The position numbers and the translations under genes were made by a program. From the NCBI GenBank assembly GCA_026989055.1, contig JALSKC010000021.1, forward strand, positions 1-64,000: DNA of 64,000 bases, read 5' to 3'. How positions within the stretch are numbered: the stretch's first letter is position 1; every line of letters starts with the position of its first letter. Below, piece by piece: positions 1 to 64,000 of the stretch. The notes under the pieces were generated by a model. It made no database searches. It was not told the DNA's origin and was given only the letters and a program-made list of their open reading frames with translations. The DNA is from Paracoccaceae bacterium. GTDB lineage: Bacteria > Pseudomonadota > Alphaproteobacteria > Rhodobacterales > Rhodobacteraceae.

Positions 1-786
1 GTTCCGGCCGATATTCCGGTCAGGCGTCTGCCGAAACCCACCTATGACGGGGACAACCCCTATAACGGTTTCACCGGAGCCGAGCGGCGAAGGGGCGAGC
101 AGGTGCTCCAGGTCTTGCGGCGGGAGGAGATCATCGAGAAACCGGCAGCTTGTGACATTTGCGGCAAGACCGGGCGGATCGGGTATCACGGGGAGGATTA
201 TTATGATCCGTTTTCCATGGCGCGCCTCTGCTTTCCTTGCCATATGGCGCTGCACCGGCGTTTCAGATCGCCTGACAAATGGCAGGCCCTGCTGGAGCGC
301 AACGCCGCCAGCCCCTATATCGACGAATTCCACGCGCTTCCAATGCAGGAGGTCGATTTCGCCGCCTGGCTGCGCGTCAACACGCCGGGGCCGCATGATG
401 TGGTGCGCCGCGTCTGGCCGGATCGCGAGGTGCCGGATTATCAGTCACGGCAGGTTGCACGCTGCAAGCGGGCTATCGAGGCGGCACAGCCAACGGAAAC
501 CGAATGGAAGCGGTTGCAGGTGCTGCGGGACAATCCGGGGGCGACATCGGAAGCATTGAGCGCTGCGATGGGGTGGCAGGGGCAGGCGTGGCATTTGCAG
601 TTCGGCCGGTTCTGCCGCCGTCTGGAAGGCGACCTTGGCCTGGCTCCGCTGGCCGATACGCGCAAGGATGATGCGGGCGACCCCGCGCGGTTCTACATCG
701 GCTTGCTGGCCATATTTGATGCGGATACCCGGGGTTTCACCCTGCGCCCGGATGCGGTCAGGGCGCTTGATCTGCTCGGGGTGTAG
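1..786 (+). CDS. Hypothetical protein with paired CxxC zinc motif (5' end cut by window)
   Basis: The reading frame is open from the first base, so the true start lies outside the window. The first internal start is a GTG at 103, but the residues before it (TYDGDNPYNGF...) read as normal protein. The visible part has a CxxC-x22-CxxCH motif (CDIC ... CFPCH) followed by a basic HRRF stretch, which suggests a structural zinc site like those of zinc ribbons or HNH-type proteins. The rest is soluble, with no signal peptide or membrane segment. I do not recognise the family. The next gene is convergent and encodes an M15-like peptidase. No function can be assigned beyond probable zinc binding. Confidence 0.6.
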   Translation, partial: VPADIPVRRLPKPTYDGDNPYNGFTGAERRRGEQVLQVLRREEIIEKPAACDICGKTGRIGYHGEDYYDPFSMARLCFPCHMALHRRFRSPDKWQALLERNAASPYIDEFHALPMQEVDFAAWLRVNTPGPHDVVRRVWPDREVPDYQSRQVARCKRAIEAAQPTETEWKRLQVLRDNPGATSEALSAAMGWQGQAWHLQFGRFCRRLEGDLGLAPLADTRKDDAGDPARFYIGLLAIFDADTRGFTLRPDAVRALDLLGV

Positions 787-805
787 CCGGAAGTCATTCC
801 TCGCG

Positions 806-821
806 TTGCATCCCGTTGCAA
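806..821. repeat. TTGCAWCCCGTTGCAA motif, copy 1
   Basis: The sequence TTGCATCCCGTTGCAA lies just beyond the stop of the first gene and downstream of the peptidase gene. It differs by one base from the copy at 1586-1601, upstream of the same peptidase gene. Each is two TTGCAA-like boxes separated by CCCG. It could be a protein-binding site or a remnant of a duplicated flank. Confidence 0.5.
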
Positions 822-882
822 GAAATCGCTGCGGCAGGGGCTGTGCCGGAAGAAAATAACAAAAAAACCGGAAAAGGGGGTA

Positions 883-1521
883 TCAGCTCTGCCGGAGCGC
901 AGGGAAGCCTTCGTAGAAGGCGGAGTGATCCCCGTCGTGGTTGTCCATCCCCGGCCTTGTCAGGATGCCTCTGGGCTTGATGTAGCTGGAAATCCGCCGC
1001 TCGGGGTTTTCGTGCCAGGTGATGTTGAATGCCGCCATTTTGGGAAAGAAGAACAGCGCCGAATAGGGCAGGTGGTCATGTATCCACCAGGCGAGGCTGC
1101 GCCAGTCCTGCCCCTGCTCATGGCGGTTGGCAAACCACGGGATCACGATGCAGGCGGTGGCCCCCATGCAGCCCTGCGCATCGCGCCGGTCCCAGATGTG
1201 GCCTGCATAACTGGCCTCGTTCGAAGCGCAGCTGTAACCTTTCTTCCCGGCCTTCTGCTGTTCGTTGCAGAACCGGTTGAGCGCGCAGGAGCGATAGGCC
1301 GAGCGGATGACCACCTTGCCAAAGGTGGCCTGCAAGGGCTCCAGCAGGTTTTCGCACAAGCCCCGCCCGGCGGCGATGGCAAGCTCCGGGTCGTCGGGGA
1401 TGTTCGCGATGCCGTGAAGGGCGGCGACTTCGCTGTAGAGAAATTCGCGCATGAAAAAGGATTGCGACAGGCGCACCCGCCCGAGATCATCCAGTGCGGC
1501 AACGGTTGCGGGTTTCCTCAT
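883..1521 (-). CDS. Peptidase M15-like (D-Ala-D-Ala carboxypeptidase fold) protein
   Basis: A protein of 212 residues. The central part (RSAYRS at about 73-78, then AGHIWD with His108 and Asp111/Asp114, and histidines at 148, 150 and 170) resembles the zinc-peptidase core of the M15 family (VanX and endolysin-like enzymes), whose ligands are His, Asp and His. Such proteins cut peptidoglycan peptides; here that is inferred from the fold-like pattern only. No signal peptide is visible, so it would act in the cytosol or need a holin-like export route, as phage enzymes do. No phage genes accompany it. The exact metal ligands are my guess. Confidence 0.5.
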   Translation of the reverse strand: MRKPATVAALDDLGRVRLSQSFFMREFLYSEVAALHGIANIPDDPELAIAAGRGLCENLLEPLQATFGKVVIRSAYRSCALNRFCNEQQKAGKKGYSCASNEASYAGHIWDRRDAQGCMGATACIVIPWFANRHEQGQDWRSLAWWIHDHLPYSALFFFPKMAAFNITWHENPERRISSYIKPRGILTRPGMDNHDGDHSAFYEGFPALRQS

Positions 1522-1585
1522 GCCTGCCTTTCAACCTGGTTGCGAAAATTGCCTGCCCCGGAGCCTACTGTTGTGCCGAAAGAAC

Positions 1586-1601
1586 TTGCAACCCGTTGCA
1601 A
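1586..1601. repeat. TTGCAWCCCGTTGCAA motif, copy 2
   Basis: TTGCAACCCGTTGCAA lies about 65 bases upstream of the start of the M15-like peptidase gene, matching 15 of 16 bases of the copy at 806-821. TTGCAA is itself a palindrome, so the site is a direct repeat of two palindromic boxes ten bases apart, about one helical turn, as expected for cooperative repressor binding. Confidence 0.5.
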
Positions 1602-1631
1602 CGCGGGATTTTCGGGCGGCGGCCTCCAGTT

Positions 1632-1661
1632 TTCACGGGGTCATCCTTCACGGGGTCATCC
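1632..1661. repeat. Perfect tandem duplication of a 15-mer
   Basis: TTCACGGGGTCATCC occurs twice in direct succession (1632-1646 and 1647-1661) in the non-coding stretch between the ridA-like gene end and the peptidase gene start. Nothing else in this gap (1522-1765) is recognisable apart from the TTGCAA motif. Confidence 0.75.
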
Positions 1662-1765
1662 GCCCGGCAGCGGCCGCGGGCATGCGCACGGGGCCGCTGC
1701 GGAACCTGCCGTGCCCTGCCGGGCTGGCGCCTCGCGCCGCGTCGGCGCCGGCCAGCCCCCGGAAG

Positions 1766-2173
1766 TCAGCCCCCGGAACCGGCAATCTCGGCGACCGCCT
1801 CGATTTCCACAAGCGCCTCGTCCTCGATCAGCCCGGCCACGACCACCATCGTCATGGCCGGGAAATGGCGGCCGAGCACCTGCCGGTAGGCCTCCCCGAC
1901 TTCCTTCTGCCGGGCGAGATATTCGTGCTTGTCGGTCACATACCAGTTCAGCCGGGTGATGTCTTCCACCTCGCCCCCCGCGGCACGCACCACGGCAACG
2001 ACATTGCGCAGCGCCTGGCGCATCTGGCCGACGAAATCCCGGGCCTCGAAGACCTGCTGCGCATTCCAGCCGATCTGCCCCCCGGTATAGAGCACGCCGC
2101 CCCGGGTCAGCACGCCATTCGCATAGCCTCTGGCAGGCGCCCAGCCTTCGGGGTGGATGATCCTGTGTTTCAT
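1766..2173 (-). CDS. Rid-family (YjgF/YER057c/UK114) protein of the 2-aminobenzoate operon
   Basis: A protein of 135 residues with the full Rid fold pattern: VLYTGGQIG near 28-35 and VEIEAVA near 122-128. Archetypal RidA enzymes hydrolyse enamines and imines with an arginine in the motif PxRxxV; here the motif is PAMTMV (105-110), so methionine replaces that arginine and this belongs to a non-archetypal Rid subgroup. The start at 2173 overlaps the thioesterase stop (ATGA), making this the last gene of the operon. In context I infer a role in releasing ammonia from the 2-amino-5-oxocyclohexene-carbonyl-CoA formed by the monooxygenase/reductase, which is itself an enamine. That role is inference; Rid membership is secure. 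Confidence 0.85.
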   Translation of the reverse strand: MKHRIIHPEGWAPARGYANGVLTRGGVLYTGGQIGWNAQQVFEARDFVGQMRQALRNVVAVVRAAGGEVEDITRLNWYVTDKHEYLARQKEVGEAYRQVLGRHFPAMTMVVVAGLIEDEALVEIEAVAEIAGSGG

Positions 2174-2580
2174 GGCTCCGCTTCCTCGAGATATGGTTGC
2201 AGGGCATCGCGGACAGGAGCGGGCCAGGGGGCGGGCCTTCCTCCTCCGTCCACATGAACCAGCGTTGCCCGCGCCTGCAGACGGGTCTGCCCCGCGCAGC
2301 CTGCCCGCAGCAGAAGCGACAGGCTGCTGCGGCCGATCCGGCGGCAGGAAAGGGTGAAATCGAGCATGTCGCCGTGGTGCGAGGGGGCCGGGAAGACGGC
2401 CTCTATCCTTGCCGTGGGCACCGCCGCCGCCGGATGAACGGCCTCGAACGGCCAGCCGATCGCCTCGGCAAAGAAGCATTCCACGCAGTCGTTTATCATC
2501 TCGAAATAGCGCGGATAGAACACCCTCCCCGCCGGGTCGCAATCCCTGAACATGACCTTGCGGCGCAGCGAAAAGTGCAT
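2170..2580 (-). CDS. 4-hydroxybenzoyl-CoA thioesterase family (hotdog) protein
   Basis: A single hotdog-fold protein of 136 residues. The N-terminal RDCDPAGRVFYPRYF (about 12-26) is the 4HBT/YbgC signature, and the aspartate before PAG is the usual catalytic residue. Members hydrolyse aromatic or short acyl-CoA esters. The gene lies 2 bases after livF and overlaps the rid gene, so it is part of the aminobenzoate operon. It probably recycles CoA from dead-end or stalled CoA esters of the pathway. The exact substrate is not evident. Confidence 0.85.
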   Translation of the reverse strand: MHFSLRRKVMFRDCDPAGRVFYPRYFEMINDCVECFFAEAIGWPFEAVHPAAAVPTARIEAVFPAPSHHGDMLDFTLSCRRIGRSSLSLLLRAGCAGQTRLQARATLVHVDGGGRPAPWPAPVRDALQPYLEEAEP

Positions 2581-2582
2581 CG

Positions 2583-3272
2583 TCAGACCCCCAGGTAGCG
2601 GCCGGTCACTTCCGGGTCCAGCTCGGCCACGGAACCGGCCCAGACGGAACGCCCCTTCTCCAGGATCACCGCCCTGTCGGCCACCTGCGAAAGCTCGTGA
2701 AGGGACTTGTCCACCACCAGGATGCTCAGCCCGACTTCGCGCTTGAGAGCGCCGATCGCGGCCCAGATCTCCTGGCGGACCACCGGCGCAAGCCCTTCGG
2801 TTGCCTCGTCCAGCAACAGCAGCCTCGGATTGGTCATCAGCGCCCGACCGATCGCCAGCATCTGCTGTTCGCCGCCGGAAAGCGTGGCCGCGGACTGCCC
2901 GCGGCGCTCGGCCAGCCGCGGAAAAAGCGCCTCGACGCGCGCCATGTCCCAGTAGCCGGGGCGGGCGGCGGCGAGCAGGTTCTCGGCAACCGTCAGGGAG
3001 GCAAAACAGCGCCGCCCCTCGGGCACCAGGCCGAGCCCGAGCCGCGCGGCACGATGCGGCGCAAGCGCGCCGATGTCGCGCCCGCCAAGGCGGACGCTGC
3101 CCGCCGACTGGCGCAGCAGGCGGCAGATCACCCGGATGGTGGTGCTCTTGCCCATGCCGTTACGCCCCATGAGCGCCACCACCTCGCCCTCGGCCAGCGC
3201 CAGATCGACGTCGAACAGGACCTGCGAGGCCCCGTATCCGGCGTGGATCCCTTCCAGTTCGAGCAGCTTCAT
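2583..3272 (-). CDS. livF: Branched-chain-type ABC transporter ATP-binding protein LivF
   Basis: An ATPase of 229 residues with Walker A GRNGMGKST (about 37-45), signature LSGGEQQ, Walker B LLLLDEA and a switch region ending in the LivF-type tail. It pairs with LivG on the cytoplasmic face of the LivHM permease. It overlaps livG by 4 bases (ATGA). The importer is embedded in the 2-aminobenzoate operon, so an aromatic acid rather than a branched-chain amino acid is the likely cargo (inference). Family assignment is secure. Confidence 0.92.
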   Translation of the reverse strand: MKLLELEGIHAGYGASQVLFDVDLALAEGEVVALMGRNGMGKSTTIRVICRLLRQSAGSVRLGGRDIGALAPHRAARLGLGLVPEGRRCFASLTVAENLLAAARPGYWDMARVEALFPRLAERRGQSAATLSGGEQQMLAIGRALMTNPRLLLLDEATEGLAPVVRQEIWAAIGALKREVGLSILVVDKSLHELSQVADRAVILEKGRSVWAGSVAELDPEVTGRYLGV

Positions 3273-4027
3273 GCGCCATCTCCCAGATAGGCGCGGCGCA
3301 CCTCGGGATGGGCCCGGATCTCGTCCACGCTGCCGGTGGCGATGATCCGCCCGTAAACCAGAACGCTGATCCGGTCCGCCAGTGCGAATACCGCATCCAT
3401 GTCATGCTCCACGAGGAGGATCGGTGCCTCGCGGCGCAACCCGTCCAGGAATTCCGTCAGCTTCCTGCTGCCGTCGGCACCCAGCCCGGCCATCGGCTCG
3501 TCAAGCAGAAAGGCACGCGGCTTCAGCGTCAGCGCAACCGCCATCTCCAGCTGCCGACGCTGGCCATGCGACAGTTCGGCAGTGCGCATGGCAGCGAGAT
3601 CCTCGAGCCCGACCCGCTCCAGCGCTTCCCGCGCCCGGGCCACCAGGGCGGGCATGCCGAGCGCCGGGACGAAGAAGCGGTATGCCCCCCCGCCGGCCCC
3701 GATCGCACCCAGAACGGCATTCTGCAGCACCGTGTGCTCCATCGCCAGGGCGGATATCTGGAACGTCCTCCCCAGCCCGAGCCGCGCCCGGGCCACCACG
3801 CCGAGCCCGGTGACGTCTCGCCCCAGAAAGCGGATGGTGCCGGAATCCGGCTTCAGGGCGCCGGCGATCTGCGCGATCAGGGTCGATTTCCCTGCCCCGT
3901 TCGGGCCGATCAGGGCATGAATCTCGCCCGGGCGCAGCTCCAGCGACAGATCGTCGGTCGCCCTGAGCGCTCCGAAGCTCTTGCACAAGTTGCGTATCTC
4001 GAGAACCGGTGCTGCCGCTTCAGTCAT
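3269..4027 (-). CDS. livG: Branched-chain-type ABC transporter ATP-binding protein LivG
   Basis: 252 residues with Walker A GPNGAGKST, signature LSHGQRRQ, Walker B AFLLDEPMAGLG and a histidine switch (LVEHDMDAVF). This longer ATPase is LivG. The start at 4027 overlaps the end of livM by 8 bases, showing translational coupling. It energises uptake together with LivF; the substrate is inferred to be anthranilate or a related aromatic acid from operon context. Confidence 0.92.
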   Translation of the reverse strand: MTEAAAPVLEIRNLCKSFGALRATDDLSLELRPGEIHALIGPNGAGKSTLIAQIAGALKPDSGTIRFLGRDVTGLGVVARARLGLGRTFQISALAMEHTVLQNAVLGAIGAGGGAYRFFVPALGMPALVARAREALERVGLEDLAAMRTAELSHGQRRQLEMAVALTLKPRAFLLDEPMAGLGADGSRKLTEFLDGLRREAPILLVEHDMDAVFALADRISVLVYGRIIATGSVDEIRAHPEVRRAYLGDGA

Positions 4028-5003
4028 GAGCCACCTCGCGCCCGGCCAGCGTGCCGATCAACCCGCCGCGGGCGAACAGGACGACCCCCAGCAGAAGCAG
4101 CCCCAGAAACACGTGCCAGTATTCGGAAAGCCCGCCCAGGAAATGTTCGAGCAGGATGAACAGCGCCGCCCCGGCCACCGGCCCGAACAGCCGGCCGACT
4201 CCGCCCAGGATCACGAAGATCATGATCTCGCCCGAGGTCTGCCAGCTGAACATCGCCGGGCTGACGAAACGGTTGAGATCGGCAAACAGCGCTCCGGCCA
4301 GCCCGGTGATCGCCCCCGAGATGGTGAAGGCGACAAGCCGCAGACGGAAGCTGTCGATTCCGACGCTCTGCACCCGGGCCTCGTTCTGACGGGCCGCGCT
4401 CAGCGCAAGGCCGAAGGGCGCGCGCGCCAGGCGGGCATTGAGCAGGAGAGCCCCGGCCAGGAGCGCGAAGCAGAGTGCGAAGAACTGGATCGGATCCAGC
4501 GTGTTCAGCCCCGGAAACTCGTTGCGCACATAGATCGACAGCCCGTCTTCTCCGCCATAGGCCGGCCAGCTGACGGCGAAGAAGAAGAACATCTGCCCGA
4601 AGGCCAGCGTGATCATGATGAAATAGACCCCCGAGGTGCGCAGGGAAAGCACCCCGATCACCAGCGCCGCCAGCGCGCTGGCGATGACGGCAACCAGCCA
4701 GATGACCGGCATCGACTTCGTGCCCTCGATCAGCAGCGGGCTCTCCAGAAGCGGGGCATGGTCCTGCGCGTGGCTGGCAAGGATGCCCATGGCATAGCCG
4801 CCGATGCCGAAGAAGATCGCATGCCCCAGGCTGACCAGCCCGCCGAGCCCGAGCGCGATGTTCAGCCCTACCCCCGCCAGCGCCAGGATCGCAACCCGCG
4901 TGGCCAGGGTGATGGTGAAGGGCTCGTCAGCCGCCCAGGCCCAGAGCGGCACCGCCAGAAGCGCCAGCAGAAGCGCTGCATTGATCAGCCTTTCGCGCCT
5001 CAT
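4020..5003 (-). CDS. livM: Branched-chain-type ABC transporter permease LivM
   Basis: 327 residues, strongly hydrophobic, with about eight to ten membrane segments and the LivM hallmark GVGLNIALGLGG near 43-54, followed by conserved SLRTSGVYFIMITLAFGQ. It forms the inner-membrane channel with LivH. Overlaps livH by 4 bases. The order livH-livM-livG-livF is the usual one for this transporter class. Confidence 0.92.
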   Translation of the reverse strand: MRRERLINAALLLALLAVPLWAWAADEPFTITLATRVAILALAGVGLNIALGLGGLVSLGHAIFFGIGGYAMGILASHAQDHAPLLESPLLIEGTKSMPVIWLVAVIASALAALVIGVLSLRTSGVYFIMITLAFGQMFFFFAVSWPAYGGEDGLSIYVRNEFPGLNTLDPIQFFALCFALLAGALLLNARLARAPFGLALSAARQNEARVQSVGIDSFRLRLVAFTISGAITGLAGALFADLNRFVSPAMFSWQTSGEIMIFVILGGVGRLFGPVAGAALFILLEHFLGGLSEYWHVFLGLLLLGVVLFARGGLIGTLAGREVAHD

Positions 5004-5920
5004 GTGCCCGCCCCGAACAGGCCGGTGGGGCGGAATATCAGCACCCCGGCCATGAGAATGTAGATCAGCATCGAGGCCAGGGCCGCCCCTGCCGAAGTCG
5101 CCGCGGCAGGCTCCATGAAGCCGCGAAACAGGAGCGGCAGCAGAAAACCGCCCAGCTTGTCGGTCAGCCCCACCAGCAGCGCCCCCACCAGCGCGCCCCT
5201 GATCGACCCGATGCCGCCGATCACGATCACCACCAGCGCCAGGATCAGGACGGGTTCGCCCATGCCCACCTGAACCGACTGGAGCGCCCCCACCAGCGCC
5301 CCCGCCAGCCCGGCCAGTGCCGCGCCGAGGGCAAAGACCAGCGTGTAGAGCCGCGAGATGTCCACCCCCAGTGCCGCGATCATCTCGCGGTCGTTCTCGC
5401 CGGCGCGGATCCGGATGCCGATGCGGGTGCGCGCGATCAGCCAGAACAGCCCCGCCGCCACCGCCAGCCCGATGGCGATGATGACCAGCCGGTAGAGCGG
5501 ATACCGGATGCCTCCGGGCAGGGTGACGGGACCGGAAAGCGCCTCCGGCACGTCCAGATAGAGCGGGAACGACCCGAACAGCCAGCGCGTTCCCTCGGAA
5601 AAGATCAGGATCAGGGCAAAGGTGGCCAGAACCTGATCCAGGTGGTCACGCCGGTAGAGGCGGCGGATCACCAGGATTTCCACCAGGACCCCCGCCGCCG
5701 CGGCCGCCGCCAGCGCCGCCGCCAGCGCCAGCAGGAACGAACCGCTCCAGCCGGCCACCGCCGCCGCCGCGAAGGCCCCGATCATGTAGAGCGAACCATG
5801 CGCAAGGTTGATCAGCCCCATGACACCGAAGATCAGCGTCAGCCCGGCCGCCATGAGAAACAGCATGACGCCGAACTGCAGCCCGTTCAGGATCTGTTCG
5901 ATCAGAAGGATGGGAGACAT
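5000..5920 (-). CDS. livH: Branched-chain-type ABC transporter permease LivH
   Basis: 306 residues from the ATG at 5920 (MSPILLIEQIL...); the frame is open 48 bases further upstream, but homologues start at this point. Hydrophobic throughout, with LTLIFGVMGLINLAHGSLYM near the N terminus, the signature of LivH permeases. Partner of LivM. About 90 bases separate it from the binding-protein gene, a common place for partial termination that keeps the binding protein in excess. Confidence 0.92.
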   Translation of the reverse strand: MSPILLIEQILNGLQFGVMLFLMAAGLTLIFGVMGLINLAHGSLYMIGAFAAAAVAGWSGSFLLALAAALAAAAAAGVLVEILVIRRLYRRDHLDQVLATFALILIFSEGTRWLFGSFPLYLDVPEALSGPVTLPGGIRYPLYRLVIIAIGLAVAAGLFWLIARTRIGIRIRAGENDREMIAALGVDISRLYTLVFALGAALAGLAGALVGALQSVQVGMGEPVLILALVVIVIGGIGSIRGALVGALLVGLTDKLGGFLLPLLFRGFMEPAAATSAGAALASMLIYILMAGVLIFRPTGLFGAGT

Positions 5921-6010
5921 GGGGAGAGAGCCTGAAACTGCGGGAAAGCGTCGGGCGGGCTGCCCCACCCGACGGTATCGGCAATGCTACATCCTGCGCG
6001 ACGTCCTGCG

Positions 6011-7159
6011 CTACATCCTGCACTGATCGACATAGGCGTTGGAATAATCCTCCAGCGCCACACCGACGATCCTGTTGGTGAACACATCGCCTTCCCTGAT
6101 CACCTCGCGCACGTAGATGTCCTGAATCGGATGCTGGTTGGAGGCAAAGGCGAAATCACCGCGCACCGAATCGAAATCGGCCGCCGCCAGCGCCGCCCGG
6201 AAGGCCTCGGTATCGCCCACGTCGGCCCGGGCCATCGCGCTCAGCAGCAGGTTGGCGGTGTCGAAACCCTGGCTTGCATAAAGCGAAGGCAGACGCCCGT
6301 ATTCGGCCTGGAAGGCCTCGACGAACGCCCTGTTGGCGGGGTTGTCGATGTCCTTGCTCCACTGGCTGGTGTTCTTCACCCCGAGCGCCGCGGCGCCAAC
6401 CGCCTGCAGGATGCCCTGATCAAAGCTGAAGGCCGGCCCCACCAGCGGCAATCCCACGCCGCTGTCGGCATATTGCTTGAGGAAAGAGATCCCCATGCCG
6501 CCGGGCAGGAAGAAGAACACGCTGTCGGCGCCGCTGGCCCGGATCTGCGCGATTTCCGAGGCATAGTCGGTCTGGCCGAGCTTGGTATAGATCTCGCCGG
6601 CCAGGTCGCCCTTGAAGAAGCGCTTGAATCCGGTCAGCGCATCCTTGCCGGCCGGATAGTTGGGCGCCAGGATGAAGGTCTTGCCGAAGCCGGCCTGGCT
6701 GGCATAGGCGCCGGCGGCTTCGTGCAGGTTGTCGTTCTGCCAGGCCACGTTGAAGTAGAGCGGATTGCACCCCTTGCCCGCCAGCGCCGAGGGCCCGGCA
6801 TTGGGCGAAAGGTAGAACTTGCCCTGGGCGGTAGCGGCGGGCACCACGGCCATCGCGAGGTTCGACCAGATGATGCCGGTCAGGACATCGACCTTTTCCG
6901 ACTGGATCATCCGGTCGGCCAGCTGCACCGCGATGTCGGGCTTGCGCTGGTCGTCTTCGATCACGACTTCCACATTGTCGGCACCGGCCATCTTGAGTGC
7001 CAGCATGAAGCCGTCGCGCACGTCGATGCCAAGCCCCGCGCCACCACCCGAAAGCGTGGTGATCATGCCGACCTTGACCTTGCCGCCATGCGACCCGGCA
7101 AGTGCTCCCCCGGCGGTGGCGGCCAGCGCTGCCGCGAGGATCAAGGATTTCAGTTTCAT
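6011..7159 (-). CDS. ABC transporter substrate-binding protein (LivK-like, type I periplasmic fold)
   Basis: 382 residues with a clear signal peptide (MKLKSLILAAALAATAGGALA). The mature protein begins with KVKVGMITTLSG, typical of LivK/Leu-Ile-Val binding proteins, and continues with the two-lobed fold. It delivers the substrate to LivHMGF. Homologues in aromatic operons bind benzoate-like acids; the placement between the CoA ligase and the permeases argues for 2-aminobenzoate here, but the binding residues cannot be read reliably from sequence alone. Confidence 0.9.
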   Translation of the reverse strand: MKLKSLILAAALAATAGGALAGSHGGKVKVGMITTLSGGGAGLGIDVRDGFMLALKMAGADNVEVVIEDDQRKPDIAVQLADRMIQSEKVDVLTGIIWSNLAMAVVPAATAQGKFYLSPNAGPSALAGKGCNPLYFNVAWQNDNLHEAAGAYASQAGFGKTFILAPNYPAGKDALTGFKRFFKGDLAGEIYTKLGQTDYASEIAQIRASGADSVFFFLPGGMGISFLKQYADSGVGLPLVGPAFSFDQGILQAVGAAALGVKNTSQWSKDIDNPANRAFVEAFQAEYGRLPSLYASQGFDTANLLLSAMARADVGDTEAFRAALAAADFDSVRGDFAFASNQHPIQDIYVREVIREGDVFTNRIVGVALEDYSNAYVDQCRM

Positions 7160-7222
7160 GGCGTTTCCTCCCGTTGGTTGCCGTTCATTCCCGGTTTCGT
7201 GCCGGCGCTCATTAACCCGCCA

Positions 7223-8878
7223 TCATTCCTGAGGATCAAGCGTTTTCGCCGCCTCGGCCGCAGACAACCGCTTCAACCGAAAACGCTGGATCTTGCCGGT
7301 TTCGGTCTTTGGCAGGCCGTCGCAGAACACGACCGAGCGCGGATACTGGTAGGGCGCGATCTGCTGTTTCACGTGGTTCTGCAACGCCGCAACCGTCGCG
7401 TCGTTGCGCGGCGTGCCCTCGGCCAGCACCACATGCGCCTGCACGATCTGTCCGCGTGCCTCGTCCGGCACGCCGATGACCGCGCATTCCACCACATCCG
7501 GGTGCGACAGCAGCGCCGCCTCTACCGTCGGGCCGGCGATGTTGTAGCCCGCGGACACGATCATGTCGTCGTTGCGGGCGGCGAAATGCAGGTAGCCCTC
7601 CTCATCCTGCCAGAAACTGTCGCCGGTGATGTTCCAGCCGTCCTGCACGTAATCCGCCTGCCGCGGATCGTTCAGATAACGACACCCGGTCGGCCCGCGC
7701 ACCGCCAGCCGGCCCACTTCGCCCGGCGGCATGTCTGTCCCGTCGGGTCCGATCACCCGCACCTGGTAGCCCGTCACGGGCTTGCCGGTGCAGGCCGGGC
7801 GGTGATCGTCCAGACGGTTGGAAATGAAGATGTGCAGCATTTCGGTGGCGCCGATCCCGTCAAGCATCGGCTTGCCCGTCCTGGCGATCCACTCCTCGTA
7901 GACAGGCGCCGGCAGGGTTTCGCCGGCCGAGACGGCGGCGCGCAGGCTGGACAGATCGGCGCCCTCCTCCATCGCCCGCAGCATGACCCGATAGGCGGTG
8001 GGGGCCGTGAAACAGACCGTGGCGCGGTATTTCTCGATGATCTCGACCATGTTCGGCGGGCTGGCGTCTTCCAGCAGCGCCGCCGCCGCACCGAAGCGCA
8101 GGGGAAAGATCGCCAGCCCGCCCAGGCCGAAGGTGAAGGCCAGCGGCGGCGAGCCGACGAAAACGTCATCGGGCGTGACCCCGAGAACCTCTCGCGCATA
8201 GCCGTCGGCGATGATCAGCAGGTCGCGGTGAAAATGCATCGTCGCTTTCGGCTCGCCGGTGCTGCCCGAGGTGAAGCCAAGCAGCGCCACATCGTCGCGT
8301 CCGGTCGGAACGGGGTCGAAATGCACCGGCTTTTCCAGCGCCAGCCGGTCCAGTTCGGCATCGTGGTTCATGGTGCCGTCAAAGCCGACGACACGCTCCA
8401 GATACGGGCTTTCGTCGGCGCAGGCCCGCATTTCCTCCATCAGCCGGGTGTCGCACAATGCGAGACCGACACGGGCCTTTCTGACGATCTTCCCCAGTTC
8501 GCCCGCCCGCAGCATCGGCATGGTATTCACCACGACGGCGCCGGCCTTGGTCGCCGCCAGCCAGCAGGCCACCATCGCCGGGTTGTTGGCCGAGCGGATC
8601 AGCACCCGGTTGCCCGGCCTGACGCCGAGATCCTCGACCAGCACATGCGCCAGGCGGTTGGTCCAGTCGGCCAGTTCCTTGTAGGTGCGCCGCCGGCCAT
8701 TGCCGATCAGGGCGGTGCGGTCGCCAAAACCCCGAACGACCATCGCATCGGTCAGCTCGTGCCCGACATTCAACCGCTCGGGATAATCGAACCCGTCCAG
8801 CAGAAAAACCGGCCACTGGCCCGGCGGCGGAAGGTTGTCGCGGGTGAAGGTGTCTTCATGGGCGCTTGGTGACAGCAT
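7223..8878 (-). CDS. Benzoate-CoA ligase family enzyme, probable 2-aminobenzoate-CoA ligase
   Basis: A 551-residue adenylate-forming enzyme. It has the P-loop TSGSTGEPKATMHF, the A8 region GYNIAGPTVE and the catalytic lysine motif PKTETGKIQRF at the C terminus. Such enzymes convert an aromatic acid, ATP and CoA to the aroyl-CoA, AMP and pyrophosphate. The opening (DNLPPPGQWP) and the gene partners match the 2-aminobenzoate-CoA ligase (AbmG) group of Azoarcus. It lies 3 bases after the acyl-CoA dehydrogenase gene. Benzoate or salicylate remain possible substrates; the fused monooxygenase/reductase and the Rid protein favour 2-aminobenzoate. Confidence 0.85.
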   Translation of the reverse strand: MLSPSAHEDTFTRDNLPPPGQWPVFLLDGFDYPERLNVGHELTDAMVVRGFGDRTALIGNGRRRTYKELADWTNRLAHVLVEDLGVRPGNRVLIRSANNPAMVACWLAATKAGAVVVNTMPMLRAGELGKIVRKARVGLALCDTRLMEEMRACADESPYLERVVGFDGTMNHDAELDRLALEKPVHFDPVPTGRDDVALLGFTSGSTGEPKATMHFHRDLLIIADGYAREVLGVTPDDVFVGSPPLAFTFGLGGLAIFPLRFGAAAALLEDASPPNMVEIIEKYRATVCFTAPTAYRVMLRAMEEGADLSSLRAAVSAGETLPAPVYEEWIARTGKPMLDGIGATEMLHIFISNRLDDHRPACTGKPVTGYQVRVIGPDGTDMPPGEVGRLAVRGPTGCRYLNDPRQADYVQDGWNITGDSFWQDEEGYLHFAARNDDMIVSAGYNIAGPTVEAALLSHPDVVECAVIGVPDEARGQIVQAHVVLAEGTPRNDATVAALQNHVKQQIAPYQYPRSVVFCDGLPKTETGKIQRFRLKRLSAAEAAKTLDPQE

Positions 8879-8881
8879 GGC

Positions 8882-10039
8882 CTATCCTCCCTCCTGTGCG
8901 GCAAGGGCTGCGCGCGCGATGATCAGCTTCTGAACGTCCGAGGCGCCCTCGTAGATGCGCAGCGCCCGGATCTCTCGATAGAGCCGCTCGACGGCCTCGC
9001 CCGACCGCACCCCGTCGCCGCCATGCAGCTGCACGGCCGTGTCGATCACCCGCTGGGCCGCTTCGGTCGCGTGCAGCTTGGCCATCGCCGCTTCGCGGGT
9101 GATGCGCGGCGTGCCGCTGTCCCTGGCCCAGGCGGCGCGATAGACCAGCAGGGCGGCGGCGTCGATGTCCAGCGCCATGTCGGCGATATGGCCCTGAACC
9201 ATCTGCAGATCGGCCAGCGGCGCGCCCCGTATCCGGCGCGTTTTCACCCGTATCAGTGCCTCATCAAGGGCTCGGCGCGCAAAGCCGAGCGCCGCCGCGC
9301 CCACCGTGGGGCGAAACATGTCGAGCACCGACATGGCCACCTTGAAGCCGGCGCCGCGCTCTCCGATCAGGGCGGATGCGGGGATCCGGCAATCGGAAAA
9401 CTCCAGCCTGGCCAGCGGATGCGGGGCGATCGTGTCCAGCCGTTCGGCAATGTGCAGACCCGGCGTGCCGGCAGGCACCAGAAAGGCCGACAGGCCGCGG
9501 GCGCCCTCTGCCTCTCCGGTGCGGGCGAATACCGTGTAGAGATCGGCGATGCCGCCGTTGGAAATCCAGGTCTTTTCGCCGTTCAGCACGTAACCATCGC
9601 CATCGGGCGTTGCCGACATTGTGGAACTCGCCACGTCCGACCCCGACCGCGGCTCGGTCAGCGCGAAGGCGGCGATGGCCCTGCCCGAGCGGGTCAGCGG
9701 CAGCCATTCCGCCCGCTGCTCCGGCGTGCCGAAAAGCGAGATCGCACCCGTGCCCAGCCCCTGCATGGCAAAGGCGAAATCCGCCAGCCCGTCGTGGCGG
9801 GCCAGCGTCTCTCGGCACAGGCACAGCGTGCGCAGATCCAGCATTTCGCCGCCTTCCGCCGCCGTGTGCTCCAGCCAGCCGCCATCGCCCAGCGCCCGGA
9901 CCAGCGCGCGACAGGCGGCGTCCGTCTCGCCGTGGTCGATGGCGCCCAGGCTTTCCCCCGCCCAGCCCTCCAGCGCTTCGGCCAACGCCCTGTGGCGCGG
10001 CTCGAAAAAGGGCCAGTCAAGGAAGGTCCGGTCGGCCAT
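8882..10039 (-). CDS. Acyl-CoA dehydrogenase of the 2-aminobenzoate operon
   Basis: 385 residues, standard length. FAD- and substrate-binding segments [13 protein letters not shown] and WISNGG are present, and the C-terminal [15 protein letters not shown] carries the usual catalytic glutamate. It would oxidise an alicyclic or opened acyl-CoA after ring reduction by the monooxygenase/reductase. It overlaps the crotonase gene by one base (TGATG). The exact intermediate is not known from sequence. Confidence 0.88.
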
Positions 10040-10848
10040 CAGTTCCCCTCGAATCTCGGCTTTTCGCGTTTCACGAAGGCCTTGTAGGCGCGCCTGAAAT
10101 CGTCAGTCTGCATGCAGATTGCCTGGGCCTGGGCCTCGGCCTCGATCGCCTGGTCGATCGACATGGACCATTCCTGCGCCAGCATCGTCTTGGTCATCAT
10201 GTGGGCGAAATTCGGTCCGTCGCGCAGGCTCTGGGCCAGCGAAAGCGTCTCTGATTCAAGCGAATCCGCGTCCACGATCCGGCTGTAGAACCCCCATGCC
10301 GCGCCTTCCTCGGCGCTCATGGTGCGGCCGGTGAACAGCAGTTCCGCCGCCCGGCCCTGGCCAATGATGCGCGGCAGCATCGCACAGGCCCCCATGTCGC
10401 AGCCGGCCAGCCCGACGCGCGTGAACAGAAAGGCGGTCCTGGCCCGTGGCGTAGCCAGGCGGATGTCCGAGGCCATCGCGATGATCGCGCCGGCCCCCAC
10501 GCAGACGCCATCGACCGACGCGATGACCGGTTTGCCGCAGCCGGTCATCGCCTTGACCAGATCGCCGGTCATCCGCGTGAAGGCCAGAAGCTCCTTCATG
10601 CTCATCTTCGTGAGCGGCGCGATGATGTCGTGCACGTCGCCCCCCGAGGAAAAGTTCCCGCCGTTGGAGGCGAAGATCACCACGTCCACGTCATCGGCAT
10701 CGGGCAGGGCGCGGAACCAGTCGCGCAGTTCGGCATAGCTTTCGAAGGTCAGCGGATTCTTCCGCTCGGGGCGGTCCAGCGAAACCGTTGCGATCCGGTT
10801 TTCGGTGCGGCACAGGAAGTGCCTGGTATCGGTGCGTGCCCTGTTCAT
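10039..10848 (-). CDS. Enoyl-CoA hydratase/isomerase (crotonase) family protein
   Basis: 269 residues, starting at the ATG at 10848, which overlaps the marR stop (ATGA). Crotonase features include the oxyanion-hole region [11 protein letters not shown] and [12 protein letters not shown]. The first catalytic glutamate of true hydratases (in the motif PE-x-x-x-G) is replaced: the segment reads [20 protein letters not shown]. The second (RAAELLFTG) is kept. This subgroup may hydrate, isomerise or hydrolyse a ring intermediate of the pathway. The start is supported by the overlap; an open frame further upstream runs over marR and is a shadow. Confidence 0.85.
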
Positions 10849-11324
10849 TCTCCGCCCTCTCCTTCCATCCGCCGCAGCTCGGCGGCCAGCCGGGCGGCCA
10901 GGGCCTCGGCTTCGGCGCTGTCGAAACCGGCAAGCAGCCGATCCACCCAGCGCCCGTGCGCCGCGGCCTGCCGGGCGAATTCTTCCTGCCCCCGCGCGGT
11001 CAGCCGAACCATGGAGGCCCGCCTGTCGCCGGGCACCGGCACCCGCTCCACGAGCCCGTTGGCGGCCAGCCAGTCGATGATTCCGGTCACATTGCCGTTG
11101 GAGACCTTCAGCACGCCGGAAAGCTCGCTCATCTTGAGCCCATCCCCGAACCGGTTCAGGGCCGCCAGAACATCGAACCTGGGCAGGGTGGTGGAGAACT
11201 CCCGCCGCAGGTTCTCGCGCAGCTCGGCCTCGATCCGCCGGGTGGTCTTGAGCAGCCGAAGCCACAGGCGCAGCCGGGCCCTGGCCGCGCGCTCGCTTTC
11301 GCCTGTCGTCATCTCCCCGTGCAT
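10845..11324 (-). CDS. MarR-family transcriptional regulator of the aminobenzoate operon
   Basis: 159 residues from the ATG at 11324, preceded by GGAAGG about ten bases upstream; an in-frame ATG at 11312 has no usable ribosome site. The winged-helix part contains [22 protein letters not shown] (recognition helix) and the wing [16 protein letters not shown], typical of MarR proteins. Such regulators usually repress aromatic operons and are released by an aroyl-CoA or acid ligand. It sits between the monooxygenase/reductase and the crotonase genes, so it is part of the operon it probably controls. Confidence 0.88.
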
Positions 11325-11456
11325 CTTGCGCTCACCTTCCCGATTGCTTCCCGCAAGGCACCGATCGCCCGGAATCGGCGCAGCACGACAGGCCGGAGCC
11401 GACACGCCACCGCCCGAGCGGCGCGAGAAGCGGCATCTTCCCCGGTCTCGCCCATG

Positions 11457-13751
11457 TCAGACCCGTATCGCTTCGGCTTCGCGGTCGGCCAGGCGCCAGG
11501 CCTGGTCGCGCCCGGCCAGATACGGCTTCGGCCATTCGGCGTGACGATCACCGATCAGTGCCCCCTGGTGCAGGGTCCAGAACGGATCGGCCAGATGCGG
11601 GCGGCCGATCGCCACGAGGTCGGCACGGCCGGCCAGCAGGATCGAATTGGCGTGGTCCGCCTCGTAGATGTTGCCGACCGCCATCGTCCTGACCCCGGCT
11701 TCGTGCCGGATCCGGTCGGCAAAGGGGGTCTGGAACATGCGGCCATAGACCGGGCGGGCCTCGGGCGTGGTCTGCCCCGCAGATACGTCGATGATGTCGG
11801 CGCCGGCGCGGGCGAACATGCGGGCGATCTCCACCGCCTCTTCCGGGTTCACTCCCCGGGGCCCCACCCAGTCGGTCGCCGATATCCGCACCGACATCGG
11901 CCTGTCGTCCGGCCACGCGGCGCGCATGGCGGAAAAGACCTCGAGCGGGTAGCGCATCCGGTTTTCGAGCGTTCCGCCGTAGCTGTCTTCCCGCAGGTTC
12001 GAAACCGGGGATATGAAGGAAGAAATCAGATAGCCGTGCGCGGCGTGCAGTTCGATCATGTCGAATCCGGCGCGCAGGGCCATTTCCGTTGCGGCGACGA
12101 ATTGCGCGAGCACCTCGTCCATGTCTGCGCGGGTCATGGCGCGGGGCCGGGCGCTGCCTTCCGACCAGGGCACGGCCGAAGCGGAGATCAGTTCCCAGTT
12201 GCCGGTTTCCAGCGGTTCGTCCATTCCCTCCCAGCCGATCCGGGTGGAGCCCTTGCGCCCGGAATGGCCGATCTGGCAGCAGATCTTCGCGCCGGTCTCG
12301 GCGTGCACGAAATCCGTGATCCGGCGCCACGCGGCCTCGTGATCGGGAGAATAGAGCCCGGGACAGCCGGGCGTGATCCGCCCGGAGGGAGAGACGCAGG
12401 TCATTTCGGTAAAGATCAGACCGGCCCCGCCCTTGGCCCGCTCGCCGTAATGCACCAGATGCCAGTCGCCCGGCGTGCCATCCACGGCCTTGTACTGCGC
12501 CATCGGCGAAACGACGATCCGGTTGTTCAGGGTCAGGCCGCGCAATCGCAGCGGGGCGAACATCGGCGCACGCACCGGCGCATCTGCGGGCACGCCGGCC
12601 CTGGCCTGAAACCAGCGCTCGGCCCGCTCCAGCCACGCCGGATCCCGCAACCTGAGATTCTCGTGGCTGATCCTCTGGCTCCTGGTCAGCAGGGAATAGG
12701 TGAACTGGATCGGCTCCAGATCCAGGTAGCGTTCAACATTCTCGAACCACTCCAGGGAGTTGCGCGCAGCGGATTGCAGGCGCAGCACCTCGAGGCGGCG
12801 CTCGTCCTGATAACGGGCGAAGGCGGCGGCCATGTCGTTCTCGCTGTGCAAGTACTCGGCAAGGGCGATCGCGCTGTCGAAGGCAAGCCGCGTTCCCGAA
12901 CCGATGGAAAAATGCCCCGTCGCGGCGGCATCCCCCATCAGAACGACATTTTCATGGTGCCACCTTTCGCATATCACGCGGGGGAAGTTCATCCAGACGG
13001 CAGAGCCGCGCAGATGCGCGGCATTGGACATCAGCGCATGACCGCCCAGATGCGCGGCGAATATCTCCTCGCAGGTGCGGATGGTTTCCGCCTTGCTCAT
13101 CTGCTCGAATCCCCAGGCATCCCAGGTCTCCTGGCGGCATTCGACTATCACGGTCGCGGTCTGCGGATCGAACTGGTAGACATGCGCCCAGACCCAGCCG
13201 TGCCGGGTCTTCTCGAAGATGAAGGTGAAGGCATCGTCGAATTTCTGGTGCGTGCCCAGCCAGATGAACTTGCACAGGCGGGTATCGATATCGGGGCGGA
13301 AAACATTCCGGTATTCGCGCCGCACGGTAGAATTGATCCCATCTGCACCAACCACCAGATCGTAGTCCTTCCGGTATTCCTCCGCCCCCGTGAAGCTGGT
13401 CTCGAATCGCATTTCCACGCCCAGCTCGCAGGCGCGCTCCTGGAGAATGGTCAGCATCTGCCGGCGCCCGATCCCCGCAAAGCCGTGTCCCCCGGACAGG
13501 ATGCGCTCTCCCCGAAGCACGACGGCGATATCATCCCAGTACATGAAGTTCCTGCGAATCGCCCGGGCGCTTTCCGGATCGTTCCGGGCCATCCTCTCAA
13601 GCGCGTCATCCGACAGGACCACTCCCCAGCCGAAGGTATCATTGGCCCGGTTGCGCTCCAGGACGGTCACAGCGTGCGACGGGTCGCGCCGTTTCATGGA
13701 GATCGCGAAATAGAGACCGGCCGGACCGCCGCCGAGGCACAGGACACGCAT
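11457..13751 (-). CDS. Fused flavin monooxygenase/old-yellow-enzyme reductase: 2-aminobenzoyl-CoA monooxygenase/reductase
   Basis: 764 residues in two enzyme parts. Residues 1 to about 380 form a PHBH-type flavin monooxygenase: [11 protein letters not shown] at the N terminus, a DG motif ([14 protein letters not shown]) and the GD motif [17 protein letters not shown]. Residues from about 395 to the end form an old yellow enzyme ([39 protein letters not shown]). This architecture is known from 2-aminobenzoyl-CoA monooxygenase/reductase of Azoarcus, which hydroxylates and then reduces the ring; databases often label it salicylyl-CoA 5-hydroxylase. It is the first gene of the operon, preceded by a good GGAAAG ribosome site. 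Confidence 0.9.
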
Positions 13752-13790
13752 GATCTTTCCGGCTCCCCCGCATCGGATACTGCGACAACG

Positions 13791-13818
13791 ATGGTAGCCG
13801 GGAAAACATGTATTTCAA
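13791..13818 (-). promoter_or_regulatory. Candidate promoter of the 2-aminobenzoate operon
   Basis: Reading leftward, TTGAAA (13818-13813), a 16-base spacer and TACCAT (13796-13791) resemble a vegetative promoter, about 40 bases before the start of the monooxygenase/reductase gene. The spacer is one base short of ideal and the -10 box matches 4 of 6 bases. Confidence 0.4.
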
Positions 13819-13825
13819 GCCTGAA
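13814..13825. promoter_or_regulatory. Candidate MarR operator TTCA-N4-TGAA
   Basis: TTCAAGCCTGAA is an inverted repeat of 4-base arms within an A/T-rich island that overlaps the candidate -35 box of the aminobenzoate operon. MarR proteins bind short A/T-rich palindromes in such positions. Which protein binds is inferred from the marR gene in the operon. Confidence 0.35.
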
Positions 13826-14075
13826 TATTTCTTGCCTTTACATTCTGGCGGGCCGCACACCGCCGCAGACGGGCCGCAGCGGCAGGCCGCAACGCAAATG
13901 CACGGATCAGAAGCCGCGCCATGCGAGCCGGTTCCTCCCCTGCGGAACCGTCGCAACATGCAGGCATTCATATCCGGAACACATGCTTGTGCCCGGAATG
14001 CACCCCTGGCACCGTGTTCCCGCCTCGGAGCTCCCGCTTAGGAAACGGTTTCAGCGCCCCCGGCTTTCAGCGCAT

Positions 14076-15179
14076 TCAGCGCACGATGAATTCCGCATGC
14101 AGCGCACCGGCGGCCTTGATGCTCTTGAGAATGTCGATCATGTCCCGCGATGATACGCCGAGGGCGTTCAGCCCGGCGATGATTTCCGAAAGAGAGGTTC
14201 CGTCTCCGATTTCGACCAGGCCGTTGCCCGGCGTTTCCTCGATCGCGGCGGAAGTGCGCGGCAGGACGATGGTATCGCCCTGCGAAAACGGGTTGGGCTG
14301 AACCGCCACCGGGGTTTCCTGCACCCGGATTGTCAGATTTCCCTTCGAAACCGCAACCCGGGAAATCCGGACATCCTCACCCATGACAATGGTCCCCGAT
14401 GCCTGATCCACAACCACCCGCGCACGCCGCTGGGGATCAACCATGATCCGCTCGATCCGCCCGAGCGCATGGGCGGGAGACAGCTCACGGGTTGCCGCGA
14501 TATCGACGATGACGGTCCCCGCATCGAGCATGCGCGCAACCACATTACCGTAATGCCCATTGATCGCGGATTCGATTCGTCCTGCCGTGGTGAAATCGGG
14601 CGTTCTCAAGGCCAGGCGTACGGAGCGCAAGGTGGTGAAATCGAACTCTATTTCACGCTCCACCCTGGCCCCGGCCGGAATCACGCCCGATGTCGGCACA
14701 CCCTGCACGATACTGGCACCCTCCCCTTCGGCCGCGATTCCTCCGGCGATCACGGTCCCCTGCGCAACGGCATATATCTGGCCGTCTGCGGCATTCAGCG
14801 GGGTCAGGATCAGGGTGCCGCCAACCAGGCTCTTCGCATCGCCGATTGCCGAAACCGTAACATCGATCCTGCTGCCCGCGCGGGCAAAGGGGGGCAGGGT
14901 TCCTGTCACGAAAACAGCGGCCACATTCTTCGGGCGAAACTGTTCCCCCGAGACATTCACCCCCAGCCGTTCGAGGATGTTTGACATTATTTCCTCGGTA
15001 AACGGCGCGTTGCGGATACCGTCGCCGGTGCCATTCAGGCCGACCACCAGCCCATAGCCGACCAGGTCGTTTCCACGCACGCCGTCGAATTCGACCAGAT
15101 CCTTTATCCGGACCGGAGCGGAGAGCAGGCTGCCCGTCGTCATGAACAGGGCGAGAACGGCAAGGATCCAGGATCTCAT
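14076..15179 (-). CDS. flgI: Flagellar P-ring protein FlgI
   Basis: 367 residues with a cleavable signal peptide (about 1-20, ending LLSAPVRIKDL). The conserved block VEFDGVRGNDLVGYGLVVGLNGTGD near 28-52 is diagnostic of FlgI, which forms the bushing in the peptidoglycan layer around the rod. Length is normal. It overlaps flgL by 4 bases and is the last gene of the leftward motB-flgE-flgK-flgL-flgI group. Confidence 0.95.
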   Translation of the reverse strand: MRSWILAVLALFMTTGSLLSAPVRIKDLVEFDGVRGNDLVGYGLVVGLNGTGDGIRNAPFTEEIMSNILERLGVNVSGEQFRPKNVAAVFVTGTLPPFARAGSRIDVTVSAIGDAKSLVGGTLILTPLNAADGQIYAVAQGTVIAGGIAAEGEGASIVQGVPTSGVIPAGARVEREIEFDFTTLRSVRLALRTPDFTTAGRIESAINGHYGNVVARMLDAGTVIVDIAATRELSPAHALGRIERIMVDPQRRARVVVDQASGTIVMGEDVRISRVAVSKGNLTIRVQETPVAVQPNPFSQGDTIVLPRTSAAIEETPGNGLVEIGDGTSLSEIIAGLNALGVSSRDMIDILKSIKAAGALHAEFIVR

Positions 15180-16186
15180 CTCAGGTACTCCGACATGGAC
15201 AGGCGCGCCAGACGGACGGTGAGCGTGTAAAGCGTGTCCAGCTGGCCGCGGGCGGCCTCGAGCTCGGTAGCCGCCCGGTAGGGGTCAACGGCCGTCAGCT
15301 CGTTGAGCGCCAGCTCCAGGGAGGTTCTCGCTGCCGCGTTGCGCATATTGGCGGCCTCGATCCGCGATTGCGAGGTGCCGACACGCGCCTGAAGCTCGGC
15401 AAGAACGGAATCTGCCGAAAGGATCCGTTCGCCGGCGCAGCGGGTCAGCGCTGCCTGTTCGACGACATTCGCGTTCAGGGCTCCGTCGTCGATCAGGGCC
15501 GCCAAGGCATAACCCTTGAGAATCTCGCGAATCTCCGTATCGGCAGCGGTGATCGGAATCGAGGTCATGTCCGATTCCGACAGGGCAAAGGGCGCGAGGA
15601 GATTTCCCGAGCCGGTATAAGCCGTCGTGTCGAATCCGCCTCCGGGAGTATCGAACCAGGCATCCACAGCAGCCTCGATTCCGGCCGCCGTGGTGGCCGA
15701 AGCGGTTGCCGCAGCCAGCGCCTGGATGATCGTATCGGCAGAGGCGAGAGCCGGCTGATCGGTCGCGGCCCCGGAAAAGGCGTATCTACCTGCCACCTGG
15801 GTGTTGAATGCCGAGACGACGGCTTCGAACTTCGAGCGCGCATCGGCCGTCGCGCTGCGGATCATCGCCGGATGTTCGGAATTGCCGGCCATCAGCAGGG
15901 CCGGGCCGAGCTGTTCGCTCATGGACTGGATACTGCCCAGCGTTGCCTGCATCGAGGAGGCAAACAGCCCGGCCTCCGCAATCGATGTCGAATATGCCCT
16001 GTTTGCGGCAAGGGCGTTCTGAAGGCTGCTGACCGGTGAAAAATCGCCCCCCGAAAGCTCGGAAAGATCGCTCTTCCTGCCGGTTGCCAGCTCGTTGCCG
16101 AGCCGGGCCAGGTCGGCTTTGATCCGCACCACTTGGCGCCTGTTCTGATAGGTCAGCGCAAGATCTCCGACTGACAGGAAATTCAT
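15176..16186 (-). CDS. flgL: Flagellar hook-filament junction protein FlgL
   Basis: 336 residues. The N-terminal helix (SVGDLALTYQNRRQVVRIKADLARLGNELATGRKSDL) and C-terminal helix are flagellin-like coiled coils, and the middle is variable, as in FlgL/HAP3. It links the hook to the filament with FlgK. One base separates it from flgK; it overlaps flgI. A flagellin would have a longer, more conserved end; position after flgK supports FlgL. Confidence 0.9.
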   Translation of the reverse strand: MNFLSVGDLALTYQNRRQVVRIKADLARLGNELATGRKSDLSELSGGDFSPVSSLQNALAANRAYSTSIAEAGLFASSMQATLGSIQSMSEQLGPALLMAGNSEHPAMIRSATADARSKFEAVVSAFNTQVAGRYAFSGAATDQPALASADTIIQALAAATASATTAAGIEAAVDAWFDTPGGGFDTTAYTGSGNLLAPFALSESDMTSIPITAADTEIREILKGYALAALIDDGALNANVVEQAALTRCAGERILSADSVLAELQARVGTSQSRIEAANMRNAAARTSLELALNELTAVDPYRAATELEAARGQLDTLYTLTVRLARLSMSEYLR

Positions 16187-16187
16187 C

Positions 16188-17642
16188 TCAGAGCCTCAGC
16201 AATGTCTGGATCAGGTCATCGACGGTGGAAATGATGCGGGCATTGGCCGAATAGGACTGCTCGATCAGGAGAAGCTGCTGAAGCTCTCGGTCGGTATCGA
16301 CGCCATCCTGCAGTTCGAGAGTCTTCATGGCATCGAACTGAGCAATGGCGAAGCCCTTGTCCGCATCTGCAGCAAGCAGATCGGCATGGTTCAGGGAAAG
16401 GATGTCGCTGGCAAGCCCGGGAGCCGAACGGGCGGCGCCGATGAACCCGCCGCTGGAGGGAATGCGCGGAGCGCGGAGCGCATCGCCCATCGCGCTCAGA
16501 AGCGTTGCATTTCCGACATCGCCCGGGCTGGTCGCCCCGAGTCCGTCACGAAGGCGCCACAGCGCGCCCCCCCCGGCCGGATCAACCAGAGGGTTGACGG
16601 AAATCCGCGCCGATATTCCGGTCTCGTTTGCTGCGGAGAAGGCCACCCCCGCATCCGTGAAAAGCCCCGCGTCGCCAGGGGTCAACGTCGGATCAACCGC
16701 AGGGTCTGCGAGGCGTTCGATCAGGTTACGCGCCATTGCATCCAGGCGCGTCTGGGCGGTGACGGCAAGATTGTCCCGAACATCGAACAGCGCACCAAGG
16801 CTTCCGCCCCCCAGGGGGCCGGAAGACCCGGTGGCAACCGGGTTGCCGTTGACGGTAAGCCCGGAAAGGGCCCCGCTTCCAAGGCTCATCTGCGGAACTA
16901 TCGTTCCGACGGGAGCAAAGCCTATGCGCGCCGGGGTGCCGTCGAGCAGGATGGCGCCGCCAGGGGTGAACAGGGCCACCTGCCCGTTCCCGCGTGGCAC
17001 CTGTCTGAGGGGAACGATTTCCGAAATCGAGTCGATCGTTTGCTGACGCTGATCCATGAGCGCGTTGGCATCGCGCCCGGCAGCCAGCTGGACACGGATG
17101 GCATGGTTGAGTTCAGCGACCCGGCTCAGATTCTCGTTCAGGCGGCGGACCTGCTCGGCGATCCTGCCGTCCGCCTCCAGGCGCAGCTCCTGTACCCGCT
17201 CGGATGCCCCGTTCAGCTTGGATGACAGGCCCTGGGCAGCCCTCAGAACGGTATCCAGCCGGGGCTCGGAATCCGGTCGGCTCGCCGCCTCGATCAGCGC
17301 CGTTTCCAGCTGCGTTGTCCAGCCGCCGAGCGAGCCGGGGTCGTCGGGCAGCCCCAGGATCTGCTCCATGTCCTTGTGGAACTCCGCCACGACAGAAGCC
17401 TGGCCGAGACGGGACTCGGCCAGGCGGCGTTCGGTGACGAGCTGTTCATCGACATTGCGCAAGACTCCGACGACCCGCACTCCGGCCCCGTTGCCGCCGA
17501 CAGAGCGAGCCGCCAGTTCGAGCTCCCGCCGTCCGTAGCCCTCGGTCAGGGCGTTGGCCACGTTCGAGGAAACCACTTCCGCCGCCCGCGATGCCGCCGT
17601 AAGCCCCGACAGGGCATTCGAAAGGGAGCCCGAGATGCTCAT
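16188..17642 (-). CDS. flgK: Flagellar hook-associated protein FlgK
   Basis: 484 residues. The N terminus (SLSNALSGLTAASRAAEVVSSNVANALTEGYGRRE) is the rod/hook-family motif with the FlgK-type YxRR, and the C terminus (LLIEQSYSANARIISTVDDLIQTLLRL) is the matching D0 helix. It caps the hook at the filament junction. It lies 23 bases after flgE. Length is at the short end for the family. Confidence 0.92.
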   Translation of the reverse strand: MSISGSLSNALSGLTAASRAAEVVSSNVANALTEGYGRRELELAARSVGGNGAGVRVVGVLRNVDEQLVTERRLAESRLGQASVVAEFHKDMEQILGLPDDPGSLGGWTTQLETALIEAASRPDSEPRLDTVLRAAQGLSSKLNGASERVQELRLEADGRIAEQVRRLNENLSRVAELNHAIRVQLAAGRDANALMDQRQQTIDSISEIVPLRQVPRGNGQVALFTPGGAILLDGTPARIGFAPVGTIVPQMSLGSGALSGLTVNGNPVATGSSGPLGGGSLGALFDVRDNLAVTAQTRLDAMARNLIERLADPAVDPTLTPGDAGLFTDAGVAFSAANETGISARISVNPLVDPAGGGALWRLRDGLGATSPGDVGNATLLSAMGDALRAPRIPSSGGFIGAARSAPGLASDILSLNHADLLAADADKGFAIAQFDAMKTLELQDGVDTDRELQQLLLIEQSYSANARIISTVDDLIQTLLRL

Positions 17643-17665
17643 CGCCTATCCCTCTTCATGCCGTC

Positions 17666-18973
17666 TCAGCGCTTGATGTTGGTCGTTTCCTGGAGCATCT
17701 CATCAACGGTCTGGATGACCTTGGCGTTGGAAGAATAGGCTCGCTGGGTCTGGATCAGCTGGGTCAGCTCGGCGGCGACGTCGGTCGCGGATTCCTCTCT
17801 CGTGAACCCGAGCACCTCTCCGGTCGGGCCGTCTCCGGCATCCCACAGGAAGAAGGCGCCGCTTTCAGGGGATATCTGATAGGCTTGGTTGTTGAGCGAG
17901 ATCAGCCCGTTAGGGTTGGGCACATCGACCAGCGGAATCTGGTAGATCGTCCGGGTGAACCCGATATCGTAGACTGCGTTCACGAAACCGTTCGGGTCGA
18001 TCTCGACCGTGGTCAGATTGCCGACCGGAGAACCGTTCTTCTCGATCGTGACCGGAGCGAAACTGTCCGAAAGCTGCGTCATTCCGCCCGGGTCGTTGAT
18101 CGTGCCGATCGTCAGTTCCAGCGGACCGCCGCCAAGCGTGAGCGTCACCGACCCGGTGGCGGCATTGTAGGCGCCGCCGGAGATCGTGGTGACCGAGGCC
18201 AGCGTGCCCCCGTTGGTCTGGCTGGAATCGAACACCAGCGTGTATTGTCCGACGGTCGCACCGCCGGAGGCGCTGTCGGTGATCGTCATGGTCCAGGTAT
18301 TGGAGGCGCCGCTTCCAGGCACGGTCGGCGTGAAGTTGACGCTGAGGGTCTCGGAGGTGCCGAGGTTGCCGAAATACTCGATCGACAGATCCTGCTGGAC
18401 CCCTGCCGCACCTGCCTGCGTTTCGGTGGCCGGCAGGTTAACCGCGAGGGTCATCCGGGTCGTCGGGTCGCCGGCAAACTGGTTCACGTTGACCCGAACG
18501 GGTTCGAGGCCGGCCACGGTATCGCGCGGATAGCTCGGCATCGAGCCATCGACATTGGCCGGCCAGCCCATCAGGACCATTCCCGTTTCGGTCATCAGGA
18601 CACCATCGGCATCGGGGCGGAAAGAGCCGGTCGTCATCAGCATCATCGGGTAGTTCCCGGTATTCGAATCAAGAGATACCCTTGTCGTGACCGGCAACAT
18701 GCCGCGACCGTTCACCGCGATGTCGGTGGGGTTCGAAGTGGAGATCAGCGGCCCGCGCTCATCGATCAGCCGCTGCGTGGTGACGCGCACGCCGCCGGCG
18801 GAATAGACGCCGGCGCCCGACCCGCCGCCGATGACCTGGGAATGGAAATCTGCCTGTGCCCGCTTGTAGCCGAAGGTGGCCGAATTGGCGATATTGTCGG
18901 CAATCGTCGCAAGCCGGGTCGCATTGGCATTAAGCCCTGCCACACCGGCATTCAAGGAAGAGGAGATCGTCAT
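17666..18973 (-). CDS. flgE: Flagellar hook protein FlgE
   Basis: 435 residues from the ATG at 18973 (MTISSSLNAGVAGLNANATR...); 13 extra in-frame residues upstream are not part of the family. N-terminal ATIADNIANSATFGYKR and C-terminal RAYSSNAKVIQTVDEMLQ form the D0 domains; the middle (about 150-330) is Thr/Ser/Gly-rich beta structure. It builds the hook outside the cell after export through the flagellar type III apparatus. A CtrA-like box lies about 60 bases upstream. Confidence 0.93.
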   Translation of the reverse strand: MTISSSLNAGVAGLNANATRLATIADNIANSATFGYKRAQADFHSQVIGGGSGAGVYSAGGVRVTTQRLIDERGPLISTSNPTDIAVNGRGMLPVTTRVSLDSNTGNYPMMLMTTGSFRPDADGVLMTETGMVLMGWPANVDGSMPSYPRDTVAGLEPVRVNVNQFAGDPTTRMTLAVNLPATETQAGAAGVQQDLSIEYFGNLGTSETLSVNFTPTVPGSGASNTWTMTITDSASGGATVGQYTLVFDSSQTNGGTLASVTTISGGAYNAATGSVTLTLGGGPLELTIGTINDPGGMTQLSDSFAPVTIEKNGSPVGNLTTVEIDPNGFVNAVYDIGFTRTIYQIPLVDVPNPNGLISLNNQAYQISPESGAFFLWDAGDGPTGEVLGFTREESATDVAAELTQLIQTQRAYSSNAKVIQTVDEMLQETTNIKR

Positions 18974-19034
18974 TGGGAAGCGCCTTTCTGCTGCCAGTGG
19001 TCCCGAGTCCACCGGAAGGACTACCCGCCCCGGC

Positions 19035-19049
19035 TTAACAGCGCGCTAA
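19035..19049. promoter_or_regulatory. Candidate CtrA site upstream of flgE (TTAA-N7-CTAA)
   Basis: TTAACAGCGCGCTAA lies between the end of motB and the start of flgE. It matches the CtrA consensus TTAA-N7-TTAA at 7 of 8 defined bases with exact spacing. In Rhodobacterales CtrA activates flagellar genes, so an internal promoter for flgE-flgK-flgL-flgI is likely. Confidence 0.55.
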
Positions 19050-19089
19050 CGATGAAAGTTTTCCCTATCCGGCGGTTGCCCTCCCCCGT

Positions 19090-19929
19090 TCAGGAGGGGC
19101 TGTCCCGCAGCAGGATGATCTCGATCCGGTTGTTGCGTACGGCCATGGGGTTGGCCACCGCCGGCTTGCGATCGGCATAGCCGGAGACCCGCTGGATCCG
19201 ATGCCCGGGCAGCTTTTCCGCCAGGAGCTTCCGGATCGTGTCGGCGCGCGATTGCGAGAGATCCCAGACCGGGTTCCTGGCGAGAACGACGGGGCGGGCG
19301 CGGCTGTATCCGTTCACCGCGATTTCGTTGTCCACGAGAGAAAAGATCTCGGCGATCATGGCCGCCAGCTCTTCCATGACGAGGGTCGGCACGGTGCCGC
19401 CCGGTTCGAACAGGGGTTCTCCCGGCAGGTCGAACAACTCGACGATCAGCCCTTCGTCGGTGACCCGCGTCACGATGTGGCGAAGGGCCTCGTCGCTGAC
19501 CATGCTTTCGCCGGACAGGCCGGCAAGGGCCTCTTCGACCGCTGCCAGGTCGGCATCCTGCGCGCCGTCTTCCGCGGACTGCCCGGATCCGAAAGCGCCC
19601 CGGGCCGCATTGGATTCGGTTGCCTTCTTCAGGGTCGCTCCGGTGCCATTCTGGGCGAGGGTTTCCTCGGTAAAGACGTTGTCGCCGCCGAAGGAGCCAT
19701 CTCCCCCGCCGGAAATCCGGTTGACCGGAATCGTCGGGCTGAAATAGTCGGCCAGACCCTTGCGCTGCTTTTCCGTCGTCGCGTTCAGCAGCCACATCAG
19801 CAGGAAGAAGGCCATCATGGCCGTCACGAAGTCGGCATAGGCGACCTTCCAGGCTCCGCCGTGGTGCCCCCCACCGCCGACGACCTTCTTGCGCTTGATG
19901 ATCACCGGCGCGTTCGGTTTCGCGCTCAT
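19090..19929 (-). CDS. motB: Flagellar motor stator protein MotB
   Basis: 279 residues. A single membrane segment near 30-47 (VAYADFVTAMMAFFLLMWLLN) contains the proton-carrying aspartate of the YADF motif. After a plug/linker of about 130 residues, the C-terminal OmpA-like domain (NPVWDLSQSRADTIRKLL ... NNRIEIILL) binds peptidoglycan. It works with MotA, which here is encoded 15 kb away at 34568. The final peptidoglycan motif NNRIEI is intact. Confidence 0.93.
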   Translation of the reverse strand: MSAKPNAPVIIKRKKVVGGGGHHGGAWKVAYADFVTAMMAFFLLMWLLNATTEKQRKGLADYFSPTIPVNRISGGGDGSFGGDNVFTEETLAQNGTGATLKKATESNAARGAFGSGQSAEDGAQDADLAAVEEALAGLSGESMVSDEALRHIVTRVTDEGLIVELFDLPGEPLFEPGGTVPTLVMEELAAMIAEIFSLVDNEIAVNGYSRARPVVLARNPVWDLSQSRADTIRKLLAEKLPGHRIQRVSGYADRKPAVANPMAVRNNRIEIILLRDSPS

Positions 19930-19975
19930 CCCACCACCTCGTGTTTCACCCGGATCCGGTGGTAGAGGAAGGAGT

Positions 19976-19990
19976 TGAACGGCAGCTTAA
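19976..19990. promoter_or_regulatory. Candidate CtrA site upstream of motB (TGAA-N7-TTAA)
   Basis: TGAACGGCAGCTTAA is about 47-61 bases upstream of motB and matches TTAA-N7-TTAA at 7 of 8 defined bases. If real, it gives motB its own promoter, which it needs because it is separated from motA. Confidence 0.45.
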
Positions 19991-20105
19991 CAAGGCGGAT
20001 TTTACGCAGCTTTCCGTCCGGACCGGCAGAACGGGCCAGGCAACGGGCTACGCAAGAAACAGGTTACACAAAAAGAGGTATACGAAAATTCCGGTAACAA
20101 ATATG

Positions 20106-20132
20106 TTGCCTGGTGCCGGCCCGCATGCTAAT
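20106..20132 (+). promoter_or_regulatory. Candidate promoter of paaJ-paaABCDE
   Basis: TTGCCT (20106-20111), a 15-base spacer and GCTAAT (20127-20132) form a weak vegetative-type promoter. The operator-like inverted repeat begins at the next base, where it would block transcription initiation. The short spacer lowers confidence. Confidence 0.3.
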
Positions 20133-20148
20133 CCGACCATGCGGTCGG
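20133..20148. promoter_or_regulatory. Candidate operator of the paaJABCDE operon
   Basis: CCGACCATGCGGTCGG is a perfect inverted repeat with 6-base arms and a 4-base centre, 37-52 bases upstream of paaJ. Its core ACC-N4-GGT matches the core of the box at 61147 in the other paa locus, suggesting a common regulator. Confidence 0.5.
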
Positions 20149-20184
20149 GGAATGCCGCAAGCCATGCGAACGGATCGACGATTC

Positions 20185-21387
<1,203 letters not shown>

Positions 21388-21399
21388 GGAGGGCGCGCG

Positions 21400-22392
21400 A
21401 TGTATGCACAGATGGTGAAATCCACCGGCAAGGGCGTGAAGACGCCCGAGGAGATGACCCCCGAGGAACGCGCCTTTCAGGCCCGCATCGACGCCGGCGA
21501 GAAGATCGAGCCGAAGGACTGGATGCCCGAGGGCTACCGCCAGACCCTGATCCGCCAGATCGGCCAGCACGCCCATTCCGAGGTGGTCGGGCAACTGCCC
21601 GAGGGCAACTGGATCACTCGCGCGCCCACGCTGGAACGCAAGGCGATCCTGCTGGCCAAGGTGCAGGACGAGGCCGGGCACGGGCTCTATCTTTACTGCG
21701 CCGCCGAAACCCTGGGCGTCAGCCGCGACGAGCTGATCGACCTGCTGCACGAAGGCCGGATGAAATATTCCTCGATCTTCAACTATCCGACGTTGAACTG
21801 GGCCGATATCGGGGCCATCGGCTGGCTGGTGGATGGCGCTGCGATCATGAACCAGGTGGCCTTGCAGCGCACCTCCTACGGCCCTTATGCGCGGGCCATG
21901 ATCCGCATCTGCAAGGAAGAGAGCTTCCACCAGCGCCAGGGCTACGACATCATGATGAAGATGGCCTTCGGCACCCCGGAGCAGAAGGAAATGGCGCAGG
22001 ATGCGCTGAATCGCTTCTGGTATCCGGCGCTGATGATGTTCGGCCCGTCCGACAGGGACTCGGTGCATTCGGCGCAGTCGATGGCCTGGGGGATCAAGAC
22101 CATGACCAACGACGAGGGCCGCCAGCGGTTCGTTGACCAGACCGTGCCGCAGGCCGAATACCTGGGCCTGACCATCCCCGACCCCGATCTGAAGTGGAAC
22201 GAGGAACGCGGGCATTACGATTTCACCGACCCGGACTGGTCCGAATTCTTCGCGGTCATCAACGGCAACGGCCCCTGCAACGCCGACCGCATGGCCGCCC
22301 GCCGCAAGGCCTGGCAAGACGGCGCCTGGGTGCGCGAGGGCCTGCTGGAACACGCCCGCAAGAAGGCCGCGCGCCGGCAGGCGGCTGAATAG
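21400..22392 (+). CDS. paaA: Phenylacetyl-CoA 1,2-epoxidase catalytic subunit PaaA
   Basis: 330 residues. Ferritin-like di-iron protein with the two ExxH-type ligand sets visible as DEAGH (about 90) and KEESFH (about 170). PaaA is the oxygenase subunit that forms the ring 1,2-epoxide of phenylacetyl-CoA, in complex with PaaB, PaaC and the reductase PaaE. Length and sequence are typical of the family. Tight operon with paaB. Confidence 0.96.
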
Positions 22393-22403
22393 GGAGACAG
22401 GAA

Positions 22404-22688
22404 ATGAAAAACGAATGGCCCCTCTGGGAAGTCTTCATCCGCGGCCGGCACGGGCTGAGCCACCGCCACGTCGGCAGCCTGCACGCGCCCGACGCCGAAA
22501 CCGCGATCCTGAACGCGCGCGACGTTTACACGCGGCGCAACGAAGGGGTCAGCATCTGGGTGGTCGAGGCGGCGCATGTCACGGCGTCCTCGCCTTCGGA
22601 CAAGGGGCCGCTGTATGAGCCCGCCAATGACAAGATCTACCGCCACCCGACGTTCTTCGACATCCCCGAAGACGTGGGGCCGATGTGA
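22404..22688 (+). CDS. paaB: Phenylacetyl-CoA epoxidase subunit PaaB
   Basis: 94 residues, normal length. Characteristic opening NEWPLWEVFIRGRHGLSHRHVGSLHA. PaaB is a small subunit that bridges PaaAC heterodimers. It has a good ribosome site (AGGGAGA) and overlaps paaC by 4 bases. Confidence 0.95.
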   Translation: MKNEWPLWEVFIRGRHGLSHRHVGSLHAPDAETAILNARDVYTRRNEGVSIWVVEAAHVTASSPSDKGPLYEPANDKIYRHPTFFDIPEDVGPM

Positions 22689-23440
22689 TGAGCGCCCTGT
22701 TCGAATTCCTGCTGCGCCAGGGCGACAATGCGCTGGTGCTCGGCCACCGGGTCAGCGAATGGTGCGGCCATGCGCCGGTGCTGGAAGAGGACATCGCGCT
22801 GGCCAACACCGCGCTCGACCTGATCGGGCAGACGCAGATGTGGCTGGGGCTGGCGGGCGAGGTCGAGGGCAAGGGGCGCTCGGCCGACGACCTGGCGTTC
22901 CTGCGCGACGTCTGGGATTTCCGCAACCTGCTGCTGGTGGAACGCCCGAACGGCGATTTCGGCCACACGATGATGCGCCAGTTCCTGTTCGACGCCTTCA
23001 ACCTGGTGCATCTGACGGAACTTGCGAACTCGACCGATGACCGCATTGCCGCCATCGCCGAAAAGGCCGGCAAGGAAGCCGCCTACCACCTGGAACGCTC
23101 GCGCAACACGGTTGTCGCGCTGGGCGACGGCACCGAAGAAAGCCACGCCCGGATGCAGGCGGCGCTGGATGCGCTCTGGCCCTACGTGGGCGAAATCTTC
23201 GAAAACGACAGTGTCAGTGACGAATTGGCGGCCGATGGCATCGCCCCCGAACCGGCCTCGCTGCGCGCCGCCTGGGACGCTCGGGTGCAAGAGGCGCTGG
23301 CCGAGGCGACGCTGCGCCACCCCGAGGGCGACTTTGCCCACAGGGGCGGAAAGACCGGCGTCATGCATACGGAACACCTGGGCCACCTGCTGACCCAGAT
23401 GCAGTGGCTGCAGCGCGCCTACCCGGGGGCGACATGGTAG
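22685..23440 (+). CDS. paaC: Phenylacetyl-CoA epoxidase structural subunit PaaC
   Basis: 251 residues. Ferritin-like partner of PaaA with the motifs LGHRVSEWCGHAP and DLIGQTQMWL near the N terminus. It stabilises the catalytic subunit but is not thought to carry the active iron centre. Start overlaps paaB by 4 bases and its end overlaps paaD, so the genes are translationally coupled. Confidence 0.95.
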   Translation: MMSALFEFLLRQGDNALVLGHRVSEWCGHAPVLEEDIALANTALDLIGQTQMWLGLAGEVEGKGRSADDLAFLRDVWDFRNLLLVERPNGDFGHTMMRQFLFDAFNLVHLTELANSTDDRIAAIAEKAGKEAAYHLERSRNTVVALGDGTEESHARMQAALDALWPYVGEIFENDSVSDELAADGIAPEPASLRAAWDARVQEALAEATLRHPEGDFAHRGGKTGVMHTEHLGHLLTQMQWLQRAYPGATW

Positions 23441-23901
23441 CGACCCTGCCCAGGGTTGCCGATGTCTGGGAATGGCTCGACGCCGTGCCGGACCCGGAAA
23501 TTCCGGTGATCTCGGTGGTGGATCTGGGCATCGTGCGCGACGTGGCGCTTGAGGGCGAGACGCTGGTGGTCACCATCACGCCCACCTATTCCGGCTGTCC
23601 GGCCACCTCGATCATCCGGCTGGATATCGAAACGGCGCTGCGCGAACACGGGGTTCGCGATTTTCGCCTGGAACAGCGCCTGTCGCCCGCCTGGACGACA
23701 GACTGGCTGTCGCAAAAGGGCCGCCGGAAACTGGAAGACTACGGCATCGCCCCGCCGCAGCCCGGCGGCACGCCGGCGCATTGCCCGCGCTGCAAGTCGG
23801 CCCATGTGAAACGGATCAGCCAGTTCGGATCGACGCCCTGCAAATCGCAGTGGCAGTGCGAGGACTGCCTGGAACCGTTCGACCATTTCAAGTGCATCTG
23901 A
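23434..23901 (+). CDS. paaD: PaaD, MIP18/SufT-like protein for epoxidase iron-sulfur maturation
   Basis: 155 residues from the ATG at 23434, inside the last codons of paaC. The first 100 residues are the MIP18 (DUF59) fold (VPDPEIPVISVVDLGIVRDV); the C-terminal third carries four cysteines in two CxxC pairs (CPRCKS ... CEDC) that probably bind a metal. PaaD is needed for an active PaaABC(E) complex, probably through Fe-S or di-iron maturation. Size is typical. Confidence 0.92.
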   Translation: MVATLPRVADVWEWLDAVPDPEIPVISVVDLGIVRDVALEGETLVVTITPTYSGCPATSIIRLDIETALREHGVRDFRLEQRLSPAWTTDWLSQKGRRKLEDYGIAPPQPGGTPAHCPRCKSAHVKRISQFGSTPCKSQWQCEDCLEPFDHFKCI

Positions 23902-23910
23902 GGGGGCGCC

Positions 23911-24972
23911 ATGTCTCGTTTCCACGCACTCACGGTAACAGACATCCACCGGACCACCCGCGACGCAGTGGTGGTCACGCTACAGCCGGACGACCCCGGA
24001 GCCTTCGCCTTCCGGGCGGGTCAGCACCTGACCTTCCGGCGCGACTTCGGCGGAACCGAGCTGCGCCGCAGCTATTCGATCTGCGCCGCGCCGTCCGAAG
24101 GAACGATCAGGGTCGGGATAAGGCAGGTGGAAGGCGGCGTCTTTTCCACCTGGGCCAACGAGGAGATGACGCCCGGGGAGCGCCTTGATGCCCTGCCGCC
24201 GAGCGGGGCATTCACCCTCGAACCGGAGCCGGAGGCCGCCCGGCACTACCTCGCCTTCGCCGGCGGCGCCGGGATAACGCCGATCCTGTCGATGCTGAAG
24301 GCGGTTCTGGAAGGAGAGCCGAAATCGCATTTCACGCTGATCTATGCGAACCGCGCGGTAAGCACGATCATGTTCCGCGAGGAGCTGGAGGACCTGAAGA
24401 ACCTGCACATGGGGCGTTTCACGCTGCTGCACGTGCTGGAGAACGACACCCAGGAAATCGAACTGTTCAGCGGCCGGCTGGACGCGGAAAGATGCGCCGG
24501 GCTGCTGCGGCACTGGGTCGATGCCGAATCGGCAGACCGGATCCTGCTCTGCGGCCCCCCGCCGATGATGACGGAGGTGCGCAATGCGCTGAAGGCACGG
24601 GGAATTTCCGAAACCCGGATCCGTTCAGAGCTGTTCCGGCCGGATCAGCCTGGCCGCGCCCCGCGCCCGGCCCCGACGCGCGGCGGGCAGGCCGTGCGCG
24701 TGCAGGCGCAAGTCACCCTGGACGGCACCCGCCGCAGCTTCGAGATTCCGGCCGGCATGTCGGTTCTCGAAGCCGCCTTGGAAAACGGCCTTGATGTGCC
24801 CTTTTCCTGCAAGGCCGGGGTCTGCGCCTCCTGCCGGGCCAGGCTGACCGAGGGCAGGCTGGACATGATCGCCAACCACGCGCTGGAGGATTACGAGATC
24901 GAAGCGGGCTATGTGCTGACCTGCCAGTGCTACCCTCTGAGCGAAAGGATCACGCTGGATTACGACCGTTAG
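23911..24972 (+). CDS. paaE: Phenylacetyl-CoA epoxidase reductase PaaE
   Basis: 353 residues. N-terminal FAD domain ([13 protein letters not shown]), NAD(P)-binding domain ([21 protein letters not shown]) and a C-terminal plant-type [2Fe-2S] domain with cysteines in CKAGVCASC and a distal CQC. It passes electrons from NADPH to the PaaA di-iron site. Last gene of the operon; a hairpin follows. Confidence 0.95.
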
Positions 24973-24988
24973 GGTCGAGACACGCTCG

Positions 24989-25004
24989 CATCCCTCACGG
25001 GATG
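24989..25004. terminator. Hairpin between convergent paaE and ilvA
   Basis: CATCCC-TCAC-GGGATG forms a 6-base stem and 4-base loop 17 bases after the paaE stop. No T-run follows, so it is a candidate terminator only. ilvA ends 45 bases further on. Confidence 0.35.
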
Positions 25005-25048
25005 GCGGCGGCGCGCCGGAGCGGAACCGGCCGGCCGGGGGCGGCATC

Positions 25049-26296
25049 CTAGACGATGAACTCGGACAGGGTTTCATCACCGGTTATGTCGCGATAGATG
25101 AAACCCGCCTGCTCCAGCCGGGCGACAAGGGTCGAGAAATTCTCCGGCCGGCTGGTTTCGATCCCGATCAGGACCGAACCGAAGTTCCGGGCCGACTTCT
25201 TCATGTATTCGAAACGGGCGATGTCGTCATCCGGGCCGAGAAGGTCCAGGAACTCCCGCAGCGCACCGGGGCGCTGCGGCATCCGGAGAATGAAATATTT
25301 CTTCACCCCGGAAAACCTCTGGGCGCGCTCCTTCACCTCGGGAAGGCGCTCGAAATCGAAATTCCCGCCCGAGGTCACGCAGACGACCGTCCTGCCGCGC
25401 AGATCCTCGCGCAGATCCTCCAGCGCATCCACGGCCAGGGCGCCGGCCGGTTCGAGCACGATTCCCTCGGTATTCAGCATGTCCAGGATCGTCACGCAGA
25501 TCCTGTCTTCCGGGCAGGGCACCACATGCGCCGGCAGCACATCCGACAACGCCGAAAAGGGCGCCGCGCCAACCCTTGCCACGGCCGCACCGTCAACGAA
25601 GGAGTCAACCTTTTCCAGTGTGACCGGATGCCCCGCCTCGAGCGCGGCCCGGAAGCTTGCCCCGCCCGCCGGCTCGGCAAAGCGGAAGGCCGTTTCCGGC
25701 GCAGCATGCACAAAGACGCCGCGCACGCCGGCAGCCAGCCCGCCGCCGCCGACCGGCAGCACGATCATGTCGGGGGGGCGCGGCATCTGATCCAGGGTTT
25801 CCACGGCGACCGTGGCCTGGCCCCCGATCACGTCCGGGTCGTCGAACGGCGCCAGGAAATGCGCCTCCTCGCGCCTGCAGAACTCCTGGGCCGAGTGCAG
25901 CGTGTCGTCGAAATAATCGCCCGTCAGCACGATCTCGATGTTGTCGCCGCCGAAGATGCGGGTTTTCGCGATCTTCTGCTGCGGCGTGGTCACCGGCATG
26001 AACACGACCCCGCGGACATCGAAATGCCGGCACAGGTAGGCCACGCCCTGGGCATGGTTGCCGGCGCTGGCGCAGGCGAACTTCTTCCGCTCCGGGGCCC
26101 GGGACAGCTGCTTGCGCATCGCGTTCATCGCTCCCCGCAACTTGTAGGAGCGCACCGGCGAAAGATCCTCCCGCTTCAACCAGATCTCGGCGCCATAACG
26201 TTCGCTCAGATGCGCGTTGCGTTGCAGCGGCGTCGGCGGGAACAGCTCGCGCATGGCCCGCTCGGCCCGGCGTGCCTCTTGCAATATGCTTGTCAT
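25049..26296 (-). CDS. ilvA: Threonine ammonia-lyase (threonine dehydratase) IlvA
   Basis: 415 residues from the ATG at 26296 ([12 protein letters not shown]...); the frame stays open far upstream across argG, but that part is antisense shadow. Type II PLP enzyme: lysine in [12 protein letters not shown], glycine loop [17 protein letters not shown]. The C-terminal part (about 325-415, [16 protein letters not shown]) is a single ACT-like regulatory domain, the short form of the enzyme. It deaminates threonine to 2-oxobutyrate for isoleucine. It converges on paaE and diverges from argG. Confidence 0.93.
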
Positions 26297-26419
26297 GCAC
26301 GCTGTCTGCCCCGACGCGCGGCCGGAGGCAAGAGCCCGGGCGTCGCAGCCCGGCCGCGCTTGCTCTCGCCGGGAAAAGGCGCTAACCGCCAGCCTGTCCG
26401 GCAATCGCAGGAGAGCTTC

Positions 26420-27643
26420 ATGTCCGTGCCCAGAAAAGTCGTGCTGGCCTATTCGGGCGGTCTCGATACCTCGATCATCCTCAAATGGCTGCAAACCGAA
26501 TATGGCTGCGAGGTGGTCACCTTCACCGCCGACCTCGGCCAGGGAGAAGAGCTGGAGCCCGCGCGCCGGAAGGCCGAGATGCTGGGCATCGCGCCGGAAA
26601 ACATCTTCATCGAGGATCTGCGCGAGGAATTCGTGCGCGATTTCGTCTTTCCGATGTTCCGGGCCAATGCCGTCTACGAAGGGCTCTATCTGCTGGGCAC
26701 GTCCATCGCCCGGCCGCTTATCTCCAAGCGCCTGATCGAGATCGCCGAAGCTACCGGAGCCGACGCCATCGCCCACGGCGCTACCGGCAAGGGCAATGAT
26801 CAGGTGCGATTCGAACTGTCGGCCTATGCGCTCAACCCCGACATCAGGGTGATCGCGCCCTGGCGCGAGTGGGATCTGACCAGCCGCACGAAGCTGCTGG
26901 AGTTTGCCGAGGCGCATCAGATCCCGATCGCGAAGGACAAGCGCGGCGAGGCGCCCTTTTCGGTGGATGCGAACCTGCTGCACACCTCCAGTGAGGGCAA
27001 GGTTCTGGAAGATCCGGCGGTCGAGGCGCCTGATTACGTCTATCAGCGCACGGTTCACCCCGAGGAGGCGCCCGATACGCCCGAATACATCGAGATCGGG
27101 TTCGAGCGGGGCGATGCGGTTTCGATCAACGGGCAGGCCATGAGCCCGGCCGAGCTGCTGACCGCGCTCAACGAACATGGCGGGCGGCACGGGATCGGGC
27201 GGCTCGATCTGGTGGAAGGGCGCTTCGTGGGGATGAAGTCGCGTGGCATCTATGAAACACCGGGCGGCACCATCCTGCTGGAAGCGCACCGCGGTATCGA
27301 GCAGATCACCCTCGACCGGGGCGCGGCCCACCTCAAGGACGAGCTGATGCCGCGCTACGCGGAGCTGATCTACAACGGCTTCTGGTTCAGCCCCGAGCGC
27401 GAGATGCTGCAGGCCGCCATCGACCACAGCCAGCAGCATGTGACCGGCACGGTGCGGGTAAAGCTCTACAAGGGGCTGGCGCGCACGGTGGGCCGGTGGT
27501 CCGAGCACAGCCTGTATTCGGAAGAACACGTGACCTTCGAGGACGATGCCGGAGCCTACGATCAGAAGGATGCGGCCGGATTCATCAGGCTGAACGCGCT
27601 GCGGCTGCGGCTGCTGGCGATGCGGAACCGGCGGGTAAGGTAG
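26420..27643 (+). CDS. argG: Argininosuccinate synthase ArgG
   Basis: 407 residues from ATG 26420, with GGAG seven bases before. Nucleotide-binding P-loop [15 protein letters not shown] at the N terminus, then [14 protein letters not shown] and the aspartate/citrulline-binding blocks ([25 protein letters not shown]). It condenses citrulline and aspartate using ATP in arginine synthesis. Standard length for the family. Divergent from ilvA across 123 bases. Confidence 0.97.
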
Positions 27644-27693
27644 GCCCGGTCCGGGAGGCTCTTTCGGGGTTTCCCGTGCCCGGCGGCACCGCC

Positions 27694-27756
27694 GGGCAGC
27701 GCCCGACCTCCCCCATGGGCGGGTGCTTCGCTTCCGCCCGCGGTCGGGCGCTGCCC
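27694..27756. terminator. Large nested inverted repeat between convergent argG and sulfotransferase genes
   Basis: Perfect 15-base arms GGGCAGCGCCCGACC (27694-27708) and GGTCGGGCGCTGCCC (27742-27756) enclose 33 bases, which themselves contain GGGCGG/CCGCCC around a GTGCTTCGCTT loop. A further hairpin GCCCGGCGG-CA-CCGCCGGGC lies immediately to the left (it shares bases with the first arm). The position suggests a bidirectional terminator. The length and symmetry also fit a REP-like intergenic repeat of Rhodobacteraceae. Confidence 0.6.
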
Positions 27757-27776
27757 TGATTTCCTTGCACGTCGGT

Positions 27777-28493
27777 TCAGGTCAGGCGAAACGGGAAGAG
27801 CGCCTGGTAATACGGCAGAGCCCTTTCGACGAGTTCCAGATAGTCGCCATCGAGGGTGGGTAAAGGCCCTTCCGGCCCGGCGAACCCGGTCGAGCGGTGC
27901 ACCGCGCCATACCAGTGTGATGCCCAGACACCATCGTCCGGGTGGCCGCCGGCGGGCCAGTGCAGCATCTCGGGGCGCCAGTCGAGCCCGAGCGCGACGC
28001 ACAGTCTTTCCAGCATTCCGGGCGGGTCGGCGCGAATGTCGGCGCTGTCCACCACCAGCGGCCTTTCCCCGGCGGCACGACATTGCTCGAACAGCTCCGC
28101 CTGCCGGCGGAAGCCGATGTCCTCAAGCGTCGGCGCTTCGCGCTTTTTCGCATAGCTTGCCACCACCCGGGCCGGATGGCGGATCAGAAAGACGTTCCTC
28201 ATTTGCCGGATCCACTCGCGCGGAATGCCCTCCACCATGTGATGGGCCATGTGCTTCTGGTAGAAATGCGCCTTTTTCCCCGGATTAGAGCCTGTTATCT
28301 GCGCCACCACCTGCCGCGGATCGGTCGGCTGGGCGGCCAGGATTTCATCGCGCATCGGGTGGTTCAGACCAGTCAGCGCGAGATAGGCCGCATAAAACGG
28401 TTCGTCGATCACGGCGCAGTCGCCGCGGGAGGCAAAGGCATACATCATCGCCGTCGAGAGGTTGCGCGGCCCCGACCACATGGCGATCTTCAT
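27777..28493 (-). CDS. Sulfotransferase-like protein
   Basis: 238 residues from ATG 28493. The first residues (MKIAMWSGPRNLSTAMMYAFASRGD) correspond to the PAPS 5'-phosphosulfate loop of sulfotransferases, with GPRNLST in place of the classic KSGTTW; a downstream FLIRHPARVVASY matches the 3'-phosphate-binding segment. It may transfer sulfuryl groups, but the acceptor is unknown. Its start overlaps the class IV aminotransferase stop by 4 bases, so the two are translated together. Confidence 0.75.
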   Translation of the reverse strand: MKIAMWSGPRNLSTAMMYAFASRGDCAVIDEPFYAAYLALTGLNHPMRDEILAAQPTDPRQVVAQITGSNPGKKAHFYQKHMAHHMVEGIPREWIRQMRNVFLIRHPARVVASYAKKREAPTLEDIGFRRQAELFEQCRAAGERPLVVDSADIRADPPGMLERLCVALGLDWRPEMLHWPAGGHPDDGVWASHWYGAVHRSTGFAGPEGPLPTLDGDYLELVERALPYYQALFPFRLT

Positions 28494-29401
28494 CCGTCGC
28501 ACTCCTGCCGGATCAGCTCCTTGTAGAGATGGCGCAGCCGGGCGGTGACCGGCCCCATCCGGCCATCGCCTATCCGCCGCCCGTCGATCTCGGAAACCGG
28601 GGTCTGGGCACCGAAGGTTCCGGTCAGGAAGGCCTCGTCGGCCCCGTAAGCCTCGACCAGCGAAAAATTGCGCTCGAACACCGGGATATCGTGTTCGCGG
28701 CACAGCTCGATGACCTTCCGGCGGGTGATCCCGTTCATGCAGTAGTCGCCGGTCGAGGTCCAGACCTCGCCCTTGCGCACGATGAAGAAGTTGCAGGAAT
28801 TCGTGGTGTTCACGAAGCCATGCACATCCAGCATCAGCGCCTCGTCGGCGCCAGCCTTTTCGGCAGCGATGCAGGCCAGGATGCAGTTCAGCTTGGAGTG
28901 GCTGTTGAGCTTCGGATCCTGGCTCATCGGCAGGCCGCGGACATGCGGCACGGTGGCCAGCCGGACCGGACGCGGCAGGGCCGGGCGGGAATGCTCCGCG
29001 ATGATCACGACGGTCGGCCCCGAGCGGCTCAGCCCCGGGTGCTGGAAGGGGCGGGCCTTGGGACCGCGAGTGACCATCAGCCGGGCATGGGCGTCGTCGT
29101 GCATGCCGTTCGCTCGCCGTGTGGCATCGAGCGCATCGGCAAGCTGCTGCCTGCTCATTCCGATGTCGAGGTCGATTGCCCGGGCCGCCTCGAAAAGCCG
29201 CTCCAGGTGCTCGTCGAGGAAGGCCCATTTTCCACCGTACAGCCGCAGCCCTTCCCAGACCCCGTCTCCGAGCATGAAACCGCTGTCGTAAACGCTGACC
29301 ACGGCCTCGTCACGGGGGACGATCCGCCCGTTCACATAGATCTTCAGCTGCGCGTTGCGCGGATCCTCCTCGGCCTGGTGCGTGCTGATACGCGCATTCA
29401 T
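28490..29401 (-). CDS. Class IV aminotransferase (branched-chain aminotransferase-like)
   Basis: 303 residues from ATG 29401. Fold type IV motifs: GDGVWEGLRLYGGK (about 46-59), the PLP lysine in NSHSKLNCILA, and GTFGAQTPVSEIDGR near the C terminus. The position usually held by a glutamate that contacts the PLP ring nitrogen (V-x-E-x-x-x-x-N in BCATs) reads VNTTNSCNFF, so that acid is absent. Related enzymes act on branched-chain or D-amino acids or on aminodeoxychorismate; the substrate cannot be told here. It overlaps the sulfotransferase-like gene. Confidence 0.82.
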   Translation of the reverse strand: MNARISTHQAEEDPRNAQLKIYVNGRIVPRDEAVVSVYDSGFMLGDGVWEGLRLYGGKWAFLDEHLERLFEAARAIDLDIGMSRQQLADALDATRRANGMHDDAHARLMVTRGPKARPFQHPGLSRSGPTVVIIAEHSRPALPRPVRLATVPHVRGLPMSQDPKLNSHSKLNCILACIAAEKAGADEALMLDVHGFVNTTNSCNFFIVRKGEVWTSTGDYCMNGITRRKVIELCREHDIPVFERNFSLVEAYGADEAFLTGTFGAQTPVSEIDGRRIGDGRMGPVTARLRHLYKELIRQECDG

Positions 29402-29535
29402 TCCGGCACCTCCCGCATCCAACGCTATCGTGCGCCGGAGCGCGCGCCAAGGCACAAATCATCTGCCGGCCATGTGCGCGGGCCCCGGAAAGCGCGCGCG
29501 CATCACGCGGCCGGAGACGCCCGGCTGCCGTGGCG

Positions 29536-30816
29536 TCAGCACCCAGCCGCAGGCACCGCCCGCAGGGCGCGCCCCTCGACGCCGACGACATCTGCTTCCA
29601 CCAGCCGGCCGGCGGGCTGCGGAGTTTCCAGCACCACTTCGGCAAACTGGGCGGTGCGCCCCCTGGAAGACCCTTCGGCGAGCACGGTCAGCCGCCTGCC
29701 CACCTGGGCCTGCAGAAAGCTGTCGGCCCTGGCCGCCCCCCTTTCGCGCAGCCGCGCGGCACGCGCGCGGATCGTTGCGGTCGGCAGTTGCGGCATGCGC
29801 GCCGCCGGGGTGCCGGGGCGGGGCGAATAGGGAAAGACATGCAGCCAGGTCAGGCCGCACTCGTCGATCAGCCGGAGAGAGTTTTCGAACATCGCCTCCG
29901 TTTCCGTGGGAAACCCGGCGATGATGTCGGCCCCGAACACGATGTCCGGGCGCAACCGGCGCACCTCTTCGCAGAAGCGGAGCGCATCCTCCCGGCGGTG
30001 GCGCCGCTTCATCCGCTTCAGGATCATGTCGTCTCCGGATTGAAGTGACAGGTGCAGATGCGGCATCAGGCGGGGTTCGGTGGCGATGGCCTGCATCAGC
30101 ATGTCATCGACCTCGATCGAATCTATCGACGAGAGGCGCAGGCGGGGCAGCCCGGGAACGCTGCGCAGGATCCGCATGACCAGATCTCCCAACCGCGGTG
30201 CGGCGGGCAGGTCTCCCCCCCAGCTCGTGAGATCGACGCCGGTGAGAACCACCTCGCTGTATCCGCGATCCGCCAGCCGCCGAACCTGATCGACCACATC
30301 ACCGGCCGGAACAGACCGGGAATTTCCACGTCCGTAGGGAATGATGCAGAAGGTGCAGCGGTGGTCGCAACCGTTCTGGATCTGGACATGGGCGCGAGCA
30401 CGCTCGCGCAAGCCGTCGATCCGGGGAGCTGCGGCTTCGGTCACCGACATGATATCTTCCACCTGCACCCGCGCCGATACTCCACCGCGCCGGCCGGCCA
30501 GACTCTGCCATGTTTCGAGCTGCATCTTCGCATGATTGCCCAGAACCGTATCGACCTCTGCCATGGCGGCAAAACCTTCCGGCCCGGTCTGGGCCGCGCA
30601 ACCGGTAACCACGATATGTGCCGTCGGGTTTTCCCGGCGCAGGCGCCGGATTTCCCGGCGGGTCTTGCGCACGGCTTCGGTCGTTACCGCGCAGCTGTTC
30701 ACCACCAGGGTATCTGCCAGCCCGGCCCGCTCCAGCATCGCCGCCATCGCCTCGCTCTCGCAGGCATTGAGGCGGCAGCCCAGGGTAACCACCCTGGGAG
30801 CATCACCGCGATTCAT
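29536..30816 (-). CDS. mtaB: tRNA N6-threonylcarbamoyladenosine (t6A37) methylthiotransferase MtaB
   Basis: 426 residues from ATG 30816. N-terminal methylthiotransferase domain with three cysteines (TLGCRLN, NSCAVT, VTGCAAQ), radical SAM core with CDHRCTFC, and a C-terminal TRAM-like tail. MtaB adds a methylthio group to t6A37 in tRNAs reading ANN codons, including the tRNA-Lys(UUU) encoded 1 kb away. The length and the absence of the MiaB-specific end support MtaB over MiaB. It overlaps dapF by 14 bases. Confidence 0.9.
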
Positions 30817-31657
30817 CTCGCCCCTCCGGATCCGGAAAGCCGGGCGCAAGTGTCGCGCTGAACACATGGGCCGTCGGGCCGGAAAGCCATACACCATCTT
30901 CCCGCCAGTCCACGCCCAGCATGCCGCCGTCGGCCTCGATCAGAACCCGCCGATCGCTCAACCCCCGGCGATGGGCAGCCACGGCAACAGCACAGGCACC
31001 CGAGCCGCAGGCCAGCGTGAGGCCGGTGCCCCGCTCCCACACCCGCATGCGCAGCCGGCCAGGCCCGGCGAGGGAAACGAACTCCACATTCGTGGCCTCC
31101 GGAAACAGAGGATCTGTTTCGACCCGCGCCCCCCGTTCGGCAACCGGCGCCCGCTCGGCATCTTCCACGAAGAAAACGCAATGCGGATTGCCCATGCCCA
31201 CGGCCGCCGGATCTCCGGCAAGGGGCAGGTGCAGCGTGTCGACCTCGCGCGCCAGCGGGATATCCCGCCATGACAGCTGCGGCTGCCCCATGTTGACGGA
31301 AATATCCTCCTCCGCGCCGCGCCGCGCTCTCAGCAGGCCGCGGCGCGTGCGGACGGTCAGCTCTGCCACCTCGCTTCCCTCCATGATCAGGCGCGCGACA
31401 CAGCGGGTGGCATTGCCACAGGCACCGGCGCGAGAACCGTCGGCATTCCAGAAATCGAGACCGATATCGGCATCCACGGCATCGCGGATCTCGACAAGCT
31501 GATCGAAACCGACCCCGCGGTGCCGGTCGCCCAGGGCCCGGGCCAGATCGGGCCCGACAACAGGTTCATGACCGCGTGAATCGATGATCACGAAGTCATT
31601 GCCTGCACCGTGCATCTTGATGAACGGCAGACCGGAAGCGAGTCTCCTGTCTTGCAT
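30803..31657 (-). CDS. dapF: Diaminopimelate epimerase DapF
   Basis: 284 residues. Both active-site cysteines are visible: GACGNATRC and [21 protein letters not shown] near the N terminus is diagnostic. It converts LL- to meso-diaminopimelate for lysine and peptidoglycan. It overlaps mtaB; this dapF-mtaB pairing is common in alphaproteobacteria. Confidence 0.96.
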
Positions 31658-31721
31658 CCGCCGTGTATACCCTGCGCCGCCACAATTGGAAAGCGCGCGG
31701 AAAGCGCACCGGAGTTTTTGC

Positions 31722-31750
31722 TTGACGCATGCGGAGGCCGGGAGTAGGCA
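31722..31750 (+). promoter_or_regulatory. Promoter of tRNA-Lys
   Basis: TTGACG (31722-31727), a 17-base spacer and TAGGCA (31745-31750) place transcription start just before the tRNA at 31763. The -35 box matches 5 of 6 consensus bases with ideal spacing. Confidence 0.6.
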
Positions 31751-31762
31751 CTCGCTTCGAGT

Positions 31763-31838
31763 GGGCCGTTAGCTCAGTTGGTAGAGCAACTGACTTTTAA
31801 TCAGTGGGTCGCAGGTTCGAATCCTGCACGGCTCACCA
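31763..31838 (+). tRNA. tRNA-Lys(UUU)
   Basis: The cloverleaf folds fully: acceptor stem GGGCCGT/ACGGCTC (one G-U pair), D arm AGCTCAGTTGGTAGAGC, anticodon arm CTGA-CTTTTAA-TCAG with anticodon TTT, T arm GCAGGTTCGAATCCTGC, and an encoded CCA at 31836-31838. No integrase or repeated tRNA end is seen nearby. Confidence 0.97.
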
Positions 31839-31877
31839 CTCCGGGAACAATCCTGCCCGGAATTCTGCCGGGCCCTG

Positions 31878-34571
31878 TCAGCCATTGCCCGGGCCGGACG
31901 GCATCTGCGAAAGCAGGGCATCTATCGATTCGCGCGTCTGGCTGCTGATTTCCAGAAGCTTCCTGATCTCCGCGATCGACAGTTCTTCCGCCGCACCCGC
32001 GCCACCGCGAGCATCGCCATCCGATGCCTCCCGGTCGGCACCGGTGGCAGACAGCCGCGCCGCATTCCTGAACGCCTCGATGCCGCTTGATTCGAGAGTC
32101 GCCCAGCGGCCGGCCCGCCATTTCGCGTGATCTGCTTCTGCGAGCATGCCGAGTTCCGCATATTCCCGGGCGGCCTTCAGGTAGTCTCCGGAGAGCTCGA
32201 GAGCCTTGGCGACCAGTTCCCTGGCGGCAGGCCCCTCCAGCCCGGCAAGATGCGTCAGCGCCTCTTCCGCCCGCCCCAGAGCCAGGTTCGCCCGCGCCAG
32301 GACCAGACGTTCCTCCGGAGCAAACTGCATCCGCAGTTCTTCATGTCGTTCATATTGCGCCAGCGCCAGTCGGGGGAGCCCGATGGACAGAAAACGCTCG
32401 GCCGCCCGCCGCCGGGCCACCCGCGCCTTTCCCGAAAGCTCCTCCGCAGCGGGACCACTCTTCAGCCAGAGGCGGGCAAAACGCACATCGGATTCCACCC
32501 CGACAATCGCCATATAGGCTTCGGCACGCAATGCTTCCGCCTCTTCTGGCGCGAGATCGCCATTCGCCAGGGCGGTTGCAATTCTCTCGAAGGTCTCCTC
32601 CACCCGCCCGCTGGCTGCCAACCCCCGGATCGCGGCGTGCATCAACCGGCTGCCGAGCGCGCTTCCCCGATGCTCCACGGCCAGCGCATCTGCAAGAAGG
32701 GCCGTCTTCTCCGGCACGGGAGCGCCGGCTTCCAGGCGCTGTTCTATCAGGCCGGCAATCGCTTCAGGAGCGTTTTTTCCCCCTTCCCTGGCAACCGCCT
32801 CCAGAGCATCGAGCGCTCCTTCCAGGTCGCCATCCGCCTTGTCAAGCGCTGCGTCCAGAAGCAGAACATCCTCGCCAGGGGCGCCTGCCGCCCGGGCAAT
32901 GATCGCGCGGATCGCCGTTGCGGCATCCAGATCGCCACCTTCCAGGAATCTTGCCGCCAGATCCGGCCCCAGAAGCTGGCGCAGCCCGGAAGGAAGCCCG
33001 GCAAATGTGCGCAACACCGCACGTGTGTTCACCATGCCTCCCGCCGGCAGGCGGTCGAGGGCCAGAACGGCCCACAGCGCCCCCTCCGTTGCACAGCCGG
33101 CCTGGGTTGCGGTCACTCCGGAACCGTCAACAGGCCGGCCATCCACGATCATGGCCAGATCTTCCAGAGCCTCCCGGCCGGGAAAATCCGTGTCGAATGC
33201 GGAAAGCACCTGCCGGGCTTCCGCACCAAAGCCCCAGAAGACATAGCGCCTGCTCAAAGCTGCCACCGCTTCGGCCCGGGGTTCGTCGAACTCCGAGACG
33301 AGATCGGCACGCAGGCTTCCGAGGAGGGGACCGCCATCCTCTTCGGGGCCCCACGACGCCACATCGAAAAATTCCGGATTCAGGCATGTTCCCCCTTCGG
33401 GGGTCAAGTTTTCGAGCACACGGCCCGGGCTCATCGCCCGGTCGGCAGCGGTTTCCACCCGAAACTGTCGGGGCGGAAAGAACGGCTCCGGTGGCGCCGG
33501 CATTTCCTGCGGCACGATCGATTCCGCTCCTGACAGCTCCGACTCCGGGCCTTCCGCCTCTGTCGCTCCGGCTCCCCCGAGCGGATCGACAGATATCAGG
33601 CCCTGCGTTGCGGCGCGACCGAGTTGCAGGATCAACGCATTGCGGGTTGCCTCCATGCGCGCACGCGCCTCCGGGGAGAGAAGCTCTTCGGCCGAAAGCA
33701 AGGCCCGGACATCAGGCGACGGTGGCGGGAAAACGCGCCCTGTGGCCTCACCCGCCGGCATGGCCGGATCTGTCACGCCACCTCCGGCAGCTTCCACCCG
33801 AACCGCCGGGGAATTTGCATTGTTCGTGACAGGTGCTGTCCCGGTTCCAGCGGAATCGGCATGAACTGCAGGCTGCTCCCCGGCGACGGATGCCGCGTCC
33901 TCGTCCGGAAGGGTGCGATTCTCCTGCCGGGACAGAGCACGCACTGCACGGAGCAGGCCGGCATCCGGTTTCGACTGCTGCCGGGCGGAGGGAACCGGGG
34001 GGGCTCCTCCCGGCGCCTCGCGTCTGCTCGAAGCGTCGGTCGCGCCAGCCACACTCTCCGGCAACGGAAATATCGTGGTCATGAGCGCCGGTACCGCACC
34101 CAGATCAGAAAACTTCAGGCGTGGCCCATTCGCATCCGCGGGCGCAGCGGGAGGCCTCCATGCCTGACCCCGGGCAAGGGGAGGAAGGGAACGTTCGAAA
34201 CGGCTTGCCGCCTCCGGTGGGGCATCCCTTATGTCGATGACGATCCGGCCCGGCCGGATCTCGAAGACATCCGCAGAACAGCTGCAGGAGAGCTCCACCT
34301 GCAACCGCCCTGGTCCAGGAGAGAAGGCGCTGCGGATGCGCGTCCTGGGAATGCGGGCGAATATCCGTGAAGCATCGACATCGGCTTCGGGAGGGCTGAT
34401 CCGGAGCTCGTAGCCGGCTGCCACGCGCCCGAACTGCCATTCACGCGGCACATCAAGCTGCAGGACGAGGCGGGAAAACCCGGGATGTTCCCCGGATTCG
34501 ACGAATATGGTTTCCGCCCGAAGGACCGTGGCGGAAAGCAGCACAACGCAGAATGCGCACAGACGGATCAC
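31878..34571 (-). CDS. Large secreted/periplasmic TPR-like protein in the motility cluster
   Basis: 897 residues starting at a GTG that overlaps the motA stop (GTGA). A signal peptide (about 1-19) is followed by a beta-rich segment (20-125) that looks AMIN-like, with a CSCS motif near 95. Residues of about 130-390 are a Pro/Ala/Glu/Ser-rich, low-complexity linker. From about 390 to 860 come amphipathic helical repeats with TPR character (ALGRAEEALTHLAGLEG, SGDYLKAAREYAELGM). I do not recognise a named family. Coupling to motA suggests a periplasmic role around the stator or flagellum, for example as a scaffold; this is inference. Confidence 0.7.
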   Translation of the reverse strand: MIRLCAFCVVLLSATVLRAETIFVESGEHPGFSRLVLQLDVPREWQFGRVAAGYELRISPPEADVDASRIFARIPRTRIRSAFSPGPGRLQVELSCSCSADVFEIRPGRIVIDIRDAPPEAASRFERSLPPLARGQAWRPPAAPADANGPRLKFSDLGAVPALMTTIFPLPESVAGATDASSRREAPGGAPPVPSARQQSKPDAGLLRAVRALSRQENRTLPDEDAASVAGEQPAVHADSAGTGTAPVTNNANSPAVRVEAAGGGVTDPAMPAGEATGRVFPPPSPDVRALLSAEELLSPEARARMEATRNALILQLGRAATQGLISVDPLGGAGATEAEGPESELSGAESIVPQEMPAPPEPFFPPRQFRVETAADRAMSPGRVLENLTPEGGTCLNPEFFDVASWGPEEDGGPLLGSLRADLVSEFDEPRAEAVAALSRRYVFWGFGAEARQVLSAFDTDFPGREALEDLAMIVDGRPVDGSGVTATQAGCATEGALWAVLALDRLPAGGMVNTRAVLRTFAGLPSGLRQLLGPDLAARFLEGGDLDAATAIRAIIARAAGAPGEDVLLLDAALDKADGDLEGALDALEAVAREGGKNAPEAIAGLIEQRLEAGAPVPEKTALLADALAVEHRGSALGSRLMHAAIRGLAASGRVEETFERIATALANGDLAPEEAEALRAEAYMAIVGVESDVRFARLWLKSGPAAEELSGKARVARRRAAERFLSIGLPRLALAQYERHEELRMQFAPEERLVLARANLALGRAEEALTHLAGLEGPAARELVAKALELSGDYLKAAREYAELGMLAEADHAKWRAGRWATLESSGIEAFRNAARLSATGADREASDGDARGGAGAAEELSIAEIRKLLEISSQTRESIDALLSQMPSGPGNG

Positions 34572-35437
34572 GCGGCGTCACGCTTCACTTCCTTCAGCGC
34601 CTCCTCCAGATCGGAAAATGACGGACGGTTGTGGCCGGGGGTGTTCTGTCGTCCGACCTCTATGCAGATATTCGTTGCGTGATTGTACAGGTTTGCCACC
34701 AGAACCTCGCGGATGAGCTGGTAGAAATGGCCGTCTTCCTCGGCAACCGCCTTCAGTTTCGCCGCAAACGGACCGACCAGCCCATAGGCCAGGAAAATGC
34801 CGAGAAAGGTCCCGACAAGGGCGCTGCCGATCATCTTCCCGAGGATTTCCGGCGGTTGATCGATCGACCCCATGGTCTTGATCACGCCGAGAACGGCGGC
34901 CACGATGCCCAGCGCCGGCAGGGCATCGGCCACTGTCTGCAGGGCGTGGCTGGGGTGAAGCGCATGATGCAGGTTTGCCTCGATCCGCTTTTCGAGGACT
35001 TCCTCGACCTGATGCGGGTCGTCATAGTTCATCGAGGCGGAGCGAAGCGTGTCGCAGATCAGCCCCACGGCTTCTCCATCGGCCTGGATCTTCGGGTAGC
35101 GGGAAAAGATGCTCGAGCTTTCGGGGCTCTCGATATGCTCCTCCAGCCCGACCGGATTCGATCTGGCCACCCGGATCAGCTCGAACAGCAGACACAGAAG
35201 GTCACGGTAATCCTCGGCCTTCCAGTGCGGCCCCTTGAACACCTTCTTGAAATCCTTCAGCGTATGCTTGATCGCCGCCCCGTCGTTGCTGATGACGAAG
35301 GCGCCGACCGCCGCACCGCCGATCATGGTAAATTCATAGGGCAGGGCCTTGAGGATCGGCCCGAGCTTGCCCCCGGCGGCGATGAACCCGCCGAAAACCA
35401 TGATGAAGATCAGGGCGATGCCGATGATTCCGATCAC
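34568..35437 (-). CDS. motA: Flagellar motor stator protein MotA
   Basis: 289 residues, GTG start. Four membrane segments: two at the N terminus (IGIIGIALIFIMVFGGF; EFTMIGGAAVGAFVI) and two around 175-225 (TVADALPALGIVAAVLGVIKTMG; LVGTFLGIFLAYGLVGPF). The large cytoplasmic loop between them carries the basic residues that touch FliG. The prolines in ADALPALG are the conserved ones. Forms the proton channel with MotB, which is encoded separately at 19090. Confidence 0.94.
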   Translation of the reverse strand: MIGIIGIALIFIMVFGGFIAAGGKLGPILKALPYEFTMIGGAAVGAFVISNDGAAIKHTLKDFKKVFKGPHWKAEDYRDLLCLLFELIRVARSNPVGLEEHIESPESSSIFSRYPKIQADGEAVGLICDTLRSASMNYDDPHQVEEVLEKRIEANLHHALHPSHALQTVADALPALGIVAAVLGVIKTMGSIDQPPEILGKMIGSALVGTFLGIFLAYGLVGPFAAKLKAVAEEDGHFYQLIREVLVANLYNHATNICIEVGRQNTPGHNRPSFSDLEEALKEVKRDAA

Positions 35438-35502
35438 GTCTCACTCCGCTTCATGATGTCGCTTTCGGGGCCTGTCCTGCCGTGCAGAATCGACGGGCAA
35501 GG

Positions 35503-35506
35503 TTAA
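35503..35506. promoter_or_regulatory. CtrA half-site only, upstream of motA
   Basis: A single TTAA in the motA-motE gap (35438-35526) is not followed by a second box at the right distance (TGGA instead). It is noted because the other flagellar operons have near-complete sites; motA is probably transcribed from fliL onward. Confidence 0.15.
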
Positions 35507-35526
35507 ATTATCGTGGAATGGCGCAA

Positions 35527-36183
35527 TCATCTTGTCGGCGCCCGGGCGTTCCGGCCGGCCAGGATGACGCTGATCGCGTAGGCAGCTTCGGCCGGAAGTT
35601 CCGCCATGATCAGTGCCGCGGCATCCGCCCGCATCCGCCCCATGAAACCCGCAGCGAATTCCGGAGCCATCTGCTCGAACAACAGCGCCGCCTGTTTCGG
35701 CTTCATGTTCTCGTAGACGGCCGTCAGACGGGCGAGATCTTCCTCCGCTGCGGTTTCGGAGACCGACAGCAGGCGCGACAGCTCCGCCTCGGCCGCCTTC
35801 AGCTCGCCCAGTCGGCGCGCGATCTGCTCTTCCGCGAATTTCAGGGACTGTTCCAGAGAAGCCAGCTCCGCCTGCCGCTGATCCAGAAACCCCTGCTGCC
35901 TGGCCAGTTCGCCCAGCAATGCCTCGATCTCCGGAGGGTCCGTGCAGGCCGGGCCGGCAGCTGCGGATTCGCGCGCCGGCAACTTTCCGTCATCTGCGCG
36001 CAGCGCAGCCAGCTCCTGCGCCAGAACCGGCCCGGGGCCGGCGCCGAAGCGCACTGCAGCGGATGCCGAAAACATCAGCGCGATCAAGATCAGCACCCCA
36101 CGACCGGCAGTCCATTTCCTGCGGGGCATCCTTCTTCTGCCCGGCGCCTTCTTCTTCGCCGATTCTTCCGCGTTCCGCTTCAT
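35527..36183 (-). CDS. MotE-like flagellar chaperone (MgtE intracellular N-domain type)
   Basis: 218 residues with a basic N terminus, one membrane segment (about 27-46), a long coiled coil (about 85-150, QRQAELASLEQSLKFAEEQIARRLGELKAAEAE in part) and a C-terminal MgtE_N-like helical domain (YENMKPKQAALLFEQMAPEFAAGFMGRM). MotE in related bacteria is a periplasmic chaperone of MotC or a motor-linked protein. It overlaps the following DUF gene (ATGA) and lies upstream of motA, in keeping with a motility role. Confidence 0.8.
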   Translation of the reverse strand: MKRNAEESAKKKAPGRRRMPRRKWTAGRGVLILIALMFSASAAVRFGAGPGPVLAQELAALRADDGKLPARESAAAGPACTDPPEIEALLGELARQQGFLDQRQAELASLEQSLKFAEEQIARRLGELKAAEAELSRLLSVSETAAEEDLARLTAVYENMKPKQAALLFEQMAPEFAAGFMGRMRADAAALIMAELPAEAAYAISVILAGRNARAPTR

Positions 36184-36695
36184 TCTGCTGCTGCTCCTGT
36201 CCGGACCCGCTGGCTCAGGAACAGCGGTGCGGAAGGCTCTGCATCATCCGCTCCGATGTCCTGACCTTCGGGCGCCGCCGGGGCCGGCCGGGCCTGCGTT
36301 CCGGACGACGCAGAGAGCGCCGATTCCGGCTGCTCCTCCTCCGCGGCTTCCTCCGCGGCCTCCTTCCCGGCCGGCCTTTCTCCATTTTCTCCTGTCGCCT
36401 GCTCATCCGGCGCGGGCAGGTCGTGCATGGCCGCCACCAGCAGTTCCAGCCGGCGAGCTGCCGCCTCGGCCTTGCCGGTCAGGTCGCCTAGTGACTGGGC
36501 AGATTCCCGCGCCGAAGCCTGGGCGACCTCGAGCGTTCTCGTCATGTCGTCCACCTGGACCGAAAGCATGGCGATCGCGCCTCCCACACCCTTTTCGAGG
36601 TCGGTGAACCGGCGCAGCCTGCGCGACAGAACGATACAGTATGCGGTAGCCGCCAGCGCACCGCCGATCAGGAGAATGTCTGCAACAAGTTCCAT
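36180..36695 (-). CDS. Membrane-anchored flagellar-cluster protein (DUF6468-like)
   Basis: 171 residues from the ATG at 36695; a longer frame upstream runs through fliL and is shadow. One N-terminal membrane segment (about 5-24, ADILLIGGALAATAYCIVLS) with RRLRRFTDLEKGVGGAIAMLSVQVDDM after it, then coiled coil, then an acidic, alanine/proline-rich tail. The first 80 residues resemble DUF6468, found in alphaproteobacterial flagellar clusters; that name is from memory. Function unknown. Sits 8 bases after fliL. Confidence 0.7.
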   Translation of the reverse strand: MELVADILLIGGALAATAYCIVLSRRLRRFTDLEKGVGGAIAMLSVQVDDMTRTLEVAQASARESAQSLGDLTGKAEAAARRLELLVAAMHDLPAPDEQATGENGERPAGKEAAEEAAEEEQPESALSASSGTQARPAPAAPEGQDIGADDAEPSAPLFLSQRVRTGAAAE

Positions 36696-36703
36696 CGCCG
36701 CAC

Positions 36704-37201
36704 CTAGTTCAGAACGAATTCCATGACGAGCAGGTCGCGAACCCGTCCCTCGCCGGTGACGACCTGTATGCGCCGGAGCATCTGCGCCCGCAGGCGCACG
36801 AGCGCGGTCTTGCGTTCCAGTTCGCCGGTCTCGATGGCGCGCAGATACCCGTTCAGGACATCGACGATCCGCGGCATCAGCTGGGCGACGTCCGGCTCGG
36901 CCTCCTTTTCGACCTCGAGCTGTGCCCGGAACCGGAGGTGCCGCTTGAGATTTCCGCTGCCGATGTTGATCACGAGCGGGGGAACCTCGATGAATGCGAC
37001 ATCCGGCAACGGCCCGGCCTTCTCGGCCTTTTCCGGCTCCGATTCGGCCTTCTCCTCTCCGGCCGAACCGAGAATCAGCCCGCTCCACGCTGCATAGAAC
37101 CCTCCGCCGCCGAGCGCGAGCGCCAGAATCAACCCGATCAGCAAGGGCTTTCCGGCCCCTTTCTTCGGCGGTTCTTCCGTTTCCTGTTCTTCCTCGGCCA
37201 T
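36704..37201 (-). CDS. fliL: Flagellar basal body-associated protein FliL
   Basis: 165 residues. A short cytoplasmic, acidic N terminus, one membrane segment (about 17-38, PLLIGLILALALGGGGFYAAW), an Ala/Glu linker and the periplasmic FliL domain (VINIGSGNLKRHLRFRAQLEV ... VLRLRAQMLRRIQVVTGEGRVRDLLV in parts). FliL surrounds the MotAB stator. First gene of the leftward operon; its start lies 121 bases from fliF across a CtrA-like site. Confidence 0.9.
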   Translation of the reverse strand: MAEEEQETEEPPKKGAGKPLLIGLILALALGGGGFYAAWSGLILGSAGEEKAESEPEKAEKAGPLPDVAFIEVPPLVINIGSGNLKRHLRFRAQLEVEKEAEPDVAQLMPRIVDVLNGYLRAIETGELERKTALVRLRAQMLRRIQVVTGEGRVRDLLVMEFVLN

Positions 37202-37245
37202 GACGCCCGTCCCTTGCGTTCGGGCAAGCTATAACCACGACTTGG

Positions 37246-37260
37246 CTAACCGATTGTTAA
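37246..37260. promoter_or_regulatory. Candidate CtrA site in the divergent fliL/fliF promoter region (CTAA-N7-TTAA)
   Basis: CTAACCGATTGTTAA (reverse: TTAA-CAATCGG-TTAG) matches the CtrA consensus at 7 of 8 defined bases with exact N7 spacing, between the starts of fliL and fliF. It could control both operons. Confidence 0.6.
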
Positions 37261-37322
37261 GGCTGTTCGACCAATGCTGGGCCGACGAAACGGGCAGAAG
37301 CCCAGATCCGAAGGAACCGGCC

Positions 37323-38957
37323 GTGCAGCACCTGCTTTCCGTGTGGTCCGCACTCGACAACCGCAAGCGCATGATCGTCGGCCTTGCAACGGTCGCCATG
37401 TTCGCGACCGTCATCGCCCTGTCGCGGGCCGCCACGCAACCGTCCATGGCGCTGCTGTATTCCGGGCTGGAACCGGCCGCATCGGGTGAAATCGTCCAGG
37501 CGCTGGAACAGCAGAACGTCGCCTACGAAGTCCGGGGCGATGCGATCTTCGTGGAAGCGGGGCAGCGGGACCAGCTGCGGATGATACTCGCCGGCAGAGG
37601 GCTTCCGGCCAATAACGGCAAGGGTTACGAACTGCTCGATTCGCTGTCCGGATTCGGAACCACGGCCCAGATGTTCGATGCCGCCTACTGGCGCGCCAAG
37701 GAGGGCGAGCTGGCACGCACCATCGTTGCCAGCCCGCTGTTCAGCAAGGCGCGGGTGCATATCTCGAACACCCCCTCCACCCCCTTCCAGCGCGGCACGA
37801 CACCGACGGCCTCGGTCACGGTCACCGCAAGCGGACCGTTGAACGCGGCCAATGCGAGAGCGCTCAAGTATCTGGTTGCATCGGCCGTTTCGGGCATGTC
37901 GCCTGCCGATGTCGCCATCATCGACGGCCGCAACGGTATCGTGGTTCAGGACAACGGCCCGGGCGAGGGCAGCAGCCCGACCGGCGACCGTGCCCAGGAA
38001 CTGAAGCGCAATATCGAACGTCTGCTCGAAGCAAGAGTCGGAGCGGGAAATGCCGTCGTGGAAGTCAGCATCGAAACCTCGACCGAAAGCGAAACCCTGT
38101 TCGAGCGACGGATAGACCCGGACAGCCGCGTCGTCATCAGCGCCCGGAAGGAAGAAACCAGCAACAGCGCCAGCGACAGCGGAACCGGTGGGGTAACCGT
38201 GGCGAGCAATCTGCCGCAGGGCGAAACCGGCGCCCCCGGAAGCAGCTCGTCGAGCGAAGCCACCGAAACCCGGGAAACCATCAACTACGAAGTCTCCGAA
38301 ACGACCCGGGAGCTGTCGCGACAACCCGGCACCATACAGAGAATCTCGGTGGCGGTCCTGATCAATCAGCTGCGTTCGGTCGACCCGGATACGAATGCCG
38401 AAACATGGGCTGCGCGCAGCGAGGAAGAGCTGGCCGCCCTGAAAGACCTCGTGGCCTCGGCGATCGGTTTCGATGCCGCCAGGGGCGACAGCGTGACCCT
38501 CAAGTCGATGCGGTTCACCCCGGCTCCGGAATCCGGAACCGTGGCCGAGGAAACCCTGCTGCAAACCCTGAACCTGGATCTGATGCGCCTGGCCCAGCTG
38601 GGGACCCTCTCCATCGTCTCGCTCGTGCTCGGGTTGTTCGTGATCAGGCCGATCCTGAGCACCCCTCCGCCCGCAGCCCTCCCCGCACCGCAACCGGCCG
38701 GCAGCCTGCCGGGAGTCTCGCCCGAATCATCAGGTGCCGTGGCCGCTCTCACCGGCGAGATCACAGAGCCACCCACCCCGACAGAAGGCCTGCCGCTCGC
38801 CGGCGACATGGATGCCGGCCGACCCGCATCGGACACGCCAGGCACCACCGGCGAGGAAGATCCGGTGCAGCGCCTGCGTGACATGATCGCCGAACGCGAG
38901 GAGGAAACGGTCGAGATCCTTCGCAGCTGGATCGACGGAGAAGAGGAGACCGTCTGA
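37323..38957 (+). CDS. fliF: Flagellar MS-ring protein FliF
   Basis: 544 residues from a GTG at 37323, preceded by AAGGA; homologues begin at this VQHLLSVWSALDNRKR. An in-frame ATG at 37200 is rejected because the region upstream holds the promoter. Two membrane segments (about 20-40 and 430-450) flank the ring-building motifs (SMALLYSGLEP; QNVAYEVRG; ARVHISNTPSTPF). The C terminus ends in an acidic FliG-binding tail. It overlaps fliH by one base (TGATG). Confidence 0.93.
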   Translation: MQHLLSVWSALDNRKRMIVGLATVAMFATVIALSRAATQPSMALLYSGLEPAASGEIVQALEQQNVAYEVRGDAIFVEAGQRDQLRMILAGRGLPANNGKGYELLDSLSGFGTTAQMFDAAYWRAKEGELARTIVASPLFSKARVHISNTPSTPFQRGTTPTASVTVTASGPLNAANARALKYLVASAVSGMSPADVAIIDGRNGIVVQDNGPGEGSSPTGDRAQELKRNIERLLEARVGAGNAVVEVSIETSTESETLFERRIDPDSRVVISARKEETSNSASDSGTGGVTVASNLPQGETGAPGSSSSSEATETRETINYEVSETTRELSRQPGTIQRISVAVLINQLRSVDPDTNAETWAARSEEELAALKDLVASAIGFDAARGDSVTLKSMRFTPAPESGTVAEETLLQTLNLDLMRLAQLGTLSIVSLVLGLFVIRPILSTPPPAALPAPQPAGSLPGVSPESSGAVAALTGEITEPPTPTEGLPLAGDMDAGRPASDTPGTTGEEDPVQRLRDMIAEREEETVEILRSWIDGEEETV

Positions 38958-39583
38958 TGGCAAATGTACTCGCACTCGAAGAGTTTTCCACAGCCGGGCC
39001 GGAGCCGCTCGCACCGGAATCCCCAAGCACGGGCGGCATGGGAAGCGGCCCCGAAAATCCGGATACTGAAGCAGCACGCGCCGCCGGTTACGAACAAGGC
39101 TATGCCGCAGGGTGGGACGATGCCACCCGCGCCGCACAGGAAGAACAGGAAAGGATCGGGACCGAATTTGCACACAACCTGCTTGATCTGAACTTCACCT
39201 TTCACGAAGCGCGCAGCCATGTCATCTGTTCTGTCATGCCCGTGCTCGAAGCCGCCATGTGCAAGCTTCTGCCAGAGGCTGTCTCGGCCCATCTTGCCGA
39301 TATTGTCTCCGAACATCTGGAACCCCTGCTCGAACAGGCCGCCGACCGTCCGATCCTGATCGCGGTTGCGCCGCAAAATCGCACTCTCCTGGAACCGCTT
39401 CTCAAAAGCGCCGGGCCCCATCCGTTCGAGCTTTCCGAAGAACCGAGTCTCGGCCCGGGGCAGGTCCGGCTGCAGTCCGGCGACACCGAACGCTTCATCG
39501 ACCTGGACGAAGCCATGAACACCATCCGACGCGCCTTGCAAACCATCGACATCGAAAACAGGGAAGCATTTTCGAATGGCTGA
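38957..39583 (+). CDS. fliH: FliH-like flagellar export ATPase regulator
   Basis: 208 residues. A glycine/alanine-patterned middle (ARAAGYEQGYAAGWDDATRAAQEEQ) is typical of FliH, followed by a C-terminal domain with LAPLLEQ-like helices and FELSEEPSLGPGQVRL. FliH inhibits and targets the FliI ATPase. Overlaps fliF and fliN. The sequence is divergent; order fliF-fliH-fliN-fliP supports the name. Confidence 0.75.
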   Translation: MANVLALEEFSTAGPEPLAPESPSTGGMGSGPENPDTEAARAAGYEQGYAAGWDDATRAAQEEQERIGTEFAHNLLDLNFTFHEARSHVICSVMPVLEAAMCKLLPEAVSAHLADIVSEHLEPLLEQAADRPILIAVAPQNRTLLEPLLKSAGPHPFELSEEPSLGPGQVRLQSGDTERFIDLDEAMNTIRRALQTIDIENREAFSNG

Positions 39584-39881
39584 CACTCCCGAAGAAACCG
39601 CCCCCCAGGAACCCGGCCCAGATCCGGTCAACGGCCCTTTCAGCCATGTTCCGATAGAGGTGATCATTTCCGTCGGCAAGGCGCGTCCGATGGTGGGTGA
39701 ACTCCTGCAGCTGCGCGGAAATTCCGTCCTGGCGCTGGACCAGAAGGTTTCGGATCCGGTGGAGCTTTACGTGGGGAGCCAGCTGATCGCACGCGGCACT
39801 CTCGAAGAGCTGGAGGGCGGGGAAGATGGCCAGCTTGCCGTGCGCCTGACCGAAGTGGCCTCGCGGCCGGAGCCGAGATGA
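39576..39881 (+). CDS. fliN: Flagellar motor switch protein FliN
   Basis: 101 residues, a compact SpoA/FliN domain: IEVIISVGKARPMVGELLQLRGNSVLAL, then VELYVGSQLIARGTLEEL. It forms the base of the C-ring with FliM and FliG, neither of which is in this window. Overlaps fliH by 8 bases and fliP by 4. Confidence 0.92.
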   Translation: MADTPEETAPQEPGPDPVNGPFSHVPIEVIISVGKARPMVGELLQLRGNSVLALDQKVSDPVELYVGSQLIARGTLEELEGGEDGQLAVRLTEVASRPEPR

Positions 39882-40645
39882 ACCACACCCGAACACCGGG
39901 CCGGGAAAGCCGGCTGATCGGGATTCTCCTTGCGGCCGTGACCTTCCTGCTCCTGGATGTCAACAGCATCCGGGCCCAGGGAATCGAGATCTCGATCGGA
40001 GGAGAGGGCTCCCTGGCCCAGAGCAGCATCCAGCTGATCGTCCTGATCACCCTGCTCAGCCTCGTGCCGGGGCTGGCGATCATGATCACCTGCTTCCCCT
40101 TTCTGGTAACCGTCCTGTCGATCCTGCGTCAGGCGATCGGCCTGCAGCAGTCTCCCCCGAACATGCTGATCGTGAGCCTCGCCCTGTTTCTCACCTTCTT
40201 CATCATGGAGCCGGTCTTCACCGCCGCCTGGGAACAGGGCCTGCGCCCGTTCAGCGATGGCGAAATGGCCTTGCCTCAGGCTTTCCGGGAAGCGATGGCC
40301 CCCTTCCGGAGCTTCATGGCGGGGCGAACCGACAGCGAGACATTCGCCATCCTGGCCGAGCTTCGTCCGGAACGGACAGGCGGCGCAGCGCTTGCCCCCG
40401 ATGCCCCGCTTTCCCTGCTGATTCCATCCTTCCTGCTGAGCGAGATCGAGCGGGCCTTCCAGATCGGCTTTCTGATCTACCTTCCGTTTCTTGTCATAGA
40501 TCTTGTTGTTGCTGCCGTCCTCATGTCGATGGGGATGATGATGGTTCCGCCGGCAGTCGTGTCGCTGCCGTTCAAGCTCGCCTTCTTCGTCGTCGCCGAC
40601 GGCTGGAGCCTGATTTCGGAAGCTCTGGTCAGAAGCTATTTCTGA
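39878..40645 (+). CDS. fliP: Flagellar type III export gate protein FliP
   Basis: 255 residues with a signal-like N-terminal membrane segment, then SLVPGLAIMITCFPFLVTVLSILRQAIGLQQSPPN (in part) as the FliP core and FLLSEIERAFQIGFLIYLPFLVIDLVVA at the C-terminal hairpin. It forms the export pore with FliQ and FliR. Last gene of the rightward operon; fliQ/fliR are not in the window. Confidence 0.94.
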   Translation: MNHTRTPGRESRLIGILLAAVTFLLLDVNSIRAQGIEISIGGEGSLAQSSIQLIVLITLLSLVPGLAIMITCFPFLVTVLSILRQAIGLQQSPPNMLIVSLALFLTFFIMEPVFTAAWEQGLRPFSDGEMALPQAFREAMAPFRSFMAGRTDSETFAILAELRPERTGGAALAPDAPLSLLIPSFLLSEIERAFQIGFLIYLPFLVIDLVVAAVLMSMGMMMVPPAVVSLPFKLAFFVVADGWSLISEALVRSYF

Positions 40646-40650
40646 GCTCC

Positions 40651-40704
40651 CCTCCCGGAAGCATTCCTGCCGCGCCCGCCACCGGGATTTTCCGCTTCCG
40701 GAGG
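40651..40704. terminator. Hairpin between convergent fliP and the amidotransferase gene
   Basis: CCTCCCGGAAGC (40651-40662) and GCTTCCGGAGG (40694-40704) pair with one bulged C, and a loop of about 31 bases. Probably a shared terminator; there is no strong T-run on either side. Confidence 0.35.
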
Positions 40705-40706
40705 TC

Positions 40707-41426
40707 TCAGAACCGGCGATTCCGCTCCAGGATCAGATGTGCCAGCCAGCTATCGGAAGCAGCTGCCGACAGGCCGCCCAGGGCACGATCGACGTCTTCC
40801 GGCGGCAGGGGAGATCCGCGGCGCATCTGCAGAAGGTCCGCCAGGAACGGTGCCGAGAACTCGGGGTGCGCCTGAACCGTCAGCGCGAAGCCGGGATAGA
40901 GCAGGGCCGCATGTTCGCAGAAATCCGACCGGGCGATGCAGCGGGCCTCGGCCGGGGCCTCGGTCACCTGATCCTGGTGGAAGGCATGCAGCCGGATCAC
41001 CCCCGGCGCCGGCCCAAGCCGCTCCCGGGGCCAGGAAAGCGGCGCGTATTCATGCAGCCCGAGCCCCCATCCCTTCGAAGATTTCTCCACCTGTCCGCCC
41101 AGCGCGCGGGCAATGATCTGGTGACCGAAACAGATCCCGATCATCCGGCTTCCGGCCGCGCGCGCCGCACGGATGAACCCTTCCAGCGGCGGAATCCAGG
41201 CATGATCTTCATAAACCGCGCATTTCGAACCGGTTATGACCCAGAGATCCTTTTCAAGGGGCGAGTCGGGCAGGGCATTCTCCAGCACCGGGTAGCTTTC
41301 GTGCCGACCGGCGGGAAGCCCCAGCCAGCACGCGACCATCGCCGGATAATCCCCGTACCGCCGCGCCAGCTCCTCCGGCGGGCGGCCGGTTTCCAGAATT
41401 CCGACTTGCAGGACATCTTCTGCCAC
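40707..41426 (-). CDS. Class I glutamine amidotransferase of the polyamine locus
   Basis: 239 residues. The catalytic cysteine is in GICFGHQIIARALGG and the histidine-glutamate pair in QAHPEFS, so the amidotransferase triad is complete. It is 15 bases after a glutamine-synthetase-like gene. In such loci an enzyme of this class can hydrolyse gamma-glutamyl amides (the PuuD step frees GABA from gamma-glutamyl-GABA), though PuuD proper belongs to a different subfamily. Role inferred from the neighbourhood. Confidence 0.8.
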   Translation of the reverse strand: MAEDVLQVGILETGRPPEELARRYGDYPAMVACWLGLPAGRHESYPVLENALPDSPLEKDLWVITGSKCAVYEDHAWIPPLEGFIRAARAAGSRMIGICFGHQIIARALGGQVEKSSKGWGLGLHEYAPLSWPRERLGPAPGVIRLHAFHQDQVTEAPAEARCIARSDFCEHAALLYPGFALTVQAHPEFSAPFLADLLQMRRGSPLPPEDVDRALGGLSAAASDSWLAHLILERNRRF

Positions 41427-41441
41427 GAGCTTCCCCAGAGT

Positions 41442-42794
41442 TCAGAGCCGGCCGAGGTAATATTCGTATTCCGTTGCCGAGATTTCCGCCGTCAGCGTCG
41501 CGATCTCGTCGCGCCGAACCGCGACATACAGATCCCGGTAGCGTTTGCCAAACAGGTTTTCGGCAAGGGTGGAATCCGCCAGGCGCTCGACCGCGCAGCT
41601 CCAGTCATGGGTCAGCCGCGGGGCCTTCTCGGGGGCGCCTTCCTCCACCGCCGGGGGCGGCGAAAGCCGGTTCTCGAGCCCGTGCAGCACCCCCCCCAGG
41701 ATCGCCGCCACCGCAAGGTAGGGGTTCACGTCGGCCCCGCAGATACGGTGTTCCAGCCGGGCCGCCGGGCCGCTGACCTCGGGCAGCCGAACGGCCGCGG
41801 CGCGATTGTCGTGCCCCCAGTTCACCTGCGAAGGGGCAAAGCTGTTCACCTGGAAGCGCCGGTAGGAATTCATGTGCGGGGCGAAGATCGCCTGCAGCTC
41901 CACCATGCTGTCGAGCACGCCGGCCACCGCATGGAGCAGCGTTTCCGAAGGGGCGTCGCCGCCATCGAATACATTCGCTCCGGAGCTGTCGCGCAGGGAG
42001 ACGTGAACATGCATGCCGTTTCCCGGCTCCCGCGCGTAGGGCTTGGCCATGAAGGTAGCCTCGTAGCCGTGGCGGGCAACCACACCGCGCACCAGCCTGC
42101 GAAAGAGCAGGGCCGTGTCCGCCGCCTCGAGCGCGTCATCGGTGTGATGAAAGTTGATCTCGAACTGCCCGGGGCCGAATTCGGCGGTCAGGGTGTCTGT
42201 CACCAGCCCCTGGCTCTGCGCGGCGGCGCGAATTTCCGCCAGCATGGGGGCAAAGCGTGACAGCACCTCGAGATCGTAGTTCTGCGCATCGGGCAGCCGC
42301 TCCGGCGGGGTCGGCGCCTCGCGAGGCGCGCGCCGCGGTTTCACAACGTAGAACTCCAGCTCGGTCGCGATGACAGGCGTCAGGCCGCGCCTGCGGAACC
42401 GTTCGAGAACGCTTCGCAGAAGCTCCCGGCTCGACAGCGCGCTGATCTTCCGCCCGTCCTCTGCCATCTCCACCTGCAGCTGGGCAACATGGCCTTCCGC
42501 CCAGGGAACCGGCCGCAGGCTGCCGGGAACGGGCAGCAGGGTCCCGTCCGGGTCGCCGACCGCGATTCCCAGCCCGGTTTCCGGAGGTTCGCTGCCCATG
42601 ATGTTCGGCGCATAGGTCGAGAGCGGCAGCCGCACCGCCCCGTCGGCCAGCTTGTCGGCCCGCCCCCCGGGCAGCCACTTGCCGCGCAGGATCGCATTCA
42701 GATCGCACAGCATCAGTTCGAGCCTGTCGGGGGTGCCGTGCTCCCTGCAGTAGGCGGCATATTCCTTCCTGAAATCGCTCACCGGATCGCTCAC
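41442..42794 (-). CDS. Glutamine synthetase family protein 1 (gamma-glutamylpolyamine synthetase-like)
   Basis: 450 residues from a GTG at 42794 that overlaps the permease stop (GTGA). Beta-grasp N domain (LELMLCDLNAILRGKWLP) and a catalytic domain with the metal/ATP motifs ATELEFYVVK, GPGQFEINFHH and GNGMHVHVSLRD. These PuuA-like enzymes ligate glutamate to putrescine or other amines rather than to ammonia. It is last but one in the potFGHI operon. The amine substrate is inferred from the transporter. Confidence 0.85.
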   Translation of the reverse strand: MSDPVSDFRKEYAAYCREHGTPDRLELMLCDLNAILRGKWLPGGRADKLADGAVRLPLSTYAPNIMGSEPPETGLGIAVGDPDGTLLPVPGSLRPVPWAEGHVAQLQVEMAEDGRKISALSSRELLRSVLERFRRRGLTPVIATELEFYVVKPRRAPREAPTPPERLPDAQNYDLEVLSRFAPMLAEIRAAAQSQGLVTDTLTAEFGPGQFEINFHHTDDALEAADTALLFRRLVRGVVARHGYEATFMAKPYAREPGNGMHVHVSLRDSSGANVFDGGDAPSETLLHAVAGVLDSMVELQAIFAPHMNSYRRFQVNSFAPSQVNWGHDNRAAAVRLPEVSGPAARLEHRICGADVNPYLAVAAILGGVLHGLENRLSPPPAVEEGAPEKAPRLTHDWSCAVERLADSTLAENLFGKRYRDLYVAVRRDEIATLTAEISATEYEYYLGRL

Positions 42795-43609
42795 TGCCGA
42801 CGTGCCTTTCGTGCTTCGGCTTCCCTGCGCAGGATCGTGCGCTTGGAAACCAGTGCTGCCGAAACGACCCCGACCGTCACGATCAGGATCAGGATCGAGG
42901 ACAGGGCGTTGATTTCGGGGCTGACGCCGAGGCGGACGGCGGAAAAGATCTTGATCGGCAGCGTCGTCGATGACGGCCCCGCCGTGAACGAGGCGATCAC
43001 CAGGTCGTCGAGCGACAGGGTGAAGGCCAGAAGCCAGCCGGAGATCACGGCCGGTGCGATGATCGGCAGGGTCACCGAGCGGAAGGCGTCGAAGGGGGTG
43101 CAGCCCAGGTCGAGCGCAGCTTCCTCCAGCGAACGGTCGAAGCTCACCAGCCGGGCCGAGACCACGACCGATACATAGCACATGGAAAACGTGGTATGCG
43201 CAAGCACGATGGTCAGCACGCCGCGGTCCAGCCCGATCGCGATGAACAGCAGCAGCAGTGACAGCCCCGTGATCACCTCGGGCATCACCAGCGGGGCGTA
43301 GATCATGCCCGAGAACAGCGTGCGCCCCGGAAACCGCCCCGCCCGCACCAGCGCATAGGCGGCCATCGTTCCCAGCACCGTGGCCAGGGTCGAGGACAGA
43401 AGCGCAACCTTGAGCGTGACCCAGGCAGCCTTCAGGAATGCCTCGTTGCGCAGCAGCTCGCCATACCATTTCGTGGAGAACCCGGCCCAGACCGTTACCA
43501 GCCGCGAGGCGTTGAAGCTGTAGATGACCAGGATCACCATCGGCAGATACAGAAAGGCGAATCCCAGGGTGAGCGATGTCGCGTTGAACCAGGAAAAGCG
43601 GCGCGTCAC
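42791..43609 (-). CDS. Putrescine/spermidine ABC transporter permease PotI-like
   Basis: 272 residues with six membrane segments and the EAA loop (EEAALDLGCTPFDAFRSVTLPIIAPAV). Together with the PotH-like partner it forms the inner-membrane channel. Overlaps potH by 4 bases and the glutamine-synthetase-like gene by 4. Confidence 0.88.
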   Translation of the reverse strand: MTRRFSWFNATSLTLGFAFLYLPMVILVIYSFNASRLVTVWAGFSTKWYGELLRNEAFLKAAWVTLKVALLSSTLATVLGTMAAYALVRAGRFPGRTLFSGMIYAPLVMPEVITGLSLLLLFIAIGLDRGVLTIVLAHTTFSMCYVSVVVSARLVSFDRSLEEAALDLGCTPFDAFRSVTLPIIAPAVISGWLLAFTLSLDDLVIASFTAGPSSTTLPIKIFSAVRLGVSPEINALSSILILIVTVGVVSAALVSKRTILRREAEARKARRQ

Positions 43610-44502
43610 TGGTCCGCCTCCTGCTGTTTCTGCTCGTTGCGCTGGAACAGGATGATCGGGATCACCAGAACCAGCAGCAGAATCACCGCCACTGCCGAGG
43701 CAACCGGCCAGTCTCGGTTGGAAAAGAATTCTTCCCAGAGCACCTTTCCGATCATCAGCGTTTCCGATCCGCCAAGCAGCGACGGGATGACGAACTCGCC
43801 GATGGCCGGGATGAAGACCAGGAAGCAGCCGGCGATCACTCCGGGCCGGGACAGCGGCAGCGTCACCGTCCAGAAGGACGACAGCCGCGAACAGCCCAGA
43901 TCCTCGGCTGCTTCGAGCAGCGATTCGTCGAGCTTTTCCAGGGTGGCGTAGATCGGCAGGATCATGAACGGGAGATAGGTATAGACGATGCCGACATAGA
44001 CCGCAAAATTGGTGTTCAGCAGGGTCAGCGGTTCCGTGATCAGCCCGCTCCAGAGCAGGAGCTGGTTCAGGAACCCCTCATTGCTGAGGATCCCGATCCA
44101 GGCATAGACCCGGATCAGGAAGCTGGTCCAGAAGGGCAGGATCACCAGCATCATCAATGTCGGGCGCCATTCCGACGGCGCCCGGGACATGCCGTAGGCA
44201 ATGGGATAGCCCACCAGCAGGGTCAGCGCCGTCGAGAGCAGGGCGATCTTCAGGCTCGACAGATAGGCCCGCCAGTAAAGCTCGTCCTCGGTCAGGAAGA
44301 CGAAGTTCTCGAAATCGAGACCGGCGAAAAACTCCTTCACCCCTTCGAGGCCGGCAGACAGGTCGAGCGTCGGCACATAGGGAGGAATCGCCAGCGCGGC
44401 GTCGGAAAGCGAGATCTTGACCACGATGGCGAAAGGCACGAGAAAGAGCGCCAGAAGCCACAGATAGGGGATGGCGACGATCGCGATGCGGCGGATGCTC
44501 AT
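43606..44502 (-). CDS. Putrescine/spermidine ABC transporter permease PotH-like
   Basis: 298 residues, six membrane segments, an EAA loop (LLEAAEDLGCSRLSSFWTVTLPLSRPGVIAG in part). N-terminal region typical of PotH/PotB. Works with PotI, PotG and PotF homologues. Nine bases downstream of the ATPase gene. Confidence 0.88.
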   Translation of the reverse strand: MSIRRIAIVAIPYLWLLALFLVPFAIVVKISLSDAALAIPPYVPTLDLSAGLEGVKEFFAGLDFENFVFLTEDELYWRAYLSSLKIALLSTALTLLVGYPIAYGMSRAPSEWRPTLMMLVILPFWTSFLIRVYAWIGILSNEGFLNQLLLWSGLITEPLTLLNTNFAVYVGIVYTYLPFMILPIYATLEKLDESLLEAAEDLGCSRLSSFWTVTLPLSRPGVIAGCFLVFIPAIGEFVIPSLLGGSETLMIGKVLWEEFFSNRDWPVASAVAVILLLVLVIPIILFQRNEQKQQEADQ

Positions 44503-44511
44503 GCCTGCCCC

Positions 44512-45675
44512 CTAGCGCGTCAGGACGACGCCGGCGCTGTCCGTCCAGGACAGCCACACGGTATCTTCCCAGGAAAAACCACGCCGCGAAATCCGGCGGC
44601 TGTTGGCCGTCTGGGCCATGATCAGGTGCCCGTTCTCCAGCATCACGTGATAGGTCGAGATATTGCCGAGATAGGCAATGTCATGCACCCGCCCGCGAAA
44701 GGCATTTGCCGCCTGGGCCGGCCTTTCGGAGCTGATCGCCACCTTTTCCGGCCTGATTGCGAAATGCACCCGGGTTCCGGGGGCGAGACGCTCCTGGCTG
44801 GCGGCGATCAGCGGCGGCTGTCCCTCGGCCCAGTCGATCTCCACCCGGTTTTCTCCCTTCGGGCGGGCGGTTCCCTCGATCAGGTTCACATCGCCTATGA
44901 AGTCGGCGACATAGACGCTGTTCGGGCTTTCGTAGATCTCCGCCGGCGTGGCCACCTGCACGATCCGCCCCTCGTCCATCACGGCAACGCGGCTGGCCAC
45001 CGTCATCGCCTCTTCCTGATCATGGGTCACGATCACGAAGGTGGTGCCGGTGCGCTCCTGGATATCCATCAGCTCGAACTGGGTTTCCTGGCGCAGCTTC
45101 TTGTCGAGCGCGCCCAGGGGTTCGTCCAGCAGCAGCAGCTTGGGGGCCTTGGCCAGCGAACGGGCCAGGGCCACACGCTGGCGCTGGCCGCCCGAGATCT
45201 GGTGCGGCTTGCGGGTCGCGAAGCGCTCCAGCCGGGTCAGGCGGAGCATCTCCGCAACCCGCTCCTCGATCGCCTCGCGGCTCATCCGCGAGCGCTTCAG
45301 CCCGAAGGCGATGTTGTCGCGCACGCTCAGATGCGGAAACAGCGCATAGGACTGAAACATCATGTTCACCGGGCGCCTGTTGGGCGGCACCGGAACGATG
45401 TCCTGCCCGTCGAGCAGGATGGTGCCCCCGGTCGGGGCCTCGAAGCCCGCGAGCATGCGCATCAGGGTCGTCTTGCCGCAGCCCGAAGGGCCGAGCAGGG
45501 CAAAGAACTCACGCCGGTAGATATCCAGTGTCAGGTCGTCGATCGCGGTGAATTCGCCGAATTTCTTGGTGACCGAGAGGAACCGGATCAGCGGCCGTTC
45601 CTCCGGGTCGTTCCAGGGGGCGAACTCCCTGCTGGCCTGCTGGCTTGTGTCCTGCTGCGCGGCATCCGGGCTCAT
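44512..45675 (-). CDS. Polyamine ABC transporter ATP-binding protein PotG-like
   Basis: 387 residues from ATG 45675; the frame is open 102 bases further upstream but without family similarity. Walker A GPSGCGKTTLMRMLAG, signature ISGGQRQRVALARSL, Walker B LLLLDEPLGALD, switch HDQEEAM, and a C-terminal TOBE domain (RVHFAIRPEKVAIS ... DIAYLGNISTYHV). This is the PotA/PotG class. The permeases follow directly. Confidence 0.9.
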   Translation of the reverse strand: MSPDAAQQDTSQQASREFAPWNDPEERPLIRFLSVTKKFGEFTAIDDLTLDIYRREFFALLGPSGCGKTTLMRMLAGFEAPTGGTILLDGQDIVPVPPNRRPVNMMFQSYALFPHLSVRDNIAFGLKRSRMSREAIEERVAEMLRLTRLERFATRKPHQISGGQRQRVALARSLAKAPKLLLLDEPLGALDKKLRQETQFELMDIQERTGTTFVIVTHDQEEAMTVASRVAVMDEGRIVQVATPAEIYESPNSVYVADFIGDVNLIEGTARPKGENRVEIDWAEGQPPLIAASQERLAPGTRVHFAIRPEKVAISSERPAQAANAFRGRVHDIAYLGNISTYHVMLENGHLIMAQTANSRRISRRGFSWEDTVWLSWTDSAGVVLTR

Positions 45676-45710
45676 CTGTCCGCTCCAGGCTTCCGGAAGG
45701 CGGCGCCGCA

Positions 45711-45726
45711 CCCCGCACGGGCGGGG
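45711..45726. promoter_or_regulatory. Hairpin between potF and potG (probable attenuator)
   Basis: CCCCGC-ACGG-GCGGGG lies in the 74-base gap after the binding-protein gene. Such stems usually protect the upstream message or stop part of the transcripts, so the periplasmic binding protein is made in excess. A palindrome CTTCCGGAAG lies at 45690-45699, close to the potG start. Confidence 0.4.
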
Positions 45727-45749
45727 GGCGGTCGTCCTTTGCGGGCGAT

Positions 45750-46835
45750 TCAGGTGCCCGACTTGATCTTCGTCCACATCCTGGTCACGAACCGCTGCAC
45801 CTTCGCGTCATAGGGCGTGGTGGTGTAGAGGTTCTTCAGCGTTTCCTCATCCGGGTAGATCGCCGGATCCTCCAGAATTTCCGGATCGACGAATTCCTGG
45901 CTGGCCTTGTTGCCGTTGGCATACCAAACGTAATTGGTTGCCGCGGCAATGTTTTCGGCATCCATGATGAAATTGAGGAACTTGTGCGCCCCGTCCGGGT
46001 TGGGCGCATCGGCCGGAATCGCCATCTGGTCGAACCACATCAGCGCCCCTTCCTTGGGGGCGTTGTAGGCGATTTCCACCCCGTTTTCGGCCTCGTCGGC
46101 CCGGTCGCGGGCCTGCAGGATGTCGCCCGACCAGCCGAAGGCCACGCAGATGTCGCCATTGGCCAGCGCATTGATGTATTCGGAGTTGTGGAACTTCAGC
46201 ACATAGGGGCGCACCGCCGCAAGCACCGGCTCGGCCTTGGCGATCACGTCGGTGTCGTGGCTGTCGGGGTCCTCGCCGAGATACTTGAGCGCGGCGGGGA
46301 TCATTTCACCCGAGGAATCGAGGAAATGCACGCCGCAGCCGGCCAGCTTTTCCATGTTGGCGGGGTCGAAGATCAGCGAAAGCGAATCGATCGGCGCATC
46401 CTCGCCCAGCACCTCGCGCACCTTGTTCACGTTGACCCCGATGCCGGTGGTCCCCCACATGTAGTTGATCGAATACTGGTTGCCCGGGTCGTATTGCGCG
46501 GTGCGTTCCTTGATCACGTCCCACAGGTTCACCGCGTTGGGCAGCTTGGAATAGTCCAGCTTCTGGAACACCCCGGCCGCGATCTGGCGCTGCAGGAAGG
46601 TCCCCGAGGGCACCACCACGTCATAGCCGGAGCCGCCGGCCAGCAGCTTGGTTTCCAGAAGCTCGTTGGAATCGAACACGTCGTAGATAAGTTCGAGCCC
46701 GGTTTCCTCCTCGAATTTGGTCAGCAGCTCCTCATCAATGTAGTCCGACCAGTTGAACACCCGCACCTCTTGCGCCGAGGCGATGCCTGCGGCCAGCGCC
46801 AGAGCACCTGCGAGCGGCATCCAGCTTCCGTTCAT
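45750..46835 (-). CDS. Polyamine ABC transporter substrate-binding protein PotF/PotD-like
   Basis: 361 residues with a signal peptide (about 1-21, ending IASAQE). Mature start VRVFNWSDYIDEELLTKFEEETG is the hallmark of PotD/PotF; GYDVVVPSG and the aromatic and acidic residues around SDILQ-type positions (WSGDILQ) match the polyamine pocket. Exports to the periplasm and loads the PotGHI complex. A GGGAGGA ribosome site precedes the ATG. Confidence 0.9.
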   Translation of the reverse strand: MNGSWMPLAGALALAAGIASAQEVRVFNWSDYIDEELLTKFEEETGLELIYDVFDSNELLETKLLAGGSGYDVVVPSGTFLQRQIAAGVFQKLDYSKLPNAVNLWDVIKERTAQYDPGNQYSINYMWGTTGIGVNVNKVREVLGEDAPIDSLSLIFDPANMEKLAGCGVHFLDSSGEMIPAALKYLGEDPDSHDTDVIAKAEPVLAAVRPYVLKFHNSEYINALANGDICVAFGWSGDILQARDRADEAENGVEIAYNAPKEGALMWFDQMAIPADAPNPDGAHKFLNFIMDAENIAAATNYVWYANGNKASQEFVDPEILEDPAIYPDEETLKNLYTTTPYDAKVQRFVTRMWTKIKSGT

Positions 46836-46882
46836 TTGCGATTCCTCCCGTTGATTCCGGTCCCGTGCCGGCCCCCGTCAGA

Positions 46883-46892
46883 TTTGATCAAA
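46883..46892. promoter_or_regulatory. Perfect palindrome TTTGATCAAA in the potF/gntR divergent region
   Basis: A 10-base perfect palindrome, just upstream of the -35 box of the rightward gntR promoter. A near copy (TTTGATCATA) lies at 47663-47672 between gntR and the next gene. GntR/FCD regulators bind such short palindromes, so both are candidate operators of the GntR protein encoded between them. Confidence 0.5.
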
Positions 46893-46895
46893 ACA

Positions 46896-46924
46896 TTGAC
46901 AAAAAGCAACAACGAGTTTTCTAT
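46896..46924 (+). promoter_or_regulatory. Candidate promoter of gntR
   Basis: TTGACA (46896-46901) is a perfect -35 box; 17 bases later TTCTAT (46919-46924) is a weak -10 box, 38 bases before the gntR ATG. Confidence 0.4.
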
Positions 46925-46962
46925 CCCCCAAGCTCGTCAGAACCGCCCTGCCGGAGGGAGCG

Positions 46963-47652
46963 ATGCAACCGGGGCCCGGCATGGACAACCAAGCGAACAG
47001 ACTTCCGGCGCATGAGCTGGTCTATCGCCGGATCCGCGAGATGATCCTGTTCGGAGAGCTCGGCCCCGGACAGGCTGTCACCATCCAGGGGCTGGCGGCC
47101 GGAATCGGCGCCGGCATGACTCCGGTCCGCGAGGCGATCCGGCGCCTGATAGCCGAGGGCGCGCTGGAATTCCTCGGCAACCGGCGGGTCTCCCTGCCCC
47201 GGCTGTCGCTCGCCCAGCTCGACGAGATTTCCGTTGCCCGGCAGGCGCTCGAACCGGAACTCGCACGCCGGGCGGCCCCCAGGATGCGGCCGCGGGACAT
47301 CGACGAACTGCGCGCGATCGACGATGCGCTGAACCACGCGATCGAGCGGGGCGACGTGGCCGGCTACCTGCGGCACAACTGCCGTTTCCACTCCGCGCTC
47401 TACCGGCATTCCGGCGCCCGGATCCTGACCCAGATATCGCAGACGCTCTGGCTGCGGGTCGGCCCTTCGCTGCGGGTCGTCTGCGGCGTCTACGGCACGG
47501 CCAACCTGCCTGACAAGCACGACGAGGCCATCACCGGCCTGCGCAACCAGGATCCCGAGGCCGTGGCCCGGGCCATAGCCGACGACATAGAACAGGGCCA
47601 CGCGCAGATCCGCCGGTCGCTTCTGGAGGCTTCTGCCGGCGAATTCGATTGA
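46963..47652 (+). CDS. GntR-family (FCD) regulator of polyamine genes
   Basis: 229 residues from ATG 46963, with GGAGGG directly before; an inner ATG at 46981 has no such site. N-terminal winged helix (PAHELVYRRIREMILFGELGPGQAV ... GMTPVREAIRRL in parts) and a C-terminal FCD domain with helix pattern ARQALEPELARRAAPRM, HNCRFHSALYRHSG and HDEAI, whose Asp/His residues often bind a metal. Placed between the divergent polyamine operons. Ligand unknown. Confidence 0.88.
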   Translation: MQPGPGMDNQANRLPAHELVYRRIREMILFGELGPGQAVTIQGLAAGIGAGMTPVREAIRRLIAEGALEFLGNRRVSLPRLSLAQLDEISVARQALEPELARRAAPRMRPRDIDELRAIDDALNHAIERGDVAGYLRHNCRFHSALYRHSGARILTQISQTLWLRVGPSLRVVCGVYGTANLPDKHDEAITGLRNQDPEAVARAIADDIEQGHAQIRRSLLEASAGEFD

Positions 47653-47653
47653 C

Positions 47654-47680
47654 CGGCAGAAATTTGATCATATTCTGCCG
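47654..47680. promoter_or_regulatory. Second TTTGATCA box within a hairpin after gntR
   Basis: CGGCAGAA (47654-47661) and TTCTGCCG (47673-47680) flank ATTTGATCATA. The element could be an operator (it repeats the core of 46883-46892) or a terminator of gntR; no T-run follows. A further stem GTCGGG/CCCGAC (47680-47698) ends 2 bases before the next start codon. Confidence 0.45.
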
Positions 47681-47700
47681 TCGGGTGTCCCGCCCGACTC

Positions 47701-49101
47701 GTGCAAGAACCGGTGAACGCTTTGCCGAAGAAATCCGTATCGCAATGGATCGAGAGCCTGCCCGCGGCCTTTCAGGACTACCGTCAGGGAAGGCCGGTCG
47801 AAGAGGTGGAGTGCATCGTCCCGGATCTCGCCGGCATGTCCCGCGGCAAGTCGATGCCGGTTCACAAGTTTTCCCCCGAATCACGCTACTTCCTGCCGAT
47901 CTCGCTGTTCTACCAGACGATCACCGGCGAATACGTGAACCTGGAAAGCATCCCCAACCAGTGGATGGAGCGCGACATCGTGCTCCGCCCCGACATGGAA
48001 AGCGCCTCGGCGGTGCCCTGGGCGGATGATGTCACCCTGCAGGTGATAAACGACCTGGAAACCCGCGACGGCGCGCCGGTCGCGGTCGCCCCGCGCAACG
48101 TGCTCAAGCGGGTTCTCGCCGCCTATCACGAACGGGGCTGGCAGCCGGTGATCGCGCCGGAGCTGGAATTCTACCTGACCCGGCCGAATGTGGACCCGAA
48201 CGAGCCGATCGAGCCCCCGATCGGCCGGACCGGCCGGCGCGGTGCGGCGCGGCAGGCCTATTCCATGGTCGCCGTCGATGAATACGGCCCCGTGATAGAC
48301 ACGATCTACGACTATGCCGAGGCCCAGGGCCTGGCCATCGACACGCTGATCCAGGAAGGCGGCGCCGGGCAGATCGAGATCAACCTGCTTCACGGCGACC
48401 CGCTGACGCTGGCCGATCAGGTCTTCTATTTCAAGCGCACCATCCGCGAAGCGGCCCTGAAGAACGGCACCTTCGCCACCTTCATGGCAAAGCCGATGCG
48501 CGACGAACCCGGAAGCGCCATGCACATCCACCAGAGCGTGCTTGACAGGAAGACCGGCCGCAACCTGTTTTCCACCGCCGACGGCCGGGCTTCGGAAGCC
48601 TTCCTGCATTTCATCGGCGGCTCGCAGAAGCACCTGCGCGCAACCATGCCCCTGCTGGCCCCCTTCGTGAATTCCTACCGCCGCTTCACCGTCGGGATGA
48701 GCGCCCCGACCAACCTCGAATGGGCCGCCGACAACCGGACGACGGGGCTGCGCATCCCCAATTCCGGCCCGGAAGGGCGCCGGGTGGAAAACCGCGTCAT
48801 CGGCATGGATGCCAACCCCTACCTGGCCATCGCCGCGAGCCTGGTCTGCGGCTATCTGGGGCTTGTCAACAGGACGGAACCACGCCCCGAAGCCAGGGGA
48901 GAAGTCTACGGTGAAAGCGCCACCGTGCTGCCGCGCAACCTCGACGAGGCCCTGGACGGCTTCGCGGAAGATGCTGCCGTGCGGGCAATGCTCGGCGAGG
49001 AATTCTGCCAGCTCTACGCAGCCATAAAGCATACCGAACTGGACGAGTTCCAGCGCGAAATCTCGCCCTGGGAACGCCAGCATCTGCTTCTGAACGTCTG
49101 A
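47701..49101 (+). CDS. Glutamine synthetase family protein 2 (PuuA-like)
   Basis: 466 residues if the GTG at 47701 is the start; no clear ribosome site precedes it and a GTG at 47713 is an alternative. Motifs: ECIVPDLAGMSRGKSMP (N domain), APELEFYLTR, GGAGQIEINLLHG, GSAMHIHQS and NRTTGLRIP. These are those of gamma-glutamylputrescine synthetases. It is only distantly like the other copy at 41442, so the two may act on different amines. Followed by the aminotransferase gene. Confidence 0.85.
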   Translation: MQEPVNALPKKSVSQWIESLPAAFQDYRQGRPVEEVECIVPDLAGMSRGKSMPVHKFSPESRYFLPISLFYQTITGEYVNLESIPNQWMERDIVLRPDMESASAVPWADDVTLQVINDLETRDGAPVAVAPRNVLKRVLAAYHERGWQPVIAPELEFYLTRPNVDPNEPIEPPIGRTGRRGAARQAYSMVAVDEYGPVIDTIYDYAEAQGLAIDTLIQEGGAGQIEINLLHGDPLTLADQVFYFKRTIREAALKNGTFATFMAKPMRDEPGSAMHIHQSVLDRKTGRNLFSTADGRASEAFLHFIGGSQKHLRATMPLLAPFVNSYRRFTVGMSAPTNLEWAADNRTTGLRIPNSGPEGRRVENRVIGMDANPYLAIAASLVCGYLGLVNRTEPRPEARGEVYGESATVLPRNLDEALDGFAEDAAVRAMLGEEFCQLYAAIKHTELDEFQREISPWERQHLLLNV

Positions 49102-49143
49102 AAGAGCGGCCGAACGGAGCCGCAACCATCGGAGAGCCGCATC

Positions 49144-50541
49144 ATGAACATGCTCACCAACCACCCACCGACTTCCGAACTCCAGGCCCTGGATGCGGCG
49201 CATCACATGCACCCCTTCACGGCCAATGCCGAGCTCGCAAGCCGGGGCGCGCGGATCATCACCTCTGCCCGGGGCGTCCATCTGACCGATTCCGACGGCA
49301 ACCGGATACTCGACGCCATGGCCGGGCTGTGGTGCGTGAACATCGGCTACGGGCGGGATGAACTCGCCGATGCGGCGGCACGCCAGATGCGCGAGCTTCC
49401 CTACTACAACACGTTCTTCCAGACCAGCCACGTGCCGGCCATCGCCCTGGCCAGGAAACTGGCGGAGCTGCTGCCGGGAGATCTGAACCACCTGTTCTTC
49501 GCCTCGGGCGGATCAGAGGCGAACGACACCAACATCCGCCTTGTCAGACACTACTGGGCAGCACGGGGCAAGCCCGAAAAGAAGGTGATCATCAGCCGCA
49601 GGAACGCCTATCACGGTTCCACCGTGGCCGCCGCCAGCCTGGGCGGGATGAGCGCGATGCACGCCCAGGGGGGGCTGCCGATCCCCGACATCCACCATAT
49701 CGATCAGCCGAACTGGTATGCCGAGGGCGGCAACCTGAGCCCCGAAGACTTCGGACGGGAGCGCGCCCGGCAGCTGGAACGGGCCATCGAGGAGCTGGGC
49801 GAGGAGCGCGTGGCCGCCTTCATCGCCGAGCCGATCCAGGGCGCCGGCGGGGTCATCGTCCCGCCGGAAACCTACTGGCCGGAAATCCAGCGTATCTGTG
49901 ACGAACGCGAGATCCTGCTGATCGCCGACGAGGTGATCTGCGGCTTCGGCCGCACCGGAAACTGGTTCGGCTCGGAGACCTTCGGCATCCGCCCCGACAT
50001 CATGACCCTCGCCAAGGGGCTGAGCTCGGGCTATGCGCCGATCGGGGCCTCGGCGGTATCCGACGAGGTGGCCGAGGTGATCGCGACCGCCGGAGAATTC
50101 AGCCACGGCTACACCTACTCCGGCCACCCGGTATCGGCGGCGGTCGCGCTGGAAAACCTGCGCATTCTCGAAGAAGAGGCAATAATAGACACCGTTCGGA
50201 GCGAAATCGCCCCCTACCTCGCCGAGAGGTGGCGCAGCCTTGCCGAACATCCGATGGTAGGCGAAGCGGTGATCGTCGGCATGGTCGGCTCGGTCGCGCT
50301 GACCCCCGACAAGGCGGCCCGCGCTCCCTTCGCCAGCCCGCCCGGCACCATCGGCACCATCTGCCGGGACCGCTGCTTTGCCAACAAGCTGGTGATGCGC
50401 CATGTGGGCGACCGGATGATCATCGCGCCGCCGCTGGTGCTCACGCGGGCAGATGTCGATGTACTGATCGAACGCGCCTGGCGCTCGATCGACGAGACCT
50501 GGCAGGAAGCGAAGCGTCAGGGCCTTCTCGTCGCCGGGTAA
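49144..50541 (+). CDS. Class III aminotransferase (putrescine-pyruvate aminotransferase SpuC-like)
   Basis: 465 residues. PLP lysine in TLAKGLSSGYAPIGA, aspartate in LIADEVICGFGRTG, and the SpuC-like opening (ALDAAHHMHPFT). These enzymes move the amino group of putrescine, GABA or beta-alanine to pyruvate. The ribosome site GGAGAG is 8 bases before the ATG. In this locus putrescine or a related omega-amine is the likely donor (inferred). Confidence 0.87.
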   Translation: MNMLTNHPPTSELQALDAAHHMHPFTANAELASRGARIITSARGVHLTDSDGNRILDAMAGLWCVNIGYGRDELADAAARQMRELPYYNTFFQTSHVPAIALARKLAELLPGDLNHLFFASGGSEANDTNIRLVRHYWAARGKPEKKVIISRRNAYHGSTVAAASLGGMSAMHAQGGLPIPDIHHIDQPNWYAEGGNLSPEDFGRERARQLERAIEELGEERVAAFIAEPIQGAGGVIVPPETYWPEIQRICDEREILLIADEVICGFGRTGNWFGSETFGIRPDIMTLAKGLSSGYAPIGASAVSDEVAEVIATAGEFSHGYTYSGHPVSAAVALENLRILEEEAIIDTVRSEIAPYLAERWRSLAEHPMVGEAVIVGMVGSVALTPDKAARAPFASPPGTIGTICRDRCFANKLVMRHVGDRMIIAPPLVLTRADVDVLIERAWRSIDETWQEAKRQGLLVAG

Positions 50542-50565
50542 GACCTTCTCCCGACAGGGTGCCGC

Positions 50566-51870
50566 ATGCTGGACATTCTCACCGCCAACGACCGCGACAG
50601 CGAATACCCGCCCTCATGGTATGCCGCAAGCGCCGACCTGCCGGAGCCCTTTCCCGAAGCGGCCGGGGAGCTGCGTTGCGATGTCTGCGTGGTCGGCGGC
50701 GGCTTTACCGGGCTGTCGGCCGCGCTGCATCTGGCGCAGCACGGCTTCGACGTGGTGCTTCTGGAGGCCCGGCGGGTGGGCTTCGGCGCCTCGGGGCGCA
50801 ACGGCGGGCAGGTGGGCACCGGGCAGCGGCTGGATCAGGACAGGCTGGAAAGGCTGGTCGGGCACGAACGGGCCCGCGCCCTGTGGGAGCTGTCCCTGGA
50901 AGCCGTGCGGCTGGTGCGCGAACTGATCGACACCCATGACATGGACCTGCCCTTTGCCGAAGGGATCATCCACGCCGACCACCGCCGCCGCTTCGTGCCC
51001 CACAGCCACGCCTATGCCCGCAAGCTGCAGGAAGACTACGGCTACGGGCTGATCCGTCCGCTGGAGCGCGAGGAACTGCGCCACCTGGTCGGTTCGCCTG
51101 CCTATTTCGGCGGGGTGCTCGACATGGGGGGCGGTCACCTCCACCCGCTGAAATATGCGCTGGGACTGGCCCGGGCAGCGGCTGCCGCCGGCGCAAGGAT
51201 CTTCGAAAACACCCGTGTCAGTGACTTTTCGCAGGGCTCCCCCGCATGTATCCGCACGCCACGGGCAACGGTTTCGGCCGATTTCGTGCTCCTGGCCTGC
51301 AACGGCTATATCGGCAGGCTGAGCGGTCGGGTTGCGGCCAGGGTGATGCCGATCAACAACTTCATCGTGGCCACGGAACCTCTGGACGAAGGTCTGGCCC
51401 GGGAACTTCTGCGCGAAAACCACGCGGTCGCCGACAGCCGGTTCGTGATCAACTACTTCCGCCTGTCGGAAGACCGGCGGATGCTGTTCGGCGGCGGCGA
51501 AAGCTACGGATACCGCTTTCCCGGGGACATCGCTGCCAAGGTGCGCCGGCCGATGGGCCGGATCTTTCCGCAGCTGCAGGAGGTGCGCATCGATCACGCC
51601 TGGGGCGGCACGCTGGGGATCACGCTGAACCGGATGCCCTATTTCGACCGGCTCGCCGGCAATGTCCTCACCGCCGGTGGCTATTCCGGCCACGGGGTCG
51701 CCCTGGCAACGCTGGGCGGCAGGATCGCCGCGGAAGCGATCGCCGGGCAGGCCGGAAACTTCGACCTGATGGCCAGCGTGCCGACACCCCGCTTCCCCGG
51801 CGGTGCCGCCCTGCGCTGGCCGCTGCTGGTGCTGGCGATGGTCTGGTTCTCGCTGCGCGACAGGCTGTAG
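50566..51870 (+). CDS. FAD-dependent oxidoreductase (gamma-glutamylputrescine oxidase PuuB-like)
   Basis: 434 residues. DAO-fold with the Rossmann motif VCVVGGGFTGLSAALHLA, FGASGRNGGQVG, and the C-terminal FAD contact TAGGYSGHGVALATLGG. PuuB oxidises gamma-glutamylputrescine to the aldehyde with release of ammonia and hydrogen peroxide. Located 24 bases after the aminotransferase gene. No aldehyde dehydrogenase gene (puuC) follows. Cytoplasmic, no signal peptide. Confidence 0.85.
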   Translation: MLDILTANDRDSEYPPSWYAASADLPEPFPEAAGELRCDVCVVGGGFTGLSAALHLAQHGFDVVLLEARRVGFGASGRNGGQVGTGQRLDQDRLERLVGHERARALWELSLEAVRLVRELIDTHDMDLPFAEGIIHADHRRRFVPHSHAYARKLQEDYGYGLIRPLEREELRHLVGSPAYFGGVLDMGGGHLHPLKYALGLARAAAAAGARIFENTRVSDFSQGSPACIRTPRATVSADFVLLACNGYIGRLSGRVAARVMPINNFIVATEPLDEGLARELLRENHAVADSRFVINYFRLSEDRRMLFGGGESYGYRFPGDIAAKVRRPMGRIFPQLQEVRIDHAWGGTLGITLNRMPYFDRLAGNVLTAGGYSGHGVALATLGGRIAAEAIAGQAGNFDLMASVPTPRFPGGAALRWPLLVLAMVWFSLRDRL

Positions 51871-51872
51871 AA

Positions 51873-53369
51873 TCAGCCCCTGTTGCTGAGCGTTCGGGCC
51901 ACCGCGTCCTTCCAGCCGGCATATCTTGTCTCGCGGGTTTCCTCCGCCATTACCGGAGCAAAGCGCCGCTCGGCCTCCCAGCTGCGGGCGAACTCTTCCC
52001 GACCGGGGCAGATCCCGGCCCGCATCCCGGCCAGCCACGCCGCCCCCAGCGCCGTGGTTTCCAGAACCGCGGGCCGGTCCACCGGCACCCCGGTAATATC
52101 GGCCAGGAACTGCATCGCCCAGTCGGAGGCCGACATCCCGCCATCGACCCGCAGCCGCCCGCTTGCGGCCCCGCCTTCCCCCAGGTCGGCCCGCATGGCC
52201 TCCAGCAGGTCGCGGGTCTGGTAGCCGACGCTTTCCAGCGCCGCGCGGGCCAGCTCTGCCGGGCCGGTGGCGCGGGTCAGCCCGAAGATCGCACCGCGCG
52301 CGTCGGCATCCCAGTAGGGCGCGCCGAGGCCGGTAAAGGCGGGCACCAGATAGAGCTGCTGCCCCCGGTCGGCCCGCTCGGCCAGGGCCCCGGCTTCGGC
52401 GGCATCCCGGAGAATCCCGAGCCCGTCGCGCAGCCACTGCACCACCGCCCCGGCGATGAAGATCGAGCCTTCCAGCGCATAGCTGCGCCGCCCGTCGAGC
52501 TGGCAGGCGATGGTGGTCAGCAGCCGGTTGCGCGAGCGCACCAGTTCGGTGCCGGTATTGAGCAGTGCGAAACAGCCCGTTCCGTAGGTGGACTTCATCA
52601 TCCCGGGCGCGAAACAGGCCTGCCCCATGGCGGCAGCCTGCTGATCTCCCGCCACTCCGAGGATCGGGATGGAACGGCCGAAAAGCCCCGCATCGGTGTG
52701 TCCGTAATCGGCGGCACAGTCACGCACCTCGGGCAGCATGGACAACGGCACGCCGAATTCCGCGCAGATCTCGGCATCCCAGATTCCGCGGCCGATGTCG
52801 AACAGCATGCTGCGCGCCGCATTGGTGGCATCGGTGGCATGCACCGCCCCGCCGGTCAGCCGCCAGATCAGGTAGCTGTCAACGGTGCCGAAGCGCAGCC
52901 GCCCGGCTTCGGCGCGTTCGCGGGCACCGGACACGTTGTCGAGGATCCAGCCGATCTTGGTGGCCGAGAAATACGGATCCAGCAACAGGCCCGTGCGCGC
53001 CGAGATCATCTCTTCCAGCCCGCGCTCCTTCAGCGCGCGGCAGGTATCGGCGGTGCGCCTGTCCTGCCAGACGATGGCCCGGTAGATGCATTCGCCGCTC
53101 TGCGCATCCCACACAAGCGTGGTCTCGCGCTGATTTGTGATGCCGATGGCCGCGACATCGCCGGCCCCGCCCGGAAGGCTTCCGATCGCATCGCGGCAGG
53201 TCTGAAGCGTGCTGCGCCAGATGTCTTCCGGGTCATGCTCGACCCAGCCCGAGCGCGGGAAATGCTGGGGAAACTCCTGCTGGGCCACGCCGGTGACGCG
53301 CAAGCTTTCATCGAAGACTATGGCCCGGGTGGATGTCGTGCCCTGGTCGATGGCCAGCAGATGCGTCAT
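51873..53369 (-). CDS. glpK: Glycerol kinase GlpK
   Basis: 498 residues from ATG 53369, overlapping the glpD stop (ATGA). FGGY kinase motifs: [30 protein letters not shown], and [11 protein letters not shown] plus [16 protein letters not shown] at the ATP site. It phosphorylates glycerol to sn-glycerol 3-phosphate. Length is standard. Converges with the puuB-like gene, only 2 bases apart. Confidence 0.96.
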
Positions 53370-54910
53370 GGCATTTCCTCCTTCGTTCCGCCCCGCCTTT
53401 CCAGCCACTCCTGCAGGGCCGCGCGCCCGGCCGGACCCATGCGCAGCCCCAGCTTGGTGCGCCGCCACAGGATGTCTTCGGCGGTAACGGCGAATTCCCG
53501 CTCCACGAGCCAGCGCAGCTCGGCTTCGGTAAGCGTTGCACCGAAGTCGACGCCCAGCTCTTCCGCCCTGCGGGCCCGGCCGAGGATGGCACGCGCTTCG
53601 GTGCCGTAACAGCGCACGAGCCGACGGGCCCAGGGAGGCGAAAGAAACGGGTAGTCGGCCCGAAGCGCAGCTTCCAGGTCCGGCGCGCCGTCAACCGGGA
53701 AATCGCCCCCCGGCAGCGGCACGCCAGCCGTCCACCTGCCCCCCGGCAGCACCATGACCTCGCCGATCCTGTCCAGCGCCGCCTCGGCCAGCCGGCGGTA
53801 GGTGGTGATCTTGCCGCCGAAGACGTTCAGCAGCGGCGCGGCCGAACCGTCGAGCGAGAGCACGTAGTCGCGGGTGGCCTCGGTCGCCGAGGAGGCGCCG
53901 TCGTCATACAGCGGGCGCACGCCGGAAAAGTCCCACAGGATGTCTTCCCGGCGCACCGGCCGGCGGAAGTATCCGGAGACGAAGGTGCACAGGTAGTCCC
54001 GCTCGGCATCCGTGCAGCGGGCCTCTTGCGGCGGGGCCTCGTGATCGACATCGGTGGTGCCGATCAGGGTGAAATCCTCCTCATACGGGATTGCGAAGAC
54101 GACCCGCCCGTCATCGCCCTGGAGGATGTAGGGCTGGTCGTGTGCGAACAGCCGCCGGGTGACGATATGGCTGCCGCGCACCAGGCGGACCCGCTCGCGC
54201 GTGTCGGCGCCCTCTATCCGGGCGATCACCTCGCCGACCCAGGGGCCTGCGGCATTGACGAGGCATCGGGCGCGGAAATGCCGGGTGCCGCCCCGCGTCA
54301 GGTCATCGACGGAAATCACCCAGTGCCCGCCCTGCCGCTCGGCCCGGCTCACCCGGTGGCGGGTCAGTATCCTGGCACCGCGCTCGGCGGCATCGCGGGC
54401 GTTCAGGACGACCAGCCGGGCATCCTGCACCCAGCAGTCGGAATATTCGAACCCGGTCACGAATTCGGGCTTCAGCGGCGCCCCGGCGGGGTGGCGGCGC
54501 AGATCCAGGGTGCGGGTCGGCGGCAGGATCTTCCGCCCACCGAGGTGGTCATAGATGAACAGCCCCAGCCGGATCAGCCAGCGCGGGCGCAGCCCCTTGT
54601 GGTGCGGCAGGACGAAGCGCAGCGGCCAGCTGATATGCGGCATCGCCCGCAGCAGGGTCTCGCGTTCGATCAGGGCTTCGCGCACCAGGCGGAACTCGTA
54701 GTATTCGAGATAGCGCAGCCCGCCGTGGAACAGCTTGGTCGCGGCAGAGGAAGTGCCCTGTGCAAGATCGCCCTGCTCGGCAAGGACAACCGACATGCCC
54801 CGCCCGGCGGCATCGCGGGCGATGCCGCAGCCGTTCACCCCGCCGCCGATGATGAACAGGTCGGCGATCGGCTCCGGGGGTGCTGCGCCTGGGGCGGTGT
54901 CTGCCGTCAT
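53366..54910 (-). CDS. glpD: Glycerol-3-phosphate dehydrogenase (aerobic, FAD) GlpD
   Basis: 514 residues. FAD-binding [21 protein letters not shown] near the N terminus, GGLRYLE motif, and the C-terminal DAO_C domain ([26 protein letters not shown]). It oxidises glycerol 3-phosphate to dihydroxyacetone phosphate and feeds quinone. 77 bases after the LacI-type regulator gene. Confidence 0.95.
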
Positions 54911-54955
54911 CTGCCTGCCTGTTCACCTGGGTTTCCGACCCGGACTTTCTTTTGC

Positions 54956-54971
54956 ACCCGGCGGGCCGGGT
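54956..54971. promoter_or_regulatory. Inverted repeat between the lacI-type gene and glpD
   Basis: ACCCGG-CGGG-CCGGGT is a 6-base stem about 46 bases upstream of glpD. It may be a regulator site or a small terminator after the regulator gene. No T-run. Confidence 0.3.
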
Positions 54972-54987
54972 CAAGGGAGTCGTTGCG

Positions 54988-56046
54988 TCAGCCGCCGGGG
55001 CCGGCGCCCGTGTCGCGGCGCAGGGTGTCTCCCGGATCCAGCCGCGGGGTCAGCGTCACCACCGGCCCGTCGGGCGCCCCCCGGCCGGCGATACGAGCGG
55101 CGATGATCGCGGCCGCCCTTTCCCCGATCTCCTGCCGGCAGGCATCCATCGTGGCCAGCCGGCGAGGCAGGCCCTGCAGCAGCTCGACTCCGTTGAAGCC
55201 TGCCAGGCCGATCCGACCGGGAATGTCGAAGCCCTGCTCCAGGCAGTAGAGCAGCCCGCCGGCGCCGATCAGGTCGTTCGAATAGTAGATGAAGTCGAGA
55301 TCCGGCCGGCGCGCGAGGATGGCGGCGGTCATCTCGCGCCCCTTCGCGAGCGCCGAACCGCCAGAATAGAACTCCCGCGCCGCAATCTCCACCCCCGCCC
55401 TGGCCAGAACCTCGGTGAACCCCTCGAAACGCTTCCGGGCCCGATGATCCAGAGGCATCTTGGTGCCGAGAAAGCCGATCTTCCGGTAGCCGGCGGCCAG
55501 GATCTCCTGCGCCATCTCGCGCCCGGCCCGGCGGTGGGAAATGCCCACGGCGGCATCGATCGCCTCGCCGTCCGTATCCATGATCTCGACGACCGGGACC
55601 CCGGCGGCGCGCAGCATCGCCCGGCTGGCCTCGCTGTGTTCCAGCCCGGCGACGATCACCCCCGAGGGACGCCAGGACAGCATTTCGTAAAGCACCTTCT
55701 CCTCGCGCTCGGGGCTGTAATGGGTAACCCCTACAACCGGCTGCAGCCCGGTCTCGTCAAGGATGCGGGTGATCCCGCCGAGCACCTCCGGGAAGACCAT
55801 GTTCGACAACGAGGGGATCACCACCGCAACGAGATTGACCCGCTGCGAGGCCAGCGCACCGGCAATCTTGTTCGGTACATAGCCCAGGGCGCGCGCCGCT
55901 TCCAGCACCCGCGCCCGGGTGGCCGCCGAAACGTCCCCCCGGTTGCGCAGCACCCGCGAGACGGTCATCTCGCTGACACCGGAAGCCTCGGACACGTCCC
56001 GCAGCGTCAGGGGGCGCCGGGCGGACCTGGCGGTTTTTCTGCTCAC
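54988..56046 (-). CDS. LacI-family regulator beside glpD-glpK
   Basis: 352 residues from a GTG at 56046; a TTG at 56085 is a less likely start. Helix-turn-helix LTLRDVSEASGVSEMTVSRVLRN followed by the hinge YVPNKIAGALA and a periplasmic-binding-like effector domain (VVIPSLSNMVFPEVLGGI). The sequence most resembles the GntR/IdnR gluconate-type LacI group. Glycerol operons are more often run by DeoR-type GlpR, so regulation of glpDK by this protein is an inference from the shared strand and spacing. Confidence 0.85.
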   Translation of the reverse strand: MSRKTARSARRPLTLRDVSEASGVSEMTVSRVLRNRGDVSAATRARVLEAARALGYVPNKIAGALASQRVNLVAVVIPSLSNMVFPEVLGGITRILDETGLQPVVGVTHYSPEREEKVLYEMLSWRPSGVIVAGLEHSEASRAMLRAAGVPVVEIMDTDGEAIDAAVGISHRRAGREMAQEILAAGYRKIGFLGTKMPLDHRARKRFEGFTEVLARAGVEIAAREFYSGGSALAKGREMTAAILARRPDLDFIYYSNDLIGAGGLLYCLEQGFDIPGRIGLAGFNGVELLQGLPRRLATMDACRQEIGERAAAIIAARIAGRGAPDGPVVTLTPRLDPGDTLRRDTGAGPGG

Positions 56047-56098
56047 GCGATGACCCCGTAACAGCCTGCTTCCGTAGTGCCGCAATTGCCCGGGCGGT

Positions 56099-56908
56099 TC
56101 AAGCCGGCGCCGGATCGTCGAATTCCAGCGCCGGCAGCGCGCGCAGGATCTCCCGCACGTGCCGCCGGCAGCTCTCCCCCTGCCAGCCCGGCGGAAAGAA
56201 GCTCTCGGGCAAGTCCGGGTGGCGCAGAAGAAGCTGTCGCCAGCGGTGTATCGTCAGCACGCGCAGCGCATTGCGCCCGTCGGCCGGCAGCCCCCCGGCC
56301 GCAGAACCGAGCAGGCCCACAACTTCCCGCAGCGCGGCCTCCAGGCGTGCGTAGCCCTCCACAAGCTCCCGCGGCGCCATCCGCTGCCGGAACCACAGGG
56401 GCAGCGGCTCTCCCGTCAGGGGCGCAACGAGGCAGTCCTCCGGAGGCACCGCTCCCCGGCAGCCGACATGGATCCGCGGCGCGAGCCGGCGCAGCGCGCC
56501 GGGGGAATCCCTGTCGTCATCACCCCGGGGCCATGCCCCCTTTCCCGGCGGCGCCACGATCACCACCGGATCGCACCCCGCCCCTGCCGCGGCGGCATAG
56601 ATCCGCGGCCGGGCGGCGGCGCATTCGGCGAAGGCGCGCGCCGTCAGCCGGTAGGAGCTGGTCCTCCCGGACCTCCGGGCAATGATCCAGCCGTCGTTCT
56701 TCAGCCGGTGCAGGGCGACCCGCAGCGCATCGTCACGAATTCCCAGCCGCGCCACGAGCCGACGCAGCTGCCGGGCCGGGATCTCGTCTTCCGCACAGCG
56801 CGCGTGATCGCCGAAAATCGTGATCACCACCGACCAGACCCGAAGCGGCCCCAGCCCGGCCAGCAGACCGATCACGCGATCTGCCCGGTTGTTCCCTTCT
56901 CCCGACAT
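56099..56908 (-). CDS. paaX: PaaX-family transcriptional repressor
   Basis: 269 residues, a little shorter than E. coli PaaX. N-terminal winged-helix region (LRVWSVVITIFGDHA ... LGIRDDALRVALHRLKNDGWI) and a C-terminal PaaX-type domain with RELVEGYARLEAAL and HRWRQLLLRHPDLPESFFPPGW. PaaX represses paa genes until phenylacetyl-CoA binds. 51 bases downstream of paaZ and on its strand. Confidence 0.9.
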   Translation of the reverse strand: MSGEGNNRADRVIGLLAGLGPLRVWSVVITIFGDHARCAEDEIPARQLRRLVARLGIRDDALRVALHRLKNDGWIIARRSGRTSSYRLTARAFAECAAARPRIYAAAAGAGCDPVVIVAPPGKGAWPRGDDDRDSPGALRRLAPRIHVGCRGAVPPEDCLVAPLTGEPLPLWFRQRMAPRELVEGYARLEAALREVVGLLGSAAGGLPADGRNALRVLTIHRWRQLLLRHPDLPESFFPPGWQGESCRRHVREILRALPALEFDDPAPA

Positions 56909-56959
56909 GTCCCCGCAATAGCGCCAATCCCGGTCGGGCGCCAGAACCGGCCTGCCCGT

Positions 56960-59011
56960 TCAGGATGCCACCATGGTGAGCAGTTCGTATTCGGCAACCG
57001 TCTCGTCATCCTGGTTCTTCAGGGTCACATGCCAGCGCACTTCTCCGTAATCGTCGTTGCGACGGGTCTTGCGCTTGACGGTCAGGCTCGCCCGGATGCT
57101 GTCTCCCGGCACGACGGGCTTCAGGAAGCGCAGGCCGTCAAGCCCGGTATTCGCCAGAACCGGCCCCGGCGCCGGATCGACGAACAGCCCGGCGGCAAAG
57201 GACAGGAGAAGATAGCCATGCGCCACCCGGCCGGGAAAGAACGGGTTGGCGGCGGCGGCATCCTCGTCCATGTGTGCATAGAAAAGATCGCCGGTGAACC
57301 GGGCGAAATGCTCGATGTCCTCCAGAGCGATCCGGCGGCTTTCCGTATGCAGTGTCTGGCCGATGCGGAGAGCGTCGAACCGCAGGCGGAAGGGATGCGC
57401 CGGCGGTGCCGGCTGCCCGGCGCCGGGCAACCAGCTGTCGCTGATCGCGCTCAGGATGTCGGGGCTGCCCTGCAGGGCGGTGCGCTGCATGTAATGCAGC
57501 ACACCCCGGATGCCGCCCAGTTCCTCGCCGCCGCCGGCGCGGCCGGGGCCGCCATGCACCATGTGCGGCAGGGGCGCGCCGTGGCCTGTCGCCTCGGCCA
57601 TCGAACGGGCATTGTTGAAATACAGCCGTCCGTGATAGGCTCCGGCGCGCAGGGTCACTTCGCGGGCGACCCTGCCCGATGCGGTGACGACCGAAGCCAC
57701 CAGAGACCCCTCGCCCCGGTTGGCGAGTTCCACCGCGTGCTCCAGGTCGCGATAGCCCATGACCGTCGAAACCGGCCCGAAGGCCTCGGTATCATGCACC
57801 CGCCGCGCCCGGTCCGGATCGGCGCAGAAAAACAGCATCGGCGGCAGGAAGGCCCCCTTTTCCCGGTCTGCCTCCACCACCGGAAAGTCGTCGGGGTTGC
57901 CGAAGACGGGCTCGACCTCCCGGCTCAGGGTCCGCACCGCCTCCAGCACATCCGCCTTCTGTGCCACCGAGATCAGCGCCCCCATGTCCACGCCCTCCGC
58001 CCGCGGATTGCCCACCCGCACCCGCTCCAGCTGTGCCGTCAGATCGGCGATGAAGGCATCCACATGGGGCTCCGGCAGGATCACCCGGCGGATGGCGGTG
58101 CATTTCTGCCCCGCCTTCACCGTCATCTCGCGCCTGACCTCGCTGACGAACAGCCCGAACTCGGTGCTTCCGGGGGCCACGTCCGGCCCCAGTATCGAGG
58201 CATTCAGGCTGTCCTGCTCGGCAATGAAGCGAACCGATCCGGCAAGGATGTTCGGGGTGGCGCGCAACCGGAGCGCGGTCTCGCGCGAGCCGGTGAAGCT
58301 GACCACATCCTGCCCGCCCAGCCGGTCCAGAAGGTCGCCGGTGCCGCCGGCGATCATCTGCAGCGCACCTTCGGGCAGGATGCCGCTTTCCGCGATCAGG
58401 CGCACGCAGGCCTCGGTCACATAGCAGCTGGCCGTGGCCGGTTTCACGATTGCCGGAACCCCGGCCAGCAGGGTCGGAGCAAGCTTTTCCAGCATCCCCC
58501 AGACCGGAAAGTTGAACGCGTTGATGTGAACCGCCACCCCCTGCAGCGGCGTGCAGACATGGAGCCCCATGAAGCTGCCGCCCCGACTCAACTGTTCGGG
58601 CTGCCCGTCCACGAAGACCCGGCCATCCGGCATTTCCCGCCGTCCCTTCGATGCGATCACGAACAGCGTGCCGATCCCGCCGTCGATGTCGATCCGGCTG
58701 TCGGCCGGGGTGGCGCCCGTATCATGGGCCAGCTCGTACAGCGGCCGCTTGTGCTCGGACAGGTGCTGCGCCAGCGCCTTCAGCATGCGCGCCCGGTCGT
58801 GAAACGTCATCGCGCGCAGGGCCGGCCCGCCGCGGGTCCGGGCGAATTCGAGCATCGCGCCGACATCCGCAGCGCCGCCGCCGACAAGTGCGACCTGCCG
58901 GCCGGTAACCGCGCTGAAGACCGGGCGGGCGTCCTTTCCCGGTGCCACCCACGCGCCGCAGGCAAGACTGTGGACCTTCCTGACCGCCATCGCAGCCTCC
59001 GTCTGCGTCAT
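56960..59011 (-). CDS. paaZ: PaaZ: oxepin-CoA hydrolase / 3-oxo-5,6-dehydrosuberyl-CoA semialdehyde dehydrogenase
   Basis: 683 residues from ATG 59011 (the longer open frame upstream is shadow). Residues 1 to about 520 form the aldehyde dehydrogenase, with catalytic cysteine in GQKCTAIRR and glutamate in FIAEQDSLN. The rest is a MaoC-type hotdog hydratase with the Asp/His pair in HMDEDAAAANPFFPGRVAHG. It opens the oxepin ring and oxidises the resulting aldehyde. Size matches E. coli PaaZ. Start overlaps the fused dehydrogenase stop (ATGA). Confidence 0.95.
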   Translation of the reverse strand: MTQTEAAMAVRKVHSLACGAWVAPGKDARPVFSAVTGRQVALVGGGAADVGAMLEFARTRGGPALRAMTFHDRARMLKALAQHLSEHKRPLYELAHDTGATPADSRIDIDGGIGTLFVIASKGRREMPDGRVFVDGQPEQLSRGGSFMGLHVCTPLQGVAVHINAFNFPVWGMLEKLAPTLLAGVPAIVKPATASCYVTEACVRLIAESGILPEGALQMIAGGTGDLLDRLGGQDVVSFTGSRETALRLRATPNILAGSVRFIAEQDSLNASILGPDVAPGSTEFGLFVSEVRREMTVKAGQKCTAIRRVILPEPHVDAFIADLTAQLERVRVGNPRAEGVDMGALISVAQKADVLEAVRTLSREVEPVFGNPDDFPVVEADREKGAFLPPMLFFCADPDRARRVHDTEAFGPVSTVMGYRDLEHAVELANRGEGSLVASVVTASGRVAREVTLRAGAYHGRLYFNNARSMAEATGHGAPLPHMVHGGPGRAGGGEELGGIRGVLHYMQRTALQGSPDILSAISDSWLPGAGQPAPPAHPFRLRFDALRIGQTLHTESRRIALEDIEHFARFTGDLFYAHMDEDAAAANPFFPGRVAHGYLLLSFAAGLFVDPAPGPVLANTGLDGLRFLKPVVPGDSIRASLTVKRKTRRNDDYGEVRWHVTLKNQDDETVAEYELLTMVAS

Positions 59012-61071
59012 GCGCCGGCGCCGGCCGGCGGTGCCAGCAGGCGCGACAGTTTCCAGGAACCGGGGCTCTGGCGGACGACATCCGCCATGACCCCGGCAAC
59101 GACATCTCTCCCGACCGCCCCGGCATGATGCATCGGCCCGCCCCGCCAGCGCGGAAAGCCGTAACCGTGCACCTTCACCACATCTACATCGTCCGGTGTG
59201 CGGGCGACTCCCTCCTCGACGATCAGCGCCCCTTCGTTGACAAGGACGGCAACCATGCGGGAAGCGATCTCCTCGGCGGAAAATTCCCGGGGGCGGATCC
59301 CGGCCTCGGCGCGATAGCGGATGATCAGCTGCTCGACCTCGGGGTCGCGCTGCGGCGTGCGCGCGTCTGCCTCGTAGCGATACCAGCCGCGCCCGCTGCG
59401 CTGCCCCAGCCGCCCCGCCTCGCACAGCCGGTCGGCAATCGGCACGTAGCGTTCTTCGGCCGGCCGGTGCGGCGCCTGGCGCCGGCGGTTCGCCCAGGCG
59501 ATCTGCAAGCCGGTCAGATCCTGCAGCTCGTAGGGGCCCATCGGCATGCCGAAGCCGCGCATCGCGGCATCTATCTCGTGCGGCATGGCCCCGTCGGCCA
59601 GCAGATAGTCGGCCTGCCGCCGGTAGGCCGACAGCATCCTGTTGCCGATGAACCCGTCGCAGATCCCGGCCAGGACGCCGATCTTGCCGAGCCTGCGGAC
59701 AAGACCGAAGGCCGTGGCCAGCGCCCGGCGGCCCGTCTGCGGGGTGCGGATCACCTCGACCAGGCGCATGACATGGGCCGGGCTGAAGAAATGCAGCCCG
59801 AGGCAGCGCTCCTGCGCCTCGATTCCCTCGAAGATCCGTCGCGGATCCAGGTAGGAGGTATTGGTCGCCAGAATCGCCTCCGGCCCGAGCACCGGGGCCA
59901 GGCGGCGGAACAGCGCGCGTTTCACCTCGAGATCCTCGAACACGGCCTCGACCGCCAGATCGGCCCCGCCCAGCGCCTCGTGGTCGGTCACGACGCGCAG
60001 CCGCGCCTCCTGCGCCGCGCGTTCTGCCGGGGCGGTCTTGCCGCGCCGGAGCGCACCATCGAGAATGGCGATCACCCTGTCCCGGGCCGCCGCAGCCGTT
60101 TCCGCACCGGTTTCCAGAAGGCTGACCTCCAGGCCGGCCAGCAGGCACGCCCCCGCGATCCCGGAGCCCATGAGCCCCCCGCCCACGACCGCCACATGCG
60201 CGATCTCGCGCCGCTCGACACCGGCGATCTCCTCCGGGCGCAGCGCCGCACGTTCGGCAAAGAAGATGTGGCGCAGCGCCCGGCTTTCCGCCGAGTCGCG
60301 CAACTCCAGGTGCAGGGCGCGCTCCTTCGGCTGGCCCCGCTCGAACGGCAGGAGAGACCATTCGAGCGCCTGCAGGTTGTGCAGGGGCGCCTTCCGGCCC
60401 CGGGCCTTCCGGCCCAGCTCGGCCCGGAGCCGGGCGAAGTAATCGGGCCCGGTGCCGGGCGGGGCGCGTCGGCTTGCCGGCACCGGCCGCTCCGGCAGCC
60501 GGGCCACGAACCGGCGGGCCGCCGCTTCCGGCGGGTCGTCGAAAACCATGTCCAGCCCACCCCTTTCGGCAAGCTCCTCCGCATCCAGCACCCTGCCGTG
60601 ACAGGCCATTTCCACCGCCGTTTCCATCCCGACAAGGCGGGGCAGACGCTGCGAGCCCCCGGCTCCGGGAACCAGGCCGACATTCACTTCCGGCAGCCCG
60701 AAACGGGTGCCGCGCGCGGCGATCCGCCAGGCGCAGGCAAGGGCGATTTCCAACCCGCCCCCCAGGACATTGCCGTGCATCAGCGCCAGAAACGGGGTTT
60801 CGCTGTCCTCGATCGCCTGCACCACATCCGGCAGCAGCGGCTGTTCCGGCGGGCGGTCGAATTCGCTCATGTCGCCGCCGGCCACGAATGTCCGCCCGGC
60901 GCAGCGCAGCACCGCGACCCGCGCCCCCTGCACATCGGCAACCGCCTGCATCAGGCCCCGGCGCACCGCGGTCGATGTGGCGTTGACGGGGGGGTTGTCG
61001 ATCGTCACCCAGGCGATGTCGCCATTCCGGCCGACACGCACCGGAGAGGAAGTGGGGGTATCCGCTGCCAT
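59008..61071 (-). CDS. Fused enoyl-CoA hydratase/3-hydroxyacyl-CoA dehydrogenase of the phenylacetate pathway
   Basis: 687 residues from ATG 61071; 31 in-frame residues upstream are not family-like. N-terminal crotonase domain (GNVLGGGLEIALACAWRIAA) with both catalytic glutamates kept (LPEVNVGLVPGAGG and AVEMACHG). From about 295: NAD-binding HADH (AHVAVVGGGLMGSGIA), then the HADH C domains (FFSPAHVMRLVEV; GFIGNRML). FadB/FadJ architecture. It probably carries out the PaaF and PaaH steps, and the crotonase part might also stand in for PaaG. Confidence 0.88.
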   Translation of the reverse strand: MAADTPTSSPVRVGRNGDIAWVTIDNPPVNATSTAVRRGLMQAVADVQGARVAVLRCAGRTFVAGGDMSEFDRPPEQPLLPDVVQAIEDSETPFLALMHGNVLGGGLEIALACAWRIAARGTRFGLPEVNVGLVPGAGGSQRLPRLVGMETAVEMACHGRVLDAEELAERGGLDMVFDDPPEAAARRFVARLPERPVPASRRAPPGTGPDYFARLRAELGRKARGRKAPLHNLQALEWSLLPFERGQPKERALHLELRDSAESRALRHIFFAERAALRPEEIAGVERREIAHVAVVGGGLMGSGIAGACLLAGLEVSLLETGAETAAAARDRVIAILDGALRRGKTAPAERAAQEARLRVVTDHEALGGADLAVEAVFEDLEVKRALFRRLAPVLGPEAILATNTSYLDPRRIFEGIEAQERCLGLHFFSPAHVMRLVEVIRTPQTGRRALATAFGLVRRLGKIGVLAGICDGFIGNRMLSAYRRQADYLLADGAMPHEIDAAMRGFGMPMGPYELQDLTGLQIAWANRRRQAPHRPAEERYVPIADRLCEAGRLGQRSGRGWYRYEADARTPQRDPEVEQLIIRYRAEAGIRPREFSAEEIASRMVAVLVNEGALIVEEGVARTPDDVDVVKVHGYGFPRWRGGPMHHAGAVGRDVVAGVMADVVRQSPGSWKLSRLLAPPAGAGA

Positions 61072-61146
61072 GTCCCGCGCTTTCTCCGCATCGTGGATTT
61101 CGTCACGCGATTTCGTCACGAGGACTTCACGAGGATTTATTGACCT

Positions 61147-61156
61147 ACCGGACGGT
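61147..61156. promoter_or_regulatory. Candidate TetR operator between the divergent paa operons
   Basis: ACCGGACGGT (arms ACCG/CGGT, 2-base centre) lies between the leftward fused hydratase/dehydrogenase gene and the rightward paaI. Leftward, it sits in the spacer of a possible promoter (TTGTAT, 17 bases, AATAAA). Its layout ACC-N4-GGT recurs in the paaJ promoter at 20136. Confidence 0.5.
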
Positions 61157-61196
61157 TTATACAAGACTGTACCGGAAATGCATCCAGGGAGCCCCG

Positions 61197-61643
61197 ATGA
61201 CCCCCGCCGAAAGAGCCCGCAAAGCCGCCGATGTCATGTGGGCCGGAGATTCCGCCTCGCAATGGCTGGGGATGGAGCTGGTCTCGGTCGGAGAGGGCTG
61301 TGCGACGCTGCGCCTGCAGGTCCGCCCTCAGCACGCCAACGGCCACGGGATCTGCCACGGCGGAATCATCTTTTCCCTGGCGGACAGCGCCTTTGCCTTC
61401 GCCTGCAACAGCCGCAACCGGGTGACGGTCGCCCAGTTCAACCAGATCACCTATATCGCGCCGGCCCGGGTCGGCGACATGCTGATCGCAACGGCCGAGG
61501 AAGTCTCCGTCTCGGGGAGAAACGGCATTTACGATGTCGGCGTCGCCACCCCGGAAGGGGCGGACATCGCCCGCTTTCGCGGCCATTCACGTGCCATCGG
61601 CGGCACCCTCTTCGACGAAGATGACCATCGGAGGCCAGAATGA
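61197..61643 (+). CDS. paaI: Acyl-CoA thioesterase PaaI
   Basis: 148 residues from ATG 61197 with GGGAG before it; residues encoded further upstream are not family-like. Hotdog fold with the PaaI signature HGICHGGIIFSLADSAFAFACNSR (in part) containing the catalytic asparagine/aspartate region. PaaI hydrolyses stalled ring-hydroxylated phenylacetyl-CoA esters and frees CoA. Overlaps paaK by 4 bases. Confidence 0.93.
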   Translation: MTPAERARKAADVMWAGDSASQWLGMELVSVGEGCATLRLQVRPQHANGHGICHGGIIFSLADSAFAFACNSRNRVTVAQFNQITYIAPARVGDMLIATAEEVSVSGRNGIYDVGVATPEGADIARFRGHSRAIGGTLFDEDDHRRPE

Positions 61644-62950
61644 AGGACCTTGCCCCGAAACCGGAAGAGCTCGAACCGATCGAAACCGCCTCGGTGGACG
61701 AGATCCGCGCCCTGCAGCTGGAACGGCTGCGCTGGTCGCTGCGCCATGCCTACGAGAACGTGCCGCTCTACCGGCAGCGCTTCGATTCGCGCGGAGTGCA
61801 CCCGGACGACCTGAAGCAGCTGTCCGACCTTTCCCTCTTTCCCTTCACCACCAAGGCCGACCTGCGCGACAGCTACCCTTTCGGGATGTTCGCCGTCCCG
61901 CGTGAACGGATCCTGCGGCTGCACGCCTCCTCCGGAACCACCGGCAAGCCTACCGTCGTGGGCTACACCCGCAAGGATCTCGATACCTGGGCCGATCTCA
62001 TGGCCCGCTCGCTGCGCGCTTCGGGCACGCGCCCCGGCGATGTGGTTCATGTCGCCTACGGCTACGGGCTGTTCACCGGCGGCCTGGGGGCGCATTACGG
62101 GGCGGAACGGCTCGGCTGCACGGTGGTGCCGGTCTCGGGCGGGATGACTCCCCGCCAGGTCACGCTGATCGAAGATTTCCGCCCGAGCACGATCATGGTG
62201 ACGCCCTCCTACATGCTGAACATCCTGGAGGAATACCAGAAACAGGGGCTGGACCCGCGCGAAAGCCCGCTCCGGGTGGGAATCTTCGGCGCCGAGCCCT
62301 GGACCAACGCCATGCGCGCGGAAGTCGAGCAGGCCTTCGACATGCACGCGGTGGACATCTACGGCCTGTCCGAGATCATGGGGCCGGGCGTGGCCAATGA
62401 ATGCATCGAGACGAAGGACGGCCTGCATGTCTGGGAAGATCATTTCTTCCCCGAGATAATCGACCCCGAAACGGGGGAAACCCTGCCCGACGGAGAACTC
62501 GGCGAGCTGGTATTCACCACGCTCACCAAGGAAGGGCTGCCGATGATCCGCTACCGCACGCGCGACCTCACGCGGCTGCTGCCCGGCACCGCGCGGCCGA
62601 TGCGGAGGATGGAGAAGATCACCGGGCGCAGCGACGACATGATCATCCTGCGCGGGGTCAACGTCTTTCCGACCCAGATCGAGGAACTCCTGCTCGCCAC
62701 CCCCGGCCTGGCGCCGCATTTCCAGATCGAGCTGCACAAGCGCGGGCGGATGGATGCCATGTGCGTGATGGTCGAGGCGGTGCCGGCCCGGGCCGAGGAA
62801 TCCGCACGCGAGGCCGCCCGCCGGACGCTGGCGAAGAAGGTCAAGGATACCGTCGGGGTCAGCGTCGAGGTGATCGTCGGCGTGCCGGGCAGCGTGCCGC
62901 GCTCGCAGGGCAAGGCGGTGCGGGTGATCGACAACCGGAACAGGGGCTGA
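61640..62950 (+). CDS. paaK: Phenylacetate-CoA ligase PaaK
   Basis: 436 residues. AMP-binding loop HASSGTTGKPTVVGYT near 93-108, then YGLSEIMGPGVANEC and the hinge/C domain (GRSDDMIILRGVNVFPTQIEE). It activates phenylacetate with ATP and CoA, the first step. Standard length. The tetR gene begins one base after its stop. Confidence 0.96.
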   Translation: MKDLAPKPEELEPIETASVDEIRALQLERLRWSLRHAYENVPLYRQRFDSRGVHPDDLKQLSDLSLFPFTTKADLRDSYPFGMFAVPRERILRLHASSGTTGKPTVVGYTRKDLDTWADLMARSLRASGTRPGDVVHVAYGYGLFTGGLGAHYGAERLGCTVVPVSGGMTPRQVTLIEDFRPSTIMVTPSYMLNILEEYQKQGLDPRESPLRVGIFGAEPWTNAMRAEVEQAFDMHAVDIYGLSEIMGPGVANECIETKDGLHVWEDHFFPEIIDPETGETLPDGELGELVFTTLTKEGLPMIRYRTRDLTRLLPGTARPMRRMEKITGRSDDMIILRGVNVFPTQIEELLLATPGLAPHFQIELHKRGRMDAMCVMVEAVPARAEESAREAARRTLAKKVKDTVGVSVEVIVGVPGSVPRSQGKAVRVIDNRNRG

Positions 62951-62951
62951 C

Positions 62952-63548
62952 ATGGCCCGCACCATCGCCCGGGACCACGACGAAAAGCGCCGGCAGATCC
63001 TCAAGACGGCGGCCCGGGTCTTCGCCCGTGACGGGGTGGACCGGGCCTCGATGAACCAGGTCGCCGCCGCCTGCGGCATCTCGAAGGCGAACATATACCA
63101 CTACTACGCCAGCAAGAACGCGCTGCTGTTCGACATCCTCGACAGCCATCTGTGCAGCCTGCGCGACCGGATCTGCGCCATCCGCCCGGAAGGCCGCAGC
63201 CCGGAAGAGCAGTTCCGGGAAACCCTCTGCGAGATCCTCCTGGCCTACGAGGGCGCGGATGACGAACACCGGGTGCAGGCCAGCGGGCTCGGGGCCCTTC
63301 CGCCCGCCCAGCAGAACATCCTGCGCGACTACCAGCGCGACATGGTGCGGCACATGTCCGACATCCTGTGCCGGCTGGCACCGGACAGGTTCTTCCATGA
63401 CGGAGCGAAGCTGCGCGCGGTCACCATGTCGGTCTTCGGAATGCTCAACTGGTTCTACATGTGGAACGCCCGTGCGAACGCGCAGGAGCGGGAAAGCTAC
63501 TGCAGGCTGGTCGCCGACCTGACGCTCGGCGGCATCCACAGGACCTGA
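62952..63548 (+). CDS. TetR-family regulator of the paa genes (PaaR-like)
   Basis: 198 residues. HTH region ILKTAARVFARDGVDRASMNQVAAACGISKANIYHYY (in part) at 16-52 is a standard TetR DNA-binding domain; the C-terminal ligand domain (about 60-198) is helical. It is third in the paaI-paaK operon. Likely a repressor of the paa operons released by an aroyl-CoA; both paa promoter regions carry a TetR-style palindrome. Confidence 0.87.
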   Translation: MARTIARDHDEKRRQILKTAARVFARDGVDRASMNQVAAACGISKANIYHYYASKNALLFDILDSHLCSLRDRICAIRPEGRSPEEQFRETLCEILLAYEGADDEHRVQASGLGALPPAQQNILRDYQRDMVRHMSDILCRLAPDRFFHDGAKLRAVTMSVFGMLNWFYMWNARANAQERESYCRLVADLTLGGIHRT

Positions 63549-63601
63549 CCGCCAGCCACCGGCGGCAAGGGCGCAACGGGAACCGGAACGCACACGGCAG
63601 G

Positions 63602-63622
63602 GTGCACATGGAGTGCACATGG
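63602..63622. repeat. Short direct repeat GTGCACATGG, two copies
   Basis: GTGCACATGG occurs at 63602-63611 and 63613-63622, in the 121-base gap between the convergent tetR and Sua5 genes. Each copy contains the palindrome GTGCAC. A GC-rich stem (CCGCC/GGCGG) precedes it just after tetR. Confidence 0.5.
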
Positions 63623-63669
63623 TGCGAAGGCGCTGGCAGGCAGGCCCGGCACCGACCGTCGGGCGATCG

Positions 63670-64000
63670 TCAGCGCCGGGGCGCGGCGGCCCGCCGCAGC
63701 CGGTCGTTGATTCCTCGTCCCAGCCCGCGGTCGGGGATCGGGGCGACGGCTATCCTCCCGCCCCGCCCGCCGGCCTGCTCGTCCAGCCGGCGCAGCGCAT
63801 CGAACAGCCGGGCGGCGGCCTCGGCCAGGTCACCCCCGGGAGACAGGTTGAGATCGCATTCCATCGCACCGAAGCCGAGCAGAAGCTCGCCGGGGCGGCG
63901 ATCGGTCGCGTTCAACCGCAGCGCCGCGCCGGGGGCATAATGCGATGCCAGCTGTCCGGGCGCCGTGGGCGTGCCGGCATGATCCTTGGGGACGGCGGCG
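63670..64000 (-). CDS. L-threonylcarbamoyladenylate synthase (Sua5/TsaC long form), C-terminal part
   Basis: Only the last 110 residues or so are inside the window; the gene continues past its right edge. The visible part contains TAPGQLASHYAPG, the linker motif joining the YrdC and Sua5 domains, and the C-terminal Sua5 end (IAVAPIPDRGLGRGINDRLRRAAAPRR). The enzyme makes threonylcarbamoyl-AMP for t6A37 in tRNA, the base that MtaB (29536) then modifies. The N-terminal catalytic YrdC domain is not seen. Confidence 0.9.
   Translation of the reverse strand, partial: AAVPKDHAGTPTAPGQLASHYAPGAALRLNATDRRPGELLLGFGAMECDLNLSPGGDLAEAAARLFDALRRLDEQAGGRGGRIAVAPIPDRGLGRGINDRLRRAAAPRR

Follow-up and report, generated by a model that had tools for sequence, protein, structure and literature searches.

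A conserved gene pair encoding a predicted sulfotransferase and a class IV aminotransferase-like protein without the Schiff-base lysine

The window, the whole 64-kb stretch of DNA that was analysed, carries two overlapping genes that encode a class IV aminotransferase-like protein (hereafter AT) and a Sulfotransfer_5 protein (ST). The two genes form a conserved pair, and the two proteins also occur together in genomes in which their genes are unlinked. ST has the fold and site residues of a sulfotransferase, and AT has lost the lysine and the glutamate that are characteristic of class IV aminotransferases. The conservation of the pair hints at a step in small-molecule metabolism that takes two proteins and is as yet unexplained. 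The reading that we favour, with moderate confidence, is that of a two-protein module for small-molecule sulfation, in which the AT-like part would carry out no ordinary transamination and would instead process or present a compound for ST.

Architecture of the gene pair

Both genes lie on the minus strand (Table 1). AT starts with an ATG at 29401 and ends with a TGA stop codon at 28490–28492, and the start codon of ST is an ATG at 28491–28493. An earlier note on this DNA, made before any database search, had claimed that the two genes overlap by four bases; the shared ATGA bears this out, and the coordinates that it gave are exact. In Pfam, AT matches PF01063 (Aminotran_4) with 145.8 bits against a cut-off of 28.5, and residues 1–232 of ST match PF19798 (Sulfotransfer_5) with 308.4 bits against a cut-off of 23.2. 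Read by eye, the open reading frames upstream of AT on the same strand encode a MtaB/MiaB-like methylthiotransferase and DapF, and a convergent ArgG lies downstream of ST.

Table 1 Coordinates in the window of the AT and ST genes and of the residues discussed in the text
Feature	Position	Strand	Basis
AT: class IV aminotransferase-like protein, 303 aa	28490..29401	-	ORF, Pfam, PDB match 7z79
ST: Sulfotransfer_5 protein, 238 aa	27777..28493	-	ORF, Pfam, sulfotransferase fold of model
Shared ATGA (stop codon of AT, start codon of ST)	28490..28493	-	DNA read directly
AT R53, expected phosphate-site arginine	29243..29245	-	R in 121/122
AT motif N166-S-H-S-K170	28892..28906	-	N166 where Schiff-base lysine expected
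AT T199, replaces Glu expected at PLP ring nitrogen	28805..28807	-	Alignment
ST SGPRNLST, strand-loop-helix	28452..28475	-	No variation at S7, G8, P9, R10, N11, S13 or T14 among 19 diverse sequences
ST K80...H85, candidate catalytic residues	28239..28256	-	Same residues in all 58 close and all 19 diverse sequences
ST R105...S113	28155..28181	-	Both invariant in 19 diverse sequences

Conservation and co-occurrence of AT and ST

We searched 398 sampled genomes of the phylum, the source genome included, with PF19798 and with the AT of the window. A match of at least 179 bits was taken as a close ST; the next score is 80, and the boundary was placed in this gap after the scores were known. AT was called at E ≤ 1e-50. 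PF19798 matches occur in 38 of the 398 genomes, and 37 of these hold a close ST; the remaining matches, at 56–80 bits, are second copies in three genomes and a single weak ST (61.9 bits) in a genome without AT (G344). AT is found in 41 genomes and is present in all 37 of those with a close ST; the other four (G247, G280, G222 and G334) have AT without ST. The one-sided Fisher p value for the co-occurrence, which ignores relatedness, is 5e-48, or 2e-46 if G344 is counted as having ST.

In 28 of the 37 genomes the genes lie next to each other, on which ground a chance overlap was rejected. These comprise 14 of the 23 genomes in the family of the source genome (probably Rhodobacteraceae, judged by named matches, and called the own family below) and all 14 outside it. 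The order is AT–ST in 26 of the adjacent pairs and ST–AT in the other two (G032 and G339). Outside the own family, the flanking genes vary between genomes and the pair is constant, as read by eye in 13 of the 14 genomes. Both genes are present and lie apart in the remaining nine genomes, all from the own family, each with its AT elsewhere in the genome (68–71% identity). Conversely, the four sampled own-family genomes without ST also lack a close AT, their best class IV match having 33–37% identity.

Among the best 80 of 568 ST relatives in named genomes, which are mostly from Rhodobacteraceae, AT lies upstream of ST on the same strand at 59 loci. The genes overlap by four bases at 20 of these and by one base at 19; the spacing is 753 and 775 bases at two loci and between −10 and 76 bases at the rest. 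No AT lies within 4 kb of ST at the other 21 loci (one of which, L097 in G534, is probably the sampled genome G319, as coordinates and score agree), and an AT is present elsewhere in the genome in all 21 cases, with 67–72% identity in 18 and 50–54% in three. In 3 of the 21 genomes, the only close AT is of the transporter-linked kind described below, which may do something else. The conserved pairing that the earlier note had proposed thus extends well beyond the source genome, with the proteins co-occurring even when unlinked. An MsrA-like gene lies beside ST at 19 of the 21 named loci without an adjacent AT (for example, L099 and L110), as if an AT gene that once stood between the two had been deleted or relocated.

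The pair is also present in Alteromonas sp. KUL49 and in an Alteromonadaceae MAG (L155 and L147; AT 71–72% and ST 59–60% identity). In the tree, the AT of these two branches inside the clade of the own family, which suggests that AT and ST may have been transferred jointly. Distances in the AT and ST trees correlate with r = 0.61 across the 37 genomes and r = 0.30 within the own family; the agreement is no more than moderate, and as evidence of co-evolution it is weak and was not used as support. Of the 149 genomes of family f49, two have AT and ST was found in none, the controls of the latter search likewise giving no match.

Fold and predicted site of ST

The ST model (pLDDT 95.1) has the sulfotransferase fold, with 4gox (Z 14.8 over 213 residues, 3.7 Å), human TPST1 (14.6) and CurM (14.5) as its top structural matches. 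Foldseek alone gave TM-scores of approximately 0.4–0.6, with some nucleotide kinases further down the list. A search of the PDB with the single ST sequence returned chance-level matches only, and a search of PHROGs and phage records returned no match for ST. A profile of 19 diverse ST sequences found CurM (3.1e-8) and the olefin synthase (1.1e-7) as its best matches among solved chains; its alignment to CurM covers R105...S113, and both residues match the Arg and Ser of CurM. The identity between ST and solved sulfotransferases is about 15%.

The SGPRNLST region, which links strand 2–7 to helix 13–21 in the model, is what we take to be the predicted 5'-phosphosulfate-binding site, and R105 and S113 presumably form the expected 3'-phosphate site. 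Pfam, the model and the CurM alignment all point to a PAPS-type fold with its site residues, as the earlier note had supposed for this half of the pair. The best profile and top structural matches, the sulfotransferase domains of CurM (4gbm) and of the olefin synthase (4gox), are domains of polyketide synthases, whereas ST is a separate protein. Those domains sulfate a beta-hydroxyl before elimination.

Lost catalytic residues of AT

AT shares with the class IV aminotransferases (BCAT and D-amino acid transaminase) the PF01063 domain, fold type IV and most of the phosphate-site residues; it differs from them in lacking both the Schiff-base lysine and the ring-nitrogen Glu. All 50 structural matches among those listed are of fold type IV (Z 23–28). 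None of the 18 NCBIfam models reaches its cut-off for AT, the best match below cut-off being named branched-chain aminotransferase.

We aligned 122 AT sequences, 41 from the 398-genome sample, 59 from adjacent named loci and 22 from f49 and the unlinked named genomes; a few loci are represented twice. Asn stands at position 166 in all 122, and the Schiff-base lysine is without exception absent there. At position 199, 111 sequences have Thr and 11 have Ser. In a gapless alignment with the archaeal BCATs 5cm0, 5e25 and 5mqz, N166 lies opposite the Schiff-base lysine and T199 opposite the Glu, both of which these solved enzymes keep; the ring-nitrogen Glu is also kept in six control class IV proteins. 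The AT model has a pLDDT of 71.7, with residues 148–175 and 199–202 below 50, and does not decide where the lysine would be located; for this we used the spacing of residues in the sequence together with the titles of 7z79 and 9j32.

The entry 7z79 is an aminotransferase-like protein from Variovorax paradoxus with 49% identity to AT (E 1.8e-86) and a common fold (Z 27.9). It carries the same NSHS motif, in which its N174 corresponds to N166 by counting along the alignment, and has R where AT has K170 and S where AT has T199. It is titled only 'aminotransferase-like', and 9j32 is the N174K mutant of the same protein.

Three further AT residues, His168, His105 and Arg107, are each present in 122 of 122 sequences. 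The expected phosphate-site residues, which we take to be the arginine R53 and the two threonines T226 and T262, are similarly retained (T226 in 122 and T262 in 120 sequences; for R53, see Table 1). These residues are a weak criterion, because five of the six control class IV proteins in the same alignment lack R53 and T262. Five loci encoding proteins similar to D-amino-acid transaminase (L182 and L053–L056) have Ser or Cys at the position of the expected phosphate-site Arg.

Because every aligned member lacks both the lysine that would form the Schiff base and the Glu at the pyridine nitrogen, it is unlikely from the sequences that the AT-like protein runs an ordinary amination step. What stands of the 'aminotransferase' in the earlier note is the class IV domain and fold; the ordinary step that the name implies is doubtful, both residues being absent in 122 of 122 sequences.

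A transporter-linked branch of AT

Position 170 of AT is Lys in 111 of the 122 sequences and Arg in 11, and it changes together with position 199 without exception: 111 sequences have K170/T199 and 11 have R170/S199. This coupling suggests that the two positions may touch in the ligand pocket. Four of the 11 R170/S199 proteins are paired with ST (G032, G147, G256 and G259). For the other seven (G247, G222, G334, G445, G544, G548 and G550; loci L076, L078, L079, L185, L210, L211 and L212), the gene directly follows those for the permease and the ATPase of an amino-acid-type ABC transporter, and the K/T-type AT of two genomes (G388 and G390; L080 and L088) follows a different amino-acid-type ABC transporter. 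The position of AT after such genes suggests that its ligand is amino-acid-like. Since transporter-linked AT occurs where ST is absent, AT can act without ST.

A sulfation module and its alternatives

In the sulfation module that we favour, AT probably acts before ST, because ST is found only with AT, whereas AT is also found without ST. The AT-like protein would hold a phosphorylated ligand, of the pyridoxal type or otherwise, in its retained phosphate pocket and, without the Schiff-base lysine, would not run an ordinary ping-pong transamination. It would instead process or present an amino-acid-like compound, which ST would then modify, using the sulfuryl group of PAPS to sulfate a small acceptor at either a hydroxyl or an amino group. 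Both the use of PAPS by ST and the membership of the two proteins in one pathway are what we infer from the evidence above.

A more far-reaching version, which we put forward tentatively, is that a fold-type-IV family, having lost both the lysine of the Schiff base and the carboxylate at the ring nitrogen, carries out a different reaction, with the invariant His168 in acid–base catalysis, and that this reaction is coupled to sulfation. AT would then work with a bound ligand, be it pyridoxal phosphate, pyridoxamine phosphate or some other phosphorylated compound, and the sulfate would either be installed on the product of AT or be the group that leaves during the AT reaction. In the PMP-dependent sugar dehydrases, a His in place of the Lys has an acid–base role.

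AT might also be a catalytically inert partner of ST, serving as a scaffold, a ligand sensor or an acceptor carrier. The loss of both canonical catalytic residues from a protein that keeps the fold and most phosphate-site residues would fit such a role, as would the strict presence of AT wherever a close ST is found. We nevertheless consider it doubtful, as AT occurs without ST after amino-acid-type ABC transporter genes (G247, G222, G334 and G445), and the invariance of positions 105, 107, 166 and 168 in the 122 sequences fits catalysis or tight ligand binding.

It is improbable that AT is a true transaminase in an ordinary two-step pathway of the kind that the earlier note proposed, with K170, four residues past N166, as a relocated Schiff-base lysine. 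This idea draws on the prevalence of Lys at position 170 and on a control protein from the source genome itself (L183, with an SHAK motif), the lysine of which MAFFT placed in the K170 column, an arrangement that needs a five-residue gap. Against it, position 170 is Arg in the 11 sequences noted above and in 7z79, and the spacing to the following conserved Gly is 14 residues from K170 and 18 from N166, compared with 18 from the lysine in five controls and 19 in the sixth. Furthermore, the depositors of 9j32 changed the equivalent of N166 to Lys, and the ring-nitrogen Glu is lost as well.

That AT and ST are co-inherited and co-transcribed and yet serve separate pathways is likewise improbable: the weak agreement of tree distances within the own family and the existence of AT-only genomes would allow it, but 9 sampled and 21 named genomes have both genes although these are unlinked, and 4 lack both.

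Relation to described systems

Proteins such as AT may be annotated as branched-chain aminotransferases although the family lacks the residue that this enzyme needs. A lysine-less PLP-fold family together with a sulfotransferase points to uncharacterised chemistry and, in proteobacteria from the sea and elsewhere and possibly in plants, to an uncharacterised sulfated metabolite. Plant 'branched-chain-amino-acid aminotransferase-like' proteins combine a class IV domain with a sulfotransferase-like one in a single chain; if these are part of the same system, it extends from bacteria to plants. No AT–ST fusion was seen among the loci examined. The pair is small enough for direct expression and assay, and a relative of AT has already been solved.

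The earlier note had called the system undescribed. This fits the pair, in that a search of one open library with exact terms found nothing on AT–ST or on 7z79, and the terms looked for do not occur in PMC9309667; the AT half, however, is represented in the PDB (7z79 and 9j32).

PAPS supply and distant homologues of ST

APS kinase is present in 36 of the 37 ST genomes; this co-occurrence is uninformative, because APS kinase is also present in all eight comparison genomes without a close ST. In G032 (L034 and L172), which has the reversed pair ST–AT, an APS kinase match was not found.

Distant ST homologues occur on plasmids (four records, 29–31% identity over 99% of ST); these Sulfotransfer_5 proteins belong to natural-product clusters of Dolichospermum and Streptomyces. 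The three stretches that were opened contain no annotated aminotransferase, unlike the AT–ST pair. PAPS-making genes lie near the homologue in two of the three, namely an APS kinase in Dolichospermum and cysC/cysD in one Streptomyces; the stretch opened around the second Streptomyces homologue contains no APS kinase gene. The Dolichospermum cluster presumably resembles that of saxitoxin, in which SxtN sulfates a nitrogen.

Pairing of ST paralogues with AT was considered and rejected: the distant copies (L032 and L039–L041) have no AT nearby and have different neighbours. Two of these distant Sulfotransfer_5 genes, L039 and L040, from two genomes, share a small neighbourhood that, by eye, includes a Rieske-type oxygenase and a second, uncharacterised protein of about 275 aa.
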